DNA of 64,000 nucleotides, from positions 101,421-165,420 of the forward strand of contig NZ_QSBV01000002.1 in NCBI RefSeq assembly GCF_003465825.1, read 5' to 3'. The first letter of the stretch is position 1. The number at the start of each line of letters is the position of its first letter. Positions 1 through 64,000 of this stretch are shown one piece after another. The notes under the pieces were generated by a model. That model ran no database searches. It had not been told where the DNA came from and saw only the letters and a list, made by a program, of their open reading frames with translations. A program made the translations under genes and the position numbers. The DNA comes from Collinsella sp. AF02-46-1. GTDB taxonomy: Bacteria; Actinomycetota; Coriobacteriia; Coriobacteriales; Coriobacteriaceae.

Positions 1-832
1 AGCCCTCGAGTGAAATATGGGGGCCCAGCCAGCATTCGAGCAAAACGGTCTGGGCCCACTCGCGCCATGGACGACCCAGATAGACCGATCCGGGGGCAAT
101 GCCCTCATCGGCTGTAAACGAACAGCCATGAAACACAAATCCGTACGGCTCGCCCTGAGGCGTGGAGGCTGCCGTTACATACCCGTTGACATCCATATCG
201 CGGTTGAGCGAGCGAATCTCACACCCCTCAAAGTAGGCACGCGCGCCGCCAAAGATAAAGTCGACATCGCCCTCGATCCGGCAACGTCGAAAATACTGCC
301 GCCCCACGCGGCGCGGGGCGAACTGCTTGGGGCCTATAAAGCCGCCCGGCTTGGCCTCGCGCGGCGGCAGCGGCCCCAAAAAGAGCGTGTCCTGGTGTCC
401 CTTAATGCAGCAGGCATCGACAACCAGGCGGTCACCATCGGCATACAGGGCAATCGCCTGGCCGACCTCGCGCCCATCACCGGCGTTGTTTTCGATTGTT
501 AGACCCGCAAGCGTCACGTCGTCGGCATCGACCAGCACCGTGTACGTACGGAAGGTGCCGAGTCTTCCATCCTGGCAGCTACCATCTTCCGAAGGCATCT
601 TGGCACCCAGGCCTCCCACGATACGCACGCTGTCGGCCGTCTCGCCCTCGAGCGTCACATGCGGACGACGAATTTCGACCCGTTCGCGGTACTCACCCGG
701 CGCCACCAGCACGCGCACCGGCACGGTCGCATCGGGCACACACCGCTCCGCCGCCTCGAGCGCCGCCGAAATGCTGCGATACGCGCCTTCGCGTTCGAGC
801 GATACCTCAAAGAGCTGTTCTTTACCACTCAT
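1..832 (-). CDS. Pectin methylesterase (CE8), partial at window edge
   Basis: Pectinesterase, which removes methyl esters from homogalacturonan so that polygalacturonase can act. The visible 277 residues begin at an ATG at 832 and run off the left edge, so the C-terminus is not seen. Family motifs are present: GHQDTLF (about 145-151, transition-state Gln and acid Asp), DVDFIFG (about 189-195, nucleophile Asp), GYVTAAS, and YLGRPW near 250. The N-terminus (MSGKEQLFEVSLERE) has no signal peptide, so the enzyme is probably cytoplasmic. It follows the GH28 gene by about 130 bp on the same strand and probably shares its operon. Confidence 0.93.
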   Translation of the reverse strand, partial: MSGKEQLFEVSLEREGAYRSISAALEAAERCVPDATVPVRVLVAPGEYRERVEIRRPHVTLEGETADSVRIVGGLGAKMPSEDGSCQDGRLGTFRTYTVLVDADDVTLAGLTIENNAGDGREVGQAIALYADGDRLVVDACCIKGHQDTLFLGPLPPREAKPGGFIGPKQFAPRRVGRQYFRRCRIEGDVDFIFGGARAYFEGCEIRSLNRDMDVNGYVTAASTPQGEPYGFVFHGCSFTADEGIAPGSVYLGRPWREWAQTVLLECWLGPHISLEG

Positions 833-890
833 CTGTCATTACGCTTTCTGTCACAGAACACCCACCGTGCAATACCGGCACCTATAGATT

Positions 891-926
891 GCGTGCGACA
901 GCCGGGCAGACCCGACCGTCGCACGC
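891..926 (-). other. Intercistronic hairpin between GH28 and pectinesterase genes
   Basis: Nine-base perfect arms (GCGTGCGAC at 891-899, GTCGCACGC at 918-926) enclose an 18-base loop. There is no T-run, so it looks more like an mRNA-stability or processing hairpin than an intrinsic terminator. Confidence 0.45.
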
Positions 927-963
927 CTCAACATGCCGTATTCACTTGTGCAGGAGCACTACC

Positions 964-2559
964 CTACGCGCGGATAACCTTGTCGACGTTTTGCAGCTGC
1001 AGCTCGTCGCCATCCTGACCCTCGATGCGCACGTTCTGCAGGTCGAGGACTTTCACGTTCTGCGCGATGATGCCCTGGCGCACCATGGGCTCCACGCCGC
1101 AGGCCATGGCCGGCACAAAGGGCTCGGCATCGGCGGCAAAGGTCACATGGACATCCTGGAACGTCAGGCGCGTCACCTTGCTCTCGGGAAGGCCCGTGAT
1201 ATAGGCCGCGGCCGCATGGCAGTTGGTGGCCTCGATATCGCAAAACGTCGTGGCGCCAAAGCCGGGCGTACGGTCGTCGACGGGCAGCGCCTCGCGAGAC
1301 TGAACGTAGTCGGTCTTGCCGTCCTTGTCGCAGAAGTAGAACGAGTTAACCACGAAGGGCGTGAGCACCTTATCCATGCGAATGTGCTCGAAGGTGATGC
1401 CCTCGTTGACGGCGTCCTTGCCGCGTCCGCGGCGTGTCTTGACGCGCAGGCCGCGGTCGGTGCGCTCAAAGAGGCACTTGCTCACGGTGAGGTCCTTGAT
1501 GCCGCCGGCGGCCTCGGATCCCAGCACCACGGCGCCGTGGCCGTCGTGCATGTAGCAGTGCGAGATCAGCACGTCGTGCGTGGCGGGACGGAGCTCGGGT
1601 TCAATGCCCAGTTTGCCGCTCTTGATGGCGATGCAGTCGTCCCCCACCGAGAACTGACAGCCAAGGATGCGGACAAAACTGCAGCTCTCGGGATCGAAAC
1701 CGTCGGTGTTGTGGGAGTTCTTGGGACCCTCGATGGACAGGCACAGGGCATCGACGTGCTCGCACAGAATGGGATGGATATTCCACGCCGGGCTGTTGCG
1801 CACGGTAAAGCCGGCAAGACTCACGTTTTCGCACTCGGACAGGAAGATCATGCGCGGGCGGGCGACCTCGCGGCCCTCCTCGGGACGGAAGATGTTCTTA
1901 AAGTCCTTGTTCCACCAGTTGTCCTCGGCAAAATCGGTCTGGCCGTCGATGGCGCCGCGGCCATAGATGCACACGTCGTGCACGCTCAGGCCCGTAAAGG
2001 TCGAACAGTAGGTCGAAAAGCTCTCGCCTTCCCAGCGGCCCAGGGGCAGCATGTCGGTGCCGGCATACCCGGCGCCCTCGTCGCCCGTGACCGTGCCCGG
2101 AATGTAGGCAAGCGCCGCGCGCTCGTGACGGGCCAGCAGCACCGCGCCCTCGGCAAGCTCGATGTTGATATTGCTCTTAAGGAAGAGGGACTTGATGCGG
2201 TAGTTGCCGGCGGGGATCAGCACGCGCCCGCCCTTGGGGCAGGCCATGATGGCAGCCTGAATGTTGGTGGTGTCATCGTGCTCGGCATCGCCCTTGGCTC
2301 CGCAGTCGCGAACGTTGATGGTAAAGGGCTCCGCCGGCGTGGTGACGCCTACGCTCAACTCGCGCTCGCCGCAGACAAAGCGGATCAGGTTGCGCTTGCC
2401 GGGGGTCAGGCCATCGACATAGGTCTCGACCGTATTCGTGGTACCGGCGGGCTCATCGTTGACAAAGATCTCCCACGTATCGGCACAGGTAAAGTAGCCG
2501 CCATCGTCGAGCTCGATAACGGCCGCGCGGGCATTGCGCCAGATAACGTTCGTCTCCAT
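964..2559 (-). CDS. Glycoside hydrolase family 28 polygalacturonase
   Basis: Right-handed beta-helix enzyme that cleaves alpha-1,4-galacturonan. GH28 hallmarks are in order: NTDGFDPE (about 284-291), GDDCIAIKSG with paired Asp 307/308, HDGHGAVVLGSE near 338, and a RGLRVKTRRGRG strand equivalent to the RIK motif. Start ATG at 2559 is chosen because GGGAGAG lies just upstream; 531 residues. No signal peptide is visible, suggesting an intracellular enzyme, probably an exo-acting galacturonosidase on imported oligomers. It sits between the symporter and pectinesterase genes on one strand. Exo versus endo action cannot be settled from sequence. Confidence 0.93.
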   Translation of the reverse strand: METNVIWRNARAAVIELDDGGYFTCADTWEIFVNDEPAGTTNTVETYVDGLTPGKRNLIRFVCGERELSVGVTTPAEPFTINVRDCGAKGDAEHDDTTNIQAAIMACPKGGRVLIPAGNYRIKSLFLKSNINIELAEGAVLLARHERAALAYIPGTVTGDEGAGYAGTDMLPLGRWEGESFSTYCSTFTGLSVHDVCIYGRGAIDGQTDFAEDNWWNKDFKNIFRPEEGREVARPRMIFLSECENVSLAGFTVRNSPAWNIHPILCEHVDALCLSIEGPKNSHNTDGFDPESCSFVRILGCQFSVGDDCIAIKSGKLGIEPELRPATHDVLISHCYMHDGHGAVVLGSEAAGGIKDLTVSKCLFERTDRGLRVKTRRGRGKDAVNEGITFEHIRMDKVLTPFVVNSFYFCDKDGKTDYVQSREALPVDDRTPGFGATTFCDIEATNCHAAAAYITGLPESKVTRLTFQDVHVTFAADAEPFVPAMACGVEPMVRQGIIAQNVKVLDLQNVRIEGQDGDELQLQNVDKVIRA

Positions 2560-2610
2560 GGGTCTCTCCCTCAAATGTAATCAGAAGTTCATACTACTCG
2601 TTTTTAAAAA

Positions 2611-2650
2611 AGGGCCGTACCCGCCGGTGGATCTCCGGTGGCACGGCCCT
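2611..2650 (-). terminator. Rho-independent terminator after the GPH transporter
   Basis: On the minus strand AGGGCCGTGCC pairs with the complementary arm across a short loop and is followed by a run of six T. It separates the transporter from the GH28 gene, although read-through may still supply the downstream pectin genes. Confidence 0.8.
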
Positions 2651-2673
2651 GTGGTTTGGACGATGCGCCTGCC

Positions 2674-4233
2674 CTACTCGGCGGGAATTACGCTGCCGTC
2701 CTGGAAGCCAACATTGTTGTGGGCAAAGCAGTCCTCGTACTTAAAGCCGGAGAGCTCCTCGCAAAGCGCCTTGACCTCGGGCTTGACGTCGGCCATCTTG
2801 CCACCCTCCTTGACACGGTGGATCTCGTCGCAAAGGATGTCGCACTGCTCCTTGTCAATCTTGATGCCGCGGGCAAGGACGGCCGCGAGCAGGAAGAAGC
2901 CGGCGCAGCCGATGAGCATGTAGCCGCAGATGTACAGAGGCACGGTGGCGGGCTGGGTCACGGCGTCGCTGTTGCCGGCGGTCTGAATGAAGCCGGAGGC
3001 AGCAAGGACGATAGCCCATACGTTGACGGCAACAGCCTGGGCAATCTGCTGGCAGAGCTGCTGTGCGGAGCTGTAGATGCCCTCGCGACGACGCAGGGTG
3101 ATGAGCTCATCGACATCGGGGATGTAGTTGAGCAGAACATCGGGCAGATACTGGAAGCCAACGTAGAAGAACTTCCAGATGGCGAAGATGATGGGGTAGG
3201 CGATCATGGCGATGGCGACCGTGGAGGTGCCGTTGATCTGACCAAAGGCGAAGTAGTTGTAGGCGATGATGCACGCAGCGCAACCGACGTTGGCCAGGTA
3301 CCAAGACTTGTGGAAGCCCTTCTTGGCCATGAGGGCGACCCAGATAGCGGTGCAGACGATAGCGACGACCTTGCCGGGCATCTCCATCACGGACTCGTAG
3401 GACTTAGGAATCTGCAGGCAGTAGACGATGAAGAAGGACAGGCAGGCAGACCAGCAGGCAGCAGCGAGCTTCGTGGAGACCTGTGCATACAGGACCTTGC
3501 GGAAGGACTTGTTGCGGAAGGTGGAGACAACGTCGATGAAGAACTTCTTGATACCCTCGCCGACGCTCTCGATTTTCTCCTGAGCGACCTCCTCGGGGGT
3601 GTGCTCCCACGTGGACAGGTACACGCACAGCAGCGAGATTGCCATGACCGAAGCGTTAATCGTAGCAATAATGAAGTAGCTGAACGGGTTGGTCTCGCCG
3701 AAGGTGCCAAAGCCAAAGCCGACGAGTGCTGCCATCAGGAAGCCGGCGGCGTTACCAAAGAGGTGCTTGTAGCCGGTGAGGTACGTACGCTCCTTGAAGT
3801 CATCGGTCATCTCGATGGTAAGCGGCGACAGGTTGGCGGTGCAGAACGTGTACGCGACGTTGTAGATCAGGTACAACACAAAGTAGTACGGGAAACCAAA
3901 CGGCGTAGCCACAAAGATGAGCGGCTCGGCGACCATCATCGGGATAGCCAGCAAGATCCAGAAACGGCGGCGGCCAAAGATGCGGCCGATCTTAGTAGCG
4001 TAGAAGTTATCGGCCACAAAGCCCATGAGCGGGCACAGAATGGCGTTGAGATAGATGGCGAACGAGCTGATCAGCGCAGCCTCGCCTGCGGACAGACCGC
4101 ACTCCGTGGACAGGAACAGCACCATGTAGCTGTGCGTAAAGCTCAGGGCACCGGAGTTGAGCATGCCGCCCATACCAAAGCCCAAGCGCGTCCAGAATGT
4201 GATCTTGCGCTTTTTACCGATCTTGTTAGTCAT
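2674..4233 (-). CDS. GPH-family sugar/uronide:cation symporter (MFS)
   Basis: Integral membrane carrier of the glycoside-pentoside-hexuronide type, 519 residues with about 12 hydrophobic segments. The N-terminal stretch KITFWTRLGFGMGGMLNSG and the loop with IGRIFGRRRFW are typical of the family. Start ATG at 4233 is preceded by GAGGGAG. Encoded between uxaA and the GH28 gene and under LacI-type operators like those of uxaC, it most likely imports galacturonate or short oligogalacturonides. The substrate is inferred from context. Confidence 0.9.
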   Translation of the reverse strand: MTNKIGKKRKITFWTRLGFGMGGMLNSGALSFTHSYMVLFLSTECGLSAGEAALISSFAIYLNAILCPLMGFVADNFYATKIGRIFGRRRFWILLAIPMMVAEPLIFVATPFGFPYYFVLYLIYNVAYTFCTANLSPLTIEMTDDFKERTYLTGYKHLFGNAAGFLMAALVGFGFGTFGETNPFSYFIIATINASVMAISLLCVYLSTWEHTPEEVAQEKIESVGEGIKKFFIDVVSTFRNKSFRKVLYAQVSTKLAAACWSACLSFFIVYCLQIPKSYESVMEMPGKVVAIVCTAIWVALMAKKGFHKSWYLANVGCAACIIAYNYFAFGQINGTSTVAIAMIAYPIIFAIWKFFYVGFQYLPDVLLNYIPDVDELITLRRREGIYSSAQQLCQQIAQAVAVNVWAIVLAASGFIQTAGNSDAVTQPATVPLYICGYMLIGCAGFFLLAAVLARGIKIDKEQCDILCDEIHRVKEGGKMADVKPEVKALCEELSGFKYEDCFAHNNVGFQDGSVIPAE

Positions 4234-4316
4234 CGAGCTCCCTCTCTTTTCTCGATTGTCTTGTAACAAGACATTGGAGTCCATACCGATGTCTGTCTGC
4301 ATATCGCCCACTCGTA

Positions 4317-4329
4317 GGGTGAACGTTTA
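4317..4329. promoter_or_regulatory. LacI-type operator, promoter-proximal (transporter)
   Basis: GGGTGAACGTTTA matches the GTGAACGTTCAC operator in its left half and lies at the predicted transcription start of the transporter gene, about 40 bp centre to centre from the perfect operator at 4357-4372. Confidence 0.6.
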
Positions 4330-4334
4330 GCTAG

Positions 4335-4370
4335 ATTATGCGCGATTGCGTATGATAGGTGAACGTTCAC
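4335..4370 (-). promoter_or_regulatory. Putative transporter promoter
   Basis: Read on the minus strand, TTCACC (inside the operator) and CATAAT at 4335-4340 are 17 bases apart, a plausible sigma-A promoter lying between two operators. The same layout is seen upstream of uxaC. Confidence 0.5.
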
Positions 4371-4372
4371 TT
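4357..4372. promoter_or_regulatory. LacI-type operator, distal (transporter)
   Basis: Palindrome AGGTGAACGTTCACTT with central CG, the LacI-family operator pattern, nearly identical to the two sites upstream of uxaC. It overlaps the predicted -35 region. Confidence 0.75.
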
Positions 4373-4384
4373 CTATATTATCCT

Positions 4385-4412
4385 TGAACGGTCGTTTTTT
4401 GCCGTTAAACGG
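4385..4412. promoter_or_regulatory. 28-bp conserved element, copy 1 (transporter)
   Basis: Starts TGAACGGTCG and ends AAACGG. The same 28-bp pattern occurs at 9334-9361 and 20192-20219. It centres about 70 bp upstream of the predicted start site, an activator-like position. AACGG occurs twice, 21 bp apart. Confidence 0.6.
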
Positions 4413-4477
4413 ACATCTGACTTGAAAAAAATCACGATTACATGGGTATTGAGTGGGTTTAAATTTGAGGTCGATTA

Positions 4478-4490
4478 GGTGAACGTTTAT
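4478..4490. promoter_or_regulatory. Additional half operator upstream of the transporter
   Basis: AGGTGAACGTTTA matches the left half and core of the uxa operator. It lies about 120 bp upstream of the perfect site and could be an auxiliary operator for looping. Confidence 0.4.
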
Positions 4491-4545
4491 TGTTTTCGCC
4501 GCTCCCGTACCCTCAGAAAGACACGCCCGAACAGACAGAACAAAC

Positions 4546-4579
4546 ATGGCCCCGCCGGGAACACTCCCGACGGGGCCAT
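4546..4579 (-). terminator. Terminator after uxaA
   Basis: ATGGCCCCG and CGGGGCCAT arms, with inner CGGG/CCCG pairs, are followed on the minus strand by a T-rich stretch. It ends the uxaCBA transcript before the transporter promoter. Confidence 0.75.
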
Positions 4580-4612
4580 GGTCAATAGCGCCCTATGCGA
4601 ACCCATTTACCG

Positions 4613-6097
4613 CTACAGGCAGACGCCGTCCTTCCAGATGCTGATCTCGTGACAGCCGCGGCGCTCGGCACTCGTAAGCTTGCCGCTCGCCGTCTCTAGC
4701 ACCAGCTGGTACAGGTCGTGGGCAGCCTCGTCGAGTGTACGCTCGCCCGTGGCGACCACGCCGGCGTTAAAGTCCATCCAGTTGGCCTTGTGGTCGCACA
4801 GACGCTGGTTGGTGAACACCTTGAGTGTAGGCGCCGGTGCGCCAAACGGCGTGCCGCGGCCGGTCGAGAACAGGATTACGTGGCAGCCGGCAGCCGTCAG
4901 GGCCGTGGTGGATACCATGTCGTTACCCGGGCCGCACAGCATGTTCAGGCCATGCTTGGTAGCCTGACCGGCATACGGCAGCACGTCGACGATGGGGGCA
5001 GATCCGCCCTTTTGCACGCAGCCGCAGCTCTTGTCCTCGAGCGTGGTAATGCCGCCGTCCTTGTTGCCGGGGCTCGGGTTCTCATAGACGACCTCCCCGT
5101 GGCTGATAAAGTAGTCCTTAAAGCCGTTGAGCATGTCGGCAGCTGCGTTAAAGACGTCCTGGCTCTCACAGCGATCGAGCAGAATGCTCTCCGCGCCAAA
5201 CATCTCGGGAACCTCGGTGAGCACCGACGTGCCGCCGCGGGCGACGACCATATCGCTCACGCGACCGATCGTGGGGTTGGCGGTAATGCCCGAAAGACCG
5301 TCAGAGCCGCCGCACTTAAGGCCAATGACCAGCTCGGAGGCAGGAATGGGCTCACGCTTGGCCTGCTTGGCCAGGTCGGCAAGCTCGGACAGGATCTTGT
5401 GACCCTCGACCTGCTCGTCGGCTACATCCTGGCAGGCGAGGAATCGAACGCGCTCGCGATCGAAGTCACCGAGCTCGTCGAGTACCTGCTGGTGCGTGCA
5501 GTTTTCGCAACCGAGGGACAGGAACAGCACACCCGCAGCGTTTGCGTGACGCGAGAGCGCCACCAACAAGCGGCGCGTCTGGGCATGGTCGGCACCGGTC
5601 TGTGAGCAGCCAAAGGGATGCGGGAAGTAGTAAACGCCCTCCAGCGAGCCCTCGACCAGATCCTGAGCCTGCTCGCACATGGCACGTGCGACCTCGTTGA
5701 CGCAGCCGACCGTGGGGATGATCCACAGCTCGTTGCGCGTGGCGGCGCGGCCGTCAGCGCGGCGGAAGCCCATAAAGGTCTCGGGCTCAACCGGCTCAAC
5801 GACCGGATGCGTCGGGTTGTAAGCGTACTCGACCTCGCCCGAAAGGTTGGTCTTGACGTTATGCGTATGAAGCCACTGACCGGGCTGGATGTCGCCCGTC
5901 ACGTGGCCGATAGGAAGACCGTACTTGACGACGTCCTCCCCCGCCGCAATGGCACGCACGGCCATCTTGTGGCCCTGCGGAATATCCTCCGCGGCAACGA
6001 CCTCGCCCACCCCGGGAACCGCGACGGCGGTGCCCTTGGCAAGCGGCGACAGCGCGACGATCACGTTATCGGCCGGATTGATCTGGATAGTGTTCAT
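4613..6097 (-). CDS. uxaA: Altronate dehydratase UxaA
   Basis: Converts D-altronate to 2-keto-3-deoxygluconate, the third step of galacturonate catabolism. The 494-residue length matches full-length UxaA: an N-terminal SAF-like domain (IQINPADNVIVALSPLAKG... with HTHNVKTNL near 97) and the large dehydratase domain with conserved Cys/Gly segments such as GLKCGGSDGLSG and CGPGND. It follows uxaB by 78 bp in a uxaC-uxaB-uxaA operon and ends at a strong terminator. KDG kinase and aldolase genes are not in the window. Confidence 0.96.
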   Translation of the reverse strand: MNTIQINPADNVIVALSPLAKGTAVAVPGVGEVVAAEDIPQGHKMAVRAIAAGEDVVKYGLPIGHVTGDIQPGQWLHTHNVKTNLSGEVEYAYNPTHPVVEPVEPETFMGFRRADGRAATRNELWIIPTVGCVNEVARAMCEQAQDLVEGSLEGVYYFPHPFGCSQTGADHAQTRRLLVALSRHANAAGVLFLSLGCENCTHQQVLDELGDFDRERVRFLACQDVADEQVEGHKILSELADLAKQAKREPIPASELVIGLKCGGSDGLSGITANPTIGRVSDMVVARGGTSVLTEVPEMFGAESILLDRCESQDVFNAAADMLNGFKDYFISHGEVVYENPSPGNKDGGITTLEDKSCGCVQKGGSAPIVDVLPYAGQATKHGLNMLCGPGNDMVSTTALTAAGCHVILFSTGRGTPFGAPAPTLKVFTNQRLCDHKANWMDFNAGVVATGERTLDEAAHDLYQLVLETASGKLTSAERRGCHEISIWKDGVCL

Positions 6098-6117
6098 TAC
6101 AAATGGTCCTAACCCTA

Positions 6118-6160
6118 CAGGTTGAGCAGAAGTCAGCGGGCGCCCGCCAGTTGCCCGGCG
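6118..6160. repeat. Intercistronic repeat and hairpin between uxaB and uxaA
   Basis: A 21-base segment at 6118-6138, CAGGTTGAGCAGAAGTCAGC plus one base, matches 43086-43106 at 20 of 21 positions. It is followed by a GC hairpin with GCGCCCGC and GCGGGCGC arms. It appears to be one end of a dispersed intergenic element. Confidence 0.55.
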
Positions 6161-6175
6161 GGCGCACAGAAGGAT

Positions 6176-7690
6176 TTAGGCCTGGGCGTTGGCAAATGCC
6201 TGCTTGGCGCCCTCGGCGCGCACAACGGCAAGCGCGTTGACGACAAACTCCTCAAGGCCGGCGATCTGCGTAAGGTCCTCGCCCCACATCTGCTCGTTGC
6301 TGAGCACGTCGTGCACCAGCTCGGCATCGTCTGCACCGGCGTGGGCGGCGTAGAAATCGAGCACGAAGGCATCGTCCTGAGCGGTGTACTCGGTGCCGTC
6401 GGCGCGGCGCAGGTGCAGGCCATCGCCCTCGCGAGCAACGAGCTCCTGCGTATAGAAGGCAATGAGCGTAGCGAGGCTCGTCGCCAGGCACTTGGGCAGG
6501 TTGCCGGTCTCGGCAACATAGTCCTTGAGCGTGGGCAGGTCGCGAGCACGCCATTTGGCGGTTGAGTTGAGGCAAATGGAGAGCAGCGCGTGGTCGATAA
6601 ACGGGTTGTCGAAGCGGTTCTCGACGGCGGCGGCAAAGGCCTTGCAGTCCTCGACATCAAGATCGGCGGCAAGCGTCGGGATGACCTCGTCGTAGAGCAT
6701 GGTGTTCATGAAGCCGCGAACGGTCTCGTCATGCATGCAATCGCGCACGATGTCAAAGCCGGCAACCCAGGAACCCGGAACAAAGGCAGTGTGGGCGCCG
6801 TTGAGGATGCGGACCTTGCGCTTCTTGTACGGGGTGACATCGGGGGTCACAAAGACGCCCGGCAGGCCGGCCTTCACGAAGGGCAGACGCTCCTTGAGCG
6901 ACTCATCGCCCTGGATACCCCACATCTGGAAGGGCTCGCGCACGGCCAGGAAGGGATCCTCGTAGCCTAGGCGCTCGGCCACGGCAGCGGCCTCCTTGGG
7001 GTCGCGGATACGGCCGGGGACGATAGTGTCGACGAGCGTGGTGCAGACGGTGCAGTCGTTGGCCATCCACTGCGCAAACTCGTCCTCCCAGCCCCAGTCG
7101 CTCACGTACTGGTTCATGATGCGCAGCAGCTCCTCGCCGTTGTGATCGATGAGCTCACAGGCGAGCACGATGACGCCCGGCTTGCCGGCGGCCCAGCGGG
7201 TGTGGAGCACCTGGGCAAGCTTGGCGGGGAAGCTCGCGGGCGGCATGTCGTCGGCCTTGCAGGACGGATCGTAGGCGATACCGGCCTCGGTGGTGTTGGA
7301 GACGATAATCTCCAAATCGTCGGAGACGGCGACCTCCATCATGGCGCGGTAGTCGTCCTCGCGATACGGATTGAGGCAGCGGCTGCAGGCGCTGATCACA
7401 CGGGACTCGTCGACCGTGTTGCCGCTCTCCTTGCCGCGCACCAGCACGGTGTACAGGTCATCCTGAGCGTTAATGCCGTCGGCAAAGCCAAAGGCACCGC
7501 TGATGGGCTGGACCATGACAACCTTGCCGTTCCAGCCGGTTGCCTCGTTGCCCATGTCAAAGAAGCGGTCGACGAAGGCGCGCAGGAAATTGCCCTCGCC
7601 AAACTGCAGAACCTTCTCGGGCGCGTCCTTGGGCAGCAGGTAGCCCTTGTAGCCGATCTTCTCGAGCGTCTCGTAGCTGATGTTCTCCAT
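6176..7690 (-). CDS. uxaB: Tagaturonate reductase UxaB
   Basis: NADH-dependent reduction of D-tagaturonate to D-altronate. The 504-residue protein belongs to the mannitol dehydrogenase/altronate oxidoreductase family: an N-terminal Rossmann region beginning near VLQFGEGNFLRAF (about 27-39), then the conserved segment KKRKVRILNGAHTA in the middle, and the C-terminal all-alpha domain. Start ATG at 7690 has AAGGAGAG upstream. It lies between uxaC and uxaA, spaced 96 and 78 bp. UxuB (fructuronate reductase) is a relative, but the neighbouring UxaA supports UxaB. Confidence 0.93.
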   Translation of the reverse strand: MENISYETLEKIGYKGYLLPKDAPEKVLQFGEGNFLRAFVDRFFDMGNEATGWNGKVVMVQPISGAFGFADGINAQDDLYTVLVRGKESGNTVDESRVISACSRCLNPYREDDYRAMMEVAVSDDLEIIVSNTTEAGIAYDPSCKADDMPPASFPAKLAQVLHTRWAAGKPGVIVLACELIDHNGEELLRIMNQYVSDWGWEDEFAQWMANDCTVCTTLVDTIVPGRIRDPKEAAAVAERLGYEDPFLAVREPFQMWGIQGDESLKERLPFVKAGLPGVFVTPDVTPYKKRKVRILNGAHTAFVPGSWVAGFDIVRDCMHDETVRGFMNTMLYDEVIPTLAADLDVEDCKAFAAAVENRFDNPFIDHALLSICLNSTAKWRARDLPTLKDYVAETGNLPKCLATSLATLIAFYTQELVAREGDGLHLRRADGTEYTAQDDAFVLDFYAAHAGADDAELVHDVLSNEQMWGEDLTQIAGLEEFVVNALAVVRAEGAKQAFANAQA

Positions 7691-7786
7691 CGATGTCTCT
7701 CCTTAGATTGCTGTTAGCGTGCAGGCAAAACGGGGGCGCCGCGTGTGGCAACGGCGCTCCCGAGTTCGGTGTGATTCGATGCGGGT

Positions 7787-9214
7787 TTAGGCCTCGACGG
7801 TATCCAGGTCAAAGCCAAAGTAGCGGACCGCGTTGTTGTAGCTAATGTCGCGCACGATGGCTCCCAGCAGCTCCATGTCGGCCGGATACTTGCCCTGCTC
7901 GACCCACTCGCCGATCACGCCGCACAGCACGCGACGGAAGTACTCATGACGCGGGTAGGACAGGAAGGAGCGGGAATCGGTAAGCATGCCCACAAAGTTG
8001 CCCAGCACGCCCTCGTTAGCCAGAGCCGTGAGCTGCTCGCGCATACCGACCTCGTTGTCGTTGAACCACCAGGCAGAGCCGTTCTGGATCTTGCCGGCGG
8101 TCGGAGCCTCCTGGAAGCAGCCTATCACGGTATCGATCATGGTGTTGTCGATGGGGTTCAGGCTGTACAGGATGGTCTTGGGCAGACCCGTGGACTCCTG
8201 GATGGAGTTGAGGAAATCGGCCAGCTGGTCGGACGGCGTGTAGTTGGAGATACAGTCGTAGCCGGTGTCGGGACCGAGCTTGGCGAACATAGCGCGGTTG
8301 TTGTCACGCTTGCAGCCAAAGTGCAGCTGCATGGCCCAGCCAAGGCGGACATACTCGCCGGCGACGAACTGCATAAAGGCCGTCTTGTACTTGAGGACCT
8401 CGTCCTCGGTAAGCGGCTCGGCGGCAAGGCCCTTGGCAAAGATAGTCTCGATTTCGTCGGCGGTAGCCGGAACGTACATAACGTAGTCGAGCGCGTGGTC
8501 GGAAGCGCGGCAGCCCAGCTCGTGGGCAACGTCGTAGCGCTTGGAGATGGCAGCCTTCATGCCCTCGAAGTCGCTGATCTCAACGCCAGCAACCTCGGAG
8601 AGATGCTTGCAGTAGTCGGCGAACTCCTGGCCACGCTCGATGCGCAGGGCGGCATCGGGGCGCATGGCGGGAACGACCTGAACGTCAAAACTGTCGTCGG
8701 CGGCAATCTTCTTGTGCCACTCAAAGCTGTCGGCGGGGTCGTCGGTAGTGCAGATCATGCGGACGTTGGACTGCTTGATGAGGTTGCGGCAGGTAAAGCT
8801 GGCCTCGGCGAGCTTGGCGTTGGCAAGGTCCCAGACCTCCTGAGCGGTTTTGCCGTTCAGGACGCCCTCGTAGCCAAAGTAACGCTTAAGCTCCAGGTGG
8901 CTCCACTCAAAGACGGGGTTGCCCACGCAGCGGCCCAGGGTCTCGGCCCACTTCTGGAACTTCTCGCGAGCAGGGGCATCGCCGGTAATGAAGCGCTCGT
9001 CGACGCCGTTGGCACGCATTAGGCGCCACTTGTAGTGGTCGCCGCCCAGCCAAACCTCGGTAATGTTCTCAAAACGCTTGTCGTCCCAGATCTCCTTGGG
9101 AGAAATGTGGCAGTGGTAGTCAACGATGGGCATACCCTCGGCAAAGTTGTGGAACAGTTCCTCGCCGGTTTTGGTGCTCAGCAGGAAATCCTGATCGTCC
9201 ATGAAGTTTTTCAT
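7787..9214 (-). CDS. uxaC: Uronate (glucuronate) isomerase UxaC
   Basis: Isomerises galacturonate to tagaturonate and glucuronate to fructuronate; an amidohydrolase-fold enzyme. The 475-residue protein shows the metal-binding MPIVDYHCHISPKEIW motif near residue 30 and the family's C-terminal WWFNDNEVGM and LTDSRSFLSYPRHEYFRR segments. Start ATG at 9214 is used because AAAGGGG precedes it; an upstream in-frame extension overlaps the operator region and is rejected. First gene of uxaCBA, under a promoter between two palindromic operators. Confidence 0.96.
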   Translation of the reverse strand: MKNFMDDQDFLLSTKTGEELFHNFAEGMPIVDYHCHISPKEIWDDKRFENITEVWLGGDHYKWRLMRANGVDERFITGDAPAREKFQKWAETLGRCVGNPVFEWSHLELKRYFGYEGVLNGKTAQEVWDLANAKLAEASFTCRNLIKQSNVRMICTTDDPADSFEWHKKIAADDSFDVQVVPAMRPDAALRIERGQEFADYCKHLSEVAGVEISDFEGMKAAISKRYDVAHELGCRASDHALDYVMYVPATADEIETIFAKGLAAEPLTEDEVLKYKTAFMQFVAGEYVRLGWAMQLHFGCKRDNNRAMFAKLGPDTGYDCISNYTPSDQLADFLNSIQESTGLPKTILYSLNPIDNTMIDTVIGCFQEAPTAGKIQNGSAWWFNDNEVGMREQLTALANEGVLGNFVGMLTDSRSFLSYPRHEYFRRVLCGVIGEWVEQGKYPADMELLGAIVRDISYNNAVRYFGFDLDTVEA

Positions 9215-9266
9215 CAAACAACCCCTTTGTTGGCGGAGCGGGCACACGATGCGCTCGTTATCCTCT

Positions 9267-9282
9267 AGGTGAACGTTCACTA
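9267..9282. promoter_or_regulatory. LacI-type operator, proximal (uxaC)
   Basis: AGGTGAACGTTCACTA, a perfect 12-bp palindrome core with central CG. It sits just downstream of the predicted -10 hexamer, where a bound repressor would block initiation. Confidence 0.8.
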
Positions 9283-9312
9283 TACTAATTCATTGCGACT
9301 TAAAAGGTGAAC
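9282..9312 (-). promoter_or_regulatory. Putative uxaC promoter
   Basis: On the minus strand TAGTAT (plus 9282-9287) lies 18 bases from TTCACC at the edge of the distal operator, so the promoter is flanked by two operators 38 bp apart centre to centre. Confidence 0.5.
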
Positions 9313-9320
9313 GTTCACCT
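9305..9320. promoter_or_regulatory. LacI-type operator, distal (uxaC)
   Basis: AGGTGAACGTTCACCT is a perfect 16-bp palindrome and the best operator copy in the window. The LacI gene at 9676-10755 is the obvious candidate regulator. Confidence 0.82.
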
Positions 9321-9333
9321 AACCACCATGGGG

Positions 9334-9361
9334 TGAACGGTCGATTTTGTCCGTTCAACGG
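9334..9361. promoter_or_regulatory. 28-bp conserved element, copy 2 (uxaC)
   Basis: Begins TGAACGGTCG and ends CCGTTCAACGG. It lies 13 bp upstream of the distal operator, centred about 72 bp upstream of the predicted start site, equivalent to copies at 4385-4412 and 20192-20219. Confidence 0.6.
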
Positions 9362-9546
9362 TTGTTGGAGCCGTGACACGCATGCATTGCGGATGGACTA
9401 ACGTCCCCGAACACCGAACCTGGGCGTTTTTGCTCAGGTGGGTCATGTCTCGGCGTACATTTTTGGGAATATTCAGCATCGGGGCGTACTGCGCACCGTC
9501 CTCGACGCCCTATTTGATGCGCATATCGCGCCCGATCGGCATAAAA

Positions 9547-9585
9547 AAGTGCCTCCGATGGCGATTTACGCCATCGGAGGCACTT
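9547..9585 (-). terminator. Terminator after the uxa-linked lacI gene
   Basis: A 17-bp stem (arms AAGTGCCTCCGATGGCG and its complement) with a short loop, followed on the minus strand by TTTTTT. The rest of 9362-9675 shows no supported gene. Confidence 0.88.
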
Positions 9586-9675
9586 AAAACAGTCGTTCTG
9601 AGCCTCTTTCGGAACACGCCATTGCTGAATACTCCAAAAAATGCACGCCGCAAGAGGGGGTACCTGACCAAACGG

Positions 9676-10755
9676 CTAAATTCCCGCAAGCTCGCAGTAG
9701 CGGTCGACGTTGCTGGCAAACACCATCTCCACAGCACCCTTCTGCACGGGCTCCGCCGGAGTTTTACCCCACAGCAAATACTCGCCCAAGGTCTTGGCAC
9801 CACGGTAGGCCAAGCTCACCGGGTCCTTATAGACGATATTGGTAAAAATGCCACGGCGTAAGGCCAGGGCGCTCTCGGGGAACAGGTCGTTGCCGATCAC
9901 CATGACCTTGCCGGCCTTGCCGCTCGAAACAAGCGCATCGGCGACCACCTCGGAACCAACGGCAAAAACGCTACAGATGAGCTCGGGAGCATCCGGCGCA
10001 CTCAAGCGCTGCTCAAGCTCGCGCTCGAGCTGTTTGACTTGCGCATGGGCACCGGCAAGGTCCTCAACCCGCCATGGAATATCGTGCTCGCGCAGGTAAT
10101 TATGAAAGGCGCGGGCGGTCAGATAGTGCGAGTCGGTATAAGGGTCGCCCGCCAACAGGAGCACGCGGGCGTCAGCCCCAGAAGCGTGGACCAGATTTGC
10201 CGCCTGCTCCGCCATAAGACTGCCCGCCGCGGAATAGTCCGCCAGACTGGCACCCAGGCGATCGAGGTGCGGGCGGTCGCCGTCTACGAGCTCGATTGTC
10301 ACGCCCGCCTCGGCAATCTGCCTCAAGAGCTCGGTTGCGCGGTCATCGCCCGGAACATAGGCAAGCAGGCCATCAATCTTCTCGCCCACCTGCAGACGCT
10401 CATCAATCTGCTCGAGCGCATCGGCGTAGCCACCCACGCCAAATTCAACGCGCTCAACCGTAATGCCCTGATCGATGACCTCCTGCTCAAAGCGGTTGCA
10501 GCCTTCCCAAAGGTAACGGAAAAAGTACGCCCCCTCGCGCGATGCGCGGGGCAGGCAAAACACCAAGTTGATATCCTTGCGGCGCAGGCTCGAGGCACTT
10601 GTGTTGCGGTGGTAACCCATGGCCTCGGCCTTGGCATTCACCTTGGCACGCACGGATTCGCTCACGCCGGCCTTGCCCGTCAGGGCCTTATGCACGGTAT
10701 TGATGGAAACGCCAAGCTCGGCGGCTATGTCCTTCATGGTTACGCGAGCGCTCAT
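9676..10755 (-). CDS. LacI-family transcriptional regulator (uxa locus)
   Basis: 359-residue repressor with an N-terminal LacI helix-turn-helix (VTMKDIAAELGVSINTVHKALTGK, about 5-28) and a periplasmic-binding-protein effector domain. The recognition helix reads TVHKAL rather than the usual TVSRAL. Start ATG at 10755 has a GGAG site 8 bases upstream. It lies upstream of uxaCBA on the same strand, ends at its own terminator, and probably controls the GTGAACGTTCAC operators near 4.36 and 9.3 kb. No such operator is seen upstream of the gene itself. The effector is likely a uronate intermediate. Confidence 0.9.
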   Translation of the reverse strand: MSARVTMKDIAAELGVSINTVHKALTGKAGVSESVRAKVNAKAEAMGYHRNTSASSLRRKDINLVFCLPRASREGAYFFRYLWEGCNRFEQEVIDQGITVERVEFGVGGYADALEQIDERLQVGEKIDGLLAYVPGDDRATELLRQIAEAGVTIELVDGDRPHLDRLGASLADYSAAGSLMAEQAANLVHASGADARVLLLAGDPYTDSHYLTARAFHNYLREHDIPWRVEDLAGAHAQVKQLERELEQRLSAPDAPELICSVFAVGSEVVADALVSSGKAGKVMVIGNDLFPESALALRRGIFTNIVYKDPVSLAYRGAKTLGEYLLWGKTPAEPVQKGAVEMVFASNVDRYCELAGI

Positions 10756-10852
10756 GGGGTTACTCCGTTATAGATAAGTTGCCAATTAACAGTACAGGTA
10801 ACGATACCCCAAAATCACCCTTCAACTCGCCACGCTCGCCCCCAAATGTGCA

Positions 10853-10886
10853 AAGCGCCCCGCGAACGGATGCTCGCGGGGCGCTT
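10853..10886 (-). terminator. Hairpin after the FeoB-associated gene
   Basis: AAGCGCCCCGCGA and TCGCGGGGCGCTT arms form a 13-bp stem downstream of the small Cys-rich protein gene. No strong T-run follows, so termination efficiency is uncertain. Confidence 0.6.
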
Positions 10887-10898
10887 GGATGACGAACC

Positions 10899-11099
10899 TT
10901 ACTTGATACCGCGGCCCAAGTCTTCGGCAATTTTGTCCACGCCCTTAAGTGCGGCGCAGGTCTTTTTGTTGGAACAATGTCCTGTGCAAACGCCACCTTG
11001 AGCGCAGTCGGCGCAGGTGCCCTTGCGATAAATGCGCACGCACACGGCGACAAACGCAATACCGATAATAGCCAGTACAACAATATCGATAGGTGCCAT
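10899..11099 (-). CDS. FeoB-associated Cys-rich membrane protein
   Basis: 66-residue protein with one N-terminal membrane segment (about 4-24, IDIVVLAIIGIAFVAVCVRIY) and a cysteine cluster (CADCAQGGVCTGHCSNKKTC, about 29-48). Such proteins often sit beside feoB and may handle ferrous iron or assist FeoB; their biochemical role is not established. Start ATG at 11099 follows AGAGGAGG. It lies 175 bp after feoB, behind the feoB terminator. Confidence 0.82.
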   Translation of the reverse strand: MAPIDIVVLAIIGIAFVAVCVRIYRKGTCADCAQGGVCTGHCSNKKTCAALKGVDKIAEDLGRGIK

Positions 11100-11151
11100 A
11101 GCAAGCCTCCTCTAGTTAACCATCACTTACTTTACCCCATTCTCCACCTGC

Positions 11152-11196
11152 CAATAAGGGACAGGTATATTTTGGTCGGTTTTATCTGCGGAAACG
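11152..11196. repeat. Dispersed intergenic repeat, copy 1
   Basis: Contains AAGGGACAGGT, then GGTCGGTTTTATCTG and AAACGC, in the same order and spacing as 61453-61494. It lies next to the feoB terminator; the other copy lies next to the terminator between a small gene and proC. Confidence 0.55.
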
Positions 11197-11216
11197 CCAC
11201 ATCTCCCTCACCAAAA

Positions 11217-11245
11217 AGCCCGAGTGTCGCTGGGACACCCGGGCT
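11217..11245 (-). terminator. Terminator after feoB
   Basis: AGCCCGAGTGTC pairs with GGACACCCGGGCT across a four-base loop with one mismatch; the minus strand continues with TTTTT. Confidence 0.8.
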
Positions 11246-11274
11246 CGTGGAAAGGGGCTGATCCTTATTCGGAC

Positions 11275-13602
11275 TTAAGCGGAAACTGCAGCGGAAGCGG
11301 TGTTGGTCTCGTCCTCGTCGGTCCAAGCGTGCTTGGGCATGGGACGGAAGATCTGGAAGAGCATCGCAACCAGCAGAACGATGGCTACAACCGTCCAAAT
11401 ACCAAACTGGCCAAAGACAAGCAGGTTGTAGAACTGGTTGATGAACAGGCCGATCACCCAGGCAAAGGCGCACTCGTAGCCGATGGCAATCGCGGTCCAC
11501 TTGCCGGAGTCCATCTGGTTGCGGATAGTGCCCATGGCGGCAAAGCACGGGGCGCACAGCAGGTTAAAGGCGCCAAAGGCAACGCAAGCGCCCATGGTGG
11601 GGAACATGCCCGCAAACGCGGTCCACAGGCTCGGGTCGGTCTCGGCGGCGTCGGCAACGGACAGCAGCGAGCCGGCGGTGGCGACGACGTTCTCCTTGGC
11701 GACAAGTCCAGAGACAGTCAGCGCGGTGGCCTGCCAGGTGCTAAAGCCGAGCGGGGCGAAGATCCAAGCGACCAGGTTGCCCAGCATGGCGAGCACGGAG
11801 TAGTCCATAAACTCCTCAGGGATGCCGTCCATCGCAGGCAGGAAGCCGAAGGAACCGTTGTAGCTACCAAAGTTGGAGAGGAACCAAACCACGACGGTGG
11901 ACGCGAAGATGACCGTGCCGGCCTTCTTGATAAAGGCCCAGCAGCGCTCCCATACATGCAGCGCCCAAGAGCGGATTGCCGGGAAGTGATAGGCGGGAAG
12001 CTCCATAACGAACGGCGTCGGGCGACCGGCGAAGAGCTTGGTCTTCTTGAGCATGAGGCCCGAGGCGATGACGGCAAAGACGCCCAAGAAGTAGAACAGC
12101 GGGCTGATCCATGCGGCGGTGGTGGAAGAATCGCCGATGATGGAACCCATGAGCAGAGCGATGATCGGCAGCTTGGCGCCACAGGGAATGAACGTGGTGG
12201 TCATGACCGTCATGCGGCGGTCCTTCTCGTTCTCGATGGTCTTGGTGGCCATGACGCCGGGGACGCCGCAGCCCGAGGACACGAGCATGGGGATGAAGGA
12301 CTTACCGGACAGGCCAAAGCGGCGGAACACGCGGTCCATGATGAAGGCGACGCGGGCCATGTAGCCGCAGTCCTCCAAGAAAGACAGCATCACGAACAGC
12401 AGGAACATCTGCGGCACGAAGCCGAAGATGGCGCCCAGACCGCCGACGATACCGTCACAGACCAGCGAATCGACCAGGCCACCGTCCTCGGTGCCGCCCG
12501 CCACAAGGGCATCGTGCACCACGGTGGTAATACCCGGAACATAGGGGCCGTACTGTGCCGGGTCGACCGAGTCGGCGGCGTCACCCGCAGCCTCGACAGC
12601 TGCGTCGTAGGCGTCGCGGCCCTGGCCGAGCACATACCAACCGTCGGTGCCAAAGAGCTGGTCGTTGGTGAAGTCGGTCACCGTGCCGCCCAGGGTGGAA
12701 ACGGCGATGTAGTACACGCAGAACATGATGACCACAAAGATCGGCAGGCCCAGGATACGGTTGGTAACCACGCGGTCGATCTTCTCGGAGGCGCTCATCT
12801 TGGCCGGAGCTTTGGTCATGCACTCGTCGATAATGTGGGCAATCACGCCATAGCGCTCGCCGGTGATGATGGACTCGGCGTCGTCGTCGCAATCCTGCTC
12901 GCACTGGGCGACCAGCTGCTCGACGCGAGCGGCCTTCTCCTTGGTGAGGTTGATGAGCTTGCAGGCGTCCGCGTCGCGCTCAAACAGCTTGACAGCGTAG
13001 TAGCGACGCTTGTTGGCGGGAACGCTCGCCGGCAGGTTGTTCTCGATGTGGTCCAGAACGTCCTCGATGGAGGAATCGAACTTGTGCTCCGGCACCTGGC
13101 CCTTGGAAGCAGCGGACTTCTTGACCTGCTCAAAGAGCTCGGTAATGCCCTTGTTCTTAAGAGCCGAGATCATCATGACCGGGCAGCCGAGCTTCTTGGA
13201 AAGCTTGTCCGTGTCAATCTTGTCGCCGTTCTTCTCGACCAGGTCGGCCATGTTGAGGGCGACGACCACGGGCAGGCCGGTCTCGATGACCTGAAGTGCC
13301 AGGTACAGATTGCGCTCAAGGTTGGTCGCGTCGACCACCTGGACAACGACATCGGGCTCGCCGCTCATGAGGTAGTCGCGCGAGCACTGCTCCTCGGGGC
13401 TGTAGGGGGAAAGCGAGTAGATGCCGGGGAGGTCCGTAATCGTGACGTTCTTGTCACTCAGGAGCTTGGCTTCCTTTTTCTCAACCGTGACGCCGGGCCA
13501 GTTGCCAACGTAGCCGTTGGCGCCGGTGATCAGGTTGAAAAGCGTGGTCTTGCCGCAGTTGGGGTTACCCGCCAGCGCGACATGGATCTGAGAATCCGCC
13601 AT
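11275..13602 (-). CDS. feoB: Ferrous iron transporter FeoB
   Basis: 775-residue GTP-dependent Fe(II) permease of the cytoplasmic membrane. The N-terminal G domain has GNPNCGKT (12-19), DLPG (57-60), NMAD near 120 and a SALK G5 motif near 150. The C-terminal half has the two Gate domains and multiple membrane segments with the conserved Cys-containing LVSSGCGVPGVMA stretch. RBS AGAAGGA precedes the ATG at 13602. Two feoA genes lie upstream; no feoC is seen, and its place is taken by the small Cys-rich protein. Confidence 0.97.
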   Translation of the reverse strand: MADSQIHVALAGNPNCGKTTLFNLITGANGYVGNWPGVTVEKKEAKLLSDKNVTITDLPGIYSLSPYSPEEQCSRDYLMSGEPDVVVQVVDATNLERNLYLALQVIETGLPVVVALNMADLVEKNGDKIDTDKLSKKLGCPVMMISALKNKGITELFEQVKKSAASKGQVPEHKFDSSIEDVLDHIENNLPASVPANKRRYYAVKLFERDADACKLINLTKEKAARVEQLVAQCEQDCDDDAESIITGERYGVIAHIIDECMTKAPAKMSASEKIDRVVTNRILGLPIFVVIMFCVYYIAVSTLGGTVTDFTNDQLFGTDGWYVLGQGRDAYDAAVEAAGDAADSVDPAQYGPYVPGITTVVHDALVAGGTEDGGLVDSLVCDGIVGGLGAIFGFVPQMFLLFVMLSFLEDCGYMARVAFIMDRVFRRFGLSGKSFIPMLVSSGCGVPGVMATKTIENEKDRRMTVMTTTFIPCGAKLPIIALLMGSIIGDSSTTAAWISPLFYFLGVFAVIASGLMLKKTKLFAGRPTPFVMELPAYHFPAIRSWALHVWERCWAFIKKAGTVIFASTVVVWFLSNFGSYNGSFGFLPAMDGIPEEFMDYSVLAMLGNLVAWIFAPLGFSTWQATALTVSGLVAKENVVATAGSLLSVADAAETDPSLWTAFAGMFPTMGACVAFGAFNLLCAPCFAAMGTIRNQMDSGKWTAIAIGYECAFAWVIGLFINQFYNLLVFGQFGIWTVVAIVLLVAMLFQIFRPMPKHAWTDEDETNTASAAVSA

Positions 13603-13677
13603 TCAATCCTTCTTCCTTGTGTGCCCGCGCTGCTTTCTCCGCACGGGCTGGATAATGTGCTTCAACATTGCAAATTT

Positions 13678-13697
13678 AAGTTAGAAAAACCTAACTT
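13678..13697. promoter_or_regulatory. Inverted repeat upstream of feoB, metalloregulator-like
   Basis: AAGTTAG and CTAACTT arms are separated by six A-rich bases. The half site resembles those of DtxR/IdeR-type iron repressors (TTAGGTTAG-like), and location in the feoA-feoB gap supports an iron-responsive operator. The regulator is not in the window. Confidence 0.45.
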
Positions 13698-13725
13698 TAT
13701 CTGCATAAATAGTTGCCGCGGGCCC

Positions 13726-13947
13726 TTACTGGACCTCGACGACGGCAGCCTCCTCCTTGCGGATGGAAAGCTCGTAGCCGCGCACGTTGATCTCGACCGG
13801 ATCTCCGAGCGGTGCAACCTTAACGACCTTGAACGAAGTGCCCTTGATGAGGCCCAGGTCCATAAGGTGACGGCGAAGCGCGCCCTCGCCGTGAAGCTTG
13901 ACGATGGTAGAGCTCTCGCCCACCTTAACGTCACCCAACGTCTTCAT
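13726..13947 (-). CDS. feoA: FeoA family protein (second copy)
   Basis: 73-residue SH3-like protein (GESSTIVKLHGEGALRRHLMDLGLIKG) that assists FeoB. The LRRHLMDLGLIKG segment is the FeoA signature. Start ATG at 13947 follows GAAAGGGGG. It lies 39 bp after another feoA and 123 bp before feoB on the same strand. The two copies are clearly diverged, suggesting distinct roles or subunits. Confidence 0.92.
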   Translation of the reverse strand: MKTLGDVKVGESSTIVKLHGEGALRRHLMDLGLIKGTSFKVVKVAPLGDPVEINVRGYELSIRKEEAAVVEVQ

Positions 13948-13986
13948 CCTCTTGTCCCCCTTTCGGTTTTAATGAAATGCTGCGGA

Positions 13987-14229
13987 CTAACCGACGGTCA
14001 TGATGTGCATGGCGACCTTGGTATCGATACCAAAGCGTGCGCCCAGCACGGTGACGATGATATTGGCGCCACTCGAGCTCACCACGTGAACCTCACTGCC
14101 CTCGACAAAGCCGAGGTCCTTGAGGTGGTGCTTCATGTCCTCATTGCCCTTTACACGAGACACGTGCACGGTTTCGCCCGCTTTCACCATCGAAAGCGGC
14201 ATGGCCGGCATCTGCGGTCCGCAAGACAT
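13987..14229 (-). CDS. feoA: FeoA family protein (first copy)
   Basis: 80-residue FeoA-like SH3 protein. It has the HHLKDLGFVEGSEVHVVSS signature and a short N-terminal extension (MSCGPQMPAMPLSMVKAGE) that includes a Cys and several Met. Start ATG at 14229 follows TTAGGAG. First gene of the feoA-feoA-feoB cluster, with a long palindromic pair of half sites just upstream. Confidence 0.9.
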   Translation of the reverse strand: MSCGPQMPAMPLSMVKAGETVHVSRVKGNEDMKHHLKDLGFVEGSEVHVVSSSGANIIVTVLGARFGIDTKVAMHIMTVG

Positions 14230-14272
14230 GAGTGTGCTCCTAACGTCAGTTCGTCCTCAACATCGACGCAGC

Positions 14273-14326
14273 AAAAGTTAACCACGTCTATGTTCGCTAC
14301 AGTAAACTAGCACGTGGTTAACTTTT
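14273..14326. promoter_or_regulatory. 15-bp perfect inverted repeat upstream of the feo cluster
   Basis: AAAAGTTAACCACGT at 14273-14287 and its exact complement at 14312-14326, with a 24-base spacer. It lies 44 bp upstream of the first feoA start and could hold two repressor dimers around the promoter. GTTAAC/GGTTAAC cores recall iron-repressor half sites, but no family can be assigned with certainty. Confidence 0.55.
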
Positions 14327-14376
14327 TGGAAAGGGTCCCTATTCAGTTTTCGAAAAAGTTTCCCATATGAAACAGG

Positions 14377-14405
14377 TGTGACAAGGGGACAGCCCCTTTG
14401 TCACA
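14377..14405. terminator. Hairpin between HPr and feo genes
   Basis: TGTGACAAGGGG and CCCCTTTGTCACA arms with an ACAG loop and one bulged base. It lies immediately downstream of the HPr stop codon on the minus strand. There is a strong stem but no long T-run. Confidence 0.55.
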
Positions 14406-14414
14406 TTGTTGCGT

Positions 14415-14663
14415 TTAGAGGGAGAGGTTTCTGATCGACGTGACGCAGGAGGCCTCATCCACGCCCGAAACGCGGAAGATGATGTCCTCGCCGCACTCGC
14501 CGTAGAGAGCCATGAGGCCCATCACGTCGCGACCGTCGGTATGGCGGTCGCCGATGCTGACCGACACGTCGCTACGATGTTTGGCAATGATGTCGTAGAG
14601 CAGCGCAACCGGGCGGGCATGCAGTCCCAACGGATCTTTAATCGTCTTTGTAAACTCGACCAT
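14415..14663 (-). CDS. HPr-like phosphocarrier protein with Asp46
   Basis: 82-residue HPr-fold protein. DPLGLHARP places the phosphorylatable His at residue 15, as in canonical HPr. The regulatory Ser46 position is Asp (GRDVMGLMAL, Asp46). Start ATG at 14663 is chosen for its GGGAGGGG site; a longer in-frame N-terminus lacks one. No EI, EII or HPr kinase gene is nearby. It could be a PTS phosphocarrier or a Crh-like regulatory paralogue. Confidence 0.85.
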   Translation of the reverse strand: MVEFTKTIKDPLGLHARPVALLYDIIAKHRSDVSVSIGDRHTDGRDVMGLMALYGECGEDIIFRVSGVDEASCVTSIRNLSL

Positions 14664-14756
14664 GTCCCCTCCCGCGGTATCGCTCATTCGGCTGGCAAAC
14701 CCAGCCACGTGGTAGTTATTGTACCGTTAGATGCTTGTCGAGAGCCCCTCCGGATA

Positions 14757-14985
14757 CCCCGTGGTCAAAAAGTGGCAAATATGAGTACTGTCACCAATTT
14801 AGTAGCAGCAAAATCGAGAGCAAATTGCCTACTTTGAGCGATTCGAAGAGGCTGAAAGCCATCAAACTCCCTTCAAGGGGGTTAGATAAATTGATTTTGA
14901 GCCCATTTTTGCTCAAAACCGGCCGATAGATATGGCACTCATTTTGCAACAGTACTCATATTTGGCATTTTTTGCCCACAGGATC
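14757..14985. repeat. Intergenic element with long imperfect terminal inverted repeats
   Basis: Left arm from 14757 (GTGGTCAAAAAGTGGCAAAT then ATGAGTACTG) and right arm ending near 14985, whose complement reads GTGGGCAAAAAATGCCAAAT then ATGAGTACTG, flank about 150 AT-rich bases with an internal hairpin (TTTTGAGC 14895-14902, GCTCAAAA 14911-14918). No gene is seen in it. A related arm recurs at 63936-63960. Confidence 0.6.
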
Positions 14986-15008
14986 CAAAACCGTGCCCCA
15001 AAACACAA

Positions 15009-15036
15009 AAGGAGGAGCCTCGTAAGGCCCCTCCTT
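15009..15036 (-). terminator. Terminator after the APC permease
   Basis: AAGGAGG-A-GCCT and AGGC-C-CCTCCTT arms with a short loop; the minus strand continues TTTTGTGTTT. Confidence 0.78.
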
Positions 15037-15083
15037 AGGAAAGGGAATCGATTTATTCCACAGCCGTAGATTAATCCTAGCCG

Positions 15084-16490
<1,407 letters not shown>

Positions 16491-16631
16491 TCATCTATTA
16501 AATGTCATCTAAACCCGTCCGAGCTGCAAGTGCGAACACGGACGGCGCACCTGCTAAGGGGAATGGGGAAAAGGGAGTCAACAAAGCCATCCCCCTTAAC
16601 GGCGCAAAGCAAACGTCCAAACGGACGAATA

Positions 16632-17087
16632 CTACTTGTTGGGGAAGGAATAACCTTCGACCGTCACGTGCAGTACCACGACGCGGGAATCCGCGGCATC
16701 GGCCACGACACGGTAGGCCTCGTCAATTTCGACGACGGCAACGCCGCCGGCGGGAATCGTCACGGTCTCCCCCGCCCCCTCAAAGCGCTCGCGATCATCG
16801 ATATCGCTGTAAGCGCGGGTGCAGGTGAGGCCTGCCTTGGGGGCGACCTCGACGGTCAGGCCGCCGTCGAGCGGAGCGAGCACGGCATGGTAGCGACGGT
16901 GACCGACCAGGTCGGCGGTTGCGGCCTCGCGGGAATAGACCCACCAGTAAACCAACGAGTCGCCGATGGAGTAAGCCACGTCGTGCTGTAGGTCGGCAAC
17001 GCCATCGAGCGCCTGGCCGGTGCGCATCCACTTCTTGACGGACTTCATCTGAGCGTCGAAATCGGCGCGCGAGTTAAAGACATGCAT
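16632..17087 (-). CDS. ebgC: Beta-galactosidase small subunit EbgC (YhcH/YjgK/YiaL family)
   Basis: 151-residue cupin-like protein of the YhcH/YjgK/YiaL (TabA) family. In Escherichia coli the paralogue EbgC is needed for full activity of EbgA. It starts three bases after the ebgA stop codon, with GGAGGC overlapping the end of ebgA, so translation is coupled. Length and gene order match EbgC. A sugar-anomerase role, proposed for other family members, cannot be excluded. Confidence 0.88.
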   Translation of the reverse strand: MHVFNSRADFDAQMKSVKKWMRTGQALDGVADLQHDVAYSIGDSLVYWWVYSREAATADLVGHRRYHAVLAPLDGGLTVEVAPKAGLTCTRAYSDIDDRERFEGAGETVTIPAGGVAVVEIDEAYRVVADAADSRVVVLHVTVEGYSFPNK

Positions 17088-17090
17088 GGC

Positions 17091-20114
<3,024 letters not shown>

Positions 20115-20130
20115 TCATCGTAGTGATTCT

Positions 20131-20146
20131 TGTGCAACCGGTTGTC
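20131..20146. promoter_or_regulatory. ebg operator O1
   Basis: TGTGCAACCGGTTGTC, a LacI-type palindrome with central CG, between ebgA and its predicted -10. Confidence 0.75.
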
Positions 20147-20149
20147 CTT

Positions 20150-20181
20150 ATCTTACGGGCGATGCAAAAAACTGTGCAACC
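20150..20181 (-). promoter_or_regulatory. Putative ebgA promoter
   Basis: On the minus strand TTGCAC (within operator O2) and TAAGAT (plus 20150-20155) are 18 bases apart. The promoter lies between operators O1 and O2, as at uxaC. Confidence 0.5.
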
Positions 20182-20189
20182 GGTTGTCC
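20174..20189. promoter_or_regulatory. ebg operator O2
   Basis: TGTGCAACCGGTTGTC, identical in sequence to O1, about 43 bp away and overlapping the predicted -35 region. Confidence 0.75.
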
Positions 20190-20191
20190 GC

Positions 20192-20219
20192 TGAACGGTC
20201 GATTTGGTCGGGTTAACGG
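20192..20219. promoter_or_regulatory. 28-bp conserved element, copy 3 (ebgA)
   Basis: Starts TGAACGGTCG and ends GGTTAACGG. Same orientation relative to the gene as copies 1 and 2, about one helical turn closer to the predicted start site, and directly beside operators of a different sequence, so it is not an operator variant. Confidence 0.6.
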
Positions 20220-20233
20220 TGCAACCGGTTGTA
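20218..20233. promoter_or_regulatory. ebg operator O3
   Basis: GGTGCAACCGGTTGTA, a third copy of the palindrome, on the side of the divergent lacI gene. The remaining stretch up to 20474 shows no further supported gene. Confidence 0.7.
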
Positions 20234-20474
20234 CAACCACGACACTTATGTCACCCTGCGTATCGAAACTCAGCGCAAAACAGCATTCCCAGGCGGCGGA
20301 CAACGGCCGCGCCCATCTATGCCCCGCCCGTGCAAGCCATGTTCAACAGCAGCTTGAACGTGAAATGCCACCAGTGGCCGGATATCATGAACGCTGTTCA
20401 GGCGCACTATAGTAAGCTGTATCCGCACCAGCCCATATCAGTGCCAACTTCGACCGCATTTTCCAGGAGACGCC

Positions 20475-21491
20475 ATGACCCAACCAGTTCGCACCGCACC
20501 TACGCTTGCCGAGGTTGCCGCAGCTGCCGGCGTGTCGCGCTCCACGGCATCGCGCGCCCTCAACGATTCGCCCCGCATTAGCGAGGAAACCAAAAAGCGC
20601 GTCCGCGCGGCGGCCAAGGAAGTCAATTTTGTCCCCAACGCTCGTGGCCGAGCGCTCGCTGTCGGGCGCACGGAAATCATCGCCGTGCTCGTGACCGAGC
20701 CCCTGAGTGAACTCTTCAGCGACCCCACCTATAGCGAGTTTTTGAGCGGCATTACCGAGGAACTGTCGGAGTCGTCCTATCTGCCCGTTATCTTGCAGGC
20801 GTCTTCTACGCATGAGCGCAACCGCGCACGCGAGCACTTTGAGCGCCGCTCGTTCGACGCCGTGATCGACGTCTCCCCCTACAAGGGCAGCGAGCTGCTC
20901 GAGGTGCTGCGCGAGCTGGGTGTACCCACCGTGTTGTGCGGCCAGCTCGAGGGCCACCCCTATCGCGATGTGTTCTCGACAGTCTACTCTGACGACGAAG
21001 AGGGCGGACGCTTTGCAGCGCTCGCTATGAAAGAGCGCGGGCGCAAAGATATCGTCGCCGTGTTGGGACCGCAAGACAACCCCGCTGTTGTCGACCGCCT
21101 GCGCGGCTACCGCGCCGCCTTGGGCGAAGACCTCCCAGACGCAAACGTTATCTATACCGGCTGGAACAGCGGAGACGGCTATCAGGCCATGCACCAGATC
21201 CTCGCGCGCGAGATTGCTTTCGATGGCGTGCTCTGCGGATCGGACCGTATCGCGGCTGGCGTCATCACCGCGCTCAACGAGACAGGCCTATCCGTTCCGG
21301 CGGACGCTTCTGTCGTCGGCTTCGACGATCACGAGATTGCGACGCGCTGCGTCCCCGCGCTCACGACCGTCCGCCAGCCCCTGCGCGAAGAAGGCCACAT
21401 GGCCGCCAACATTGCGCTCGACATGATCAAGGGTGCCAAGCCAACCACCACCGTCATGCACATGCAGCTCGTTCAGAGAGACTCGCTATAA
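20475..21491 (+). CDS. LacI-family transcriptional regulator (ebg locus)
   Basis: 338-residue LacI-type protein: helix-turn-helix TLAEVAAAAGVSRSTASRAL (about 10-29), hinge with a conserved Ala-Leu pair (ARGRALAVGR), and sugar-binding domain with the GFDDHEIATRCVPALTTVRQP segment. ATG at 20475 follows CAGGAG. It is divergent from ebgA with three TGCAACCGGTTG palindromes between them, so it very likely represses ebgAC. Its recognition helix (STASRAL) differs from that of the uxa regulator (NTVHKAL), as expected from the different operators. Confidence 0.9.
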   Translation: MTQPVRTAPTLAEVAAAAGVSRSTASRALNDSPRISEETKKRVRAAAKEVNFVPNARGRALAVGRTEIIAVLVTEPLSELFSDPTYSEFLSGITEELSESSYLPVILQASSTHERNRAREHFERRSFDAVIDVSPYKGSELLEVLRELGVPTVLCGQLEGHPYRDVFSTVYSDDEEGGRFAALAMKERGRKDIVAVLGPQDNPAVVDRLRGYRAALGEDLPDANVIYTGWNSGDGYQAMHQILAREIAFDGVLCGSDRIAAGVITALNETGLSVPADASVVGFDDHEIATRCVPALTTVRQPLREEGHMAANIALDMIKGAKPTTTVMHMQLVQRDSL

Positions 21492-21497
21492 GAAACT

Positions 21498-21698
21498 GGG
21501 ACGGGCTTTCCGCCAGACAGTTGTTGCGGAAAGCCTGTCCCGTTTTGAGTGCTCATTCTGGGGCACAGTTTCCGTTAGACCGCTCAACCGGAAACTGTGC
21601 CCCATTATTTTGCCGAATTCTGGGTCGCGCTTTCCCAGAGGACCCCCTTTGGGAAAGCGCGACCCGTTCTGGACGCAGATTCCGGGACGCACTTTCCG
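21498..21698. repeat. 62-bp-period hairpin array
   Basis: Three complete hairpins start at 21498, 21560 and 21622, exactly 62 bp apart, each with a 15-bp stem, 14-base loop and 18-base spacer. A fourth left arm starts at 21684 on the same register without its partner. The stems are different sequences that share GGGnC...TTTCC; two pair perfectly and one has a single G-T pair. It fills the gap between convergent lacI and aspS. Confidence 0.85.
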
Positions 21699-21742
21699 CG
21701 ACGCCCGGCCATCCCATGCCCCCACAACCTCGGCGCATAAAA

Positions 21743-21773
21743 AACGAGGGAAGGCACACGTCCTTCCCTCGTT
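21743..21773 (-). terminator. Terminator after aspS
   Basis: Twelve-base-pair stem AACGAGGGAAGG/CCTTCCCTCGTT with a 7-base loop, followed on the minus strand by TTTTTT. Confidence 0.9.
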
Positions 21774-21796
21774 GCAAGCAATTTGTGGCCGCTTGC

Positions 21797-23584
21797 CTAC
21801 ATCAAGCGCAGGCTGACGTCCTTGAGCTGGGCGCCGGAAACGGCACTCGGGGCGCCCGACATGAGGTCGGAGCCGCTGGCCGTCTTGGGGAACGCCATGA
21901 CGTCGCGGATGGAGTCGGAGCCGGTGAGCAGCATGCACACGCGGTCCAGGCCCAGGGCAAAGCCGCCCATCGGGGGCGCACCAAACTTGAGAGCCTCCAT
22001 GAGGAAGCCGAACTGCGACTCGGCGCGCTCCTCGGTAAAGCCTAGGAGCTTGAGCATGGACATCTGCATTTCGGCGTTGTGGATACGCATACCGCCGCCG
22101 CCGGCCTCAAAGCCGTCCATGACAAAGTCGTAGGTGCAGGAACCGGCTGCCAGCGGGTCGGCCTCGATCTTGGCGATGTCGGTCTCGGTCGGCAGGGTGA
22201 AGGGCTGGTGCTCGGCAGCATAGGCCTTGCGATCCTCGTCCCAGTGGAACAGCGGGAAGTTGACGACCCACAGGAAGTCGTGGCCCTCGCGCTTGACCTC
22301 GAGCGCATTGGCCATGTGGGAACGCATGCCGCCCAGGATCTCGTCGGAGAGCAGGCGCGGGCCGGCGGCGAACATCACAAGGTCGCCGGGCTCGACGTCC
22401 ATGCGCTCGCGCAGGGCAGCCATCTCCTCGTCCGAGAAGAACTTGACGATGGGGCTGTTGATGGAGCCGTCCTCGCGGAAGGCGATCCAGGCAAGGCCCT
22501 TGGCGCCAAACGTGGAGGCCACGCCGGCGAGCTTGTCGATCTTGGCGCGAGCCCAGGCACCGGCACCCTTGGCGTTGATGGCCTTGACGACAGAGCCCTC
22601 CTCGTTTGCAGCAGTCGCAAAGACCTTGAACTTGGAGTTGGCGAAGATGTCGGTCAGGTCGACCAAGTGCATGCCATAGCGGGTATCGGGCTTGTCGGAG
22701 CCATAGGTGTCCATGGCCTCCCAGTAGTTCATGCGACGCAGCGGCGTGGGCATCTCGACACCCATGCGGCCGAAGGCATCGGCAAGAACCTCTTCGAGCG
22801 CGCTCATAACGTCGTTCTGGTCCACGAAGGACATCTCGATATCGACCTGGGTGAACTCGGGCTGACGGTCGGCACGCAAGTCCTCGTCGCGGAAGCACTT
22901 GGCAACCTGATAGTAGCGCTCGACGCCACCGACCATAAGCAGCTGCTTCAGGAGCTGCGGGGACTGCGGCAGGGCGTAGAAGTTGCCCGGCTGGATGCGG
23001 CTGGGGACGATGAAGTCGCGGGCGCCCTCGGGCGTGGACTTGAACAGGGAGGGCGTCTCGACCTCCATGAACTCACGGTTGTGCAGCGCCTCGCGAATGG
23101 CAAAGGTAAAGTCGGAGCGCAGCTTGAGGTTGGCCATCATCTCGGGACGACGAAGGTCCAGATAGCGATAGCGCAGGCGGGTGTCCTCGCTGGTCTCGAT
23201 GCCGTCCTCGATCTGGAACGGCGGGGTGACGGACGTGTTGAGCACCTCGGCGTGGTCGGTCAGGACCTCGATCTCGCCGGTGGCGAGCTTGGTGTTGGTG
23301 GTCTCCTCGCCACGGGCGCGCACGACGCCGTGAATCTTGATGGGCCACTCGGGACGCATGGTCTCGGCGATCTTAAAGGCGTCGCCGTCGGAGTGCTCGG
23401 GGTCGAAGGTGAGCTGCGTGATGCCCTCACGGTCGCGAAGGTCGCAGAAGATAAGGCCGCCGTGGTCGCGGCGACGGCTCACCCAACCGGTGAGGGTGAC
23501 CTCTTCGCCCACGTTCTCGAAGCGAAGCTCGCCGCAGGTACGGGTGTGCATGGAATGCTCATCGATGGGACGGGTCTGGCTCAT
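21797..23584 (-). CDS. aspS: Aspartyl-tRNA synthetase
   Basis: Class II synthetase of bacterial size, 595 residues. The N-terminal OB fold covers about 1-110; motif 2 is FRDEDLRADRQPEFTQ (about 220), the GAD insertion lies in the middle, and motif 3 is near the C-terminus (ALGLDRVCMLL). ATG at 23584 follows AAAGGAGG. Single-gene unit on the minus strand ending at a strong terminator. Whether it also charges tRNA-Asn cannot be decided here. Confidence 0.97.
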   Translation of the reverse strand: MSQTRPIDEHSMHTRTCGELRFENVGEEVTLTGWVSRRRDHGGLIFCDLRDREGITQLTFDPEHSDGDAFKIAETMRPEWPIKIHGVVRARGEETTNTKLATGEIEVLTDHAEVLNTSVTPPFQIEDGIETSEDTRLRYRYLDLRRPEMMANLKLRSDFTFAIREALHNREFMEVETPSLFKSTPEGARDFIVPSRIQPGNFYALPQSPQLLKQLLMVGGVERYYQVAKCFRDEDLRADRQPEFTQVDIEMSFVDQNDVMSALEEVLADAFGRMGVEMPTPLRRMNYWEAMDTYGSDKPDTRYGMHLVDLTDIFANSKFKVFATAANEEGSVVKAINAKGAGAWARAKIDKLAGVASTFGAKGLAWIAFREDGSINSPIVKFFSDEEMAALRERMDVEPGDLVMFAAGPRLLSDEILGGMRSHMANALEVKREGHDFLWVVNFPLFHWDEDRKAYAAEHQPFTLPTETDIAKIEADPLAAGSCTYDFVMDGFEAGGGGMRIHNAEMQMSMLKLLGFTEERAESQFGFLMEALKFGAPPMGGFALGLDRVCMLLTGSDSIRDVMAFPKTASGSDLMSGAPSAVSGAQLKDVSLRLM

Positions 23585-23840
23585 ACCAGTGATCCTCCTT
23601 TATGGATCTGTGCCGCCCCGTGTCGTTCCGGGCGGCGTCGTACAGATTTGCCCAGCCTGCGTAAACCGCGCAGCCAGACATGGCGTTCTATCTTATCGCA
23701 CTCGCGTCGATGTGCCGCGAAAAAGTGGCTCCTGCCCAAAGACTTGACGGAGACGAAACAATTGACGCGCCGCGACACCCGCCCGCGCTCGTCACGTGCG
23801 ACAATATGCCCCAATAAAACAGCACTCGGAAAGGCCCGCC

Positions 23841-24476
23841 ATGACTGCACGCCTCATCGTTATGGATATCGACTCCACGCTCATCAACCAGGAGGTCATC
23901 GACCTGTTGGGCGAAGAGGCCGGCGTGGGCGAGCAGGTGGCACAGATCACCGAACGCGCCATGCGCGGCGAGCTTGACTTTAAGCAGGCGCTCGAGGAGC
24001 GCGTGGGGCTGCTCGCCGGCCTGGACGAGAGCGTGTTCGAGCGCACCTTTGAGCGCGTGTCATTTACCTCCGGCGCGTTGGAGCTTGTGCGCTCGGCGCA
24101 CAGCAAGGGCTGGAAGGTCGGCGTGGTGAGCGGCGGCTTCCACGAGGTCGCCGACAAGATCGTGGCCGCTGCGGGCATCGATTTTTGCCTGGCCAATCGT
24201 CTGGAGGTCGTGGACGGCAAGCTCACCGGCAAGCTGGCGGCAGACATTGTGACCAAGGAGTCCAAGCTCGTTCAGCTGCTGGACTGGGCAGTCGAGTGCG
24301 GTGTCGACATGGCCCATACCGTCGCGATCGGCGACGGCGCCAACGACATCCCCATGATTCAGGCCGCGGGCACGGGCATCGCGTTTTGTGCCAAGCCCAA
24401 GACGCGCGAGGCCGCCCCGTTTGCCATCGACGAGCGCAATCTGATGCTCGCCATGGACATCATCCTGCGCGACTAG
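23841..24476 (+). CDS. serB: Phosphoserine phosphatase SerB
   Basis: HAD-superfamily enzyme that hydrolyses phosphoserine in serine synthesis. 211 residues with motif I DIDSTL (about 8-13, nucleophile Asp), VVSGGF (motif II), and GDGANDIPM (motif III/IV). ATG at 23841 is preferred over an upstream in-frame ATG because GGAAAGG precedes it and the catalytic motif then begins at the usual position. It lacks an N-terminal ACT domain. Neighbours do not include serA or serC. Confidence 0.92.
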   Translation: MTARLIVMDIDSTLINQEVIDLLGEEAGVGEQVAQITERAMRGELDFKQALEERVGLLAGLDESVFERTFERVSFTSGALELVRSAHSKGWKVGVVSGGFHEVADKIVAAAGIDFCLANRLEVVDGKLTGKLAADIVTKESKLVQLLDWAVECGVDMAHTVAIGDGANDIPMIQAAGTGIAFCAKPKTREAAPFAIDERNLMLAMDIILRD

Positions 24477-24512
24477 CCAATCCGTCTAGCAATTGAATCA
24501 GTCTGTCCTATA

Positions 24513-24546
24513 GTTTCCGAACAATTCTGTCTTAGTGTTCGGAAAC
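24513..24546. promoter_or_regulatory. Perfect 11-bp inverted repeat upstream of larB
   Basis: GTTTCCGAACA and TGTTCGGAAAC arms with a 12-base spacer, 45 bp upstream of the larB start. The wide palindrome suits a TetR-type or other dimeric regulator; a TetR-type gene closes the operon. Confidence 0.55.
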
Positions 24547-24590
24547 ATACCCTTTGAGTGCTAAACTTTGCGCCGTCGAAGGGAACATAT

Positions 24591-25373
24591 ATGGATAAGC
24601 GAGATCTAGAGCAGCTGCTGAGCGATGTTGCCGGCGGAGCAGTCACCCCTGCCGACGCCCTCACGCGCATCCAGACGGCTCCGACCGCCGATTTGGGCTT
24701 TGCGCAGCTAGACCTTTCGCGCGGGGTGCGCCAGGGAGCCGGCGAAGTTGTCTACGGCGCCGGTAAAACCGCCGAGCAAATTGCCGCCATTATCAAAGCA
24801 TTACTCGATGCCGGCCAGGAGCGCATCCTGGTCACGCGCCTGGACGACGAAAAGGCAGCCCGCACCTCGGAGCTCCTCGGCAACGGCATCGACCTGGGAT
24901 ATGTCCCGGACGCCCAGCTCGCCCTGGTGGGTGGCAAGCCCTCCCCCAACGGCAACGGACGCATCGTCGTCGCCTGCGCCGGCACGAGCGACCTGCCCGT
25001 TGCCGAGGAAGCCGCGTTGACGGCCGAGTTCTACGGCAACGAGGTCGATCGCCTCTACGACGTGGGTGTCGCCGGCCTGCACCGCCTGCTCGCTCATGCT
25101 GAGGAACTTGCCCAGGCGCAGGTGGTCATCGCCATCGCCGGCATGGAGGGCGCCCTGGCGAGCGTCATCGGAGGCCTTGTGAGCTGTCCGGTCATCGCCG
25201 TCCCCACCAGCGTGGGCTATGGCGCGAACTTTGGCGGCATGGCCGCACTGCTCGCCATGCTCAACTCCTGCGCCAGCGGCGTTTCGGTCGTCAATATCGA
25301 CAACGGCTTTGGCGCCGCCTATCAGGCAAGTCTTATCAATCATCTGAGCGCCGGCACGTCCTGCGCCCGCTAA
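24591..25373 (+). CDS. larB: Pyridinium-3,5-biscarboxylic acid mononucleotide synthase LarB
   Basis: 260-residue LarB, which carboxylates and hydrolyses nicotinic acid adenine dinucleotide in the first step of nickel-pincer cofactor synthesis. The C-terminal PurE-like domain shows the family stretch GMEGALASVIGGL and PTSVGYGANFGG; the N-terminus has the LarB opening MDKRDLEQLLSDVAGG. ATG at 24591 follows GAAGGG. First gene of larB-larC-tetR, 10 bp before larC. Confidence 0.94.
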   Translation: MDKRDLEQLLSDVAGGAVTPADALTRIQTAPTADLGFAQLDLSRGVRQGAGEVVYGAGKTAEQIAAIIKALLDAGQERILVTRLDDEKAARTSELLGNGIDLGYVPDAQLALVGGKPSPNGNGRIVVACAGTSDLPVAEEAALTAEFYGNEVDRLYDVGVAGLHRLLAHAEELAQAQVVIAIAGMEGALASVIGGLVSCPVIAVPTSVGYGANFGGMAALLAMLNSCASGVSVVNIDNGFGAAYQASLINHLSAGTSCAR

Positions 25374-25383
25374 GGAGCATTTC

Positions 25384-26301
25384 ATGTCCAACCATCAGCA
25401 CACGCTTATCATCGACGGCACCTCGGGCATCAGCGGCGACATGACCGTCGCGGCCCTGCTCGACCTGGGCGCCAGCGAGGAGCATCTGCGCGACCAGCTC
25501 GCCACGCTGCCGGTCGACGGCTTTGAGATTGCCGTTACACGCGCAAACAAGCATGGCATCGACACCTGCGACTTTGACGTTCAGCTGGCAGAGGAGCTCG
25601 AGAACCACGACCACGACATGGCCTGGCTCTACGGTAACGAAGCAGCTGCCGAGCACACACATGAGCATGAGCACTACCATCATAATCATGGCGAGCATGA
25701 ACACGAGCACTGCCACGAGCATGACCATGAGGCCCACGGTCATGGCCACGAGGGTCACCATCACGCCCACGGCCATCACCACCGTTCTTTGGCGGACGTC
25801 ACCGCCATCATCGATGGCTCGCAGCTAAGCGATGGCGCCAAGCGTCGCGCGATCGCCATCTTTACCGCGCTCGCCGCCGCCGAGGCCAAGGCCCACGGCA
25901 AAACGCCCAAGACCGTCATGTTCCACGAGGTGGGCGCCGTCGACTCCATCGTCGACGTCTGCTCTGTCGCCATCTGCCTCGATGACCTTGGTATTGAGGA
26001 CATCGTGGTCGAGTCGCTCTCCGAGGGTCACGGTACCATCCGCTGTGCCCACGGTCTCATGCCCATTCCCGTCCCCGCTGTCGTCAACCTGTGCCAGGCG
26101 GGCAATATCGCCCTCACGCCCGCACCGGTCGCCGGCGAGCTCGTGACGCCCACGGGTGCCGCCATCGTCGCCGCACTGCGCACGTCCGAGCACCTGCCAG
26201 CCCGCTACCGCATCGAGGCCGTCGGCTACGGCGCTGGCAAGCGCCCCTACGAGGGCTGCTCTGGCACGCTCCGTTGCCTGCTTGTTCACGTGGATGCATA
26301 G
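25384..26301 (+). CDS. larC: LarC, N-terminal (LarC1) part only, with His-rich insert
   Basis: LarC inserts nickel into the pincer cofactor. This 305-residue protein has the LarC1 opening (IDGTSGISGDMTVAALLDLG) and closing segment (YGAGKRPYEGCSGTLRCLL), with a strongly His-rich loop (about 80-137; dozens of His and Glu) likely to hold nickel. Full LarC is usually about 390-420 residues, with a C-terminal LarC2 domain that binds CTP. Here the gene stops and a TetR-type gene begins two bases later, so no LarC2 reading frame follows by frameshift. LarC2 and LarE would have to be encoded elsewhere. Confidence 0.88.
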   Translation: MSNHQHTLIIDGTSGISGDMTVAALLDLGASEEHLRDQLATLPVDGFEIAVTRANKHGIDTCDFDVQLAEELENHDHDMAWLYGNEAAAEHTHEHEHYHHNHGEHEHEHCHEHDHEAHGHGHEGHHHAHGHHHRSLADVTAIIDGSQLSDGAKRRAIAIFTALAAAEAKAHGKTPKTVMFHEVGAVDSIVDVCSVAICLDDLGIEDIVVESLSEGHGTIRCAHGLMPIPVPAVVNLCQAGNIALTPAPVAGELVTPTGAAIVAALRTSEHLPARYRIEAVGYGAGKRPYEGCSGTLRCLLVHVDA

Positions 26302-26303
26302 CT

Positions 26304-26843
26304 ATGGATGCCCGCAAGGCAAAAAGCCGCGCCGCCATCGTCGCGGCGTTCTCCGAGCTGCTGCGCGAAGAGGACTACGGCAAGATCACCGTCGGCGACA
26401 TCATCGCTCGCGCCCATGTGGGTCGGGCCACGTTCTACGGCCTCTTCAAGAGCAAAGATGACCTACTGTCCGAACTCGTGAGCGACATCTGCACCCACGC
26501 CCTCGACGACGATGGCACACCGCTCGATGATCCGCTCGTACAAGTCGAGCATATCCTCAACAACCTCTGGGAACGCCGCCAGGGCGTACGAGCCCTCGTA
26601 GCCGGCGCCGGTTCACGCGTCTTCGCCGACTGCTTACGCAAGACCATCATGTCACGAGCAGCCGGAACCGTCCCCACCGACCCAAACGGCCCCGCCGCCA
26701 CCATGGACCGAAGCTTCCTCCTCCACCACATAGCCTCAAGCTTCGTAGGAATGGTCCAATGGTGGGCCTGGCACAACTTCCAAGCCCCAAAAGAGGACGT
26801 AGCCAAAGACTACCTATCAGCCATTAAGCCCCTCTTCAACTAA
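26304..26843 (+). CDS. TetR/AcrR-family transcriptional regulator
   Basis: 179-residue protein with a TetR helix-turn-helix (ITVGDIIARAHVGRATFYGLFKSKDDLL, about 26-53) and a C-terminal ligand domain ending YLSAIKPLFN. Its start lies two bases after the larC stop, so it is the last gene of the lar operon and may be its regulator. The target could be the inverted repeat upstream of larB. The ligand is unknown. Confidence 0.88.
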   Translation: MDARKAKSRAAIVAAFSELLREEDYGKITVGDIIARAHVGRATFYGLFKSKDDLLSELVSDICTHALDDDGTPLDDPLVQVEHILNNLWERRQGVRALVAGAGSRVFADCLRKTIMSRAAGTVPTDPNGPAATMDRSFLLHHIASSFVGMVQWWAWHNFQAPKEDVAKDYLSAIKPLFN

Positions 26844-27004
26844 GTAAGAAGCTCATCCCAAAGCATCACCCCAACCCAGGGCGCCACGCATCCCAAAGTG
26901 TCAACAACAGCCCAGCGCCCCTATCAGCAACAAGCCCCTCCCATCCAAATTCAGATTTATATGTTGGGTTGCTTGTTCCAACGCGACTAAAATCCCGCAG
27001 CTGG

Positions 27005-27119
27005 CCGCATGGGGTAACTTCCCAGCGCATTCCGCAGGACGCAAAAAGGCTCGCCGCACGAAGTGCGCAGCGAGCCTTTTTGCATGTCCGAGGACGCGCT
27101 GGGAAGTTACCCCATGCGG
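27005..27119. repeat. Large tiered hairpin, family copy A
   Basis: Perfect 24-bp outer arms (27005-27028, 27096-27119), then a GGAC/GTCC tier, a perfect 14-bp tier (27041-27054, 27070-27083) and a CGCAC-GAA-GTGCG tip. It lies between convergent tetR and larD and could end both transcripts. A second family member with different arms is at 29587-29713. Nothing else is seen in 26844-27145. Confidence 0.85.
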
Positions 27120-27145
27120 ACGGCGGACAACTATGTAGCCTCAGA

Positions 27146-27877
27146 CTAGAACATGCCCAAGAAACCATGCACAAACAGCGCGGCCACAATAGCACCGACA
27201 AACGGCGCGATGCCAGGAACAAGCAGACCATACTTCCAGTTGTTGTCAGCCTTGTTCTTGATCGGTAGCACCTGATAGGCCATGCGGGGACCAAGGTCGC
27301 GTGCCTGGTTCATGGCGAAGCCGGTGATGCCGCCCATGCCCATGCCAACGGCCCAGACAATCAGGCCGACGCAGATGGCGAGCATCAAAACGTTCTCGCC
27401 AGCACGGCTAGCAGCAGCAAGGATGGCGCTAATGAACACGAAGGTGCAGATGGCCTCGCAGAAGAAGTTGCGGGCATAGTTCGTACCCTCGGTGGTGGGG
27501 TTGGTCGAGAAGATGTTGCGCTGGGCAATGGGGTCGACGACGCCCTCGGAAGCCTTGAACTCATCGGCATACATAAACCAAGCGATCACGGCACCCACAA
27601 AGCCGCCGAGCATATCGGCAAGCATGAAGGGGATGCAGTTGCCCCACGGCACCAGGCCGACGATGCACTGGGCAAGCACCATGGCGGGGTTCATGCACAC
27701 GGCGCCGCCAAAGATAAACAGGCAGGCCGAGATACCAAAAGACCAGGTGGTGATGGCAAACATATGACCAGAGCCCTGATACTTGGTGCCCTTGAGCACG
27801 GTATCGCAGTGCACGCCCACGCCAAAGACGATCATGAGGGCCGTCGCGCCGAATTCGCAGAGGAGTTTGGTAAGCAT
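27146..27877 (-). CDS. larD: Aquaglyceroporin-type lactate channel LarD-like
   Basis: 243-residue MIP-family channel with six hydrophobic segments. The first NPA motif is present (CMNPAMVLAQ, near 63); the second reads MNQARDLGPR, with Gln in place of Pro. In Lactiplantibacillus plantarum the lar operon encodes LarD, which moves lactic acid. Here the gene lies 49 bp after larA on the same strand, supporting that role over a glycerol facilitator, which it also resembles. Confidence 0.85.
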   Translation of the reverse strand: MLTKLLCEFGATALMIVFGVGVHCDTVLKGTKYQGSGHMFAITTWSFGISACLFIFGGAVCMNPAMVLAQCIVGLVPWGNCIPFMLADMLGGFVGAVIAWFMYADEFKASEGVVDPIAQRNIFSTNPTTEGTNYARNFFCEAICTFVFISAILAAASRAGENVLMLAICVGLIVWAVGMGMGGITGFAMNQARDLGPRMAYQVLPIKNKADNNWKYGLLVPGIAPFVGAIVAALFVHGFLGMF

Positions 27878-27926
27878 AAAACCTTATCTTTCTTGTCGGT
27901 TATAAACGATTCGTTTGGGCCACGCA

Positions 27927-29204
27927 CTAGTGCTGCGCGACGACAACGCCCAGGCCATCGGGAATGACGGCAACCTTGGCATCGGCACCCTTCATCTCAA
28001 AGGCGAGCTTGAGCGCCTCCTCGATAGTGTTGACCGGCGTCATGTGCATATCCTTGAGCATCTGGTGATCGCACAGGTCGGTGACCATGATCACGGGGTG
28101 ATGCGCCAGGATGCGGGCAAAGATCTGGCTCGTCCACTGGTCGGGCAGGGTCTCGTCCTTGGGACGGTCGATGCAGGCGCGCTCAAACTCTGCCGGATCG
28201 TTGTCGGCGATGTTGTGATAGAAGCCCTCGCCACCGTGACCGTCGGCACAACCGGCGACATCGATGATCACACCGCCCTCGGGAAGCGTGGCCTCGGCAG
28301 CGCACATGCCCTTCACGGCCTGATAGATGTTCTGGTCGAGCGGGTAACCACCGTTGGTAGTGATGGCAATCTCGCACTCGACGGGCTCAACGCCGGCAAG
28401 GCTCTTCACGAAGTCGCAGCCGGCCTCGTGCGCCTTGTGGATGTCGCCGGCAAAGGAGCCAATGACCTCGTGCTTGCCGTTGAGCACCACGTTGAGCACA
28501 AAGGCAAGGTGAGCCATCTCGGCAGCGGCAAACATATCCTCGCTCACGTGGTTGTGGCACAGGTTGCCGGCACGCGAGTGGGAATCGTTCACAAACTGAC
28601 CGTTGTGGTTGTACATGATGGTCTTGTAGCTGGCGATGCCAGGCAGGACGGACTTGCGGCTACCAGAGAAACCGGCAAAGAAGTGCGGCTCAATGAAGCC
28701 CTCTGCAAGCAGCAGGTCGCAATCGGCAGCGATCTTGTTGATAATGCACTCGCCACCAGAAGGCAGGGTGCCGATCTTTTTCATCATGCTGTCGTCAGTT
28801 GCGACGTGCATGACGATTTCCTCGTTGGCAACGATCTCCTCGCCATACTTGTTGACGAGCTCCTCGTGCGTCGACGGACGGTGCATGCCCGTAGCAACCA
28901 GAATACGCACACGGGCCTCGGGCGCAGCGGCATGAATGTGATGCAGCAGAATAGGCATCGTCACACGCGAGGGAACGGGACGCGTATGATCGGAGCTAAT
29001 GATGACGATGTCCTTTTTGCCAGCACAAAGCTCCTCGAGCGAAGGCGAGCCATAAGGGTTGGCAAGCGACTCCTCTACCAGCTCTTCCTGCGATTTCGTA
29101 GTCTTAAACTCGTTTTGGTGACCTTCCATCACACCCGCGAAGTTCTTATCCTCGAGTTCCAGATGCAACGTCTTGTGGTCAAACGGCAGTTCACATTCAA
29201 ACAA
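27927..29204 (-). CDS. larA: Lactate racemase LarA (nickel-pincer enzyme)
   Basis: Interconverts D- and L-lactate with a nickel-pincer nucleotide. Starting at the TTG at 29204 (AGGAAGAGGG upstream) gives 425 residues and places His108 (TGMH), His174 (IEPH), Lys184 (GSRK, cofactor-binding) and His200 (MYNH) at the same numbers as in the L. plantarum enzyme, strong support for this start. In-frame ATGs further upstream lie in intergenic sequence. It forms a two-gene unit with larD and is convergent with the larB-larC operon. A related nickel-pincer racemase or epimerase of other substrate is possible. Confidence 0.93.
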   Translation of the reverse strand: MFECELPFDHKTLHLELEDKNFAGVMEGHQNEFKTTKSQEELVEESLANPYGSPSLEELCAGKKDIVIISSDHTRPVPSRVTMPILLHHIHAAAPEARVRILVATGMHRPSTHEELVNKYGEEIVANEEIVMHVATDDSMMKKIGTLPSGGECIINKIAADCDLLLAEGFIEPHFFAGFSGSRKSVLPGIASYKTIMYNHNGQFVNDSHSRAGNLCHNHVSEDMFAAAEMAHLAFVLNVVLNGKHEVIGSFAGDIHKAHEAGCDFVKSLAGVEPVECEIAITTNGGYPLDQNIYQAVKGMCAAEATLPEGGVIIDVAGCADGHGGEGFYHNIADNDPAEFERACIDRPKDETLPDQWTSQIFARILAHHPVIMVTDLCDHQMLKDMHMTPVNTIEEALKLAFEMKGADAKVAVIPDGLGVVVAQH

Positions 29205-29333
29205 TGACGAGCGCCCTCTTCCTTTCAACTGACACACTAGATAAACCGTTGGAAGGATACGCCGCTCACCGAAAAACACCACCGTCCACCGACTCATTAA
29301 CACAACGTTCATATTTGACCCACAACAAAACAA

Positions 29334-29357
29334 CCGCGATCCCAAACGGGACCGCGG
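29334..29357. other. GC hairpin upstream of larA
   Basis: CCGCGATCCC and GGGACCGCGG pair with one mismatch around an AAAC loop; the minus strand continues T-rich. It could be an attenuator in the larA leader or the end of ppc read-through. Confidence 0.5.
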
Positions 29358-29419
29358 CCGCTACAGTCGTAAGTCAAGAAGCGCCACATGCATCTCAATC
29401 CCGATCGATAAGACGCGAG

Positions 29420-29580
29420 GCGCGAAGCGCGCCTTATTCCCTTCAGCTTTAATCCCAGAAGACCGAGGACGAAGGGACCCGACGGGTTTCCCTCTGAATG
29501 CATTCCGCAGCACGAAGCCCCATCAAAGTGCGCGAAGCGCGCCATCTTTTCCCCAGCCAGTAATCCTCCGAAGACCGGAC
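29420..29580. repeat. Two related degenerate modules upstream of the hairpin
   Basis: Modules at 29420-29470 and 29530-29580 each open with GCGCGAAGCGCGCC and share TAATCC and GAAGACCG. Between them are fragments (ATTCCGCAG, GCACGAAG) similar to the joints of the tiered hairpin family, so this looks like decayed repeat material. No gene is seen in 29205-29737. Confidence 0.5.
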
Positions 29581-29586
29581 ATCGCA

Positions 29587-29713
29587 GGGGCCGCCATATG
29601 TTTACTTTCCGGCGCACTCCACAGGACGCAAGAAGCCCTCGCCGCACGAAGTGCGCAGCGAGGGCTTCTTGCATGTCCGAGGACGCGCCGGAAAGTAAAC
29701 ATACGGCGGCCCC
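29587..29713. repeat. Large tiered hairpin, family copy B
   Basis: 29-base outer arms (29587-29615, 29685-29713) pair at 28 positions, with the same inner joints as copy A (ACAGGACGCA, CGCACGAAGTGCGCAG, ATGTCCGAGGACGC) but different stem sequences. It lies directly downstream of ppc and may terminate it. Confidence 0.85.
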
Positions 29714-29737
29714 GGACAGCGACTACAGGGCTATCGA

Positions 29738-32551
29738 TTACCCCGTGTTCTGCAATCCTGCCGAGACGCCGGTCACAGTCGAAAGAATCAGGCTCATATA
29801 CTCGGCCTTCTTCTCCTCCGCCATCTCGTCCTGGTTCATACGCACCTCGCGAAGGGCGCGGACTTGGGCGATGGACAGGGCGTCGACGTAGGGATTGCGC
29901 ACGCGAACGGCGCAGCCGAGCACGCGGCGGCGCTGCAGCGGCCACTCGTCACCGACGATGGCAAGGACCCACTTACGGGTGAGCTGCATCTCGGTGAAGA
30001 CCTTCTCGGACAGATCCTGGCGATCGCCCAGGTGCAGATACATCTTGGCGATGCGCTGGTCGGTCTTGGCGATCGACATCTCGATGTTGTCGATGAACGT
30101 GCGGAAGAACGGCCACTCCTGGTAGGCAGCCTTAAGCTGGTCCAGATCGCCCAGCTGCTCGCAAGCGGCGCCCAGGCCGTACCAAGCGGCCAGATTGATG
30201 CGCGCCTGGCTCCAGCTGAAGATCCACGGAATGGTACGCAGGTCATCAAGCGACTTGGCGCCCAGGCCGCGCTTGGCGGGACGCGAGCCAATCGGCAGCA
30301 GACCGACCTCGGTCAGCGGCGTCACGGTCGAGAACCACGGTGTAAAGTCCTCGGTGTTCAGCAGGTCCAGATAGCGCTCGTGGCTTGCGGCGTTGAGCTT
30401 CTCGGCCATATCCCAGAACTTCTGCGTGGTCTCGGTGTTGGTCTTCTCGACACTCGGGGCCGACTGCAAAAGCGTTGCGGCGGCAACGGACTCAACATGA
30501 CGCTGAGCCAGCGTGCGGTTGCCGTAACGGGCAAAGATGACCTCGCCCTGCTCGGTGAGCTTAAAGAAGCAGTTGACCGAACCCTTGGGCTGCGCCAGCA
30601 CGGCCTTGTTGGCCGGACCGCCGCCACGGCCCACGGCACCGCCGCGACCGTGCATGAGCACCAGGTCGATATCGTTCTTCTCGGCCCACTTGGCAATGCG
30701 CTCCTGCGCGGAGTGCAGCGCGAGCATGGCCGTGGTAGGACCGGCATCCTTGGAGGAGTCGGAATAGCCCAGCATGACCTCCATGCGACGGTTGGTCTGG
30801 GCAAGGCGCTTTTGCACCACGGGCAGCGTAAGCATCTGGTCGAGCACGTCGACGCAGCCCTCGAGGTCCTCGAGCTGCTCAAACAGCGGGATCACATCGA
30901 GCTCGGGAACGTCTTCCTCGTGTGCAAAGGACAGGTGGGCAAGCTCAAAGACGTCGGCCACATGCTGGGCGCTCTTGGTGAACGAGATGATGTAGCGATG
31001 CGCCATCTTCTTGCCGTAGCGCTTCTGGATGGAGCCGATAGCGCGGAAGGTGTCGATGACCTCGCGCGTCATGGGCTGCAGATCGCCATGGATACCGTTC
31101 TCGTGGATATCCTTGAGGGCGCGGGCGTGCACCACGGAGTGCTGACGGAACTCCATCTCGACCATGTGGAAGCCGAAGGACTCAACCTGCCAGATGATGG
31201 TCTGGACCGGGCCGTAGGCAGCACGGACGGCACCGCAGGCAGCCAGCGAGCGCTGGACGACGCGCAAGTCCTCCAGGAACTCATCGGCGCTGTGGTACAT
31301 GGTGTCGGTGATACGGCGCACGGTGGCGTTCAGACGGTCGGCCATGACGAGCATGACGGCGCGATGCGGCTCGTGCTCGGAAATCAGCTCGGCGCGAGCC
31401 GTGTACTGGGTGCTCATCTCGACCTGATGGTTCCACAGGTTGATGAGCTCGGCAGACGGCTTGCTGTAGGTGGCCTCGAGCGTGAGGTTGCGGCCGATGC
31501 GGCGGCACTTGTCCTCGAGCTTGAGCACCATGTGGGTGAAGTACTTGGCGGCGACCTCGCGGCTCACCTTGGCGGTGACGTTGGGGTTACCGTCGCGGTC
31601 GGAACCGATCCAGCTGCCGGGATGGAAGAACGCCGGGCACAGCGGCGGCACGGTACCCGCCTTGTCGCCCAGCACCCAGTCGTCAAAACGACGATAGATA
31701 ACGGGGATGACGTCGAACAGCGTGTTATCGAAGATGTCGATGATGGTATCGGCTTCCTCGACCGGCGTGGGCTTCTTGAGCGCGATGGGGCTCGTACGCA
31801 CCAGGGCGTCGATTTCCTGCAGCATATGGCGCTCGTTCTCCACCAGGTCGGAGCCGCCCAGGCGCGGACGCTCCTCCAGCAGGTTGGAAATACGGCGAAT
31901 CTTGCCCTCGACGGCCTTACGACGGGCCTCGGTGGGATGTGCGGTAAAGACAGGGTGGAACTCCAGCTTGTCGAGCAGCTCGTTGGCGCCCTCGACACCC
32001 ATCTCGTTTACCAACTGGTGATAGGCGACGGTGAGCTCGTTGGCGGGATCGACCTCGGTATCGGTCGATGCGCCGGCCTCGCGCTCGCGCAGCTGCGCCA
32101 CGCGGTAGTTCTCCTCCGACAGGTTTGCCAGATGGAAGAAGCTCGTAAAGGCGCGGACGATAACCTGCTGCTTATCGAGCGGCAGACTGTCGATCAGATC
32201 AACGACCTCGCGAAACGCCACGGCGGTGGGCTCGTCGGCAGTGGGCACGCCCTGCTCGTCGACGGACTCGTCGGCAGCACGGGTGCCGGGGTTTCCGGCG
32301 TTGGCCACAATCTCGGCTGTCAAAATCTTGTCGAACAGGTCCGCGATCTCGGGATCATACTCGCTAAGCACACGGCGCTCCAGGCGCAAGAACAGCGCCA
32401 GATTGTCGAGCAGCTCCTCGGGGATCTCGATCTCAGCGAGACGCTCCTTGGATTCGGCATTCGAGCCGATTCGGTTAACGAGGCGGTTGACCACGGCAGC
32501 GACGCGCGCCGCGGCTTCGGGTACAGACTGGTTGCTTAGGTTCTCAGCCAC
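29738..32551 (-). CDS. ppc: Phosphoenolpyruvate carboxylase
   Basis: Carboxylates PEP to oxaloacetate. About 937 residues with the catalytic VFTAHPTEA (His), GSWIGSDRDGNPNVT, GYSDSSKDAG, MHGRGGAVGRGGGP (Arg/Gly loop) and the invariant C-terminal QNTG. The GTG at 32551 with GGGAGG four bases upstream is preferred; an ATG at 32563 is too close to its AAGGAGG but cannot be excluded. Monocistronic, ended by the large hairpin at 29587-29713. Confidence 0.96.
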   Translation of the reverse strand: MAENLSNQSVPEAAARVAAVVNRLVNRIGSNAESKERLAEIEIPEELLDNLALFLRLERRVLSEYDPEIADLFDKILTAEIVANAGNPGTRAADESVDEQGVPTADEPTAVAFREVVDLIDSLPLDKQQVIVRAFTSFFHLANLSEENYRVAQLREREAGASTDTEVDPANELTVAYHQLVNEMGVEGANELLDKLEFHPVFTAHPTEARRKAVEGKIRRISNLLEERPRLGGSDLVENERHMLQEIDALVRTSPIALKKPTPVEEADTIIDIFDNTLFDVIPVIYRRFDDWVLGDKAGTVPPLCPAFFHPGSWIGSDRDGNPNVTAKVSREVAAKYFTHMVLKLEDKCRRIGRNLTLEATYSKPSAELINLWNHQVEMSTQYTARAELISEHEPHRAVMLVMADRLNATVRRITDTMYHSADEFLEDLRVVQRSLAACGAVRAAYGPVQTIIWQVESFGFHMVEMEFRQHSVVHARALKDIHENGIHGDLQPMTREVIDTFRAIGSIQKRYGKKMAHRYIISFTKSAQHVADVFELAHLSFAHEEDVPELDVIPLFEQLEDLEGCVDVLDQMLTLPVVQKRLAQTNRRMEVMLGYSDSSKDAGPTTAMLALHSAQERIAKWAEKNDIDLVLMHGRGGAVGRGGGPANKAVLAQPKGSVNCFFKLTEQGEVIFARYGNRTLAQRHVESVAAATLLQSAPSVEKTNTETTQKFWDMAEKLNAASHERYLDLLNTEDFTPWFSTVTPLTEVGLLPIGSRPAKRGLGAKSLDDLRTIPWIFSWSQARINLAAWYGLGAACEQLGDLDQLKAAYQEWPFFRTFIDNIEMSIAKTDQRIAKMYLHLGDRQDLSEKVFTEMQLTRKWVLAIVGDEWPLQRRRVLGCAVRVRNPYVDALSIAQVRALREVRMNQDEMAEEKKAEYMSLILSTVTGVSAGLQNTG

Positions 32552-32611
32552 GTTTCCTCCCATTCCTCCTTCTATGCACGTAACATGCGGTATTCATTAT
32601 AGGCGCTTGCG

Positions 32612-32655
32612 AAATACTTTCGACACTGATTGCGCTTTACCACACAAAAGTATTT
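32612..32655. promoter_or_regulatory. Inverted repeat upstream of ppc
   Basis: AAATACTTT (32612-32620) and AAAGTATTT (32647-32655) form a perfect 9-bp inverted repeat 60 bp upstream of ppc. AT-rich compared with its surroundings; a possible operator. Confidence 0.35.
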
Positions 32656-32715
32656 TCTGCATTGCAAGGGTTTTTGCTCTAAATGGTCGTATTTCTCGGT
32701 GGACGGCATACACAA

Positions 32716-32751
32716 ACGGGGGCATTCCGCATAAATGCGAAACACCCCCGT
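32716..32751 (-). terminator. Terminator after hisS
   Basis: ACGGGGG/CCCCCGT outer arms and CGCAT/ATGCG inner arms; the minus strand continues TTTGTG. Confidence 0.75.
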
Positions 32752-32808
32752 AACAATCGCTCGCAATGGACGAGACACTCAAGCGGACCCGCAGCTCAAA
32801 ATGATGCG

Positions 32809-34122
32809 CTACAGGCGCTCGCGAACCGCCTCGACGACGTTGGCCAGATCGGCAAGGACCTCTTCATGGCTCTCCATGTCGCGCACCTTGACCTTGCCGG
32901 CGGCAAGCTCGTCGCCACCCAGGACCAAAATGAGCTTGGCGCCAACCTTGTCGGCCTGCTTAAACTGAGCTTTGAGCGAACGACCCTGGTAGTCGGCCTC
33001 GGTCACGATGCCAGCGGCGCGAAGCTCCTGCGTGATGGCAAAGACGTTCTGGCGCAGCTCCTTGCCGGCATTGGCGACGTAGACGCACGGGGCCTCCTCG
33101 GCACCCAAGTCGTTACCAAAGGCCTGCAGGGCCAGCAGGGCGCGCTCAAAACCGACAGCGAAGCCGACGCCCGCCGTGGGCTTGCCACCCTCGAGCTCGA
33201 CCAGACCGTCATAGCGACCGCCGCCACCAATGGAGCCGACACCGGCGCCGGGAGCCTCGACCTCAAAGACGGTACGGGTGTAGTAGTCCAGACCACGCAC
33301 CAGTGTGGGATCCTCGACATACTCGATACCGGCGGCATCCAGATAGCGCTTGACCTGCTCGTAGTGCTCGCGGCACTCGTCGCACAGGTTGTCGCCCATC
33401 AGCGGCGCGTCGGCCATGATCTCGCGGCAGTGGTCGTTCTTGCAGTCGAAGGCACGCAGCGGGTTGAGCTCGGCGCGCTCGCGGCACTCGTCACACATCT
33501 CGTCAGCGTGATCGAGGATAAACTGCTTGACCTGCTCGCGGTAAGCCGGACGGCACTGAGCGTCGCCCATCGAGTTAATGAGCAGACGGAGCTTGGAAAG
33601 ATCGAAGCCCAGGCGCTTGTAGAACTCCATGAGCATGATGATGCACTCGGCGTCTGCCGCCGGATCGGGAGCGCCGAGCCACTCGATACCCACCTGGTGG
33701 AACTGACGCAGGCGGCCCTTCTGGGGACGCTCGCCGCGGAACATGGCCTCGGCGTAGTAAGCCTTAAACGGCGTGGAGCCCTGGGGCACCAGGTTGTTCT
33801 CCACGACTGCGCGCACCACACCGGCCGTGCCCTCGGGACGAAGCGCCAGGCGCTGCTTGGGCTTGAGTTTTGTGTCGGTGCCCTCGGTAAAGACGCGCTC
33901 CAGGTTGGCGCCGCTAAAGACGCGGAACATCTCCTTGCGCACGACGTCGGTCGACTGGCCGATGCCGTGGACAAAGACGTCCACCTGCTCGATCGCGGGC
34001 GTCTCGATGGGTTTAAAACCAAACGGCTCGAACACGCCGGCAGCGATCTGCTGCATCTTTTGCCAAGCGCGCATCTCGGCGCCGATAAGGTCGCGGGTTC
34101 CCTCCGCCTTCTGTGCCTGCAT
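32809..34122 (-). CDS. hisS: Histidyl-tRNA synthetase
   Basis: Class II synthetase, 437 residues. Motif 2 region FRGERPQKGRLRQFHQVGIEW and histidine-specific LVRGLDYYTRTVFE and GGGGRYDGL motifs are clear; the C-terminal anticodon-binding domain follows about residue 330. ATG at 34122 follows AAAGGTG by seven bases and is preferred over a TTG six bases upstream. Four Cys pairs near 200-250 (CDECRERAE, CRE, CDECREH) suggest a zinc-binding insertion. Upstream lie three long hairpins. Confidence 0.96.
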   Translation of the reverse strand: MQAQKAEGTRDLIGAEMRAWQKMQQIAAGVFEPFGFKPIETPAIEQVDVFVHGIGQSTDVVRKEMFRVFSGANLERVFTEGTDTKLKPKQRLALRPEGTAGVVRAVVENNLVPQGSTPFKAYYAEAMFRGERPQKGRLRQFHQVGIEWLGAPDPAADAECIIMLMEFYKRLGFDLSKLRLLINSMGDAQCRPAYREQVKQFILDHADEMCDECRERAELNPLRAFDCKNDHCREIMADAPLMGDNLCDECREHYEQVKRYLDAAGIEYVEDPTLVRGLDYYTRTVFEVEAPGAGVGSIGGGGRYDGLVELEGGKPTAGVGFAVGFERALLALQAFGNDLGAEEAPCVYVANAGKELRQNVFAITQELRAAGIVTEADYQGRSLKAQFKQADKVGAKLILVLGGDELAAGKVKVRDMESHEEVLADLANVVEAVRERL

Positions 34123-34186
34123 GGGCAAACACCTTTCTTTTGTATCGCGTCATAGGTAGTGGACATTATACGGCACAAAGCAGCAA

Positions 34187-34248
34187 CGCGGCGGCGTGTC
34201 TGACCGAACGAGGGTATGGGGACTCGTTCGGCCAGACGCGCCGCCGCG
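34187..34248. repeat. Long hairpin 1 of 3 upstream of hisS
   Basis: 26-base arms (34187-34212, 34223-34248) pair except for one mismatch and one G-T pair; 10-base loop. Confidence 0.8.
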
Positions 34249-34253
34249 GTTTG

Positions 34254-34317
34254 TGATCCCTTTTCCTCCGTCCCCTTCGGATCACGTGATCCCTTGGGGA
34301 CGGAGGAAAAGGGATCA
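34254..34317. repeat. Long hairpin 2 of 3 upstream of hisS
   Basis: Perfect 22-bp arms (34254-34275, 34296-34317) around a 20-base loop, which itself contains the palindrome GGATCACGTGATCC. Confidence 0.82.
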
Positions 34318-34325
34318 TTTCGTAG

Positions 34326-34393
34326 GCCCGTGGCTGCCCTGGAAACCGAATGACGGTACGAGCATCCATTCGGCTTCCAGGGCAGCCACGGGC
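34326..34393. repeat. Long hairpin 3 of 3 upstream of hisS
   Basis: 27-base arms (34326-34352, 34367-34393) with one mismatch and a 14-base loop. It lies 32 bp downstream of the MFS pseudogene on the minus strand and probably ends that transcript. Confidence 0.8.
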
Positions 34394-34425
34394 AGAACAG
34401 ACAAACAGGAATAGGCGGCGACCCG

Positions 34426-35270
34426 CTACTCCCCCGCCACGCTTGCGCGCAGCTTGGCGGCGATGGGCTCGGATGCCAGCAGGAACACGAGCATGACCAC
34501 GGAGCACGCCAGGCACACGATCCAGGTGCTCGCAAAGGAGCCCGTGGCATCGAACAGCACGCCCGAGACGATAGCGCCCACGGTGCCGCCGACCATCTCG
34601 AGCGAGGTAATGGTGCCCGTGACCTTACCGAGGTCGGCCATGCCAAACTGCTTGGACGCGGCGATGGTAGGCGTGATGGTGCCCATGCACGTTCCAACAC
34701 CAAAGCTCACAGCAGCGACAATAGGACCGAGGTCCGTCGTCGGGAAACACAGCGCCACGCAGGCGATAATGCACGCAACGGAGCCAAGGATATTGCCAAA
34801 GCGCAGGCCAAAGCGGTCATAGATCGCACCGAGCGAAATCTTGGCGATAACGACGGTAACCATGTAGGCCGAAAGCACGGTGCCTGCCCACATGGGGTCG
34901 TGGCCGCCCGTGACGATCTTGGCACCGTTGACGGTAACACTCGTCATGTTGGTAACCTGGTTGGGCAGGATGGCGCCATTGACCAAGCCCATAAAGAGGA
35001 AGGCGACGACGAGCAGCCAAAATGCCGGGCTCTTCTTGATACGAGACCAGCCGACGCTAACCTCGGGCGCCGTGTGCTCGTCCTTGTCGCCAGCCGTCGA
35101 GACGGACGGATCGCCCGGGTTCTCGCCGAGCGGCTTAAGGCCAATCTCGGAAGGCTTGGTGCGGAAGGAATAGTCATGCAGTTAACGAAAATGGTGTAGC
35201 ACGTGGCCATGATGACAAAGCCGGAGGCCACCACGAGCCAGCCGGGGAAAAATTTACTTTGCTGGGACAT
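34426..35270 (-). pseudogene. MFS transporter (oxalate/formate antiporter-like) with internal deletion and frameshift
   Basis: The N-terminus from ATG 35270 (AAGGAG RBS overlapping the upstream stop codon) encodes one intact first membrane helix, MSQQSKFFPGWLVVASGFVI, to about residue 32 (FVNCM). The reading frame then shifts near 35175. In the next frame the sequence resumes at RTKPSEIGLKPLGENPGD, the central loop between helices 6 and 7, and continues through helices 7-12 to 34426. About 150-170 residues covering helices 2-6 are missing and the join is out of frame, so the gene is almost certainly non-functional. It was the partner of the M20 amidohydrolase. Confidence 0.85.
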
Positions 35271-35273
35271 GGA

Positions 35274-36572
35274 TTACTCCTTGTGGTCCGCAATGTATCC
35301 GAAAGCGACGGCGGCATAAGCCGCGGCGCCAAGGGGAAGCTCGGCATCGCTAAAACGTGCCTTGGGATGATGCTGAGCAAAATGCTCGTCCGTATCAGTC
35401 ACAGCAGCGCCCACGGTAAAGTACGCGCTCGGGATCTCGCTCGAGATCAACGCGAAGTCCTCGCTCGCCATGGCGTGGAACAGCGGCAGGAAGGCGGACT
35501 TGGGCAGCACCGCGCCCACGTAGCCAAGCGACGCCTGCGTCATGCCGTCGTCGAGTACGAGCGGGGGAACATCCGAGAGTGTCTCGATAGTCGCCGGCGT
35601 ACGATAGGTCGTGGCAACGCCTTTGACGACCTCCGCGATGCGGGTCTTGAGGCGCTCCATGAGCTCGACGTCGAAGCCACGCAGCGTTCCCTCGAGCACA
35701 CAAGTGTCGGGGATGACATTTGCGGCCTGACCGCCGGCGAACTTGCCAACGGTAAGCGCGACCTCCTTGGCCGCCGGCACCTCGCGGGAGATGAGCTCCT
35801 GAAGCGCCAGATGCACATGGACGCCGGCCGTGATGGGGTCGATGCAGATCTCGGGGCTCGAGCCATGGCCGCCCTTGCCCTGAAGCGTGATGCGAAAACC
35901 GTACACGCCCGAGAGCGCCGGGCTGCCGTAGAGCACCAGGCCAAGCGGCGACTGGCTATTGACATGCATGGCAAAGGCGACCTGAGGGCGCGGGTTCTGC
36001 AGCAGACCATCGGCGATGGCGGCGCGGGCACCCTCAAAGGTTTCCTCGCCCGGCTGGAACAGCAACTTAACCGTGGCGTTGGCGTCGACAAGCGCAGACT
36101 CGCGGGCCTTGAGCAGGCGCGCCGCTCCAAGCAACGCCGTCGCGTGCATATCGTGTCCACATGCGTGCATGCAGCCGTTCGTAGAGGCGAAAGGCTCGCC
36201 TGACTCTTCGGCAACGGGCAGGGCGTCCATGTCGCCACGGAGCATGATGACCGTACCGGCCTGTTCGTCCGTGCAGACGCCATTGCCCTGGGCCGCGGCG
36301 GCACCGGCGCCGACAAGGCCCACGACACAGGAACCATCGACGAGCGTGGCAAATGGGATTTCCATCTCGGTCAGGCGCGCTTGAATATACGCAGAGGTCT
36401 GTGGGAGGCTATTACCCAGCTCGGGCACCTGGTGTAAATCGTGTCGCCACGCAGCGAGCTCGTCTGCAAAAGCCTGAGCTTCTGCAACGAGACCGTCACC
36501 GATAGCGGCCTGCGCCGCTGCGGTGGCCTTGGGCGCTGATTGCGGTTGAAGATCGGACTGAGCTGGTGCCAT
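35274..36572 (-). CDS. M20 family amidohydrolase
   Basis: 432-residue metalloenzyme of the M20D hippurate/N-acyl-amino-acid hydrolase type. Metal-binding motifs: MLRGDMDALPV, HACGHDMHA, FQPGEE with the catalytic Glu, and the C-terminal SEDFALI. The dimerisation domain sits between about 215 and 330 (GKGGHGSSPE). ATG at 36572 follows TGGAGGGC. Its stop codon overlaps the RBS of the decayed transporter, so the two once formed an uptake-and-cleavage pair. Substrate unknown. Confidence 0.92.
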   Translation of the reverse strand: MAPAQSDLQPQSAPKATAAAQAAIGDGLVAEAQAFADELAAWRHDLHQVPELGNSLPQTSAYIQARLTEMEIPFATLVDGSCVVGLVGAGAAAAQGNGVCTDEQAGTVIMLRGDMDALPVAEESGEPFASTNGCMHACGHDMHATALLGAARLLKARESALVDANATVKLLFQPGEETFEGARAAIADGLLQNPRPQVAFAMHVNSQSPLGLVLYGSPALSGVYGFRITLQGKGGHGSSPEICIDPITAGVHVHLALQELISREVPAAKEVALTVGKFAGGQAANVIPDTCVLEGTLRGFDVELMERLKTRIAEVVKGVATTYRTPATIETLSDVPPLVLDDGMTQASLGYVGAVLPKSAFLPLFHAMASEDFALISSEIPSAYFTVGAAVTDTDEHFAQHHPKARFSDAELPLGAAAYAAVAFGYIADHKE

Positions 36573-36656
36573 AAATGCCCTCCAGTAGCGTTTTTGCAGT
36601 AAGCACTTTGATAGCGTAAAGTGCAAGGTACAACTTTAAAGGCGAGGCATAAAAAA

Positions 36657-36677
36657 CGCCGCCCCAGGAGGGCGGCG
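36657..36677 (-). terminator. Terminator after the EamA transporter
   Basis: CGCCGCCC/GGGCGGCG stem with a five-base loop, then TTTTTT on the minus strand. Confidence 0.88.
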
Positions 36678-36688
36678 CAACAAGTTGT

Positions 36689-37672
36689 TTACAATTGCGG
36701 GCGAGATTTTCGGCGCAAGAAATCGAAATGCGTCTCGCTCAAGATAATCGACAAAAAGATGAGCGCAAAGCCGGCAAGCAGGCGCGAGGTGAGCGCCTCC
36801 CCCATCAGCAGCACCGAGAACAGCACGCCCGAGGGGGACTCCATCGAAAGGAGCAGCGAGCCCGTCGAGGCCGGGACGTGCGCCAATCCAACGTTTTGGA
36901 CGAGCAGTGCCACGCACGTACAGCCCACCGAGAGAAAGGCCGCCACGCCGACAAAGCTCGGCGTCCACACGGACAGAGGCGCCTGAGTCTCGAATAGCAG
37001 CGACGTGATTAAGCTCAAAACGCCATTGCCCACAAACATCCAAAACGTGATGACGTTGATGTCCATCTTGCGGCCATACTTGCCGGTCACTGCCATCTGG
37101 ATAGCAAAGAAGACCGCGCCGCCCAGCGTGATGACATCTCCAGCATTGAACTCGACGCTATCGAGTGCCACCAGGCCAATGCCCGCCAGGCACAGCAGTG
37201 CCGCACCCAGGTTATAGCGGGTGAGCTTTTCGCCGCTCAGGACATAGCTGGCAAACGGCACAAGGATACAGTACGTGCCCGTCAAAAATGCACTCTTGCC
37301 TGCCGTGGTCTGTGCCAGGCCAATCGTTTGCAGTCCGTATGCTCCCCACATGAGCGCACCCATGCCCAGCCCGACGATCAGGTTGCGGGCATTGAAATGA
37401 GCGATGATGCGCTTATGGAAAATAGCAAACATAACCAGTGATGCCGGGAGAAAGCGAACGTAGACCAGCTCGAACACCGGAATGGTATCGAGCGCATCTT
37501 TCATGGTGGTAAAGGAATAGCCCCAGATGACCGCCACCGAAAGCAGCAAGACCTTCCAGAAGAACGGAGAACGCGCGCCGGCGCCGCGGGAGGTGCCGCC
37601 GGCACCCAGGTCTTCGCGCGCTACAGGGCTATCGGGCATGTTTTCGATTTCATCAACGGCATTCTGAGCCAT
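36689..37672 (-). CDS. EamA/DMT-family transporter
   Basis: 327-residue membrane protein with about ten hydrophobic segments arranged as two EamA repeats (first from about 38, second from about 180). The segment AVIWGYSFTTMKDALDTIPVFELVYVRFLPA is typical of drug/metabolite transporters. It has a soluble N-terminal tail of about 35 residues. Monocistronic between the YhgE operon terminator and its own terminator. The substrate cannot be predicted. Confidence 0.9.
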   Translation of the reverse strand: MAQNAVDEIENMPDSPVAREDLGAGGTSRGAGARSPFFWKVLLLSVAVIWGYSFTTMKDALDTIPVFELVYVRFLPASLVMFAIFHKRIIAHFNARNLIVGLGMGALMWGAYGLQTIGLAQTTAGKSAFLTGTYCILVPFASYVLSGEKLTRYNLGAALLCLAGIGLVALDSVEFNAGDVITLGGAVFFAIQMAVTGKYGRKMDINVITFWMFVGNGVLSLITSLLFETQAPLSVWTPSFVGVAAFLSVGCTCVALLVQNVGLAHVPASTGSLLLSMESPSGVLFSVLLMGEALTSRLLAGFALIFLSIILSETHFDFLRRKSRPQL

Positions 37673-37747
37673 AGGGCATCCTCGCGCTCAGTCTGGGCGT
37701 GGTGTCCGCACGTGCATGGCCGCGTGCCGCCTCATGGTCAAATAAAA

Positions 37748-37777
37748 CGGGGCGCACCGGACCCCCGGCACGCCCCG
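37748..37777 (-). terminator. Terminator after the YhgE/Pip operon
   Basis: CGGGGCG outer and CCGG inner arms; the minus strand continues TTTTATTT. Confidence 0.82.
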
Positions 37778-37871
37778 CTACTGTAGCAACAACCAGCGTT
37801 GCACCGCAATCCAGCCCACTAAAGCGTCAGCAAAGTGAACCTCGACGTTTTGTCAATGTCACGCTGTTGCA

Positions 37872-40061
37872 CTAAATAAGCTTCGTGCTTTCAAGCTTTT
37901 CGATGATCCAGTCGTTGGCTTTGATGACCGGGCGGCGGAAGACGACGCCCAGTGCCAGCGACGGAATCAGATAGCTCGCCAGAATGCCTAGCTCAATCCA
38001 GTACTCCATATGGTAGGCGCCAGCCATGGCGGCATGCATGGCGTTGATGCCGTGGGTGAACGGCAGGAACGGATAGATCGCCTGGAACACAGGGCCGGTC
38101 ATCTCGATGGGGAACGTACCGCCCGAACCGCCGACCTGCATAACCAACAGCACGACGGCGAGCGCCTTGCCGATATCGCCAAACGAAACCGTAAGCGTGT
38201 AGACGATATTGGAGAACACGAGACTCGCGACCCAACCCGCCAGCACAAATTGCAGCGGGTTGTCGCACTGAATGCCAAAGAACAGGATGTCGCCCGCGCA
38301 CACGAGTGTCGCCTGCAGCAGGGCCAGACCTCCAAAGAACAGGTAGCGGCCCAGGTAGATCTCGTGCAGGCGCACGGGGATCAGCTCGTTGATGAGCTCA
38401 TCGTCAACCGAGACCTTCATCATGGCCGCCAGTACAATCGAGCCCACCCACAGCGACAGAATCGTGTAGAACGGTGCCATGGCCGAACCGTAGTTGCGGA
38501 TCGGATAGACCGGTTTGCGGTCGAGCGCGACGGGGCCGGAAAGCGACACGGCGAGGCCCTCGGGGTCGTTGCCAATCATTGTCTTAATCATGGCCAGGTC
38601 ACCCGACATCAGGGCGCCATCGAGCTCGTCCTTAAAGGCGCTGATCTTGTCCGATGCCTCACCCAGCTGATCGGAAGCCTTGTTGACCAGCGTCGCAGCC
38701 TTGGAGAGGCCCTTTGCGAGCGAGCCAGAGGCGTCGGTCAGACCGCTCACGGCGCTATCCAAGTCACCCGAGATACCGTTCAGGGAATCCAGAACGCCCG
38801 AAATGGTCTTCTTGAGCTCCTTGGCCTTAACCGAGAACGTGGAATCGTAGTCGGACTTGGCTCCCGAGATACCCGCCTTGGCATCGGCGATGGCCTGGTC
38901 GACCTCGGCACGCGAGTTGTTGACCTCCGCCATGCCGTCCGAAAGGGACTTTGCGGTCGCCGTCAGGTCCTTCGCATTGTTGCGGTACTCCACGGCAATT
39001 CTGCCCAGCGACGTCGCAGCGGACTCGAGACCGTCTTTGAGCTTGTCATCACTTACCTGGTCGGCAAGGTTACGGAGCTGATCGGTCATCGCATCGATAT
39101 CGTCAGCACGCGTATTGAGCGCCGCTGCGGCTTCGTTGAGCTGAGACACCGTAAGGTAAACATGCTGATTCGCGGCATCGAATGCCTTCGCAAGCTCGGC
39201 GGACACGTTGTCGAACGAGCCCGCGCTTCCGTCAATCGCCGCGTCAACGGCATCGTTGGCGGCCTTGAGCGCTTCCTTGGAATCATTGATGCCACTCTTG
39301 GCGTGCTCCATCAGCTGCTTCGTCGACTCATCAACGGTGCCCGTCTGCTTGAGCATGCCGCCCGCCGATGTCAGTGAATCGGACGTGGAGCTCAAAATGC
39401 CCGCGAGCGACGTCGCACTCGCCTGAACGTCCTGCAGGTCCTCGACCGAATCGCCCAGCGTCGAGGACAGATTGGCGATAAAGCTGCTCACCTGGTCGGT
39501 ACTCATATAGTCGAGCAGGCTGGACACGGTCTTAAGGCCGATGGTCGTGATGGTCTTGGTAAAGGTCTCGTTGACCTGACTCTGGACGGCGCTCGAACCC
39601 TTTTCAGTCACGATCTGTGCGATGGCGTTGGCCTTCTGATTCTCATAGAACTCGATATCGGCGTGCTTCACCTCGGTCGAGAAAAGCGTCATCATGTCGG
39701 CGCTAAACGTTTTAGGGATAACGACGGCAGCGTAGTACGCGCCCGACTTAACGCCCTCAATCGCCTTATCACGGTCGTTGAGGACGACCCAGTCGAAGTT
39801 CTCGTTGCCGCGCAGGGTGGCGGTTACGTTTTCGCCCACGTTGACCTCGACGGGAATCAGATCGCTCTCGTAACCCTCATCGGTGTTGACCACTGCAATC
39901 TTAAGGTTGCCGGTATTGCCGTAGGGATCCCAGCTTCCGGCGATGTTAAACCATGCATAGAGGCATGGCACGATGATCAGGCCCATCACGACGACCATGC
40001 CGATCACGGAGCGAGACACGTTTTGGACATCGCGCTTAAACAGGTGCAGGATGTTTTTCAT
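37872..40061 (-). CDS. YhgE/Pip domain protein (729 aa)
   Basis: Large membrane protein of the YhgE/Pip family, related to phage infection protein and ABC-2 permeases. The N-terminal helix (about 17-38, VIGMVVVMGLIIVPCLYAWFNI) is followed by the signature DPYGNTGNLKIAVVNTDEGY, a long extracytoplasmic region rich in Ser/Asp/Lys heptads (about 190-500, coiled coil), and five to six C-terminal helices. Its ATG directly follows the stop codon of the larger paralogue with no gap, so translation is coupled. Role unproven; family members act in export or envelope functions and as phage receptors. Confidence 0.88.
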   Translation of the reverse strand: MKNILHLFKRDVQNVSRSVIGMVVVMGLIIVPCLYAWFNIAGSWDPYGNTGNLKIAVVNTDEGYESDLIPVEVNVGENVTATLRGNENFDWVVLNDRDKAIEGVKSGAYYAAVVIPKTFSADMMTLFSTEVKHADIEFYENQKANAIAQIVTEKGSSAVQSQVNETFTKTITTIGLKTVSSLLDYMSTDQVSSFIANLSSTLGDSVEDLQDVQASATSLAGILSSTSDSLTSAGGMLKQTGTVDESTKQLMEHAKSGINDSKEALKAANDAVDAAIDGSAGSFDNVSAELAKAFDAANQHVYLTVSQLNEAAAALNTRADDIDAMTDQLRNLADQVSDDKLKDGLESAATSLGRIAVEYRNNAKDLTATAKSLSDGMAEVNNSRAEVDQAIADAKAGISGAKSDYDSTFSVKAKELKKTISGVLDSLNGISGDLDSAVSGLTDASGSLAKGLSKAATLVNKASDQLGEASDKISAFKDELDGALMSGDLAMIKTMIGNDPEGLAVSLSGPVALDRKPVYPIRNYGSAMAPFYTILSLWVGSIVLAAMMKVSVDDELINELIPVRLHEIYLGRYLFFGGLALLQATLVCAGDILFFGIQCDNPLQFVLAGWVASLVFSNIVYTLTVSFGDIGKALAVVLLVMQVGGSGGTFPIEMTGPVFQAIYPFLPFTHGINAMHAAMAGAYHMEYWIELGILASYLIPSLALGVVFRRPVIKANDWIIEKLESTKLI

Positions 40062-42887
40062 TTATGCCTCACCTCCTTTAGAGTGCTTGCCAAGCGAGGT
40101 GGTGTCCCCGTCGTTTCCGTTTACGTTGTCAGCGCCGTCGGCATCTTGAGCCTTACGATGCGCACCGATATGCGACAGACGGCTCGTAGGCTGTTCGCCT
40201 CCCTTGGCGCCACGCTCGCTGGCGTTGAGACCAAACATGCGACGGGCGGCAGGGATGGCAGCCGTGTGCTCGCGCATCTCGCGGCGAAGGTCCTCGTCCG
40301 AAAGCGCCGAGATACGCATCTGGGTATTGAGGCTCGCACGGATGTATTCGATGTTGATGAGCCAGCCGCAGATGGCGATAACCGAAATAATCCAGATAAC
40401 GAGCAGGATGATCTTGCCGTTATTGTCGATATCGAGCACCGTCGAAAGCACAAAGAGCAGAACCTGCACGCCTACCACGGCGGCAAAACCGCCCTTGATG
40501 TAGTACGGGTAGCGATGCTCAAACGCCACGGCATGATCGAGCAGCTCGCGACGGTACGAATCCGAATCGAGCATGACGCGCATGGCCGTGCGCAGCGAAT
40601 AGCGCTGGCGCGGCAGGTCGTTGGACTCGCAGATCATGAGGCCCGTCGTGGAAAGCTGCTTGTCAAAGAGCAGGTTGAGGTTGAGCAGCAGCGGACGCAG
40701 CTGCAAGCCAATAAAGAGTGCGATGGCAAGGAACACGCCCAGGATGCACAGGTTGAACAGGTAGTTGAACGAATACATGCCACCGACGGTCTCGCGCAGC
40801 AGGTTGATGCCATAGGTGAAGGGCAGCAGCGGATGCAGCCATTGGAAGAAGCCGGGCATCATCTCGATGGGATACATGCCCGACGAGCCGGGGATCTGCA
40901 CAATGACGAGGATGACGCCAATGGCTTTACCGATATGCTTAAACGTGGTGGACAGCGCATAGATGATGTTGACGTAGGTGAACGAAATAGCGATGCCGCC
41001 CAGTACAAAGAGCAGCGGATTGACGCACTGAACGCCAATGACCAGGTCGCCCACCGTAACGATAATGGCCTGGAACGCGCCCAGGATCACCAGCAGCAGC
41101 CAGCGGCCAAAGTAGCCCTGACGCGCCGTAAAGCTACCGATGCCCTCGCGGTCGACCTCGAGTTTATAGATAGCGATGAGCACATAGCCGCCTACCCACA
41201 GCGCCAGATTGGTGTAGAAGGGCGCGATGCCCGAGCCAAAGCTCTTGACCGGATAGATTGACTTGGACGTCAGCTCAACCGGAGATGCCATGAAATCTGC
41301 CACGTCATTGACGTCGACGTCCATGAGGTCGGCTAACTCGCCCATAGACTCAGAGGTCTGCAGCGCCGCAATGTCATTGGCGGCGGTCGCGAGCTTGTCC
41401 TGAACCTTGGCAAGGGAGGCGTCGGTTTGGGACAGCGTGGTCTTTGCCTGCTTGAGCGTGGCGTCGAGCTGCGCCAGCGTGCCGCGCGCGCTCGCTATCG
41501 TGGGGGTCATACCCGACACAATGCCGGTCAAATCGCCCGAAACGGCGGCAAAGGAGTCAAGCGCGCTCGAAGCCTTCGGAAGTGCGTTCTGACCCAGATC
41601 GGTCTGAGCCTGACCGAGGCTAGCCGTACCGGTCTGAATTGCCGCGTTGAGTGCGTTGCTCGCGTTCGAGATTGCCGTAGCGTCGTTTGCCATGGCGCTC
41701 GACTGTGCAGAAAGGCCATCCTTGATGCTCTGCAGCTTCTGGTTTTGCTCGCGAAGCGAATCGATGGTCGATACAATGCGCGCGTCAATTTCCTCGGAAC
41801 CTGTCGACGTGTCATTAACGAGAATCTCCAAGTGCCCGATAACGGCCTTATTGTGATCGATCGTCGCCTGGAGAGACTCGAGCGAGTTGTCGATGCGGGT
41901 GGTCGTAGATGTGACCGTACCCGTTAGCTTGCCAATCGCAGCGTTCGCGGAGGCTGACGTCTTGGTGAGTGCAAGGCTACCTTCCGAGAGTGCCTTGGAG
42001 AGCGAGGTGATAGAGTTGCCCGCCGTGGCGCGAGCCTCGCCCAGCAGGTCGTTGCCCTGGGAGATTGCCTGCGTCAGCGACGGTGCCTGACCTTGCAAGC
42101 CGGCAAGCGCCGCATCAGCCGAGGCGATAGCGCCACTCGTCTTATCGATGGCGGCATTCATATCGCCAATCGAATCGCGCACCTCACCCAAGGTGTCGGA
42201 TGCCTCGGACACCGAACTTGTCAGCGAGTCCTGAGTCTGGGTTGCCTTGTCCTTTAAATCGATGCCGGCATCCTTGGCGATGCCCGCTACGGTCTCGCCC
42301 ACCGTGGAGACAAACTCCGAGTTGATCTGCTCCTCGATGGTGTTGGCACCGGTATCGGTAACCTTGGGCGCAATGGCGCTCTTTTTCTCGTTGACGTAAT
42401 AGGTCAGCTTAGGCTGATGGTAATTGCCATCGAGCATCGAGACGAGATTGTCGGAGAAGTTCTTGGGGATTACAATCGCCGCGTAGTATTCCCCGCTCTC
42501 GACGCCCTCTTTGGCATCGGCAGCCGAGTCGACGAAGGTCCAGCCCAGCCGATCGTTTTCCTTGAGCTGATCGACGACCTTGTCGCCCGCATTGAGCTCG
42601 CCCACCAGGTCGTTTTGGGTTCCCTGGTCGTTGTTGGCGATAGCAATCTTGATGCCCTGGGTGTTTCCGTACGGATCCCAGTTTGCCACGATGTTGTACC
42701 AGGCATACAGCGAGGGAATAACACACACGCCGAGGGTAACCACCAAGGCGACGGGGTTCACGAGCAATCGCTTGATGTCACGCTTAAAGATCGCAAAGGA
42801 TACCTTTGCGTTGGATAGTTTGCTGCCGAGACTCACGCTTAGACCATCCATCCTGTCGTTGAATCGAATCGTACTATCGACAACCAT
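40062..42887 (-). CDS. YhgE/Pip domain protein (941 aa)
   Basis: Larger paralogue of the adjacent YhgE/Pip protein. First helix near 45-65 (VALVVTLGVCVIPSLYAWYNI), signature DPYGNTQGIKIAIANNDQG, long coiled-coil region, six C-terminal helices around 570-740, then an extra cytoplasmic part with two more helices and a charged tail. The start is uncertain: the ATG at 42887 lacks a clear RBS and an ATG at 42851 gives a shorter N-terminus. First gene of a two-gene operon. Confidence 0.87.
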   Translation of the reverse strand: MVVDSTIRFNDRMDGLSVSLGSKLSNAKVSFAIFKRDIKRLLVNPVALVVTLGVCVIPSLYAWYNIVANWDPYGNTQGIKIAIANNDQGTQNDLVGELNAGDKVVDQLKENDRLGWTFVDSAADAKEGVESGEYYAAIVIPKNFSDNLVSMLDGNYHQPKLTYYVNEKKSAIAPKVTDTGANTIEEQINSEFVSTVGETVAGIAKDAGIDLKDKATQTQDSLTSSVSEASDTLGEVRDSIGDMNAAIDKTSGAIASADAALAGLQGQAPSLTQAISQGNDLLGEARATAGNSITSLSKALSEGSLALTKTSASANAAIGKLTGTVTSTTTRIDNSLESLQATIDHNKAVIGHLEILVNDTSTGSEEIDARIVSTIDSLREQNQKLQSIKDGLSAQSSAMANDATAISNASNALNAAIQTGTASLGQAQTDLGQNALPKASSALDSFAAVSGDLTGIVSGMTPTIASARGTLAQLDATLKQAKTTLSQTDASLAKVQDKLATAANDIAALQTSESMGELADLMDVDVNDVADFMASPVELTSKSIYPVKSFGSGIAPFYTNLALWVGGYVLIAIYKLEVDREGIGSFTARQGYFGRWLLLVILGAFQAIIVTVGDLVIGVQCVNPLLFVLGGIAISFTYVNIIYALSTTFKHIGKAIGVILVIVQIPGSSGMYPIEMMPGFFQWLHPLLPFTYGINLLRETVGGMYSFNYLFNLCILGVFLAIALFIGLQLRPLLLNLNLLFDKQLSTTGLMICESNDLPRQRYSLRTAMRVMLDSDSYRRELLDHAVAFEHRYPYYIKGGFAAVVGVQVLLFVLSTVLDIDNNGKIILLVIWIISVIAICGWLINIEYIRASLNTQMRISALSDEDLRREMREHTAAIPAARRMFGLNASERGAKGGEQPTSRLSHIGAHRKAQDADGADNVNGNDGDTTSLGKHSKGGEA

Positions 42888-43049
42888 TGTAGTAGGCGCT
42901 TTAACGTCTCAAAGCACAATGGTGTTGAGTTTTGCGGGTAGCAATATACTACGAAGATGAGTTAACGTACAGTTGTACAGTATCTTTAATTTCAGCAGGT
43001 CACAAAACCACAACGCGCACAAATTAGCAACCCAACTAGTCATTGGGGA

Positions 43050-43219
43050 CGTCCCCAACGACTACTTAGGGCCACGAAAGCGTCGCAGGTTGAGCATAAG
43101 TCAGCGAAAACGCCCCTAAGCGAGCAAGGTGACGTGAAAGAGGAGGGAAGCGTACTTTGGTACGCGACCGACGATTGAACGTCAAATTGCCGCTTAGGGG
43201 CGTTTGCAGCGTCGAGTAG
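43050..43219. repeat. Large nested hairpin downstream of htpG
   Basis: AACGCCCCTAAGCG (43109-43122) pairs with CGCTTAGGGGCGTT (43191-43204), with an inner AGCGTAC-TTTG-GTACGC hairpin and weaker outer pairing (ACTACT/AGTAGT). It contains the 21-base segment shared with 6118-6138. It probably terminates htpG. The rest of 42888-43050 has only a short GGGGACGTCCCC palindrome. Confidence 0.65.
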
Positions 43220-45244
43220 TTACATTAGTTCGCAAATGGCCGCCGCGAAGGCAACGGGGTCCTCCGGGAGGATGCCCTCGACCAGCAGGGCCTGATCGTA
43301 GAGCAGGCCGGAGTACTGCTTGATCTTGTCGGCGTCACCTGCCTTCTGGGCAGCGACAAGCTTGTCAAAGACCGGGTGCTTGGCGTTGAGCTCGAGCACG
43401 CGCTGGCTCTTGGGCATGCCGTCGGGCGCGCCCTCGGGTCCCTTCTGGAGCACCTTCTCCATCTCGAGCGAAAGCGGACCCTCGGTGGTGATGCAAGCGG
43501 GGGCATCGGTCAGGCGCGCGGAGACGGCAACTTTCTCGACCTTGTCACCGAGCGCCTCCTTCATAGCGCTAAAGAGGTCCTCGTTTTCCTTGGTGGCGTC
43601 CTCGGCCTCCTTCTTCTCGTCCTCGGTCGCCAGATCAAGATCGCCAGTCGCGACGTTCTTGAGCTCCAGGTGACGATCCTCGACCTCGGGCTCGGCACCG
43701 TCGGCAACGGCCTTCTCGGCAGCCTCGCGGGCGGCGTCGTCCTCGTAGATCTTAGGCATATCGGCGGCAACGTACTCACGCATAGCCTGGAACGTGAACT
43801 CATCCACATCCTGCGTCAGCAACAGCACGTCATAGCCGCGGTCGAGCACACCCTTTACCACGGGCATCTTGGCCAAGCGCTCACGCGAGTCGCCGGCGGC
43901 GTAGTAGATGGCCTTCTGATCCCCGGGCATGCCCTTGGCATACTCGGCCAGGGTAATCATCTTCTGCTCCTTGGCAGACCAGAACAGTAGCAGGTCGGCG
44001 AGCTCATCGGCCTTCATGCCATAGCTCGAGTAGATGCCGTACTTAAGACCGCGGCCAAAGTTCTCAAAGAACTTCTCGTAGGCCTCGCGGTCGTTGTCGC
44101 GCATATCCTCAAGATCGGCGGTAATCTTCTTCTCCACGCGCTTGGCGATGGCCTTGAGCTGACGGTTCTGCTGCAGCGTCTCACGCGAGATGTTGAGCGA
44201 CACGTCGGCAGAATCCACGACGCCGCGGACAAAGTTGTAGTAGTCGGGCAGCAGGTCGTCGCACTTCTCCATAATCAGCACGTTGGAGCTGTAGAGCGCC
44301 AGGCCCTTCTCGTAGTCCTTGCTGTACAGATCGAACGGGGCGCGGCCCGGCACAAACAGCAGCGCATCGTACTCAAGCGTACCCTCGGCATGGAAGCTGA
44401 TAGTGCGCGCGGGATCGTCAAAGTCGTGGAACGTGGACTTGTAGAACTCGTTGTAATCCTTCTGCTCAACGTCGGAGCTGCGCTTTTTCCAAATCGGCGT
44501 CATGGAGTTGATGGTCTCGAGCTCCTGGTAGTCCTCGTACTCGGGCTTGTAGTCGTCGCCGGCGTCCTCGGGCTTGGGTTTCTGGCGGCTCTTGCTCACC
44601 ATCATCTGAATCGGGTAGCGCACATAGTTGCTGTACTGCTGAATCAGGCTCTTGAGGCCCCACTCGGTCAGGAAGCGATCGTAGGTCTCGGCCTCGCCGT
44701 CGGCGTCGAGCTTCTCGTTCTCGCGCAGCGTCAGGATGACATCGGTACCGTGCTCAGCACGCTCGCCATCCTCGATGGTGTAGCCCTCAAGACCGTCGGA
44801 CTCCCAAACGTGGGCGGTGTCCTCGCCATAAGCGCGGCTGACGACCTTCACGTGGCTGGCGACCATAAAGGCGGAGTAGAAGCCCACGCCAAACTGGCCG
44901 ATGATGTCGACATCGGAGCCCTGTTGCTCGGCGTTCTCGGTCTTAAACTCCTCGGAGCCGGAATGGGCGATGGTGCCCAGATTGCGCTCGAGCTCCTCGG
45001 CGGTCATGCCAATGCCGTTATCCGAGATGGTAATGGTGCGGGCGTCTTTATCAAAAGAGACGCGAATAGCCAGGTCGCCCTGGTCGAGCTTGACACTCGG
45101 GTCCTGCAGGCTCTTAAAGTTGAGCTTGTCGACGGCGTCACTCGCATTAGAGATAAGCTCGCGCAGGAAGATTTCCTTATTGGTGTAGATGGAGTTGATC
45201 ATGAGGTCGAGCAGTTTTTTGCTCTCGGTCTTAAATTGACGCAT
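43220..45244 (-). CDS. htpG: Chaperone HtpG (Hsp90)
   Basis: 674-residue cytosolic Hsp90 ATPase. The GHKL ATP-binding motifs are intact: ELISNASDAVDKL, SDNGIGM, GTIAHSG and GQFGVGFYSAF in the first 125 residues; the middle domain carries the catalytic Arg region SLNISRETLQQNRQ. The acidic linker-like segment near 520-560 (ATEDEKKEAEDATKENED) is longer than in E. coli HtpG. ATG at 45244 follows GAAAGGA. No CIRCE or HspR site was recognised upstream. Confidence 0.97.
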   Translation of the reverse strand: MRQFKTESKKLLDLMINSIYTNKEIFLRELISNASDAVDKLNFKSLQDPSVKLDQGDLAIRVSFDKDARTITISDNGIGMTAEELERNLGTIAHSGSEEFKTENAEQQGSDVDIIGQFGVGFYSAFMVASHVKVVSRAYGEDTAHVWESDGLEGYTIEDGERAEHGTDVILTLRENEKLDADGEAETYDRFLTEWGLKSLIQQYSNYVRYPIQMMVSKSRQKPKPEDAGDDYKPEYEDYQELETINSMTPIWKKRSSDVEQKDYNEFYKSTFHDFDDPARTISFHAEGTLEYDALLFVPGRAPFDLYSKDYEKGLALYSSNVLIMEKCDDLLPDYYNFVRGVVDSADVSLNISRETLQQNRQLKAIAKRVEKKITADLEDMRDNDREAYEKFFENFGRGLKYGIYSSYGMKADELADLLLFWSAKEQKMITLAEYAKGMPGDQKAIYYAAGDSRERLAKMPVVKGVLDRGYDVLLLTQDVDEFTFQAMREYVAADMPKIYEDDAAREAAEKAVADGAEPEVEDRHLELKNVATGDLDLATEDEKKEAEDATKENEDLFSAMKEALGDKVEKVAVSARLTDAPACITTEGPLSLEMEKVLQKGPEGAPDGMPKSQRVLELNAKHPVFDKLVAAQKAGDADKIKQYSGLLYDQALLVEGILPEDPVAFAAAICELM

Positions 45245-45446
45245 GTGCAGTCCTTTCGCGCTACCCCCGTCCGCAAAAACGGCCCGGTTGCCCGAGCCGC
45301 ATCGCAGACCTGCTATGTCCAGACTTAGATTTTATAACCCATTAGCGCGCATATATACATACGGAATCGAAAAACTGTATGTCCAAACGCTCTGATACGC
45401 CAATTGCCAAGGAGTGTCCCCGACTGCCGGCAGGAAATGAACGTCC

Positions 45447-45947
45447 CTATCTGCCATCTACGCGCTTGGCCATCCAAGCATGGGGCTGGCCCTCGTCTTC
45501 GTAGTCCACCGGGGCAATCTGCGTGTAGCCCGCCTTGGCATAGAGCGGCAGCACGTATTCCTGCGCATGCAGCTTAATGAGCTTGGCGCCGGCATCACGC
45601 GCGCACGTATCACTGGCCTCGACAATCTTGCTCGCCAGACCGCGACGGCGCATGCTCGGCAGCACAGCCACGCGCCCCATAATGTAGGTCTCCCCCGCCG
45701 CGACGCCTTCGTCCAAGTCGCACGCCGGCGACACCGGAGCCTCCGCGTCAGCCGCACGCTCAAGCTCTTCGGGAAACACGCGCGAGCAACCGGCAAGCTC
45801 GCCGTCTACATAGAGCGTCACATGAATGCAGTTCGGATCCTCGTCGATAGCGTCAAACTCGTTCTCGTAGCCCTGCTCGTCCATAAAAACGACGCGGCGC
45901 ACCAACGCCGCGTCATCAAAGCATCCCGTCTTAAGTTGGATATCCAT
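45447..45947 (-). CDS. GNAT-family N-acetyltransferase
   Basis: 166-residue acetyl-CoA-dependent acetyltransferase. The opening with VRRVVFMDEQGYENEFDAID resembles the ElaA/YjcF branch; the acetyl-CoA loop is VAVLPSMRRRGLASKIVEA (about 96-114). ATG at 45947 with GAAAGGG upstream is preferred to an ATG 18 bases earlier. It follows the cpsB-like gene at 40 bp and may belong to that operon. Acceptor unknown. Confidence 0.88.
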   Translation of the reverse strand: MDIQLKTGCFDDAALVRRVVFMDEQGYENEFDAIDEDPNCIHVTLYVDGELAGCSRVFPEELERAADAEAPVSPACDLDEGVAAGETYIMGRVAVLPSMRRRGLASKIVEASDTCARDAGAKLIKLHAQEYVLPLYAKAGYTQIAPVDYEDEGQPHAWMAKRVDGR

Positions 45948-45986
45948 GGCTGCCCTTTCATTCAATGCGAACGTTAGGGACAGATT

Positions 45987-46637
45987 TTAGCGAAAATGAG
46001 CTCCGCGCACGCTAAACTTCGCGCGAGCCTTCGCCAGGCAGTCGTAATGACCCACGTTATGGGCATCGCTCGCGATGAAGCTGTACAGGTTCTGATCGAA
46101 CAGGCGCTGTGCCGGCTTTTTCTCGCGACCAAAGCGACCGCCGGCAATAAAGTCCGCCGAAGCCTGCAGCTTGCAGCCCATATCGACCAGGCGCTCCGCC
46201 ACGCTTACATCCTTTTGAACCGCACGATAGCGCTCAGGATGAGCGATGATCACCTGGTAGCCACGGCACTGCAAATCGTAAATCGTGTTCTCGTACTCTC
46301 TAAACGCATACGCATCGGCATGCGTCGAAAGCTCGAGCAGAAACTCGTTGGTCCCATCGAAATGCAAGTGATCCGCGGCATCGATACCAAGCTCAACGAG
46401 CTTTCGATGGTTGACCTCGAAGCCCATCTGGAGCGGAAAACCGTCAGCGTTATCGCGCAGCAGCTCAAAGGCATCCCACATCTTGTCGTAATCAAAATAG
46501 GGATCACGGCAGTGAGGAGTGCAAACGATTCTGGTTACACCGGCCCGCTTGGCAGCCTCGAGCATCGCCAAGCTCTCTTCGAGATCGGCGGCGCCGTCGT
46601 CTACACCCGGCAAGATATGGCAATGAATGTCACGCAT
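45987..46637 (-). CDS. cpsB: CpsB/CapC-type tyrosine phosphatase (PHP fold)
   Basis: 216-residue metal-dependent protein-tyrosine phosphatase that acts on the BY-kinase encoded upstream. Metal-binding HCHILPGVDDGA (about 4-16), CTPHCRDP, AHPERY and ASDAHN motifs fit the family. The start lies 17 bp after cpsD and has AAGG upstream. Here it comes last in the order cpsC-cpsD-cpsB. Polymerase and glycosyltransferase genes of a capsule locus are absent from the window. Confidence 0.9.
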   Translation of the reverse strand: MRDIHCHILPGVDDGAADLEESLAMLEAAKRAGVTRIVCTPHCRDPYFDYDKMWDAFELLRDNADGFPLQMGFEVNHRKLVELGIDAADHLHFDGTNEFLLELSTHADAYAFREYENTIYDLQCRGYQVIIAHPERYRAVQKDVSVAERLVDMGCKLQASADFIAGGRFGREKKPAQRLFDQNLYSFIASDAHNVGHYDCLAKARAKFSVRGAHFR

Positions 46638-46654
46638 AGGTCAGCCTTAATCAA

Positions 46655-47392
46655 CTAAACGTTTGCTCGGTTGGTGAAGATGCCCTTTTTGGAAGTGCCC
46701 TGATCGTCGGAGCCCTTCTTAACCTTCTTACCGTCCTTGGTGTAGTAAGAATAGTAGTACTCGCTGGTCTCGGTCTCACAGTAATTCATGACGGTACCGA
46801 TGAGCTTGACCTTCTCGGACTTCTTAAGCTGGGCGATAGCGTTGAGCGCCTCTTCGCGCTTGGTAAAGTCCTCGCGCACCACGAACAGCGCGCCGTCGGT
46901 CAGGCTGGCAATCTCGGCAGCATCGATGAAGGTGCCGACCGGAGGAGCATCGAAGATGACGTACTGGAACTTAGCAGACAGTGCCTTGACCAGCTTGGCA
47001 AAGCGATGGGAGACGATGATGTCGGCAGGATTGGGAATATGCGGCTCGGCATCGAGGAAGTAGAAATTCTTCTGACCTGTCTCGACAATCGCCTGGTCGA
47101 TAGAAACCTGCTCGGACAGGACTGCATAGAGTCCGCCGCGGGAGCGGACGCCGAGCATATCGGCAAGGGACCTGCGACGCATATCAGCCTCGACCAGCAG
47201 GACACTCTTGCCGCTCGTGGCGATTGCCTGAGCAAGATTAATGGAAACCGTAGACTTGCCCTCGTTGGGAATCGAGGAGGTAACGGTGATGGTGCGAATG
47301 GGGTCGTCCACGCTCGCAAAGCGGATGTTGGCCAGAAGGGTCTTGGCGGCATTCTGCACAACGAGCTTATCGGTGTTCTTTGCCTTAGCCAT
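46655..47392 (-). CDS. cpsD: CpsD/CapB-type tyrosine kinase
   Basis: 245-residue BY-kinase ATPase domain. Walker A is SSIPNEGKSTVS (about 39-50), Walker A-prime LLVEADMRRRSL, Walker B VIFDAPP. The C-terminal tyrosine cluster (EYYYSYYTKDGKK, near 210) is the autophosphorylation tail. It lies two bases after cpsC, its membrane activator. Likely controls extracellular polysaccharide synthesis. Confidence 0.92.
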   Translation of the reverse strand: MAKAKNTDKLVVQNAAKTLLANIRFASVDDPIRTITVTSSIPNEGKSTVSINLAQAIATSGKSVLLVEADMRRRSLADMLGVRSRGGLYAVLSEQVSIDQAIVETGQKNFYFLDAEPHIPNPADIIVSHRFAKLVKALSAKFQYVIFDAPPVGTFIDAAEIASLTDGALFVVREDFTKREEALNAIAQLKKSEKVKLIGTVMNYCETETSEYYYSYYTKDGKKVKKGSDDQGTSKKGIFTNRANV

Positions 47393-47394
47393 GC

Positions 47395-48051
47395 CTATTT
47401 ACCACCTTTCATAGCCGGAATTCGGCCAACAACGGGAATACCCAGGAGCTCTTCTGCCTCTTCGGCACCGCGGATGCGGGTATTGAGCATGTCTGCCAAA
47501 ACGACATAGGCAACTGCGATAAAGATACCGGCGAGGAACGCGACGGCAATATACAGCGTGCGCTTGGGGCCGCTGGGGGCTTCGGGGGTCTTAGCCTCGT
47601 CGATAACGTTGATGCTCTGGGCAGCGCCGACGTTCTGAGCGACCGTACTCACCGAGCTGGCAATGGCCTTTGCGACCTCAGCCGTCTCCTTGGCATCGGT
47701 GCCGGTAACCGAAAGCGTAATGACACGCGTGGTGGTCTCGGAGGAAACAGACACCTTGTAGTCATCCAGATCGGTAAGGCCCAGTTCTTTGGCGGCGCCG
47801 CTCTTAACGCTATCGCTATCCAGCAGCGTGGCGATATCGTTGGAAAGCATCTGGCTCGCCGAGAGATCGTTGTAGCTCATCTGACCGCTATCGTCGGTCT
47901 TGGCGAGAATGTACATGCTCGTCGTCGCGGTATAGGTGTTGTCCATCGCAACGAAGGACACGATGCCCATAGCGATCGCGCAGACCACCGGAAGGGTGAT
48001 GACCAGCTTGAGGTGCTTCTTCAGCAGCTGGAACAGTTCGAGAAGGGTCAT
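47395..48051 (-). CDS. cpsC: CpsC/Wzz-type chain-length and kinase adaptor
   Basis: 218-residue membrane protein with helices at about 16-35 (LVITLPVVCAIAMGIVSFVA) and 168-188, flanking an extracytoplasmic domain: the Wzz/CapA layout. The cytoplasmic C-terminal tail would activate CpsD. First gene of the cps triplet. ATG at 48051 follows GAAAGG. Confidence 0.9.
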   Translation of the reverse strand: MTLLELFQLLKKHLKLVITLPVVCAIAMGIVSFVAMDNTYTATTSMYILAKTDDSGQMSYNDLSASQMLSNDIATLLDSDSVKSGAAKELGLTDLDDYKVSVSSETTTRVITLSVTGTDAKETAEVAKAIASSVSTVAQNVGAAQSINVIDEAKTPEAPSGPKRTLYIAVAFLAGIFIAVAYVVLADMLNTRIRGAEEAEELLGIPVVGRIPAMKGGK

Positions 48052-48192
48052 GCAGCTTGCCTTTCATTTCCCCAGTTCGGATTGACAAAACTGTCCGTAT
48101 GTTATCGCATCTTTTTACCGAGACCAAACTCTATACATAAGAAACAGGCTCTCCTGTAAAAATGTCGGAAGCAATCGTAAAATTGCACAACA

Positions 48193-48221
48193 ACGCCGCA
48201 CCCGAAAGTCAAATGCGGCGT
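48193..48221 (-). terminator. Terminator after phoR
   Basis: ACGCCGCA/TGCGGCGT stem with a 13-base loop, then TTGTTG on the minus strand. Confidence 0.6.
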
Positions 48222-48246
48222 CTACATCAATATCTATGTTGTATCG

Positions 48247-49671
48247 CTATGCGAATGGCTCGTCCTGCTGTATGGGAAACGTCACCGTAATGGTGGTTCC
48301 CACGCCCAACTCGCTCGACAGATCGAGCGTGGCGTGATGATACAGGGCCGCATGCTTGACAATGGCAAGCCCCAGGCCGGTTCCGCCGCGTGCCTTGGAC
48401 CTACTCTTGTCCACGCGATAGAACCGCTCAAATACCTTGCCCTGTTCTTCAGGCGCGATACCGATTCCCGTGTCGGCGACAGCGAGGAACGGATGGCCTT
48501 CGTCGTTGGTGCCGCACTGCAGCGTAACCGTACCGCCGGGCCGATTGTAGCGGATGGCGTTGCTTGCCAGATTATAGATGAGCTCGTCGACCAAGCGCGA
48601 CACGCCTTCGATGACCACAGGCTTGGTCTCATGACTTATCGTCACATTCGCTTGACGGGCGACCTGTTCAAGACGCTGTTCAACCGCGTAGATCGCACGC
48701 GAGAGCTCAATAGGCTCCGTGGACCCAATGGGCACCGCCTCGCCCTCAGTTGCACGTTCGGCCTCGTCCAAGTTAGACAGCGTAAGGATGTCGTTGACAA
48801 GCGCTGCCAAGCGGCCCGCCTCACGATAGATGCGACCGCCAAAGTTGCGCAGGTCGTCCTCGCCCTCGACCATGCCATTTGCGATGAGCTCGGCATAGCC
48901 CGAAATCGCCGTAAGCGGCGTCTTGAGCTCATGGGTGATATTCGCCGTGAACTCGCGGCGCATACGGTCGTTGTCCGCTAGCACCGCCATTTGGCGCTTG
49001 AGTTCCTGGCGCTGCGACTCGATGCGCTCAAGCATGGGAACCATCTCGGCATAGGCGTGCTCATAGCTACGGCGTGGGTGATCCAAATCCACCTCTTGCA
49101 ACGGCGCGATGATGGCACGGGACTCACGGCGCGCCATAAAAAACGAGAGTACTGCACCCGCTGCTGCGATAAGCAGCATCGGCGCCAGCATCGACAGCAA
49201 AATCGCCGCAACGCCAGGCTGGGCCTGCGCCAAGCGAACGACCTGGCCGTTATCAAGGGTGACGGCGCGATACAGCATAATCTCGTCGAGTGTAGAGCTT
49301 GCGCGCTCCGCGGAACCCGAACCACTCTCAAAGGCCTCGATGACCTCGGGGCGATCGCCATGGTTGGGCAGTGTGGAAGGCGACGCCTCGTTGTCGTAGG
49401 CAACAGATCCGTCCTTATTGATCAGCGTGATACGAAGATCCTCGCGATCGAGGCTTCGCAAGAACGGAATGGGCTCCTGCTGCTCGTCGAGGGCGACAGC
49501 AATGAGCTCAGTTTCCTGCGCCAGATTGGCACTCGTGGCATCCGCCAAAGTGTTTTGCACAAAGAACGCACCCAGCACCGTAAACGCCACGATAACCGCC
49601 ATGGCGCAGACAAAGATCGTCACAAAAACGCGGTGCGACAGCGTATGTTTTCCCTGGGGGGCGAAGACCAC
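48247..49671 (-). CDS. Sensor histidine kinase, PhoR-like
   Basis: 474-residue membrane kinase: helix near 15-37, extracytoplasmic sensor region, second helix near 158-178, a HAMP-like linker, H-box FTANITHELKTPLTAISGYAEL (about 240-261) and HATPase domain with N, G1 (ADTGIGI) and G2 (GGTGLGLAIVKHA) boxes. It starts at GTG (49671), three bases after the response regulator stop, with GGAGGAG overlapping that stop. Linked to pstB, so a phosphate role is likely. Confidence 0.9.
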   Translation of the reverse strand: MVFAPQGKHTLSHRVFVTIFVCAMAVIVAFTVLGAFFVQNTLADATSANLAQETELIAVALDEQQEPIPFLRSLDREDLRITLINKDGSVAYDNEASPSTLPNHGDRPEVIEAFESGSGSAERASSTLDEIMLYRAVTLDNGQVVRLAQAQPGVAAILLSMLAPMLLIAAAGAVLSFFMARRESRAIIAPLQEVDLDHPRRSYEHAYAEMVPMLERIESQRQELKRQMAVLADNDRMRREFTANITHELKTPLTAISGYAELIANGMVEGEDDLRNFGGRIYREAGRLAALVNDILTLSNLDEAERATEGEAVPIGSTEPIELSRAIYAVEQRLEQVARQANVTISHETKPVVIEGVSRLVDELIYNLASNAIRYNRPGGTVTLQCGTNDEGHPFLAVADTGIGIAPEEQGKVFERFYRVDKSRSKARGGTGLGLAIVKHAALYHHATLDLSSELGVGTTITVTFPIQQDEPFA

Positions 49672-49674
49672 GGG

Positions 49675-50403
49675 TTACTCCTCCGATGCGGTGGCCGCGG
49701 TGTCGTCGCCTTCGGCACCATCACCGGCAGAAGGCTCGGCCAGGCGATAACCCACGCCGCGCACGGTCTCGATGGCGCTGGCATGCTCGCCCAGTTTTTG
49801 GCGAAGCGTCTGCACGTGCACGTCAACGGTGCGCGAACCGCCGTCGAAGTCCCAGCCCCACACGCTCTGCAGCAACGACTCTCGGGTAAAGACCACGCCG
49901 GGCTTGCGCATGAGGTACTCGAGCAGGTCGAACTCGCGCAGGGTGAGCTTAAGCGGCTCGCCGGCAACGGTCACCTCGCGATGGCTGGGCGAAAGCACGA
50001 TGTCGCCCACGCTGAGCACATCGCTCGCCTGCTTGACCATGCCGCCGCGACGCAGCAGTGCGCGGCAGCGGCTCGCAAGCTCCATGAGCGAAAACGGCTT
50101 AGTCAGGTAATCGTCGGCACCGCCATCGAGCGCCATCACCTTGTCGAGTTCGGTGTCCTTGGCGGTAAGCATCATGATGGGCACCGTCGCCGTCAGGCGA
50201 TCGGCACGCAGGCGGCGCATAATCGCCAAGCCATCGGTGTCGGGCAGCATGATGTCGAGCAGGACGGCATCGGGTACCCGTCGCGCCACGGCGGCCTTAA
50301 ACTCGCCGTCGCACGAAAAGCCCTCGGCCTCGATTCCCTGCTTGCGCAGCGCATAGACCGTCAAATCCCTGATGTTGTCATCGTCCTCGACGTAGTAGAT
50401 CAT
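49675..50403 (-). CDS. OmpR-family response regulator, PhoP/PhoB-like
   Basis: 242-residue regulator: receiver with acidic pocket YYVEDDDN, phospho-acceptor LLDIMLPD (near residue 52) and KPFS Lys, then a winged-helix domain with LTLREFDLLEYLM and GVGYRL. ATG at 50403 follows AAAGGGG and is used instead of an upstream ATG. It is 64 bp after pstB and coupled to the kinase gene. Confidence 0.92.
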   Translation of the reverse strand: MIYYVEDDDNIRDLTVYALRKQGIEAEGFSCDGEFKAAVARRVPDAVLLDIMLPDTDGLAIMRRLRADRLTATVPIMMLTAKDTELDKVMALDGGADDYLTKPFSLMELASRCRALLRRGGMVKQASDVLSVGDIVLSPSHREVTVAGEPLKLTLREFDLLEYLMRKPGVVFTRESLLQSVWGWDFDGGSRTVDVHVQTLRQKLGEHASAIETVRGVGYRLAEPSAGDGAEGDDTAATASEE

Positions 50404-50467
50404 GTTGAACCCCTTTGCGGCCGGCATGACCGCATCTTAACCCTAAAGGTACCTTTACGAGATGGTA

Positions 50468-51343
50468 TCAGCCAAAACGTCCCGTCAAATAATCCGCTGT
50501 GCGCGAATCGGTCGGTTTTTTGAAGAGCTGAGCGGTGGGCGCGTGCTCCACCAGCTCGCCCAGCAAGAAAAACGCGACCGAGTCGGAGATGCGCGCCGCC
50601 TGCTGCATATTGTGCGTAACGACCACCAACGTGCAGGTCTCCTTGAGCTCGCAGGCAAGCTGCTCCACCACCAGCGTCGACACGGGATCGAGGGCGCTCG
50701 TGGGCTCGTCCATCAGCAGAATGTCGGGCTGCACGGCAAGTGCACGGGCGATGCACAGGCGCTGCTGCTGCCCGCCCGAAAGGCCCAGCCCCGACTCCTT
50801 GAGCTTGTCCTTGACCTCATCCCACAGAGCGGCTCGACGAAGGGAATCCTCGACCAGCTCATCCAGCACGGCGCGATCGCGCACGCCCATGCCGCGCGGA
50901 CCATACGCGACGTTGTCGTAGATGCTCATGGGAAACGGGTTGGGGCGCTGGAACACCATGCCCACGCGCTGGCGAAGGCGGCAGATGTCGTAATCGCCCA
51001 GGATATCTTGACCATCGATCGCAATCTTGCCCTCGATGCGGCAGTCCTTGATGCCGTCGTTCATGCGGTTAAAGCAGCGCAGCAACGTGGACTTTCCGCA
51101 GCCAGAAGGCCCGATGAACGAGGTGATCTGCTTGTCGCGGATCTTGATATTCACGTCCTTGAGCGCATGATGGTCGCCATAGAACAGGTCGAGGCCCTCG
51201 ACATCGATGCGCGTCGGCGAGGCGGCAAGATCCTGCGCCGTGGGGCGCGTCGCGTCTCCGACTTCGCGCTCGTGCGCAGCCTCGGCTCGCGCCTCCATTA
51301 GCTCCTCGAGCTCCGTGGGCTCCATAGCCACACCAGCCGTCAT
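50468..51343 (-). CDS. pstB: Phosphate ABC transporter ATPase PstB
   Basis: 291-residue ATPase that powers phosphate uptake by PstCA. Walker [10 protein letters not shown], signature LSGGQQQR, Walker [14 protein letters not shown], and PstB-specific FNRMND and [18 protein letters not shown] are all present. The N-terminus is extended by about 40 residues. ATG at 51343 follows GGAGG by eight bases. pstS, pstC and pstA are not nearby; upstream is a different two-component system. Confidence 0.95.
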
Positions 51344-51446
51344 ACCGCATACCTCCACGTCGATATCAATTCAGCAGTATCGATAGTAGAAACCGCGGCT
51401 CATACGCACGTGAGCGCATTGTCAGGTGTTTGTAAGGGCGCCTACG

Positions 51447-52685
51447 CTACGCGGCGGGCAGCTCGATGGTAAAAACGGTATGCTCGGGCGTCGATTCGCA
51501 CGCGATGGTGCCGCCATGCGCGCATACAATCTCCTTGGCGATGGCGAGACCCAGCCCAGCGCCGCCGCGATTGGTCGCACGCGCCGCATCCAGGCGATAG
51601 AACTTCTCAAAGATCACCTTGAGCTTTGGCTCAGGGATCGGATCGCCCTGGTTTATAAATCGTACGCGCACGCCGCCGTTACCCAAACGTCTGGCCTCAA
51701 TCGTGATCATCGAGCCTTCATAGCTATAGGCAACGGCGTTTTTCATGATGTTGTTGAATACGCGAGCCATCTTGTCGCCGTCCACGAGCACCGTCAGATC
51801 CTCGCAGATATCAACCTGGGCTTCTTTATGCTGTTCGTTGAGAATGGGATAGAACTCGTCGGCCACCTGTGCCAGTAAGAGCCCCAAATCGACGTAGCTG
51901 CGGGTGAGCACGATATCGTGGAAATCAAAGCGCGTGATGTCGAAGAACTCCTCGATGAGTGCATCGAGCCGGTGGGCCTTGTCGAGTGCCACGCCCGTAA
52001 AACGTGTGCGCTGCTCAAGCGGCAAATCGGGGGCCTCCTGCAAGAGCGAAAGGTAGCCCACCACGCTGGCGAGCGGCGTGCGCAGGTCGTGCGCCAGGTA
52101 CGTCACCAGGTCATCTTTGCGGTGGGATTCGTCACGCAGGGCTTGTTGAACCCTACGCTCGCAATCGCGCGCCCGGTTGAGCGCGCCCTCGACCTCGAGG
52201 AAGTCGCCGTCAATGTTGTCCCATGTGTCGGGGTTATCGATCAGACGGTCCTGAATGCGGGCGGCAATCACGCGGTCGGCGTGCAGCTCGCCCTGCTCGT
52301 AACCCTGGTAGTACAGGGCGCGTCCGCAGAAGAACAGGACGCACACGGCAAGCGCCAGCACAAATCCAAGCATGTTGAACACAAAGCCGGCGTCAAAGAA
52401 TACGGGCTCGCCAATACCGCCAAGCGCCATGGACCCGATCGCCAACGTAATTGTCCACGCGGCGCCGCCGATCACCACACAGCGGCGAACGATTTCGAAT
52501 CGATCAATCAGCAAAAAGCCAATGAGTAGAACTGCCAGGATGCCAACGATATTGTCAATGCCGATGAGCAGCAGACTCAGCAAAAAGAGCAGCACCGTCG
52601 CTAACGCACGGTTGTCAACGACCGCCCTTACGTATTCAAAGAGTCGATCGGGTACCTCGAATGCCCGCCTATCGTCTTTTGTCAT
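51447..52685 (-). CDS. Sensor histidine kinase, VanS-like
   Basis: 412-residue kinase. Several N-terminal helices (about 28-60, 73-92, 98-118) with little extracytoplasmic sequence, then H-box LVTYLAHDLRTPLASVVGYLSL (about 192-213) and a HATPase domain with GGAGLGLAIAKEIV. Four helices and the AHDLRTPL box are typical of VanS and related wall-stress kinases. It follows its regulator by 25 bp. The ligand is not evident. Confidence 0.88.
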   Translation of the reverse strand: MTKDDRRAFEVPDRLFEYVRAVVDNRALATVLLFLLSLLLIGIDNIVGILAVLLIGFLLIDRFEIVRRCVVIGGAAWTITLAIGSMALGGIGEPVFFDAGFVFNMLGFVLALAVCVLFFCGRALYYQGYEQGELHADRVIAARIQDRLIDNPDTWDNIDGDFLEVEGALNRARDCERRVQQALRDESHRKDDLVTYLAHDLRTPLASVVGYLSLLQEAPDLPLEQRTRFTGVALDKAHRLDALIEEFFDITRFDFHDIVLTRSYVDLGLLLAQVADEFYPILNEQHKEAQVDICEDLTVLVDGDKMARVFNNIMKNAVAYSYEGSMITIEARRLGNGGVRVRFINQGDPIPEPKLKVIFEKFYRLDAARATNRGGAGLGLAIAKEIVCAHGGTIACESTPEHTVFTIELPAA

Positions 52686-52710
52686 ATCTACTCCCCCACC
52701 ATCAAAGGCG

Positions 52711-53406
52711 TTATTCGATTATGTAGCCGACGCCCCAGACGTTTTTGATAAAGCGCGGCTTCTGGGCATCGTCGCCGATCTTTTCGCGCAGATGGCGAAT
52801 GTGCACCATAACCGTATTGTTGGAGCCGGGCATAAAGTCCTCGTTCCACACCGCGCGGAACAGGTCCTCCACGGGCACCACGCTACCACGATGCTCGACC
52901 AGATACAGCAAGATGGAATACTCGATGGGCGTAAGGCGCACCGGCGCACCGTCCACCGTCACGGAACGAGCATCGCGGTTGATCTCCAGTCCGTCGAGCT
53001 GGATGGTCGGAGACTCGGCCACCTGCGAGCGGCTACCGTAGCTGGTGTAGCGGCGAAGCTGAGCGTGCACGCGCGCGATGAGCTCCAGCGGACGGAACGG
53101 CTTGACCACATAATCGTCTGCGCCAAGCGAGAGCCCCTCGATCTTATCCTGCTGGGCATCGCGTGCCGTCAGCATGATCACGGGATAGGTATGGCTGGAA
53201 CGGATCGTACGCAGCAGCTCAAATCCATCGATATCGGGCAGCATGACATCCAGCAGCGCCAGATCGAACTCCTGCTCCAAGATTGCCTTGGCAGCATCGG
53301 CCCCGCTATAGGCAATCTGGACATCAAAGCCCTCTTTTGTAAGGTAGATACCAACCAGGTCGGCGATGGCTTTCTCGTCATCAACTACCAAAATGCGCTC
53401 GTTCAT
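52711..53406 (-). CDS. OmpR-family response regulator, VanR-like
   Basis: 231-residue regulator: receiver ILVVDDEKAIADLVGIYL, phospho-acceptor LLDVMLPD (near 53), then winged helix with LTPIEYSILLYLVEHRGSVV and VWGVGYIIE at the end. First gene of the pair and divergent from a D,D-carboxypeptidase gene about 200 bp away, a likely target. Confidence 0.9.
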   Translation of the reverse strand: MNERILVVDDEKAIADLVGIYLTKEGFDVQIAYSGADAAKAILEQEFDLALLDVMLPDIDGFELLRTIRSSHTYPVIMLTARDAQQDKIEGLSLGADDYVVKPFRPLELIARVHAQLRRYTSYGSRSQVAESPTIQLDGLEINRDARSVTVDGAPVRLTPIEYSILLYLVEHRGSVVPVEDLFRAVWNEDFMPGSNNTVMVHIRHLREKIGDDAQKPRFIKNVWGVGYIIE

Positions 53407-53603
53407 GCGTGCTCCTCTCGCGCTCCATTATGCCCGAGGCGGCGCGTGCCACACACAACAAGCGCGGGCGATTAAGTCGACCTTAAGGACCAATGTGTCC
53501 GTTCGGGCGCGGATGTGGGCCACGCACGCACGCGATGATCGCCGATGCCGGCAAACGATATACTCTAGTTCCAGAAGAGACCATCCCGTCGAAAGCGAAA
53601 CCT

Positions 53604-54944
53604 GTGAAGTCCCTCACCTCTTTTGCAAAGCGCTCAGCCCAGCTTGCCGCCGGCTTTGTCTGCGCTATCGCCCTTACCGCTGGCGTGCCCACCGTCGCCG
53701 GCGCCCAAGTGCTCACGACCGACAATGTCTGCGGCAAAACCGCCGATGAGCGCGGCATCACGGCCGAAAACCTGCCCGATATCGATGCGACCAATGCCCT
53801 CGTCATGGGCAAAGACGGCACCGTCTACTATGGGCGCGACGCCGATGAGCAGGTCAAAATCGCCTCGATCACCAAGGTCATGACCGCAATCCTAACCGTC
53901 GAGAATTGCAAGATGGACGAGAAGGTCACGGTGAGCAACGCCGCAGCCACCGTGGGTAATTCGACCGCCGGCTTGCTCGAAGGCGACGAGCTTACCGTGG
54001 AGCAGGCGCTGCGCGGCCTGATGATTCCCTCGGGCAACGACGCCGCCATCGTGCTCGCCGAATATGTGGGCAAGAAGATCGACCCTAAGACCAAAGACGC
54101 CGAGGCCACATTTGTGAAGGCCATGAACGAGCGCGCTAAGAAGCTCGGCTGCACCGGTACGCTTTTTGAAAACCCGCATGGTCTGGACTTTGATGAGTGG
54201 GCTGGCGATATGCACTCAACCGCACACGACGTAGCGCTGATGATGCAGGAGGCCATGAAAAACGACACGATCCGCGAGGTCGTAGCGAGCGAGGATTCCT
54301 GGATCGAGGTCACGGGCGCCGACGGCACCGACCATTCGCATTCCATGGACACGCATAACTATTTGCTGGGCCAAGATGGCAACATCGGTGGCAAGACCGG
54401 CACTACCGACGATGCAGGCTATTGCTTTACGGGTGCCTACAACCGCGATGGCAACGAGATCTACACCGTCGTTTTGAACTCCACCACCACCGACCAGCGC
54501 TTTACCGATACCGCAACCCTTGCCAATTGGTACTACGGTCACAAGGTGACGGTCGCGATCGCCAACACGCAGGAAAAGACCGCCAACGGCAACCCGCTTA
54601 TGGCGCGCATTGGTCAAACCGACTGGACTGATAAGACGATCGACGCCACACTCGCCGATCCTACGGCGCAAGCGACCGTGTTTTCCCTTGCCGGCGAGGT
54701 GACCGAAAAGGTTAGCTACGACGATCTTTCGGGCACGGTGCATGTGGGCGACAAGGTGGGCAGCATTACGCTCAAGCAGGACGGCACCAAGATCGCCGTC
54801 ATGGATTTGGTTGCCGACGAAGAAGGCTCGGGGCCGAATCCCATTGAGTGGCTACTCGTGAAGCTCGACCGCCTGGGCCGCCGCATCGACAACCGCCCAC
54901 TCACGGCAGAAAGCGAGACCGTCGCCAAGGCGCCCGAGGTGTAA
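53604..54944 (+). CDS. D-alanyl-D-alanine carboxypeptidase (S11, DacA/PBP5-like)
   Basis: 446-residue exported low-molecular-weight penicillin-binding protein that trims peptidoglycan pentapeptides. The signal peptide starts at the GTG at 53604 (VKSLTSFAKRSAQLAAGF... ending AGAQ). Catalytic motifs: SITK (SxxK), SGN and KTG (GGKTGTTDDAG). The C-terminal domain after about 310 is PBP5-like, with no obvious second membrane anchor. The RBS at the GTG is weak; earlier in-frame ATGs would put non-signal residues ahead of it. Divergent from a VanR/VanS-like pair. Confidence 0.9.
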   Translation: MKSLTSFAKRSAQLAAGFVCAIALTAGVPTVAGAQVLTTDNVCGKTADERGITAENLPDIDATNALVMGKDGTVYYGRDADEQVKIASITKVMTAILTVENCKMDEKVTVSNAAATVGNSTAGLLEGDELTVEQALRGLMIPSGNDAAIVLAEYVGKKIDPKTKDAEATFVKAMNERAKKLGCTGTLFENPHGLDFDEWAGDMHSTAHDVALMMQEAMKNDTIREVVASEDSWIEVTGADGTDHSHSMDTHNYLLGQDGNIGGKTGTTDDAGYCFTGAYNRDGNEIYTVVLNSTTTDQRFTDTATLANWYYGHKVTVAIANTQEKTANGNPLMARIGQTDWTDKTIDATLADPTAQATVFSLAGEVTEKVSYDDLSGTVHVGDKVGSITLKQDGTKIAVMDLVADEEGSGPNPIEWLLVKLDRLGRRIDNRPLTAESETVAKAPEV

Positions 54945-54967
54945 GGTCGAAGAACAATACACTCGCT

Positions 54968-55033
54968 GAAAGGAGGTGTCCGAAAGGATGCCTCCTTTTT
55001 TTGAGGGTTCGAATCCCCAGTCTCCTTTCTCCA
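54968..55033 (+). other. Terminator hairpin and tRNA-Ser-like relic
   Basis: AAAGGAGG...CCTCCTTT followed by a T-run terminates the carboxypeptidase gene. The same stretch has paired ends (GAAAGGAG/CTCCTTTC, then T and CCA), a D-arm-like TGTCCGAAAGGA and a T-loop-like GGGTTCGAATCCCC, but no anticodon arm. It resembles a decayed tRNA-Ser. Confidence 0.45.
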
Positions 55034-55037
55034 CACA

Positions 55038-55062
55038 AAAAAGGGTCCCAAATGGGACCCTT
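55038..55062 (-). terminator. Terminator after tRNA-Ser
   Basis: AAGGGTCCC/GGGACCCTT arms with a four-base loop, then TTTTTT on the minus strand, starting 14 bases past the tRNA 3' end. Confidence 0.85.
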
Positions 55063-55076
55063 CTTCAAATTCGTAC

Positions 55077-55167
55077 TGGCGGAGAGCTGGGGATTCGAAC
55101 CCCAGATGCCCTTTTGGGGCATACTCGCTTAGCAGGCGAGCACCTTCGGCCTCTCGGTCAGCTCTCC
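55077..55167 (-). tRNA. tRNA-Ser(GCT)
   Basis: Minus-strand class II tRNA. Acceptor GGAGAGC/GCTCTCC, anticodon arm CTCGC-CTGCTAA-GCGAG giving GCT, long variable arm (TGCCCCAAAAGGGCA), T arm with GGTTCGAATCC, discriminator G and encoded CCA at 55079-55077. About 91 bases. Confidence 0.96.
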
Positions 55168-55259
55168 GTAACAGCCGTTCTATAGTAACCAAACAGCCGA
55201 AGTTGGGCAAGAGGAAATTTTCTAATTGCCTAGCAGCCTTTCCTCCTTGAAAGCTTCGC

Positions 55260-57701
55260 CTACCCCAGCGAGCGGTTGAGGGAGCCGAGCTCGTCGTTGC
55301 CCATGGTGCGCCACATTTGGAAGATGCAACCGCGTGCCAGGAAAAAGAAACCGTTGTCGACCAGTTGCACAGCGGCATCCGCGAGTTGATTGGTCACGGC
55401 GGGCACCGGCGGCAGCTCAAGACCTGCCTTGCGGATGGTCTCGACCGCTTCCTCGAATGTCGGAGGCTCGCTGACGCCCATCTCGTTCATAAGGCCCTGC
55501 ATTTCTTCCAGCGCGCTGCTGCCCGACTCCTCGCCGCGCGGCACCAGACGGTAACAAGCCAGCGCCAGGTCGAGCTGATCGCAATTCCAATAGGCAAACG
55601 CCAAGCGATAGAACAGGTAGCCGATTGCAGAACGATCGCTGGCAATACGTAGGCCGTGGCGCGCCACCTCGATAATCTCGTCAAAGCGCTCCAGGCGTGC
55701 TAGCACGTTGATCAGGGCAAAGTGAGACTGCATGGACGAGCGCGCCAAATCGTAAAGATGGCGCACCTCGGGCAGCGCACGCTCAAAGTCCTCTTGTTCG
55801 GCGTAAAAGCTGCAGATCTCGTGCTGGGCAAAATACAGCGCATCAGGAGCGCGAAGGATACGCACAGAGCGGTCTTCTTCCAACACCGGAAGCACCATGC
55901 GCACCAGCTGGTTATCGCAAAACTGCGTTTGAACCGGACCTGTCGCCAAAAGCTCGGCGACGGCGCACTTAGCCTCCAACTCCTCGACAAGACGGGAAAA
56001 ACCTTCAAAAGCACCTGTACGGTCGACTTTTGCCTGCTCGCGCAATTCAACAACACGGGCCACGTATGGGTCATCGTCCTCTTCCATGACCTCCAACTCG
56101 TCAGCCTTATCGGCAAGCAGCAGATCGCGCAGCGCCGGCGGCAGCGTGCGATGGTCATCACGCGGACGGGCATGAACCTCCGCAGGTTCAATCGTCTCCG
56201 GAGCAGTTGACTCATACGCCTCAAGCACACGCTTGCACGGCATATCGTCCATGTCCATGCTCTCAAGATCCTTGGCGACAGGCACGCAATCGGCCAGATA
56301 GGCCGCGCGCCCAAAGAAATACGTTGCGGCAACGCGCTCGCCCTGCTCACTGTCGGGAGCAGCAATCTGCACATAGCAGCGCGTGATGCAGGTGCCCGCG
56401 GCAAAACACGCCGCCGCAAGTGTGAGCGCCACGCGCGCATCGTGCTCCGCGGCCCAGATCGCGCGCGTGTCCTCGTCCAGCTCGCGCCAGGCGTCATCTT
56501 GAGCGTCGTATTCACGTTGCGGCATGGCATCAACGACAGACTGCCCAAACCGAACGAGCATAATCCCCTCGACAACGTTTACTCGATAGGTATAGTCGAG
56601 CCTTGTGACCACGTTGAGCGCTTCTACAATACGCGCGAAGCGGGTACGCACATCCCACTCACCGCCCGGCTGGCACGAAACCGTTCCCGGTTTGGCCCAC
56701 GGGTTATCGCTTGAGGCCGTATCGAGCAGTCGGGGAACATCGTTGGTCGTCTTGGCGATATGCCACGCATCAAAGAGCGCGCAGCCCTCAAGGCTCGGCG
56801 AGGATGCCGCAGGGACCAATCCGGCCCCGATGCGCTCAAGGATGCCGGAGAGACGGTTAAGACGGCACTCGATGGCAAGCAGCATGTCAATCTCGTCCTG
56901 GTCCAGCAGGCTACGATCAAAATTGAGATAGAAAAGCTTTGAACGATCAATGCGAGCCAGGCTCATCTCGGACTTGGCAGCGATGGTGCGCAGGCGGGGC
57001 AAGTCAATTTCACTCATAAGGGCAGCGGCATAGCGCTCGATACCGCTCGGATTCTCGGCATGGTCAACGCGGTAAAGCAGCGTCTCGATAGCATCAGGGA
57101 GCGGTGCCGTGTTAAAGCCCAAAAACACCTCGACCGGCTCGGGCAACTTTACGAGCTTGATCTTGTCGATAACATTTTGCATATCCTCGTCGAGTCCGCC
57201 GGCGTCCGCCGTGCTCGCAATGGCATTTTCGGAGTCAGCGAATATCACGTAGCGCAGGAACATCGATGCCATGAACTCGCCGTAAGGAAGGGAGCGGGCT
57301 GAATTCCATGTCTCGTGGTCGGACTGCTCGCGCATGGGGCCTTCGGGAGAGCCGACAGTTTGCGCACACGCGCGCATTGCACCGTTGGCTTCCCTTACCA
57401 TAATCTCACCAATACTGGAATCCGACTCGTCAAGGACCAGTTCCATGTCGGGATCGTTGGGCAGCGGAGCCTCGCTGACGGGGCGGTCCACCTTGTACAC
57501 CTCACCCGAAACGCTTACGTAGCCCAAAAGCGACACATGACTTTTGCCAACGAACTCGACGACATAACAAGATTCATGCTGATCCTCGCCAAAGAGTTTC
57601 CAGACCACGCCATATGAGCGTCCCGCAGGCTGCTCGGGCATCGCCGGAAAGCGCTTCTTGGGATCGAGAAACCTGAGCTTGTATGTCGGACGCTCTGCCA
57701 C
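55260..57701 (-). CDS. Uncharacterised 813-residue protein, TPR-like C-terminus
   Basis: Not recognised as a known family. No signal peptide or membrane helix. It is rich in Asp, Glu, Ala and Leu. The region from about 640 to 760 alternates helical pairs (EDFERALPEVRHLYDLARSS, ALINVLARLERFDEIIEVAR, LAFAYWNCDQLDLALACYRL) like tetratricopeptide repeats, suggesting a scaffold. The N-terminal 100 residues look beta-rich (YKLRFLDPKKRFP, SYGVVWKLF). ATG at 57701; no neighbour on the same strand helps to assign a function. Confidence 0.8.
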   Translation of the reverse strand: MAERPTYKLRFLDPKKRFPAMPEQPAGRSYGVVWKLFGEDQHESCYVVEFVGKSHVSLLGYVSVSGEVYKVDRPVSEAPLPNDPDMELVLDESDSSIGEIMVREANGAMRACAQTVGSPEGPMREQSDHETWNSARSLPYGEFMASMFLRYVIFADSENAIASTADAGGLDEDMQNVIDKIKLVKLPEPVEVFLGFNTAPLPDAIETLLYRVDHAENPSGIERYAAALMSEIDLPRLRTIAAKSEMSLARIDRSKLFYLNFDRSLLDQDEIDMLLAIECRLNRLSGILERIGAGLVPAASSPSLEGCALFDAWHIAKTTNDVPRLLDTASSDNPWAKPGTVSCQPGGEWDVRTRFARIVEALNVVTRLDYTYRVNVVEGIMLVRFGQSVVDAMPQREYDAQDDAWRELDEDTRAIWAAEHDARVALTLAAACFAAGTCITRCYVQIAAPDSEQGERVAATYFFGRAAYLADCVPVAKDLESMDMDDMPCKRVLEAYESTAPETIEPAEVHARPRDDHRTLPPALRDLLLADKADELEVMEEDDDPYVARVVELREQAKVDRTGAFEGFSRLVEELEAKCAVAELLATGPVQTQFCDNQLVRMVLPVLEEDRSVRILRAPDALYFAQHEICSFYAEQEDFERALPEVRHLYDLARSSMQSHFALINVLARLERFDEIIEVARHGLRIASDRSAIGYLFYRLAFAYWNCDQLDLALACYRLVPRGEESGSSALEEMQGLMNEMGVSEPPTFEEAVETIRKAGLELPPVPAVTNQLADAAVQLVDNGFFFLARGCIFQMWRTMGNDELGSLNRSLG

Positions 57702-57796
57702 GAAATATCACCCTGATCGGTCGTCTAGAGAAGGAGCGGTCGCGGATGGGCCGCGACACCTACTCGGAATCTTACACGAGTCGATAAGAAATAGTC

Positions 57797-57886
57797 CGCT
57801 TTACGCCCGCGCCTCGACCGAGGTTCGAATCCATGCAGTGCTTACGTAAAAGAAAAGCCCCCGTTGCCGGGAGCTTTAATCTCAAA
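57797..57886 (-). repeat. Left end of the tRNA-Arg repeat cluster, with terminator
   Basis: Contains the CGAGGTTCGAATCC segment and a terminator AAGCCCCCG-TTGC-CGGGAGCTT (57855-57876) followed by TTTTCTTTT on the minus strand. Same unit end as the later copies. Confidence 0.6.
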
Positions 57887-57905
57887 TGGTGCGGCGTATA
57901 GGATT
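57887..57905 (-). pseudogene. tRNA-Arg(ACG) 3' tail remnant 1
   Basis: Nineteen bases identical to the last part of tRNA-Arg including CCA; the identity stops inside the T loop, and a GC-rich segment takes the place of the tRNA body. Confidence 0.75.
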
Positions 57906-58030
57906 CCGCGCATCCGCTGCGCGGATCCGCACCGGCTTCGCCCGCCTGCCGGCGTGCTCGCCCGCGGGCTAAAAACGCTCCGCGTTTTCTTTACGCCCGC
58001 GCCTCGACCGAGGTTCGAATCCATGCGGTG
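57906..58030. repeat. GC-rich segment 1 replacing a tRNA body
   Basis: Roughly 120 bases of nested GC hairpins (for example GCGGATCCGC, GCCGGC, GCCCGCGGGC), related to 58331-58450 and 58761-58880. One end joins GGATTC and the other GAATCC, the two halves of the tRNA T-loop palindrome. Confidence 0.65.
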
Positions 58031-58044
58031 TTTACGTAAAAGAA

Positions 58045-58066
58045 AAGCCCCCGTTGCCGGGAGCTT
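58045..58066 (-). terminator. Terminator of tRNA-Arg copy a
   Basis: AAGCTCCCG-GCAA-CGGGGGCTT (minus strand) then TTTTCTTTT, 11 bases past the CCA end. Variants of this terminator follow every unit of the cluster: 57855, 58280, 58480, 58710, 58899 and 59139. Confidence 0.85.
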
Positions 58067-58076
58067 TAATCTCAAA

Positions 58077-58153
58077 TGGTGCGGCGTATAGGATTCGAAC
58101 CTATGACGTTCTGATTCGTAGTCAGACCCTCTATCCAGCTGAGGTAACGCCGC
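58077..58153 (-). tRNA. tRNA-Arg(ACG), copy a
   Basis: Acceptor GCGGCGT/ACGCCGC, anticodon arm TCTGA-CTACGAA-TCAGA giving ACG, T arm ATAGG-TTCGAAT-CCTAT, discriminator A and encoded CCA. Confidence 0.97.
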
Positions 58154-58279
58154 GACTTGTTGATTATTATGCACATCGACTGAATAATGGTCAAGCGTTT
58201 TTTCAAAAAAAGTTATTGAATTTGATTTTTACTCATTTTGACCCCTTGATGCGATCTTCGACGCATCGCGATATAAGAA

Positions 58280-58301
58280 AAGCCCCCGTTTCCGGAGGCT
58301 T
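58280..58301 (-). terminator. Terminator of remnant 2
   Basis: AAGCCTCCGG/CGGGGGCTT stem on the minus strand with an AAA loop and trailing T-rich sequence. It follows a tRNA tail rather than a whole tRNA. Confidence 0.75.
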
Positions 58302-58311
58302 AAAACTCAAT

Positions 58312-58330
58312 TGGTGCGGCGTATAGGATT
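58312..58330 (-). pseudogene. tRNA-Arg(ACG) 3' tail remnant 2
   Basis: Same 19-base tRNA tail with CCA, broken at the same point in the T loop as remnant 1. Confidence 0.75.
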
Positions 58331-58450
58331 CCGCGCATCCGCTGCGCGGATCCGCACCGGCTTCGCCCGCCTGCCGGCGGACTCGCCCGCTCGCTAAAAA
58401 CGCTCCGCGTTTTCTTGACGCTCGCGCCTCGAACGAGGTTCGAATCTCCG
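58331..58450. repeat. GC-rich segment 2 replacing a tRNA body
   Basis: Close relative of segments 1 and 3, somewhat diverged at its distal end (CTCGAACGAGGTTCGAATC instead of CTCGACCGAGG...). Confidence 0.65.
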
Positions 58451-58501
58451 CAATGTCCCCGTAAAGGAAAAGCCTCCGTTGCCGGGAGCTTTAAAGTCAA
58501 T

Positions 58502-58578
58502 TGGTGCGGCGTATAGGATTCGAACCTATGACGTTCTGATTCGTAGTCAGACCCTCTATCCAGCTGAGGTAACGCCGC
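58502..58578 (-). tRNA. tRNA-Arg(ACG), copy b
   Basis: Identical to copy a over the tRNA, including encoded CCA; followed by its own terminator at 58480-58501. Confidence 0.97.
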
Positions 58579-58741
58579 AACGCACGGATTATTATGCACG
58601 TGACCCCTCGATGGGTCAAGCGACAATTTGGAAAAATTTTACGAAGTGATGATTAAGACGCTCGCGCCTCGACCGAGGTTCGAATCTATGCGGTGGCGGC
58701 ATAAAAGAAAAGCCCCCGTTGCCGGAGGCTTCAAGTTCAAT
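58579..58741. repeat. 163-bp segment duplicated at 59008-59170
   Basis: The sequence from the 5' side of copy b to remnant 3 is repeated, apparently base for base, between copies c and d. It indicates a recent tandem duplication. Confidence 0.8.
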
Positions 58742-58760
58742 TGGTGCGGCGTATAGGATT
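58742..58760 (-). pseudogene. tRNA-Arg(ACG) 3' tail remnant 3
   Basis: Third 19-base tRNA tail with CCA, broken at the same T-loop position and followed downstream by the terminator at 58710-58731. Confidence 0.75.
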
Positions 58761-58880
58761 CCGCGCATCCGCTTCGCGGATCCGCACCGGCTTCGCCCGC
58801 CTGCCGGCGCGCTCGCCCGCGGGCTAAAACGCTCCGCGTTTTCTTTACGCCCGCGCCTCGACCGAGGTTCGAATCCATGC
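58761..58880. repeat. GC-rich segment 3 replacing a tRNA body
   Basis: Near-identical to segment 1, with local change of the tip (GCTTCGCGG for GCTGCGCGG) that keeps the hairpin. Confidence 0.65.
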
Positions 58881-58930
58881 GGTGTTGCCATAAAAGAAAA
58901 GCCCCCGTTGCCGGAGGCTTCAAGTTCAAT

Positions 58931-59007
58931 TGGTGCGGCGTATAGGATTCGAACCTATGACGTTCTGATTCGTAGTCAGACCCTCTATCCAGCTGAGGTA
59001 ACGCCGC
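58931..59007 (-). tRNA. tRNA-Arg(ACG), copy c
   Basis: Identical to copies a and b including CCA; terminator at 58899-58920. Confidence 0.97.
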
Positions 59008-59170
59008 AACGCACGGATTATTATGCACGTGACCCCTCGATGGGTCAAGCGACAATTTGGAAAAATTTTACGAAGTGATGATTAAGACGCTCGCGCCTCG
59101 ACCGAGGTTCGAATCTATGCGGTGGCGGCATAAAAGAAAAGCCCCCGTTGCCGGAGGCTTCAAGTTCAAT
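59008..59170. repeat. Second copy of the 163-bp segment
   Basis: Repeats 58579-58741, including the terminator at 59139-59160. Confidence 0.8.
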
Positions 59171-59173
59171 GGG

Positions 59174-59247
59174 TGCGGCGTATAGGATTCGAACCTATGA
59201 CGTTCTGATTCGTAGTCAGACCCTCTATCCAGCTGAGGTAACGCCGC
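59174..59247 (-). tRNA. tRNA-Arg(ACG), copy d (no encoded CCA)
   Basis: Same tRNA body as copies a-c, but the 3' flank reads CCC where the others read CCA, so CCA must be added after transcription. It lies nearest the putative upstream promoter. Confidence 0.94.
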
Positions 59248-59324
59248 AGCGCATAACATATAAAACCACTTTAGCTTATTGGAGTCAAGCACAATCTCAA
59301 ACTTTTTTGTGGAACGCAGTTTTG

Positions 59325-59702
59325 TCATGCTACTCCGCATATACCGCCGTTCCCCGTACGATCGATTGGTTTTTCGATCACGTCAAACTTAGCATCAAGT
59401 TCCCTCAGGAGCGATCTCACCCGCTGGGCACAATCATAATCGGCAAACGAGATACTCAACATGCGAGCAACCTGGTTAGATGTCCGGACCCCATAGAAAT
59501 GCTCCAGGGCCACAAGCCCCTCGTGCGTCACAAAGGTCTCGACCACATGCGGCGACTCCTCAAAGCACCATTGGGTCAACGGACCCTCACTCGTCTGCCG
59601 AACCACCAGGCCACCCATGTCAGACGGCTCACACGTTACAAGCAGGTACTCCCCGCCCTCGTCACTCTCAAACAACACCACCCGATCATCAAACAGCTCC
59701 AT
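59325..59702 (-). CDS. Uncharacterised 125-residue protein
   Basis: Not recognised. Acidic at the N-terminus (MELFDDRVVLFESDEGGEYL), no signal peptide or membrane helix. The C-terminal half has a helical stretch (ADYDCAQRVRSLLRELDAKFDVIEKP). ATG at 59702 follows AAAGGGG, and codon use looks like that of neighbouring genes, so it is likely real. Confidence 0.7.
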   Translation of the reverse strand: MELFDDRVVLFESDEGGEYLLVTCEPSDMGGLVVRQTSEGPLTQWCFEESPHVVETFVTHEGLVALEHFYGVRTSNQVARMLSISFADYDCAQRVRSLLRELDAKFDVIEKPIDRTGNGGICGVA

Positions 59703-59828
59703 TGCGTCCCCTTTCTCTCGCTCTTATTTAGCAAAAGCATAGCAGGTAGATGGCTGTATACAGAACAGTTGTTCGTGTATTTTCCATTGAGCTGTCCGCA
59801 CGGCATGGTATGGACCTGCGCACGAAAT

Positions 59829-59852
59829 AGGGCGCCCCCGAGGGAGCGCCCT
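59829..59852 (-). terminator. Hairpin after serS
   Basis: AGGGCGC/GCGCCCT stem extended by CCC/GGG; no T-run, so a weak terminator call. Confidence 0.5.
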
Positions 59853-59875
59853 TGTATATCCCCTATGCAGCCAAG

Positions 59876-61159
59876 TTACGCGACCGGCTCGATCTTCTCG
59901 AGACCGCCCATGTAAGGACGCAGGACCTCGGGGATCGTGATGGTGCCGTCGGCGTTCTGGTAGTTCTCCAGAATGGCGGCCATGGTGCGGCCGGCCGGCA
60001 GGCCGGAACCGTTGAGAGTGTGCAAGTAGCGCGAACCCTTGAAGATCTCGGGGTCGCGATACTTGATGTTGGCGCGGCGTGCCTGGAAGTCACCGCAGTT
60101 GGAGCAGGAGCTGATCTCCTTGTAGGCGTTGTAGCTCGGCAGCCAGACCTCGACGTCGTAGGTCTGACGGGCAGAGAAGCCCAAGTCGCCGGTGCATAGG
60201 CTAATCACGCGATACGGAAGGCCCAGCTGCTGCAGAAGGTACTCGGCCTCGGCGGTCATGCTCTCGAGCTCCTCGTCGGACTCCTCCGGCTTAGCGAACT
60301 TGACCATCTCGACCTTGTCGAACTCGTGCTGACGGATGATGCCGCGGGTGTCGCGACCGGCGGAACCGGCCTCCTCGCGGAAGCAGGGGGTGAAGGCGGT
60401 GTAGCGGCGCGGCAGAGTGTCGGCATCGAGGACTTCGCCGGCGTGCAGGTTGGTGAGCACGACCTCGGCGGTGGGAATCAGGAAGTTGTCGCCCGAGACG
60501 TGATAGGCGTCGTCCTCGAACTTGGGCAGCTGGCCCGTGCCGAACATGGTCTGACGCTTGACGACGATAGGCGGCCACCACTCCTTAAAGCCACGGCTGG
60601 TGTGAGTATCGAGGAAGAAGTTGATAAGGGCGCGCTCCAGGCGGGCGCCGGCGCCACCGAGAACGGTGAAACGGCTGCCGGAGAGCTTGTTGCCGCGCTC
60701 AAAGTCGAGAATGTCGAGGTCGGTACCCAGGTCCCAGTGCGGCTTAAAGTCGAAGTCGAACTCGCGCGGGGTACCCCAACGACGGCGCTCGATGTTCTCG
60801 TCCTCGTCCTTGCCGTACGGCGTGGCCTCGCAAGGAATGTTGGGCAGGTGAGCCATGAAGTCGTACTGCTCCTGCTCGAGAGCAGTGCGGCGCTCGGCCA
60901 GACCGTCAATCTTCTCGTTGACGGCGCGCACGGCCTCCTTGGCGGCCTCGGCCTCGTCCTTCTTGCCCTCCTTCATCAGGGCGCCGATCTTCTTGGACTC
61001 GGCGTTGCGTGTGGCCTGGAGCTCCTCGACCTCGGTGATGACGGCACGGCGCTCGTCGTCGAGCTCAAAGAACTTCTCGCGGTCCCAAGACGTCTGACGG
61101 TTAGCCATGGCGACATCGATGGCATCGGGGTTCTCGCGAACAAACTTGATATCAAGCAT
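59876..61159 (-). CDS. serS: Seryl-tRNA synthetase
   Basis: 427-residue class II synthetase. The N-terminal coiled coil (about 30-105, with [21 protein letters not shown]) that binds the tRNA long arm is followed by motif 2 ([21 protein letters not shown]) and motif 3 ([20 protein letters not shown]). ATG at 61159 follows GGAGG; a 9-codon upstream extension is rejected. Divergent from the 57-residue membrane protein gene. Confidence 0.97.
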
Positions 61160-61270
61160 TAGATCCTCCGGCGATATACATTCCATTTAGGTTGCAACCT
61201 TGTACATGTATGGGCAAGTATATACTTATGAGCGTTTACGACCCAACTCAACTACGCAAGAAGGCACCCA

Positions 61271-61444
61271 ATGGACGCAGTTTTTTCCTTTTTGTTTGGC
61301 ACCCGCACCGGTTTTGCCATCCTTTTCGCCGGCGGCATCCTGTTATTTGCGATTCTTGCCTTTGTAATGGAGAAGCGCACCCATAAGATGTACGTCGACC
61401 GCGGACCCAAGTCCGAGGATGAGGAAGACAGCTTCTGGGACTAA
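61271..61444 (+). CDS. Small single-pass membrane protein (57 aa)
   Basis: Short gene with AGAAGG seven bases before its ATG. Sequence starts MDAVFSFLFGTRTGFAIL, has one hydrophobic segment (about 15-33), then a basic patch (MEKRTHKMYVDRG) and an acidic tail ending EDSFWD. This layout, helix then charged tail, suggests an inner-membrane anchored regulator or adaptor. It resembles small uncharacterised Coriobacteriia membrane proteins, from memory only. It ends just before a repeat and terminator. Confidence 0.7.
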   Translation: MDAVFSFLFGTRTGFAILFAGGILLFAILAFVMEKRTHKMYVDRGPKSEDEEDSFWD

Positions 61445-61452
61445 TCTGCCAA

Positions 61453-61494
61453 AAAGGGACAGGTTTTTTCGGTCGGTTTTATCTGGGCAAACGC
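61453..61494. repeat. Dispersed intergenic repeat, copy 2
   Basis: AAAGGGACAGGTT then CGGTCGGTTTTATCTG and AAACGC, matching 11152-11196. AACCTGTCCC at 61577-61586 pairs with its GGGACAGGTT, enclosing the terminator that follows. Confidence 0.55.
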
Positions 61495-61536
61495 AAGCGC
61501 CCCGCAACTGGAATCGAGCCAGTTGCGGGGCGCTTT
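61495..61536. terminator. Bidirectional terminator between the small gene and proC
   Basis: 17-bp stem AAGCGCCCCGCAACTGG/CCAGTTGCGGGGCGCTT with a 7-base loop, T-run on the plus strand. Confidence 0.85.
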
Positions 61537-61600
61537 TCGCTAAAAGGACAAAACAGCAGGAAAAACCTGCCAAAATAAACCTGTCCCTAAATGGCAGGTT

Positions 61601-62371
61601 TTACTGGAGGGTTGCGTCGATTGCCTTGACCAGGGCACTGCGCATGCCGGCGTCCTCGAGCGCAACGACGCCCTTGATGGTGGCACCACCGGGCGAGCAT
61701 ACGGCATCCTTCATCGCCGCAGGATGCTGGCCAGTTGCAAGCTGCAGCTTTGCCGTACCCAGCACCATCTGGCTCACAATGCGATAGGCATCGGCACGCG
61801 GGATACCGTGCTTGACCGCCGCATCGCCCAGGGCCTCGATTGCCATAGCGACAAATGCCGGAGCGCAACCACCCACCGTACCGCCCACAAACAGCAGGCT
61901 CGTATCGAGCTCGACGACAGCGCCAAGCTTACCGAGCAGGTCGAGCACAACAGCACGCTGCTCGCCGTTGAGCGTAGAGGACTTCTCGCAAGCGATGACG
62001 CCCTCGCCCACCGAAACCGGTGTGTTGGGCACCGTCGAGATATGCGCGACGCCCGGCAGGACCTGCTCCCACTTGGCACTGTCCCAGGTCCAGGCAACCG
62101 ACAGAACGACCTTTTTGGCAAGAGCATCCTTGAGCGGGGCGAATACCTTCTCGATCATGTACGGTTTGACCGCAGCGACCACGATATCGGATGCGGCGAC
62201 AACCTCGGCGGCATCGTGGCGAGCGGCCATCCCGCGCGCCTCACAGCGCTCAACCAGTGCGTCGTAGCGACCCGCACAGGCGCACATGTCGCTCGCAGCT
62301 ACACCGGCAGCGATCCAGCCATCAGCCATAGCGCTCGCCATATTGCCAAAACCGACAAACCCAATCTTCAT
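61601..62371 (-). CDS. proC: Pyrroline-5-carboxylate reductase
   Basis: Last step of proline synthesis. 256 residues: Rossmann opening MKIGFVGFGNMASAMADG, then VAAVKPYMIEKV, and the C-terminal signature CSPGGATIKGVVALE. ATG at 62371 follows GAGAGGA. It is 73 bp after rlmH on the same strand; proA and proB are not in the window. Confidence 0.95.
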   Translation of the reverse strand: MKIGFVGFGNMASAMADGWIAAGVAASDMCACAGRYDALVERCEARGMAARHDAAEVVAASDIVVAAVKPYMIEKVFAPLKDALAKKVVLSVAWTWDSAKWEQVLPGVAHISTVPNTPVSVGEGVIACEKSSTLNGEQRAVVLDLLGKLGAVVELDTSLLFVGGTVGGCAPAFVAMAIEALGDAAVKHGIPRADAYRIVSQMVLGTAKLQLATGQHPAAMKDAVCSPGGATIKGVVALEDAGMRSALVKAIDATLQ

Positions 62372-62444
62372 ATCTCATAGTCCTCTCAGACACGCTCTTC
62401 AAAACGAAAGGTATTGTCCCACGCCATTGTTTCGTATTGCCGAC

Positions 62445-62915
62445 CTATTTGTGATACGGCTCGCCACGACTGATCTTGCAGGCACGGTAAATCTGCTCTA
62501 GCAGCACCACGCGCGCCAAGTTATGCGGCAAGGTAATGCGTCCAAAGCTGAGCATCTCGTCGGCTCGTGCGCGCACGTCATCGCTCACGCCGTCCGATCC
62601 GCCAATCACAAAGGCGATGTCGCTGTTACCACGCAGCATAAGATCATCGATCCGCGCCGAAAACTCCTCGCTCGAGCGCTCTTTGCCCTCAATGGCCAGC
62701 AGGATCACATGCGCTCGAGACGGCAAGGCAGCAAGAATCGCCGCCCCCTCCTTGTCGCGCGCGGCATCCACGCCGCCCGCCTTAGCCGGGTCGATATCGG
62801 CCACCTCGCGGATATCAACCTTGGCATAGGCACCTAGGCGCTTGGTGTACTCAGCGCAGGCATCCTTCCAAAAGCGCTCTTTGAGCTTGCCAACACAAAC
62901 GACGGTGTATTTCAC
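62445..62915 (-). CDS. rlmH: 23S rRNA (pseudouridine1915-N3)-methyltransferase RlmH
   Basis: 156-residue SPOUT methyltransferase. FVIGGSDGVSDDVRARAD holds the SAM-binding knot and the C-terminus LLEQIYRACKISRGEPYHK is the family signature. Starts at GTG (62915) with AAGGAG at the end of the upstream SPFH gene, six bases away, so translation is probably coupled. Confidence 0.96.
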   Translation of the reverse strand: MKYTVVCVGKLKERFWKDACAEYTKRLGAYAKVDIREVADIDPAKAGGVDAARDKEGAAILAALPSRAHVILLAIEGKERSSEEFSARIDDLMLRGNSDIAFVIGGSDGVSDDVRARADEMLSFGRITLPHNLARVVLLEQIYRACKISRGEPYHK

Positions 62916-62921
62916 GCGCGT

Positions 62922-63860
62922 CTACTCCTTCGACTCGTTCTGAACCTTGCCGGCGGTCAGCATCTGCTCGAACATCGAGGCCGACTGCGAGAAATCGCTC
63001 GGCAGCACGACCGTCGAGGTTTTACCCGTGCGAGCAAACTCCGTCATCATCTCGGACCACTGCGTAAACATGAACAGCTGGTTGGCCTCGTCGTTGCCGA
63101 CACCCGTCTCCTGGATAATCTCGAGCGAATCTTTGATACCCAGCGCGATGGCCTTGCGCTGGTTGGCAATGCCCTCGCCCGCCTTTTCCATAGCCTCAGC
63201 CTCGGCGGTCGCCTCGGTGACGCGCTTGATGCGGTCTGCCTCAGCGAGCTCCTGTGCCGCAGCGCGCTTGCGCTGGGCGGCGTTGATGTCGTTCATGGAG
63301 TTCTCGACCTCGGTCGGCAGTGCGATTTTAGTGATGAGCGTCGACACGAGGGTGAAGCCGTAGGCGGCCATCTGCTCGGACACGGTGGCATTAACGTCCT
63401 TGGCGATGTCATCCTTCTTGGCAAAGACCTCATCGAGTGTGTAGACGGGAATCGAAGAGCGCAGGGCGTCGGTGATGAAGTCACGCATCTGGTCGACGGG
63501 CTCCTGCAGCATGTAGTAGCTCTTGTAGATACCCGAATCTGCCGGGCCGGCGCCCATGTCATAGCTCACGTGGTACTGAGCAGAGACCTCAAGGCCGATA
63601 GTCACGTTGTCCTGGGTCTTAACGTCGATGCCAAAACCGTTTTTCATGGTGCGCAGACTCACCGTGGCGGCCTTGCGGTCGATCACGGGTACCTTCATGT
63701 GGAAGCCCGCATTGACGATGCGATTGAACTTGCCCAGGCGCTCGATGATCACGGCATGCTGCTGTTCAACGACATAGCAGGCGTTGGGAAGCAGCAGCAA
63801 CAGGATGATGATGGGAAGTAGAAGGCTCGTAAGGGCAGCGATGATACCGGACAACAGCAT
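62922..63860 (-). CDS. SPFH/band 7 (stomatin-like) membrane protein
   Basis: 312-residue protein with one N-terminal membrane helix (about 5-25), the SPFH domain opening VVEQQHAVIIERLGKFNRIVNAGFHMKVPVIDR, and a helical region rich in Ala/Glu (about 190-235, AAQRKRAAAQELAEADRIKR) that drives oligomerisation. ATG at 63860 follows AGAGGAG. Members organise membrane microdomains and act with proteases; no partner NfeD gene is seen here. Confidence 0.92.
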   Translation of the reverse strand: MLLSGIIAALTSLLLPIIILLLLLPNACYVVEQQHAVIIERLGKFNRIVNAGFHMKVPVIDRKAATVSLRTMKNGFGIDVKTQDNVTIGLEVSAQYHVSYDMGAGPADSGIYKSYYMLQEPVDQMRDFITDALRSSIPVYTLDEVFAKKDDIAKDVNATVSEQMAAYGFTLVSTLITKIALPTEVENSMNDINAAQRKRAAAQELAEADRIKRVTEATAEAEAMEKAGEGIANQRKAIALGIKDSLEIIQETGVGNDEANQLFMFTQWSEMMTEFARTGKTSTVVLPSDFSQSASMFEQMLTAGKVQNESKE

Positions 63861-63935
63861 GGTTTCTCCTCTGATAGGCACACGTTGGGACTAGGATACC
63901 CGCACGAAGCAGCTGTGTGGCACCAACAAGAGGAC

Positions 63936-63960
63936 CCGTGGTCAAAAAAGGCCAAATATC
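63936..63960. repeat. Partial copy of the intergenic element arm
   Basis: CCCGTGGTCAAAAAAGGCCA then AATAT matches the left arm of the element at 14757, upstream of the SPFH gene; the window ends before a second arm could be seen. Confidence 0.5.
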
Positions 63961-64000
63961 CTTGATTATCGACTTTATCCGAACACCTCCCACATTCATC

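What the first reader, a model, noticed from the sequence alone, without database searches (positions are those of the whole stretch)
21498..21698. Array of covarying hairpins with an exact 62-bp period
Hairpins start at 21498, 21560 and 21622, with a lone left arm at 21684: all 62 bp apart. Each unit is a 15-bp stem, 14-base loop, 15-bp stem, 18-base spacer. The stems differ in sequence (for example GGGGCACAGTTTCCG and GGGTCGCGCTTTCCC) yet each has its own complement; only GGGnC and TTTCC positions and an ATTC spacer end are kept. Paired change in every unit points to selection on the fold, unlike ordinary tandem repeats. It lies between convergent lacI and aspS, so possible roles are a strong roadblock, a processed small RNA, or a protein-binding array.
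Basis: seen in the sequence. Interest (0 to 1): 0.82.

Follow-up and report, generated by a model that had tools for sequence, protein, structure and literature searches.

The report
Intergenic 62-bp palindrome arrays in Collinsella
The three hairpins are real, but they belong to a family of regularly spaced intergenic DNA repeats scattered through one group of Collinsella gut bacteria, and the evidence points to DNA-level binding sites that recombine with each other rather than to a folded RNA.

Summary
In detail: at 21498-21697 seven 14-bp arms (GGGN6TTTCC) alternate in strand at 30/32-bp steps, an exact 62-bp period. It is one of a family: the hairpin pattern occurs 11-34 times in each of 22 of 43 Collinsella genomes (no reversed-pattern controls) and in one other genome, once, among 396 of the class. 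Family-wide, the arms of a hairpin barely covary (3.12 of 6 variable positions match, 2.91 shuffled) apart from a small excess of perfect hairpins, two of them here. In orthologues GGG and TTTCC stay nearly fixed while arm middles change. That fits independent protein-binding arms better than RNA folding. Copy number changes by whole units; one array is a precise hybrid of two arrays that elsewhere flank an accessory gene. Best label: a new BIME/REPIN-like repeat, not a proven member, since the arms lack the REP head and the candidate RAYT gene is not flanked by them. The binding protein is unknown.

The parts
21498..21697 (.). whole array: 7 arms, 3 linkers, 3 spacers, period 62
21498..21511 (+). 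arm 1 GGGACGGGCTTTCC
21528..21541 (-). arm 2 GGGACAGGCTTTCC (one G-T pair with arm 1)
21542..21559 (-). spacer 1 (18 nt, oriented motif, read on the minus strand)
21560..21573 (+). arm 3 GGGGCACAGTTTCC
21574..21589 (.). linker 2 (16 nt)
21590..21603 (-). arm 4 GGGGCACAGTTTCC (perfect partner of arm 3)
21604..21621 (-). spacer 2 (18 nt, same orientation as spacer 1)
21622..21635 (+). arm 5 GGGTCGCGCTTTCC
21636..21651 (.). linker 3 (16 nt; extends stem 3 to 20 bp)
21652..21665 (-). arm 6 GGGTCGCGCTTTCC (perfect partner of arm 5)
21666..21683 (-). spacer 3 (18 nt, same orientation)
21684..21697 (+). arm 7 GGGACGCACTTTCC, the 'lone' arm; closes the last unit (arm 6 - spacer 3 - arm 7)
20475..21491 (+). 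LacI-family regulator gene, stop codon 6 nt before the array
21797..23584 (-). aspS (595 aa), converging on the array
   Evidence: name from the finding and the aspS leader RNA at 23596-23679
21743..21773 (-). intrinsic-terminator-like site of aspS (12-bp stem, T run), outside the array
   Evidence: (I6)

Best explanation
The array is one copy of a clade-specific, BIME/REPIN-like intergenic DNA repeat of Collinsella. The unit is arm(-) - oriented 18-nt spacer - arm(+), 46 bp, joined head to tail by 16-nt (sometimes 15-nt) linkers, so arms lie about three helical turns apart in alternating orientation. Shown: dispersal, phase, oriented spacer, near-invariance of GGG and TTTCC in orthologues at two loci, whole-unit copy-number change, and one array that is a hybrid of two arrays. 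Inferred: each 14-bp arm is separately bound by a DNA-binding protein that reads GGG and TTTCC directly and the YRYR middle through DNA shape; arrays change length by in-register recombination or slippage between units; occasional arm-to-arm correction at the hairpin makes some stems perfect, as here. The cell-level role (topology anchor, boundary between convergent genes, or recombination joint) is open.
For: Dispersal: 22 of 43 genus genomes, 11-34 strict hairpins each, 0 reversed controls; 22 of 396 in the class, 21 of them Collinsella. Phase: linker step 30 (374), 29 (55), 31 (3); spacer step 32 (478), 31 (11), 30 (1), 33 (1), duplicated loci included. Isolated 46-bp units exist; running from '-' to '+' is the commonest array form, 21 of 44. 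Oriented spacer: log-likelihood per sequence -15.09 versus -16.87 (sd 0.33) for symmetric controls, n 93; neighbouring units co-oriented 90, opposed 18, orthologues included; 24 and 4 in the window plus G005 alone. Constraint, same 9 lacI-aspS orthologues: GGG 0 of 756 pair-sites, TTTCC 0.018, arm middle 0.175, linker 0.086, spacer 0.071, lacI third codon positions 0.069; with L040 added GGG 0 of 891; second locus, 18 of 21 rows: GGG 0 of 918, TTTCC 0.032, adjoining flank 0.154. Arms near independence. Whole-unit change: 13 genomes with 1 unit, 2 with 2, 2 with 3, 2 with 4 at one site. Hybrid: L252 equals a left array (L253) through base 85 but for base 9, and a right array (L262) from base 78 to 108. 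Convergent bias: 21 of 44 arrays against 0.21 of intergenic bases; 7 of 13 hand-grouped sites, P 0.009.
Against: No binding protein is identified and no binding was measured. Perfect hairpins are in excess (10 of 106 versus 2.1), the mean arm match is slightly raised at some redundancy cuts (P 0.004 to 0.23), and this locus shows some covariation, as a fold-based role would predict. The arm finder requires most of the conserved positions, so family-wide invariance is partly built in; the orthologue test avoids this but covers two loci. At the second locus the arm middles are as conserved as TTTCC (0.034 versus 0.032), unlike at lacI-aspS. A RAYT-like transposase co-occurs, so arm conservation might reflect transposition ends rather than host binding sites.
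Confidence: 0.55

Rival explanations
1. REPIN-like non-autonomous transposable element: arms are ends recognised by a RAYT (Y1 transposase); arrays are accumulated or tandemly duplicated copies, now mostly fossil.
For: A RAYT-like orthologue (70-100% identity) is in 21 of 22 array-bearing genomes and 0 of 21 others (Fisher P 2e-11). Inverted pairs with a spacer, extragenic, single and clustered copies, as described for REPINs (PMC3116915, passages).
Against: The array-bearing genomes look like one clade (inference from the identities), so the association may be a single event. The RAYT frame holds stops in 5 genomes and G031 has only a 32% relative, yet all six carry arrays. No arm scoring 9 or more lies within about 1.5 kb of it in 21 orthologous loci (about 5% of known arms would score below 9). 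No clean empty site was found at the two sites compared: collapsed forms keep one arm or a remnant.
Confidence: 0.25
2. Transcript-level element: bidirectional terminator, mRNA 3'-end stabiliser or processed hairpin RNA, kept by selection on the fold.
For: Very stable folding; sites biased to convergent 3' ends; paired changes at this locus; excess of perfect hairpins.
Against: Little average covariation across the family; the stems lack a T run, aspS has its own terminator-like site at 21743-21773, and the two other sites found by the scan in the array are 5-6 bp stems (3 found, 0.7 expected); 11 of 44 arrays lie between divergent genes; no Rfam match to the array at gathering thresholds and only sub-gathering microRNA-precursor models in one array locus (best E 0.00012).
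Confidence: 0.15
3. Chance or assembly artefact.
For: None found.
Against: 0 reversed-pattern controls in 43 genomes; orthologous arrays in separate assemblies.
Confidence: 0.01

Closest known systems
BIMEs (bacterial interspersed mosaic elements; E. coli BIME-2 type)
   Same: Extragenic clusters of short motifs, regularly spaced in alternating orientation (PMC2817692, abstract and passages); BIME-2 are preferred gyrase sites in E. coli (PMC6379681, passages).
   Different: The 14-bp arm is not a REP palindrome, its consensus has no GT(A/G)G-type head, and the spacer is an oriented motif; no binding protein is known.
REPINs with RAYT transposases
   Same: Two inverted conserved ends around a less conserved spacer; single copies and ordered tandem clusters (PMC3116915, passages).
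   Different: [quoted passage not shown] the RAYT-like gene is not flanked by the arms. PMC6006769 (passages) reports Y1 subclasses not associated with REPs.
Ordinary tandem repeats (VNTR-like)
   Same: Whole-unit copy-number change and mostly head-to-tail orientation.
   Different: Units differ strongly from each other while 8 of 14 arm positions stay nearly fixed; dispersed over many sites.

Membership tests
BIME / REP | repeated, extragenic | tested here: met
   40 of 44 arrays overlap no called ORF; the other 4 overlap the 5' end of a called ORF (crude caller, start over-extension possible).
BIME / REP | regularly spaced units in alternating orientation | tested here: met
BIME / REP | each REP is itself an imperfect palindrome of about 20-40 (up to 60) nt | tested here: not met
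   Arms are 14 nt; 8 folded alone give -0.3 to -1.9 kcal/mol, 7 of them no better than shuffles (37-132 of 200 shuffles fold as well), one better (4 of 200). Lengths as given in PMC3733652 (abstract) and PMC3116915 (passages).
BIME / REP | GTAG/CGTC-type head | tested here: not met
   Arm consensus GGGAYRYRSTTTCC; head types as in PMC3733652 (title, abstract, passages) and PMC2817692 (passages).
REPIN / RAYT | inverted pair of conserved ends around a spacer, as the smallest copy | tested here: met
   isolated 46-bp units.
REPIN / RAYT | RAYT gene flanked by the REPs | tested here: not met
   0 of 21 orthologous RAYT loci hold an arm; 0 of 10 Y1_Tnp loci in G001-G005 (partly the same genes); of the 30 best Y1_Tnp loci 1 has a phased array (L073, IS200-type gene) and 3 a single stray arm match.
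REPIN / RAYT | transposition of single units | tested here: inconclusive
   Unit number varies at one site, but no clean empty site was found at the sites compared.
Structured RNA | family-wide covariation of stem positions | tested here: not met
   weak mean excess at some cuts; local exception.
Structured RNA | transcription and processing | not testable with these tools
   No expression data.
Gyrase-binding BIME-2 | gyrase cleavage or binding | not testable with these tools
   Needs an experiment.

The most novel reading that the evidence does not exclude
The arrays are recombination joints: phased, protein-bound repeats whose in-register exchange adds, removes or swaps accessory genes between them. 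At one locus a 999-bp ORF (weakly AbiEi-like) lies between two arrays in 9 of 9 genomes where it was called, and the single array of a genome without it is a precise left/right hybrid.
Probability: 0.2. Interest if true: 0.72.

Novelty: new variant of a known kind. Interest (0 to 1): 0.5.

Why it matters
It gives a common human gut genus its own family of phased intergenic repeats, with arms under strong constraint, a clear target for finding the protein that binds them. It also shows a trap: a locally convincing set of covarying hairpins can come from a family whose arms vary nearly independently. If the recombination-joint reading holds, the arrays would explain how accessory, partly defence-like genes come and go at fixed sites.

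Tried and rejected
Selection on the fold as a family property: rejected (kept as a local possibility). RAYT adjacency: rejected. Rfam: no match to the array; microRNA-precursor models in L126 below their gathering scores (34.9 of 70 bits, E 0.00012; 22.8 of 68, E 0.75) taken as hairpin look-alikes. Viral origin: 9 IMG/VR stretches match the pattern, each with one isolated pair and, in 7 of 9, arms unlike the family; not pursued. Redundancy: the results depend on the cut; hairpin mean-match P runs from 0.004 (n 138) through 0.021 (106) and 0.047 (74) to 0.23 (35), perfect hairpins from 13 versus 3.1 to 1 versus 0.4.

Rows dropped: the first divergence table held L206 (shifted by an indel), L207 (left half of the unit replaced by other sequence) and L208 (unit inverted); one search leaves these three out and is the one used. 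From the 14 loci, alignment A1 leaves out L036 (contig end), L041 (array collapsed) and L042-L044 (no array). In one search, L207 (1479 bases between anchors) and L208 (no left anchor) are not in the unit counts, nor are L209-L217 (one anchor only). The 13 sites of the convergent test are grouped by hand and leave out the accessory locus, one site of mixed context, one with an uncalled neighbour and sites not. Of the 27 genomes matching, 20 were fetched.

Literature: the searches naming Collinsella (in 79 10 of 43 papers listed), Coriobacteri (39) or Actinobacteria (48) listed no paper that I recognised as being on such repeats; two searches were general. Of PMC3116915, PMC2817692, PMC3733652, PMC8040213, PMC6379681, PMC6006769 and PMC12306157 I saw passages, of the others listings. 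The library holds open-licence PMC papers only.

Full report
Observation. The sequence at 21498-21697 holds seven copies of GGGN6TTTCC on alternating strands, at steps 30, 32, 30, 32, 30, 32. The three hairpins are as described apart from one G-T pair in stem 1. Folding is far stronger than in shuffles.

A dispersed family. The window lies in the Collinsella aerofaciens group: a search with the LacI-family protein returned 14 Collinsella loci, 11 of them at 91-98% identity. Of the 14, nine hold the array (L031-L035, L037-L040; L040 with 5 arms), L036 a part at a contig end, L041 one degenerate arm, L042-L044 none. The strict 44-bp hairpin pattern is in 22 of 43 genus genomes at 11-34 copies, with no reversed-pattern control hit. 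Of 396 genomes sampled in the class 22 match: 21 of the 40 Collinsella drawn and one other genome with one match. A shorter arm pattern gave 50 hits in the nearest genome against 12 controls.

Anatomy. In the window and 40 stretches of five genomes (three of the stretches without an array) 305 arms were placed, in 44 arrays of 2-17 arms. Over all loci then held, duplicates included, the linker step is 30 (374), 29 (55) or 31 (3), and the spacer step 32 in 478 of 491. The smallest isolated copies are arm(-)-18-arm(+), for example L179 2774-2819 and its orthologue in L180; 21 of 44 arrays start with '-' and end with '+', 13 run '+' to '+', 8 '-' to '-', 2 '+' to '-'. The spacer is an oriented motif, roughly RGAATNNRSSYTCRGAAY; the linker shows no orientation (-16.79 versus -16.90 per sequence). 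Neighbouring units point the same way 90 times and opposite ways 18 times, 24 and 4 in the window plus G005.

Covariation. With 106 non-redundant hairpins the arms agree at 3.12 of 6 variable positions, shuffled 2.91, P 0.021; other redundancy cuts give P 0.004 (n 138), 0.047 (74) and 0.23 (35). Without the lacI-aspS array it is 2.99 versus 2.89, P 0.14. Perfect 6/6 hairpins are in excess (10 versus 2.1; 9 versus 2.0 without that array), and so are perfect pairs across the spacer (7 of 99 versus 2.0), although their mean is not raised (P 0.20). Per position, in 49 hairpins, Watson-Crick pairs are close to expectation, the largest departure being position 4 (z 2.2). In 10 lacI-aspS orthologues 5 pairs changed on both sides, 8 cells versus 3.0, score 0.099 versus 0.066, with low scores in slid controls. 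So there is local covariation at few pairs but at most a weak family-wide trend; episodic arm-to-arm correction would produce such a minority of perfect stems. That mechanism is inference.

Constraint. Among 9 orthologues (all but L040) GGG never differs (0 of 756 pair-sites), TTTCC differs at 0.018, arm middles 0.175, linkers 0.086, spacers 0.071, lacI third codon positions 0.069; with L040 the array figures are 0 of 891, 0.017, 0.21, 0.13 and 0.10. At a second site (18 of 21 rows) GGG 0 of 918, TTTCC 0.032, arm middle 0.034, spacer 0.13, adjoining flank 0.154. Across the family positions 5-8 are mostly Y, R, Y, R (0.99, 0.96, 0.89, 0.92). Direct reading of GGG/TTTCC with shape reading of YR steps is inference.

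Dynamics. At the L179 site, of the 19 genomes with both anchors and a short interval, 13 have 1 unit, 2 have 2, 2 have 3 and 2 have 4, the last unit being recognisably the same in all. At the L106 site arrays vary in length, and five genomes keep only one arm or its remnant. In G013 (L208) one unit is exactly inverted relative to its orthologues. Beside a xanthine-dehydrogenase-like gene, 19 array-clade loci and one array-free relative were compared. A 999-bp ORF lies between two arrays in 9 of 9 loci where it was called. In the ten array-clade loci where it was not called, L259 has two arrays in that interval, L258 none, the other eight one. A 1392-bp ORF family (ATPase_2/DUF234; PADLOC candidate PDC-S27) was called in 14 loci and has arrays on both sides in 7. 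The L252 array matches the left array of L253 through base 85 but for base 9, and the right array of L262 from base 78 to 108; the overlap is TTCTGAGC. This is one clean case; L251, L264 and L265 look like left-array units joined to the right flank with a further small loss.

Mobiliser. Y1_Tnp genes are in 37 of 43 genomes. One RAYT-like orthologue, Y1_Tnp over the curated cut-off, is in 21 of 22 array genomes and 0 of 21 others; its frame holds stops in 5, and G031 has only a distant relative. None of 21 orthologous loci carries an arm. The association is striking but may reflect one clade; PMC6006769 (passages) describes Y1 subclasses without REPs.

Context. 21 of 44 arrays are between convergent genes, 11 divergent, 10 tandem, 2 undecided, against intergenic base shares of 0.21, 0.21 and 0.58 in the window and ten other loci. 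aspS has its own terminator-like site outside the array.

Conclusion. A new BIME/REPIN-like family by how it looks and probably works; formal membership fails on head motif, self-palindromic arms and RAYT flanking.

Noticed in passing
window 57803-59295: Tandem repeats of 240 and 429 bp carrying four tRNA-Arg (ACG) genes on the minus strand.
   Followed up: no
window 23596-23679 (-): aspS leader RNA motif (Rfam RF02930, 76.1 bits) upstream of aspS.
   Followed up: no
L248-L266, beside the gene at L126:5073-7850: Accessory locus where DUF234/ATPase_2 and weakly AbiEi-like ORFs are often bounded by the arrays and come and go.
   Followed up: partly
L208 (G013), unit next to the right anchor: Unit exactly inverted relative to orthologues, as expected of inversion between the two arms.
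   Followed up: partly
L073, 1501-1857 and 2259-2366: IS200-type transposase gene about 400 bp from an array.
   Followed up: no
lacI-aspS array orthologues (A1 without L040): Arm middles differ about 2.5 times as often as lacI third codon positions (0.175 versus 0.069), as if units exchange sequence.
   Followed up: no
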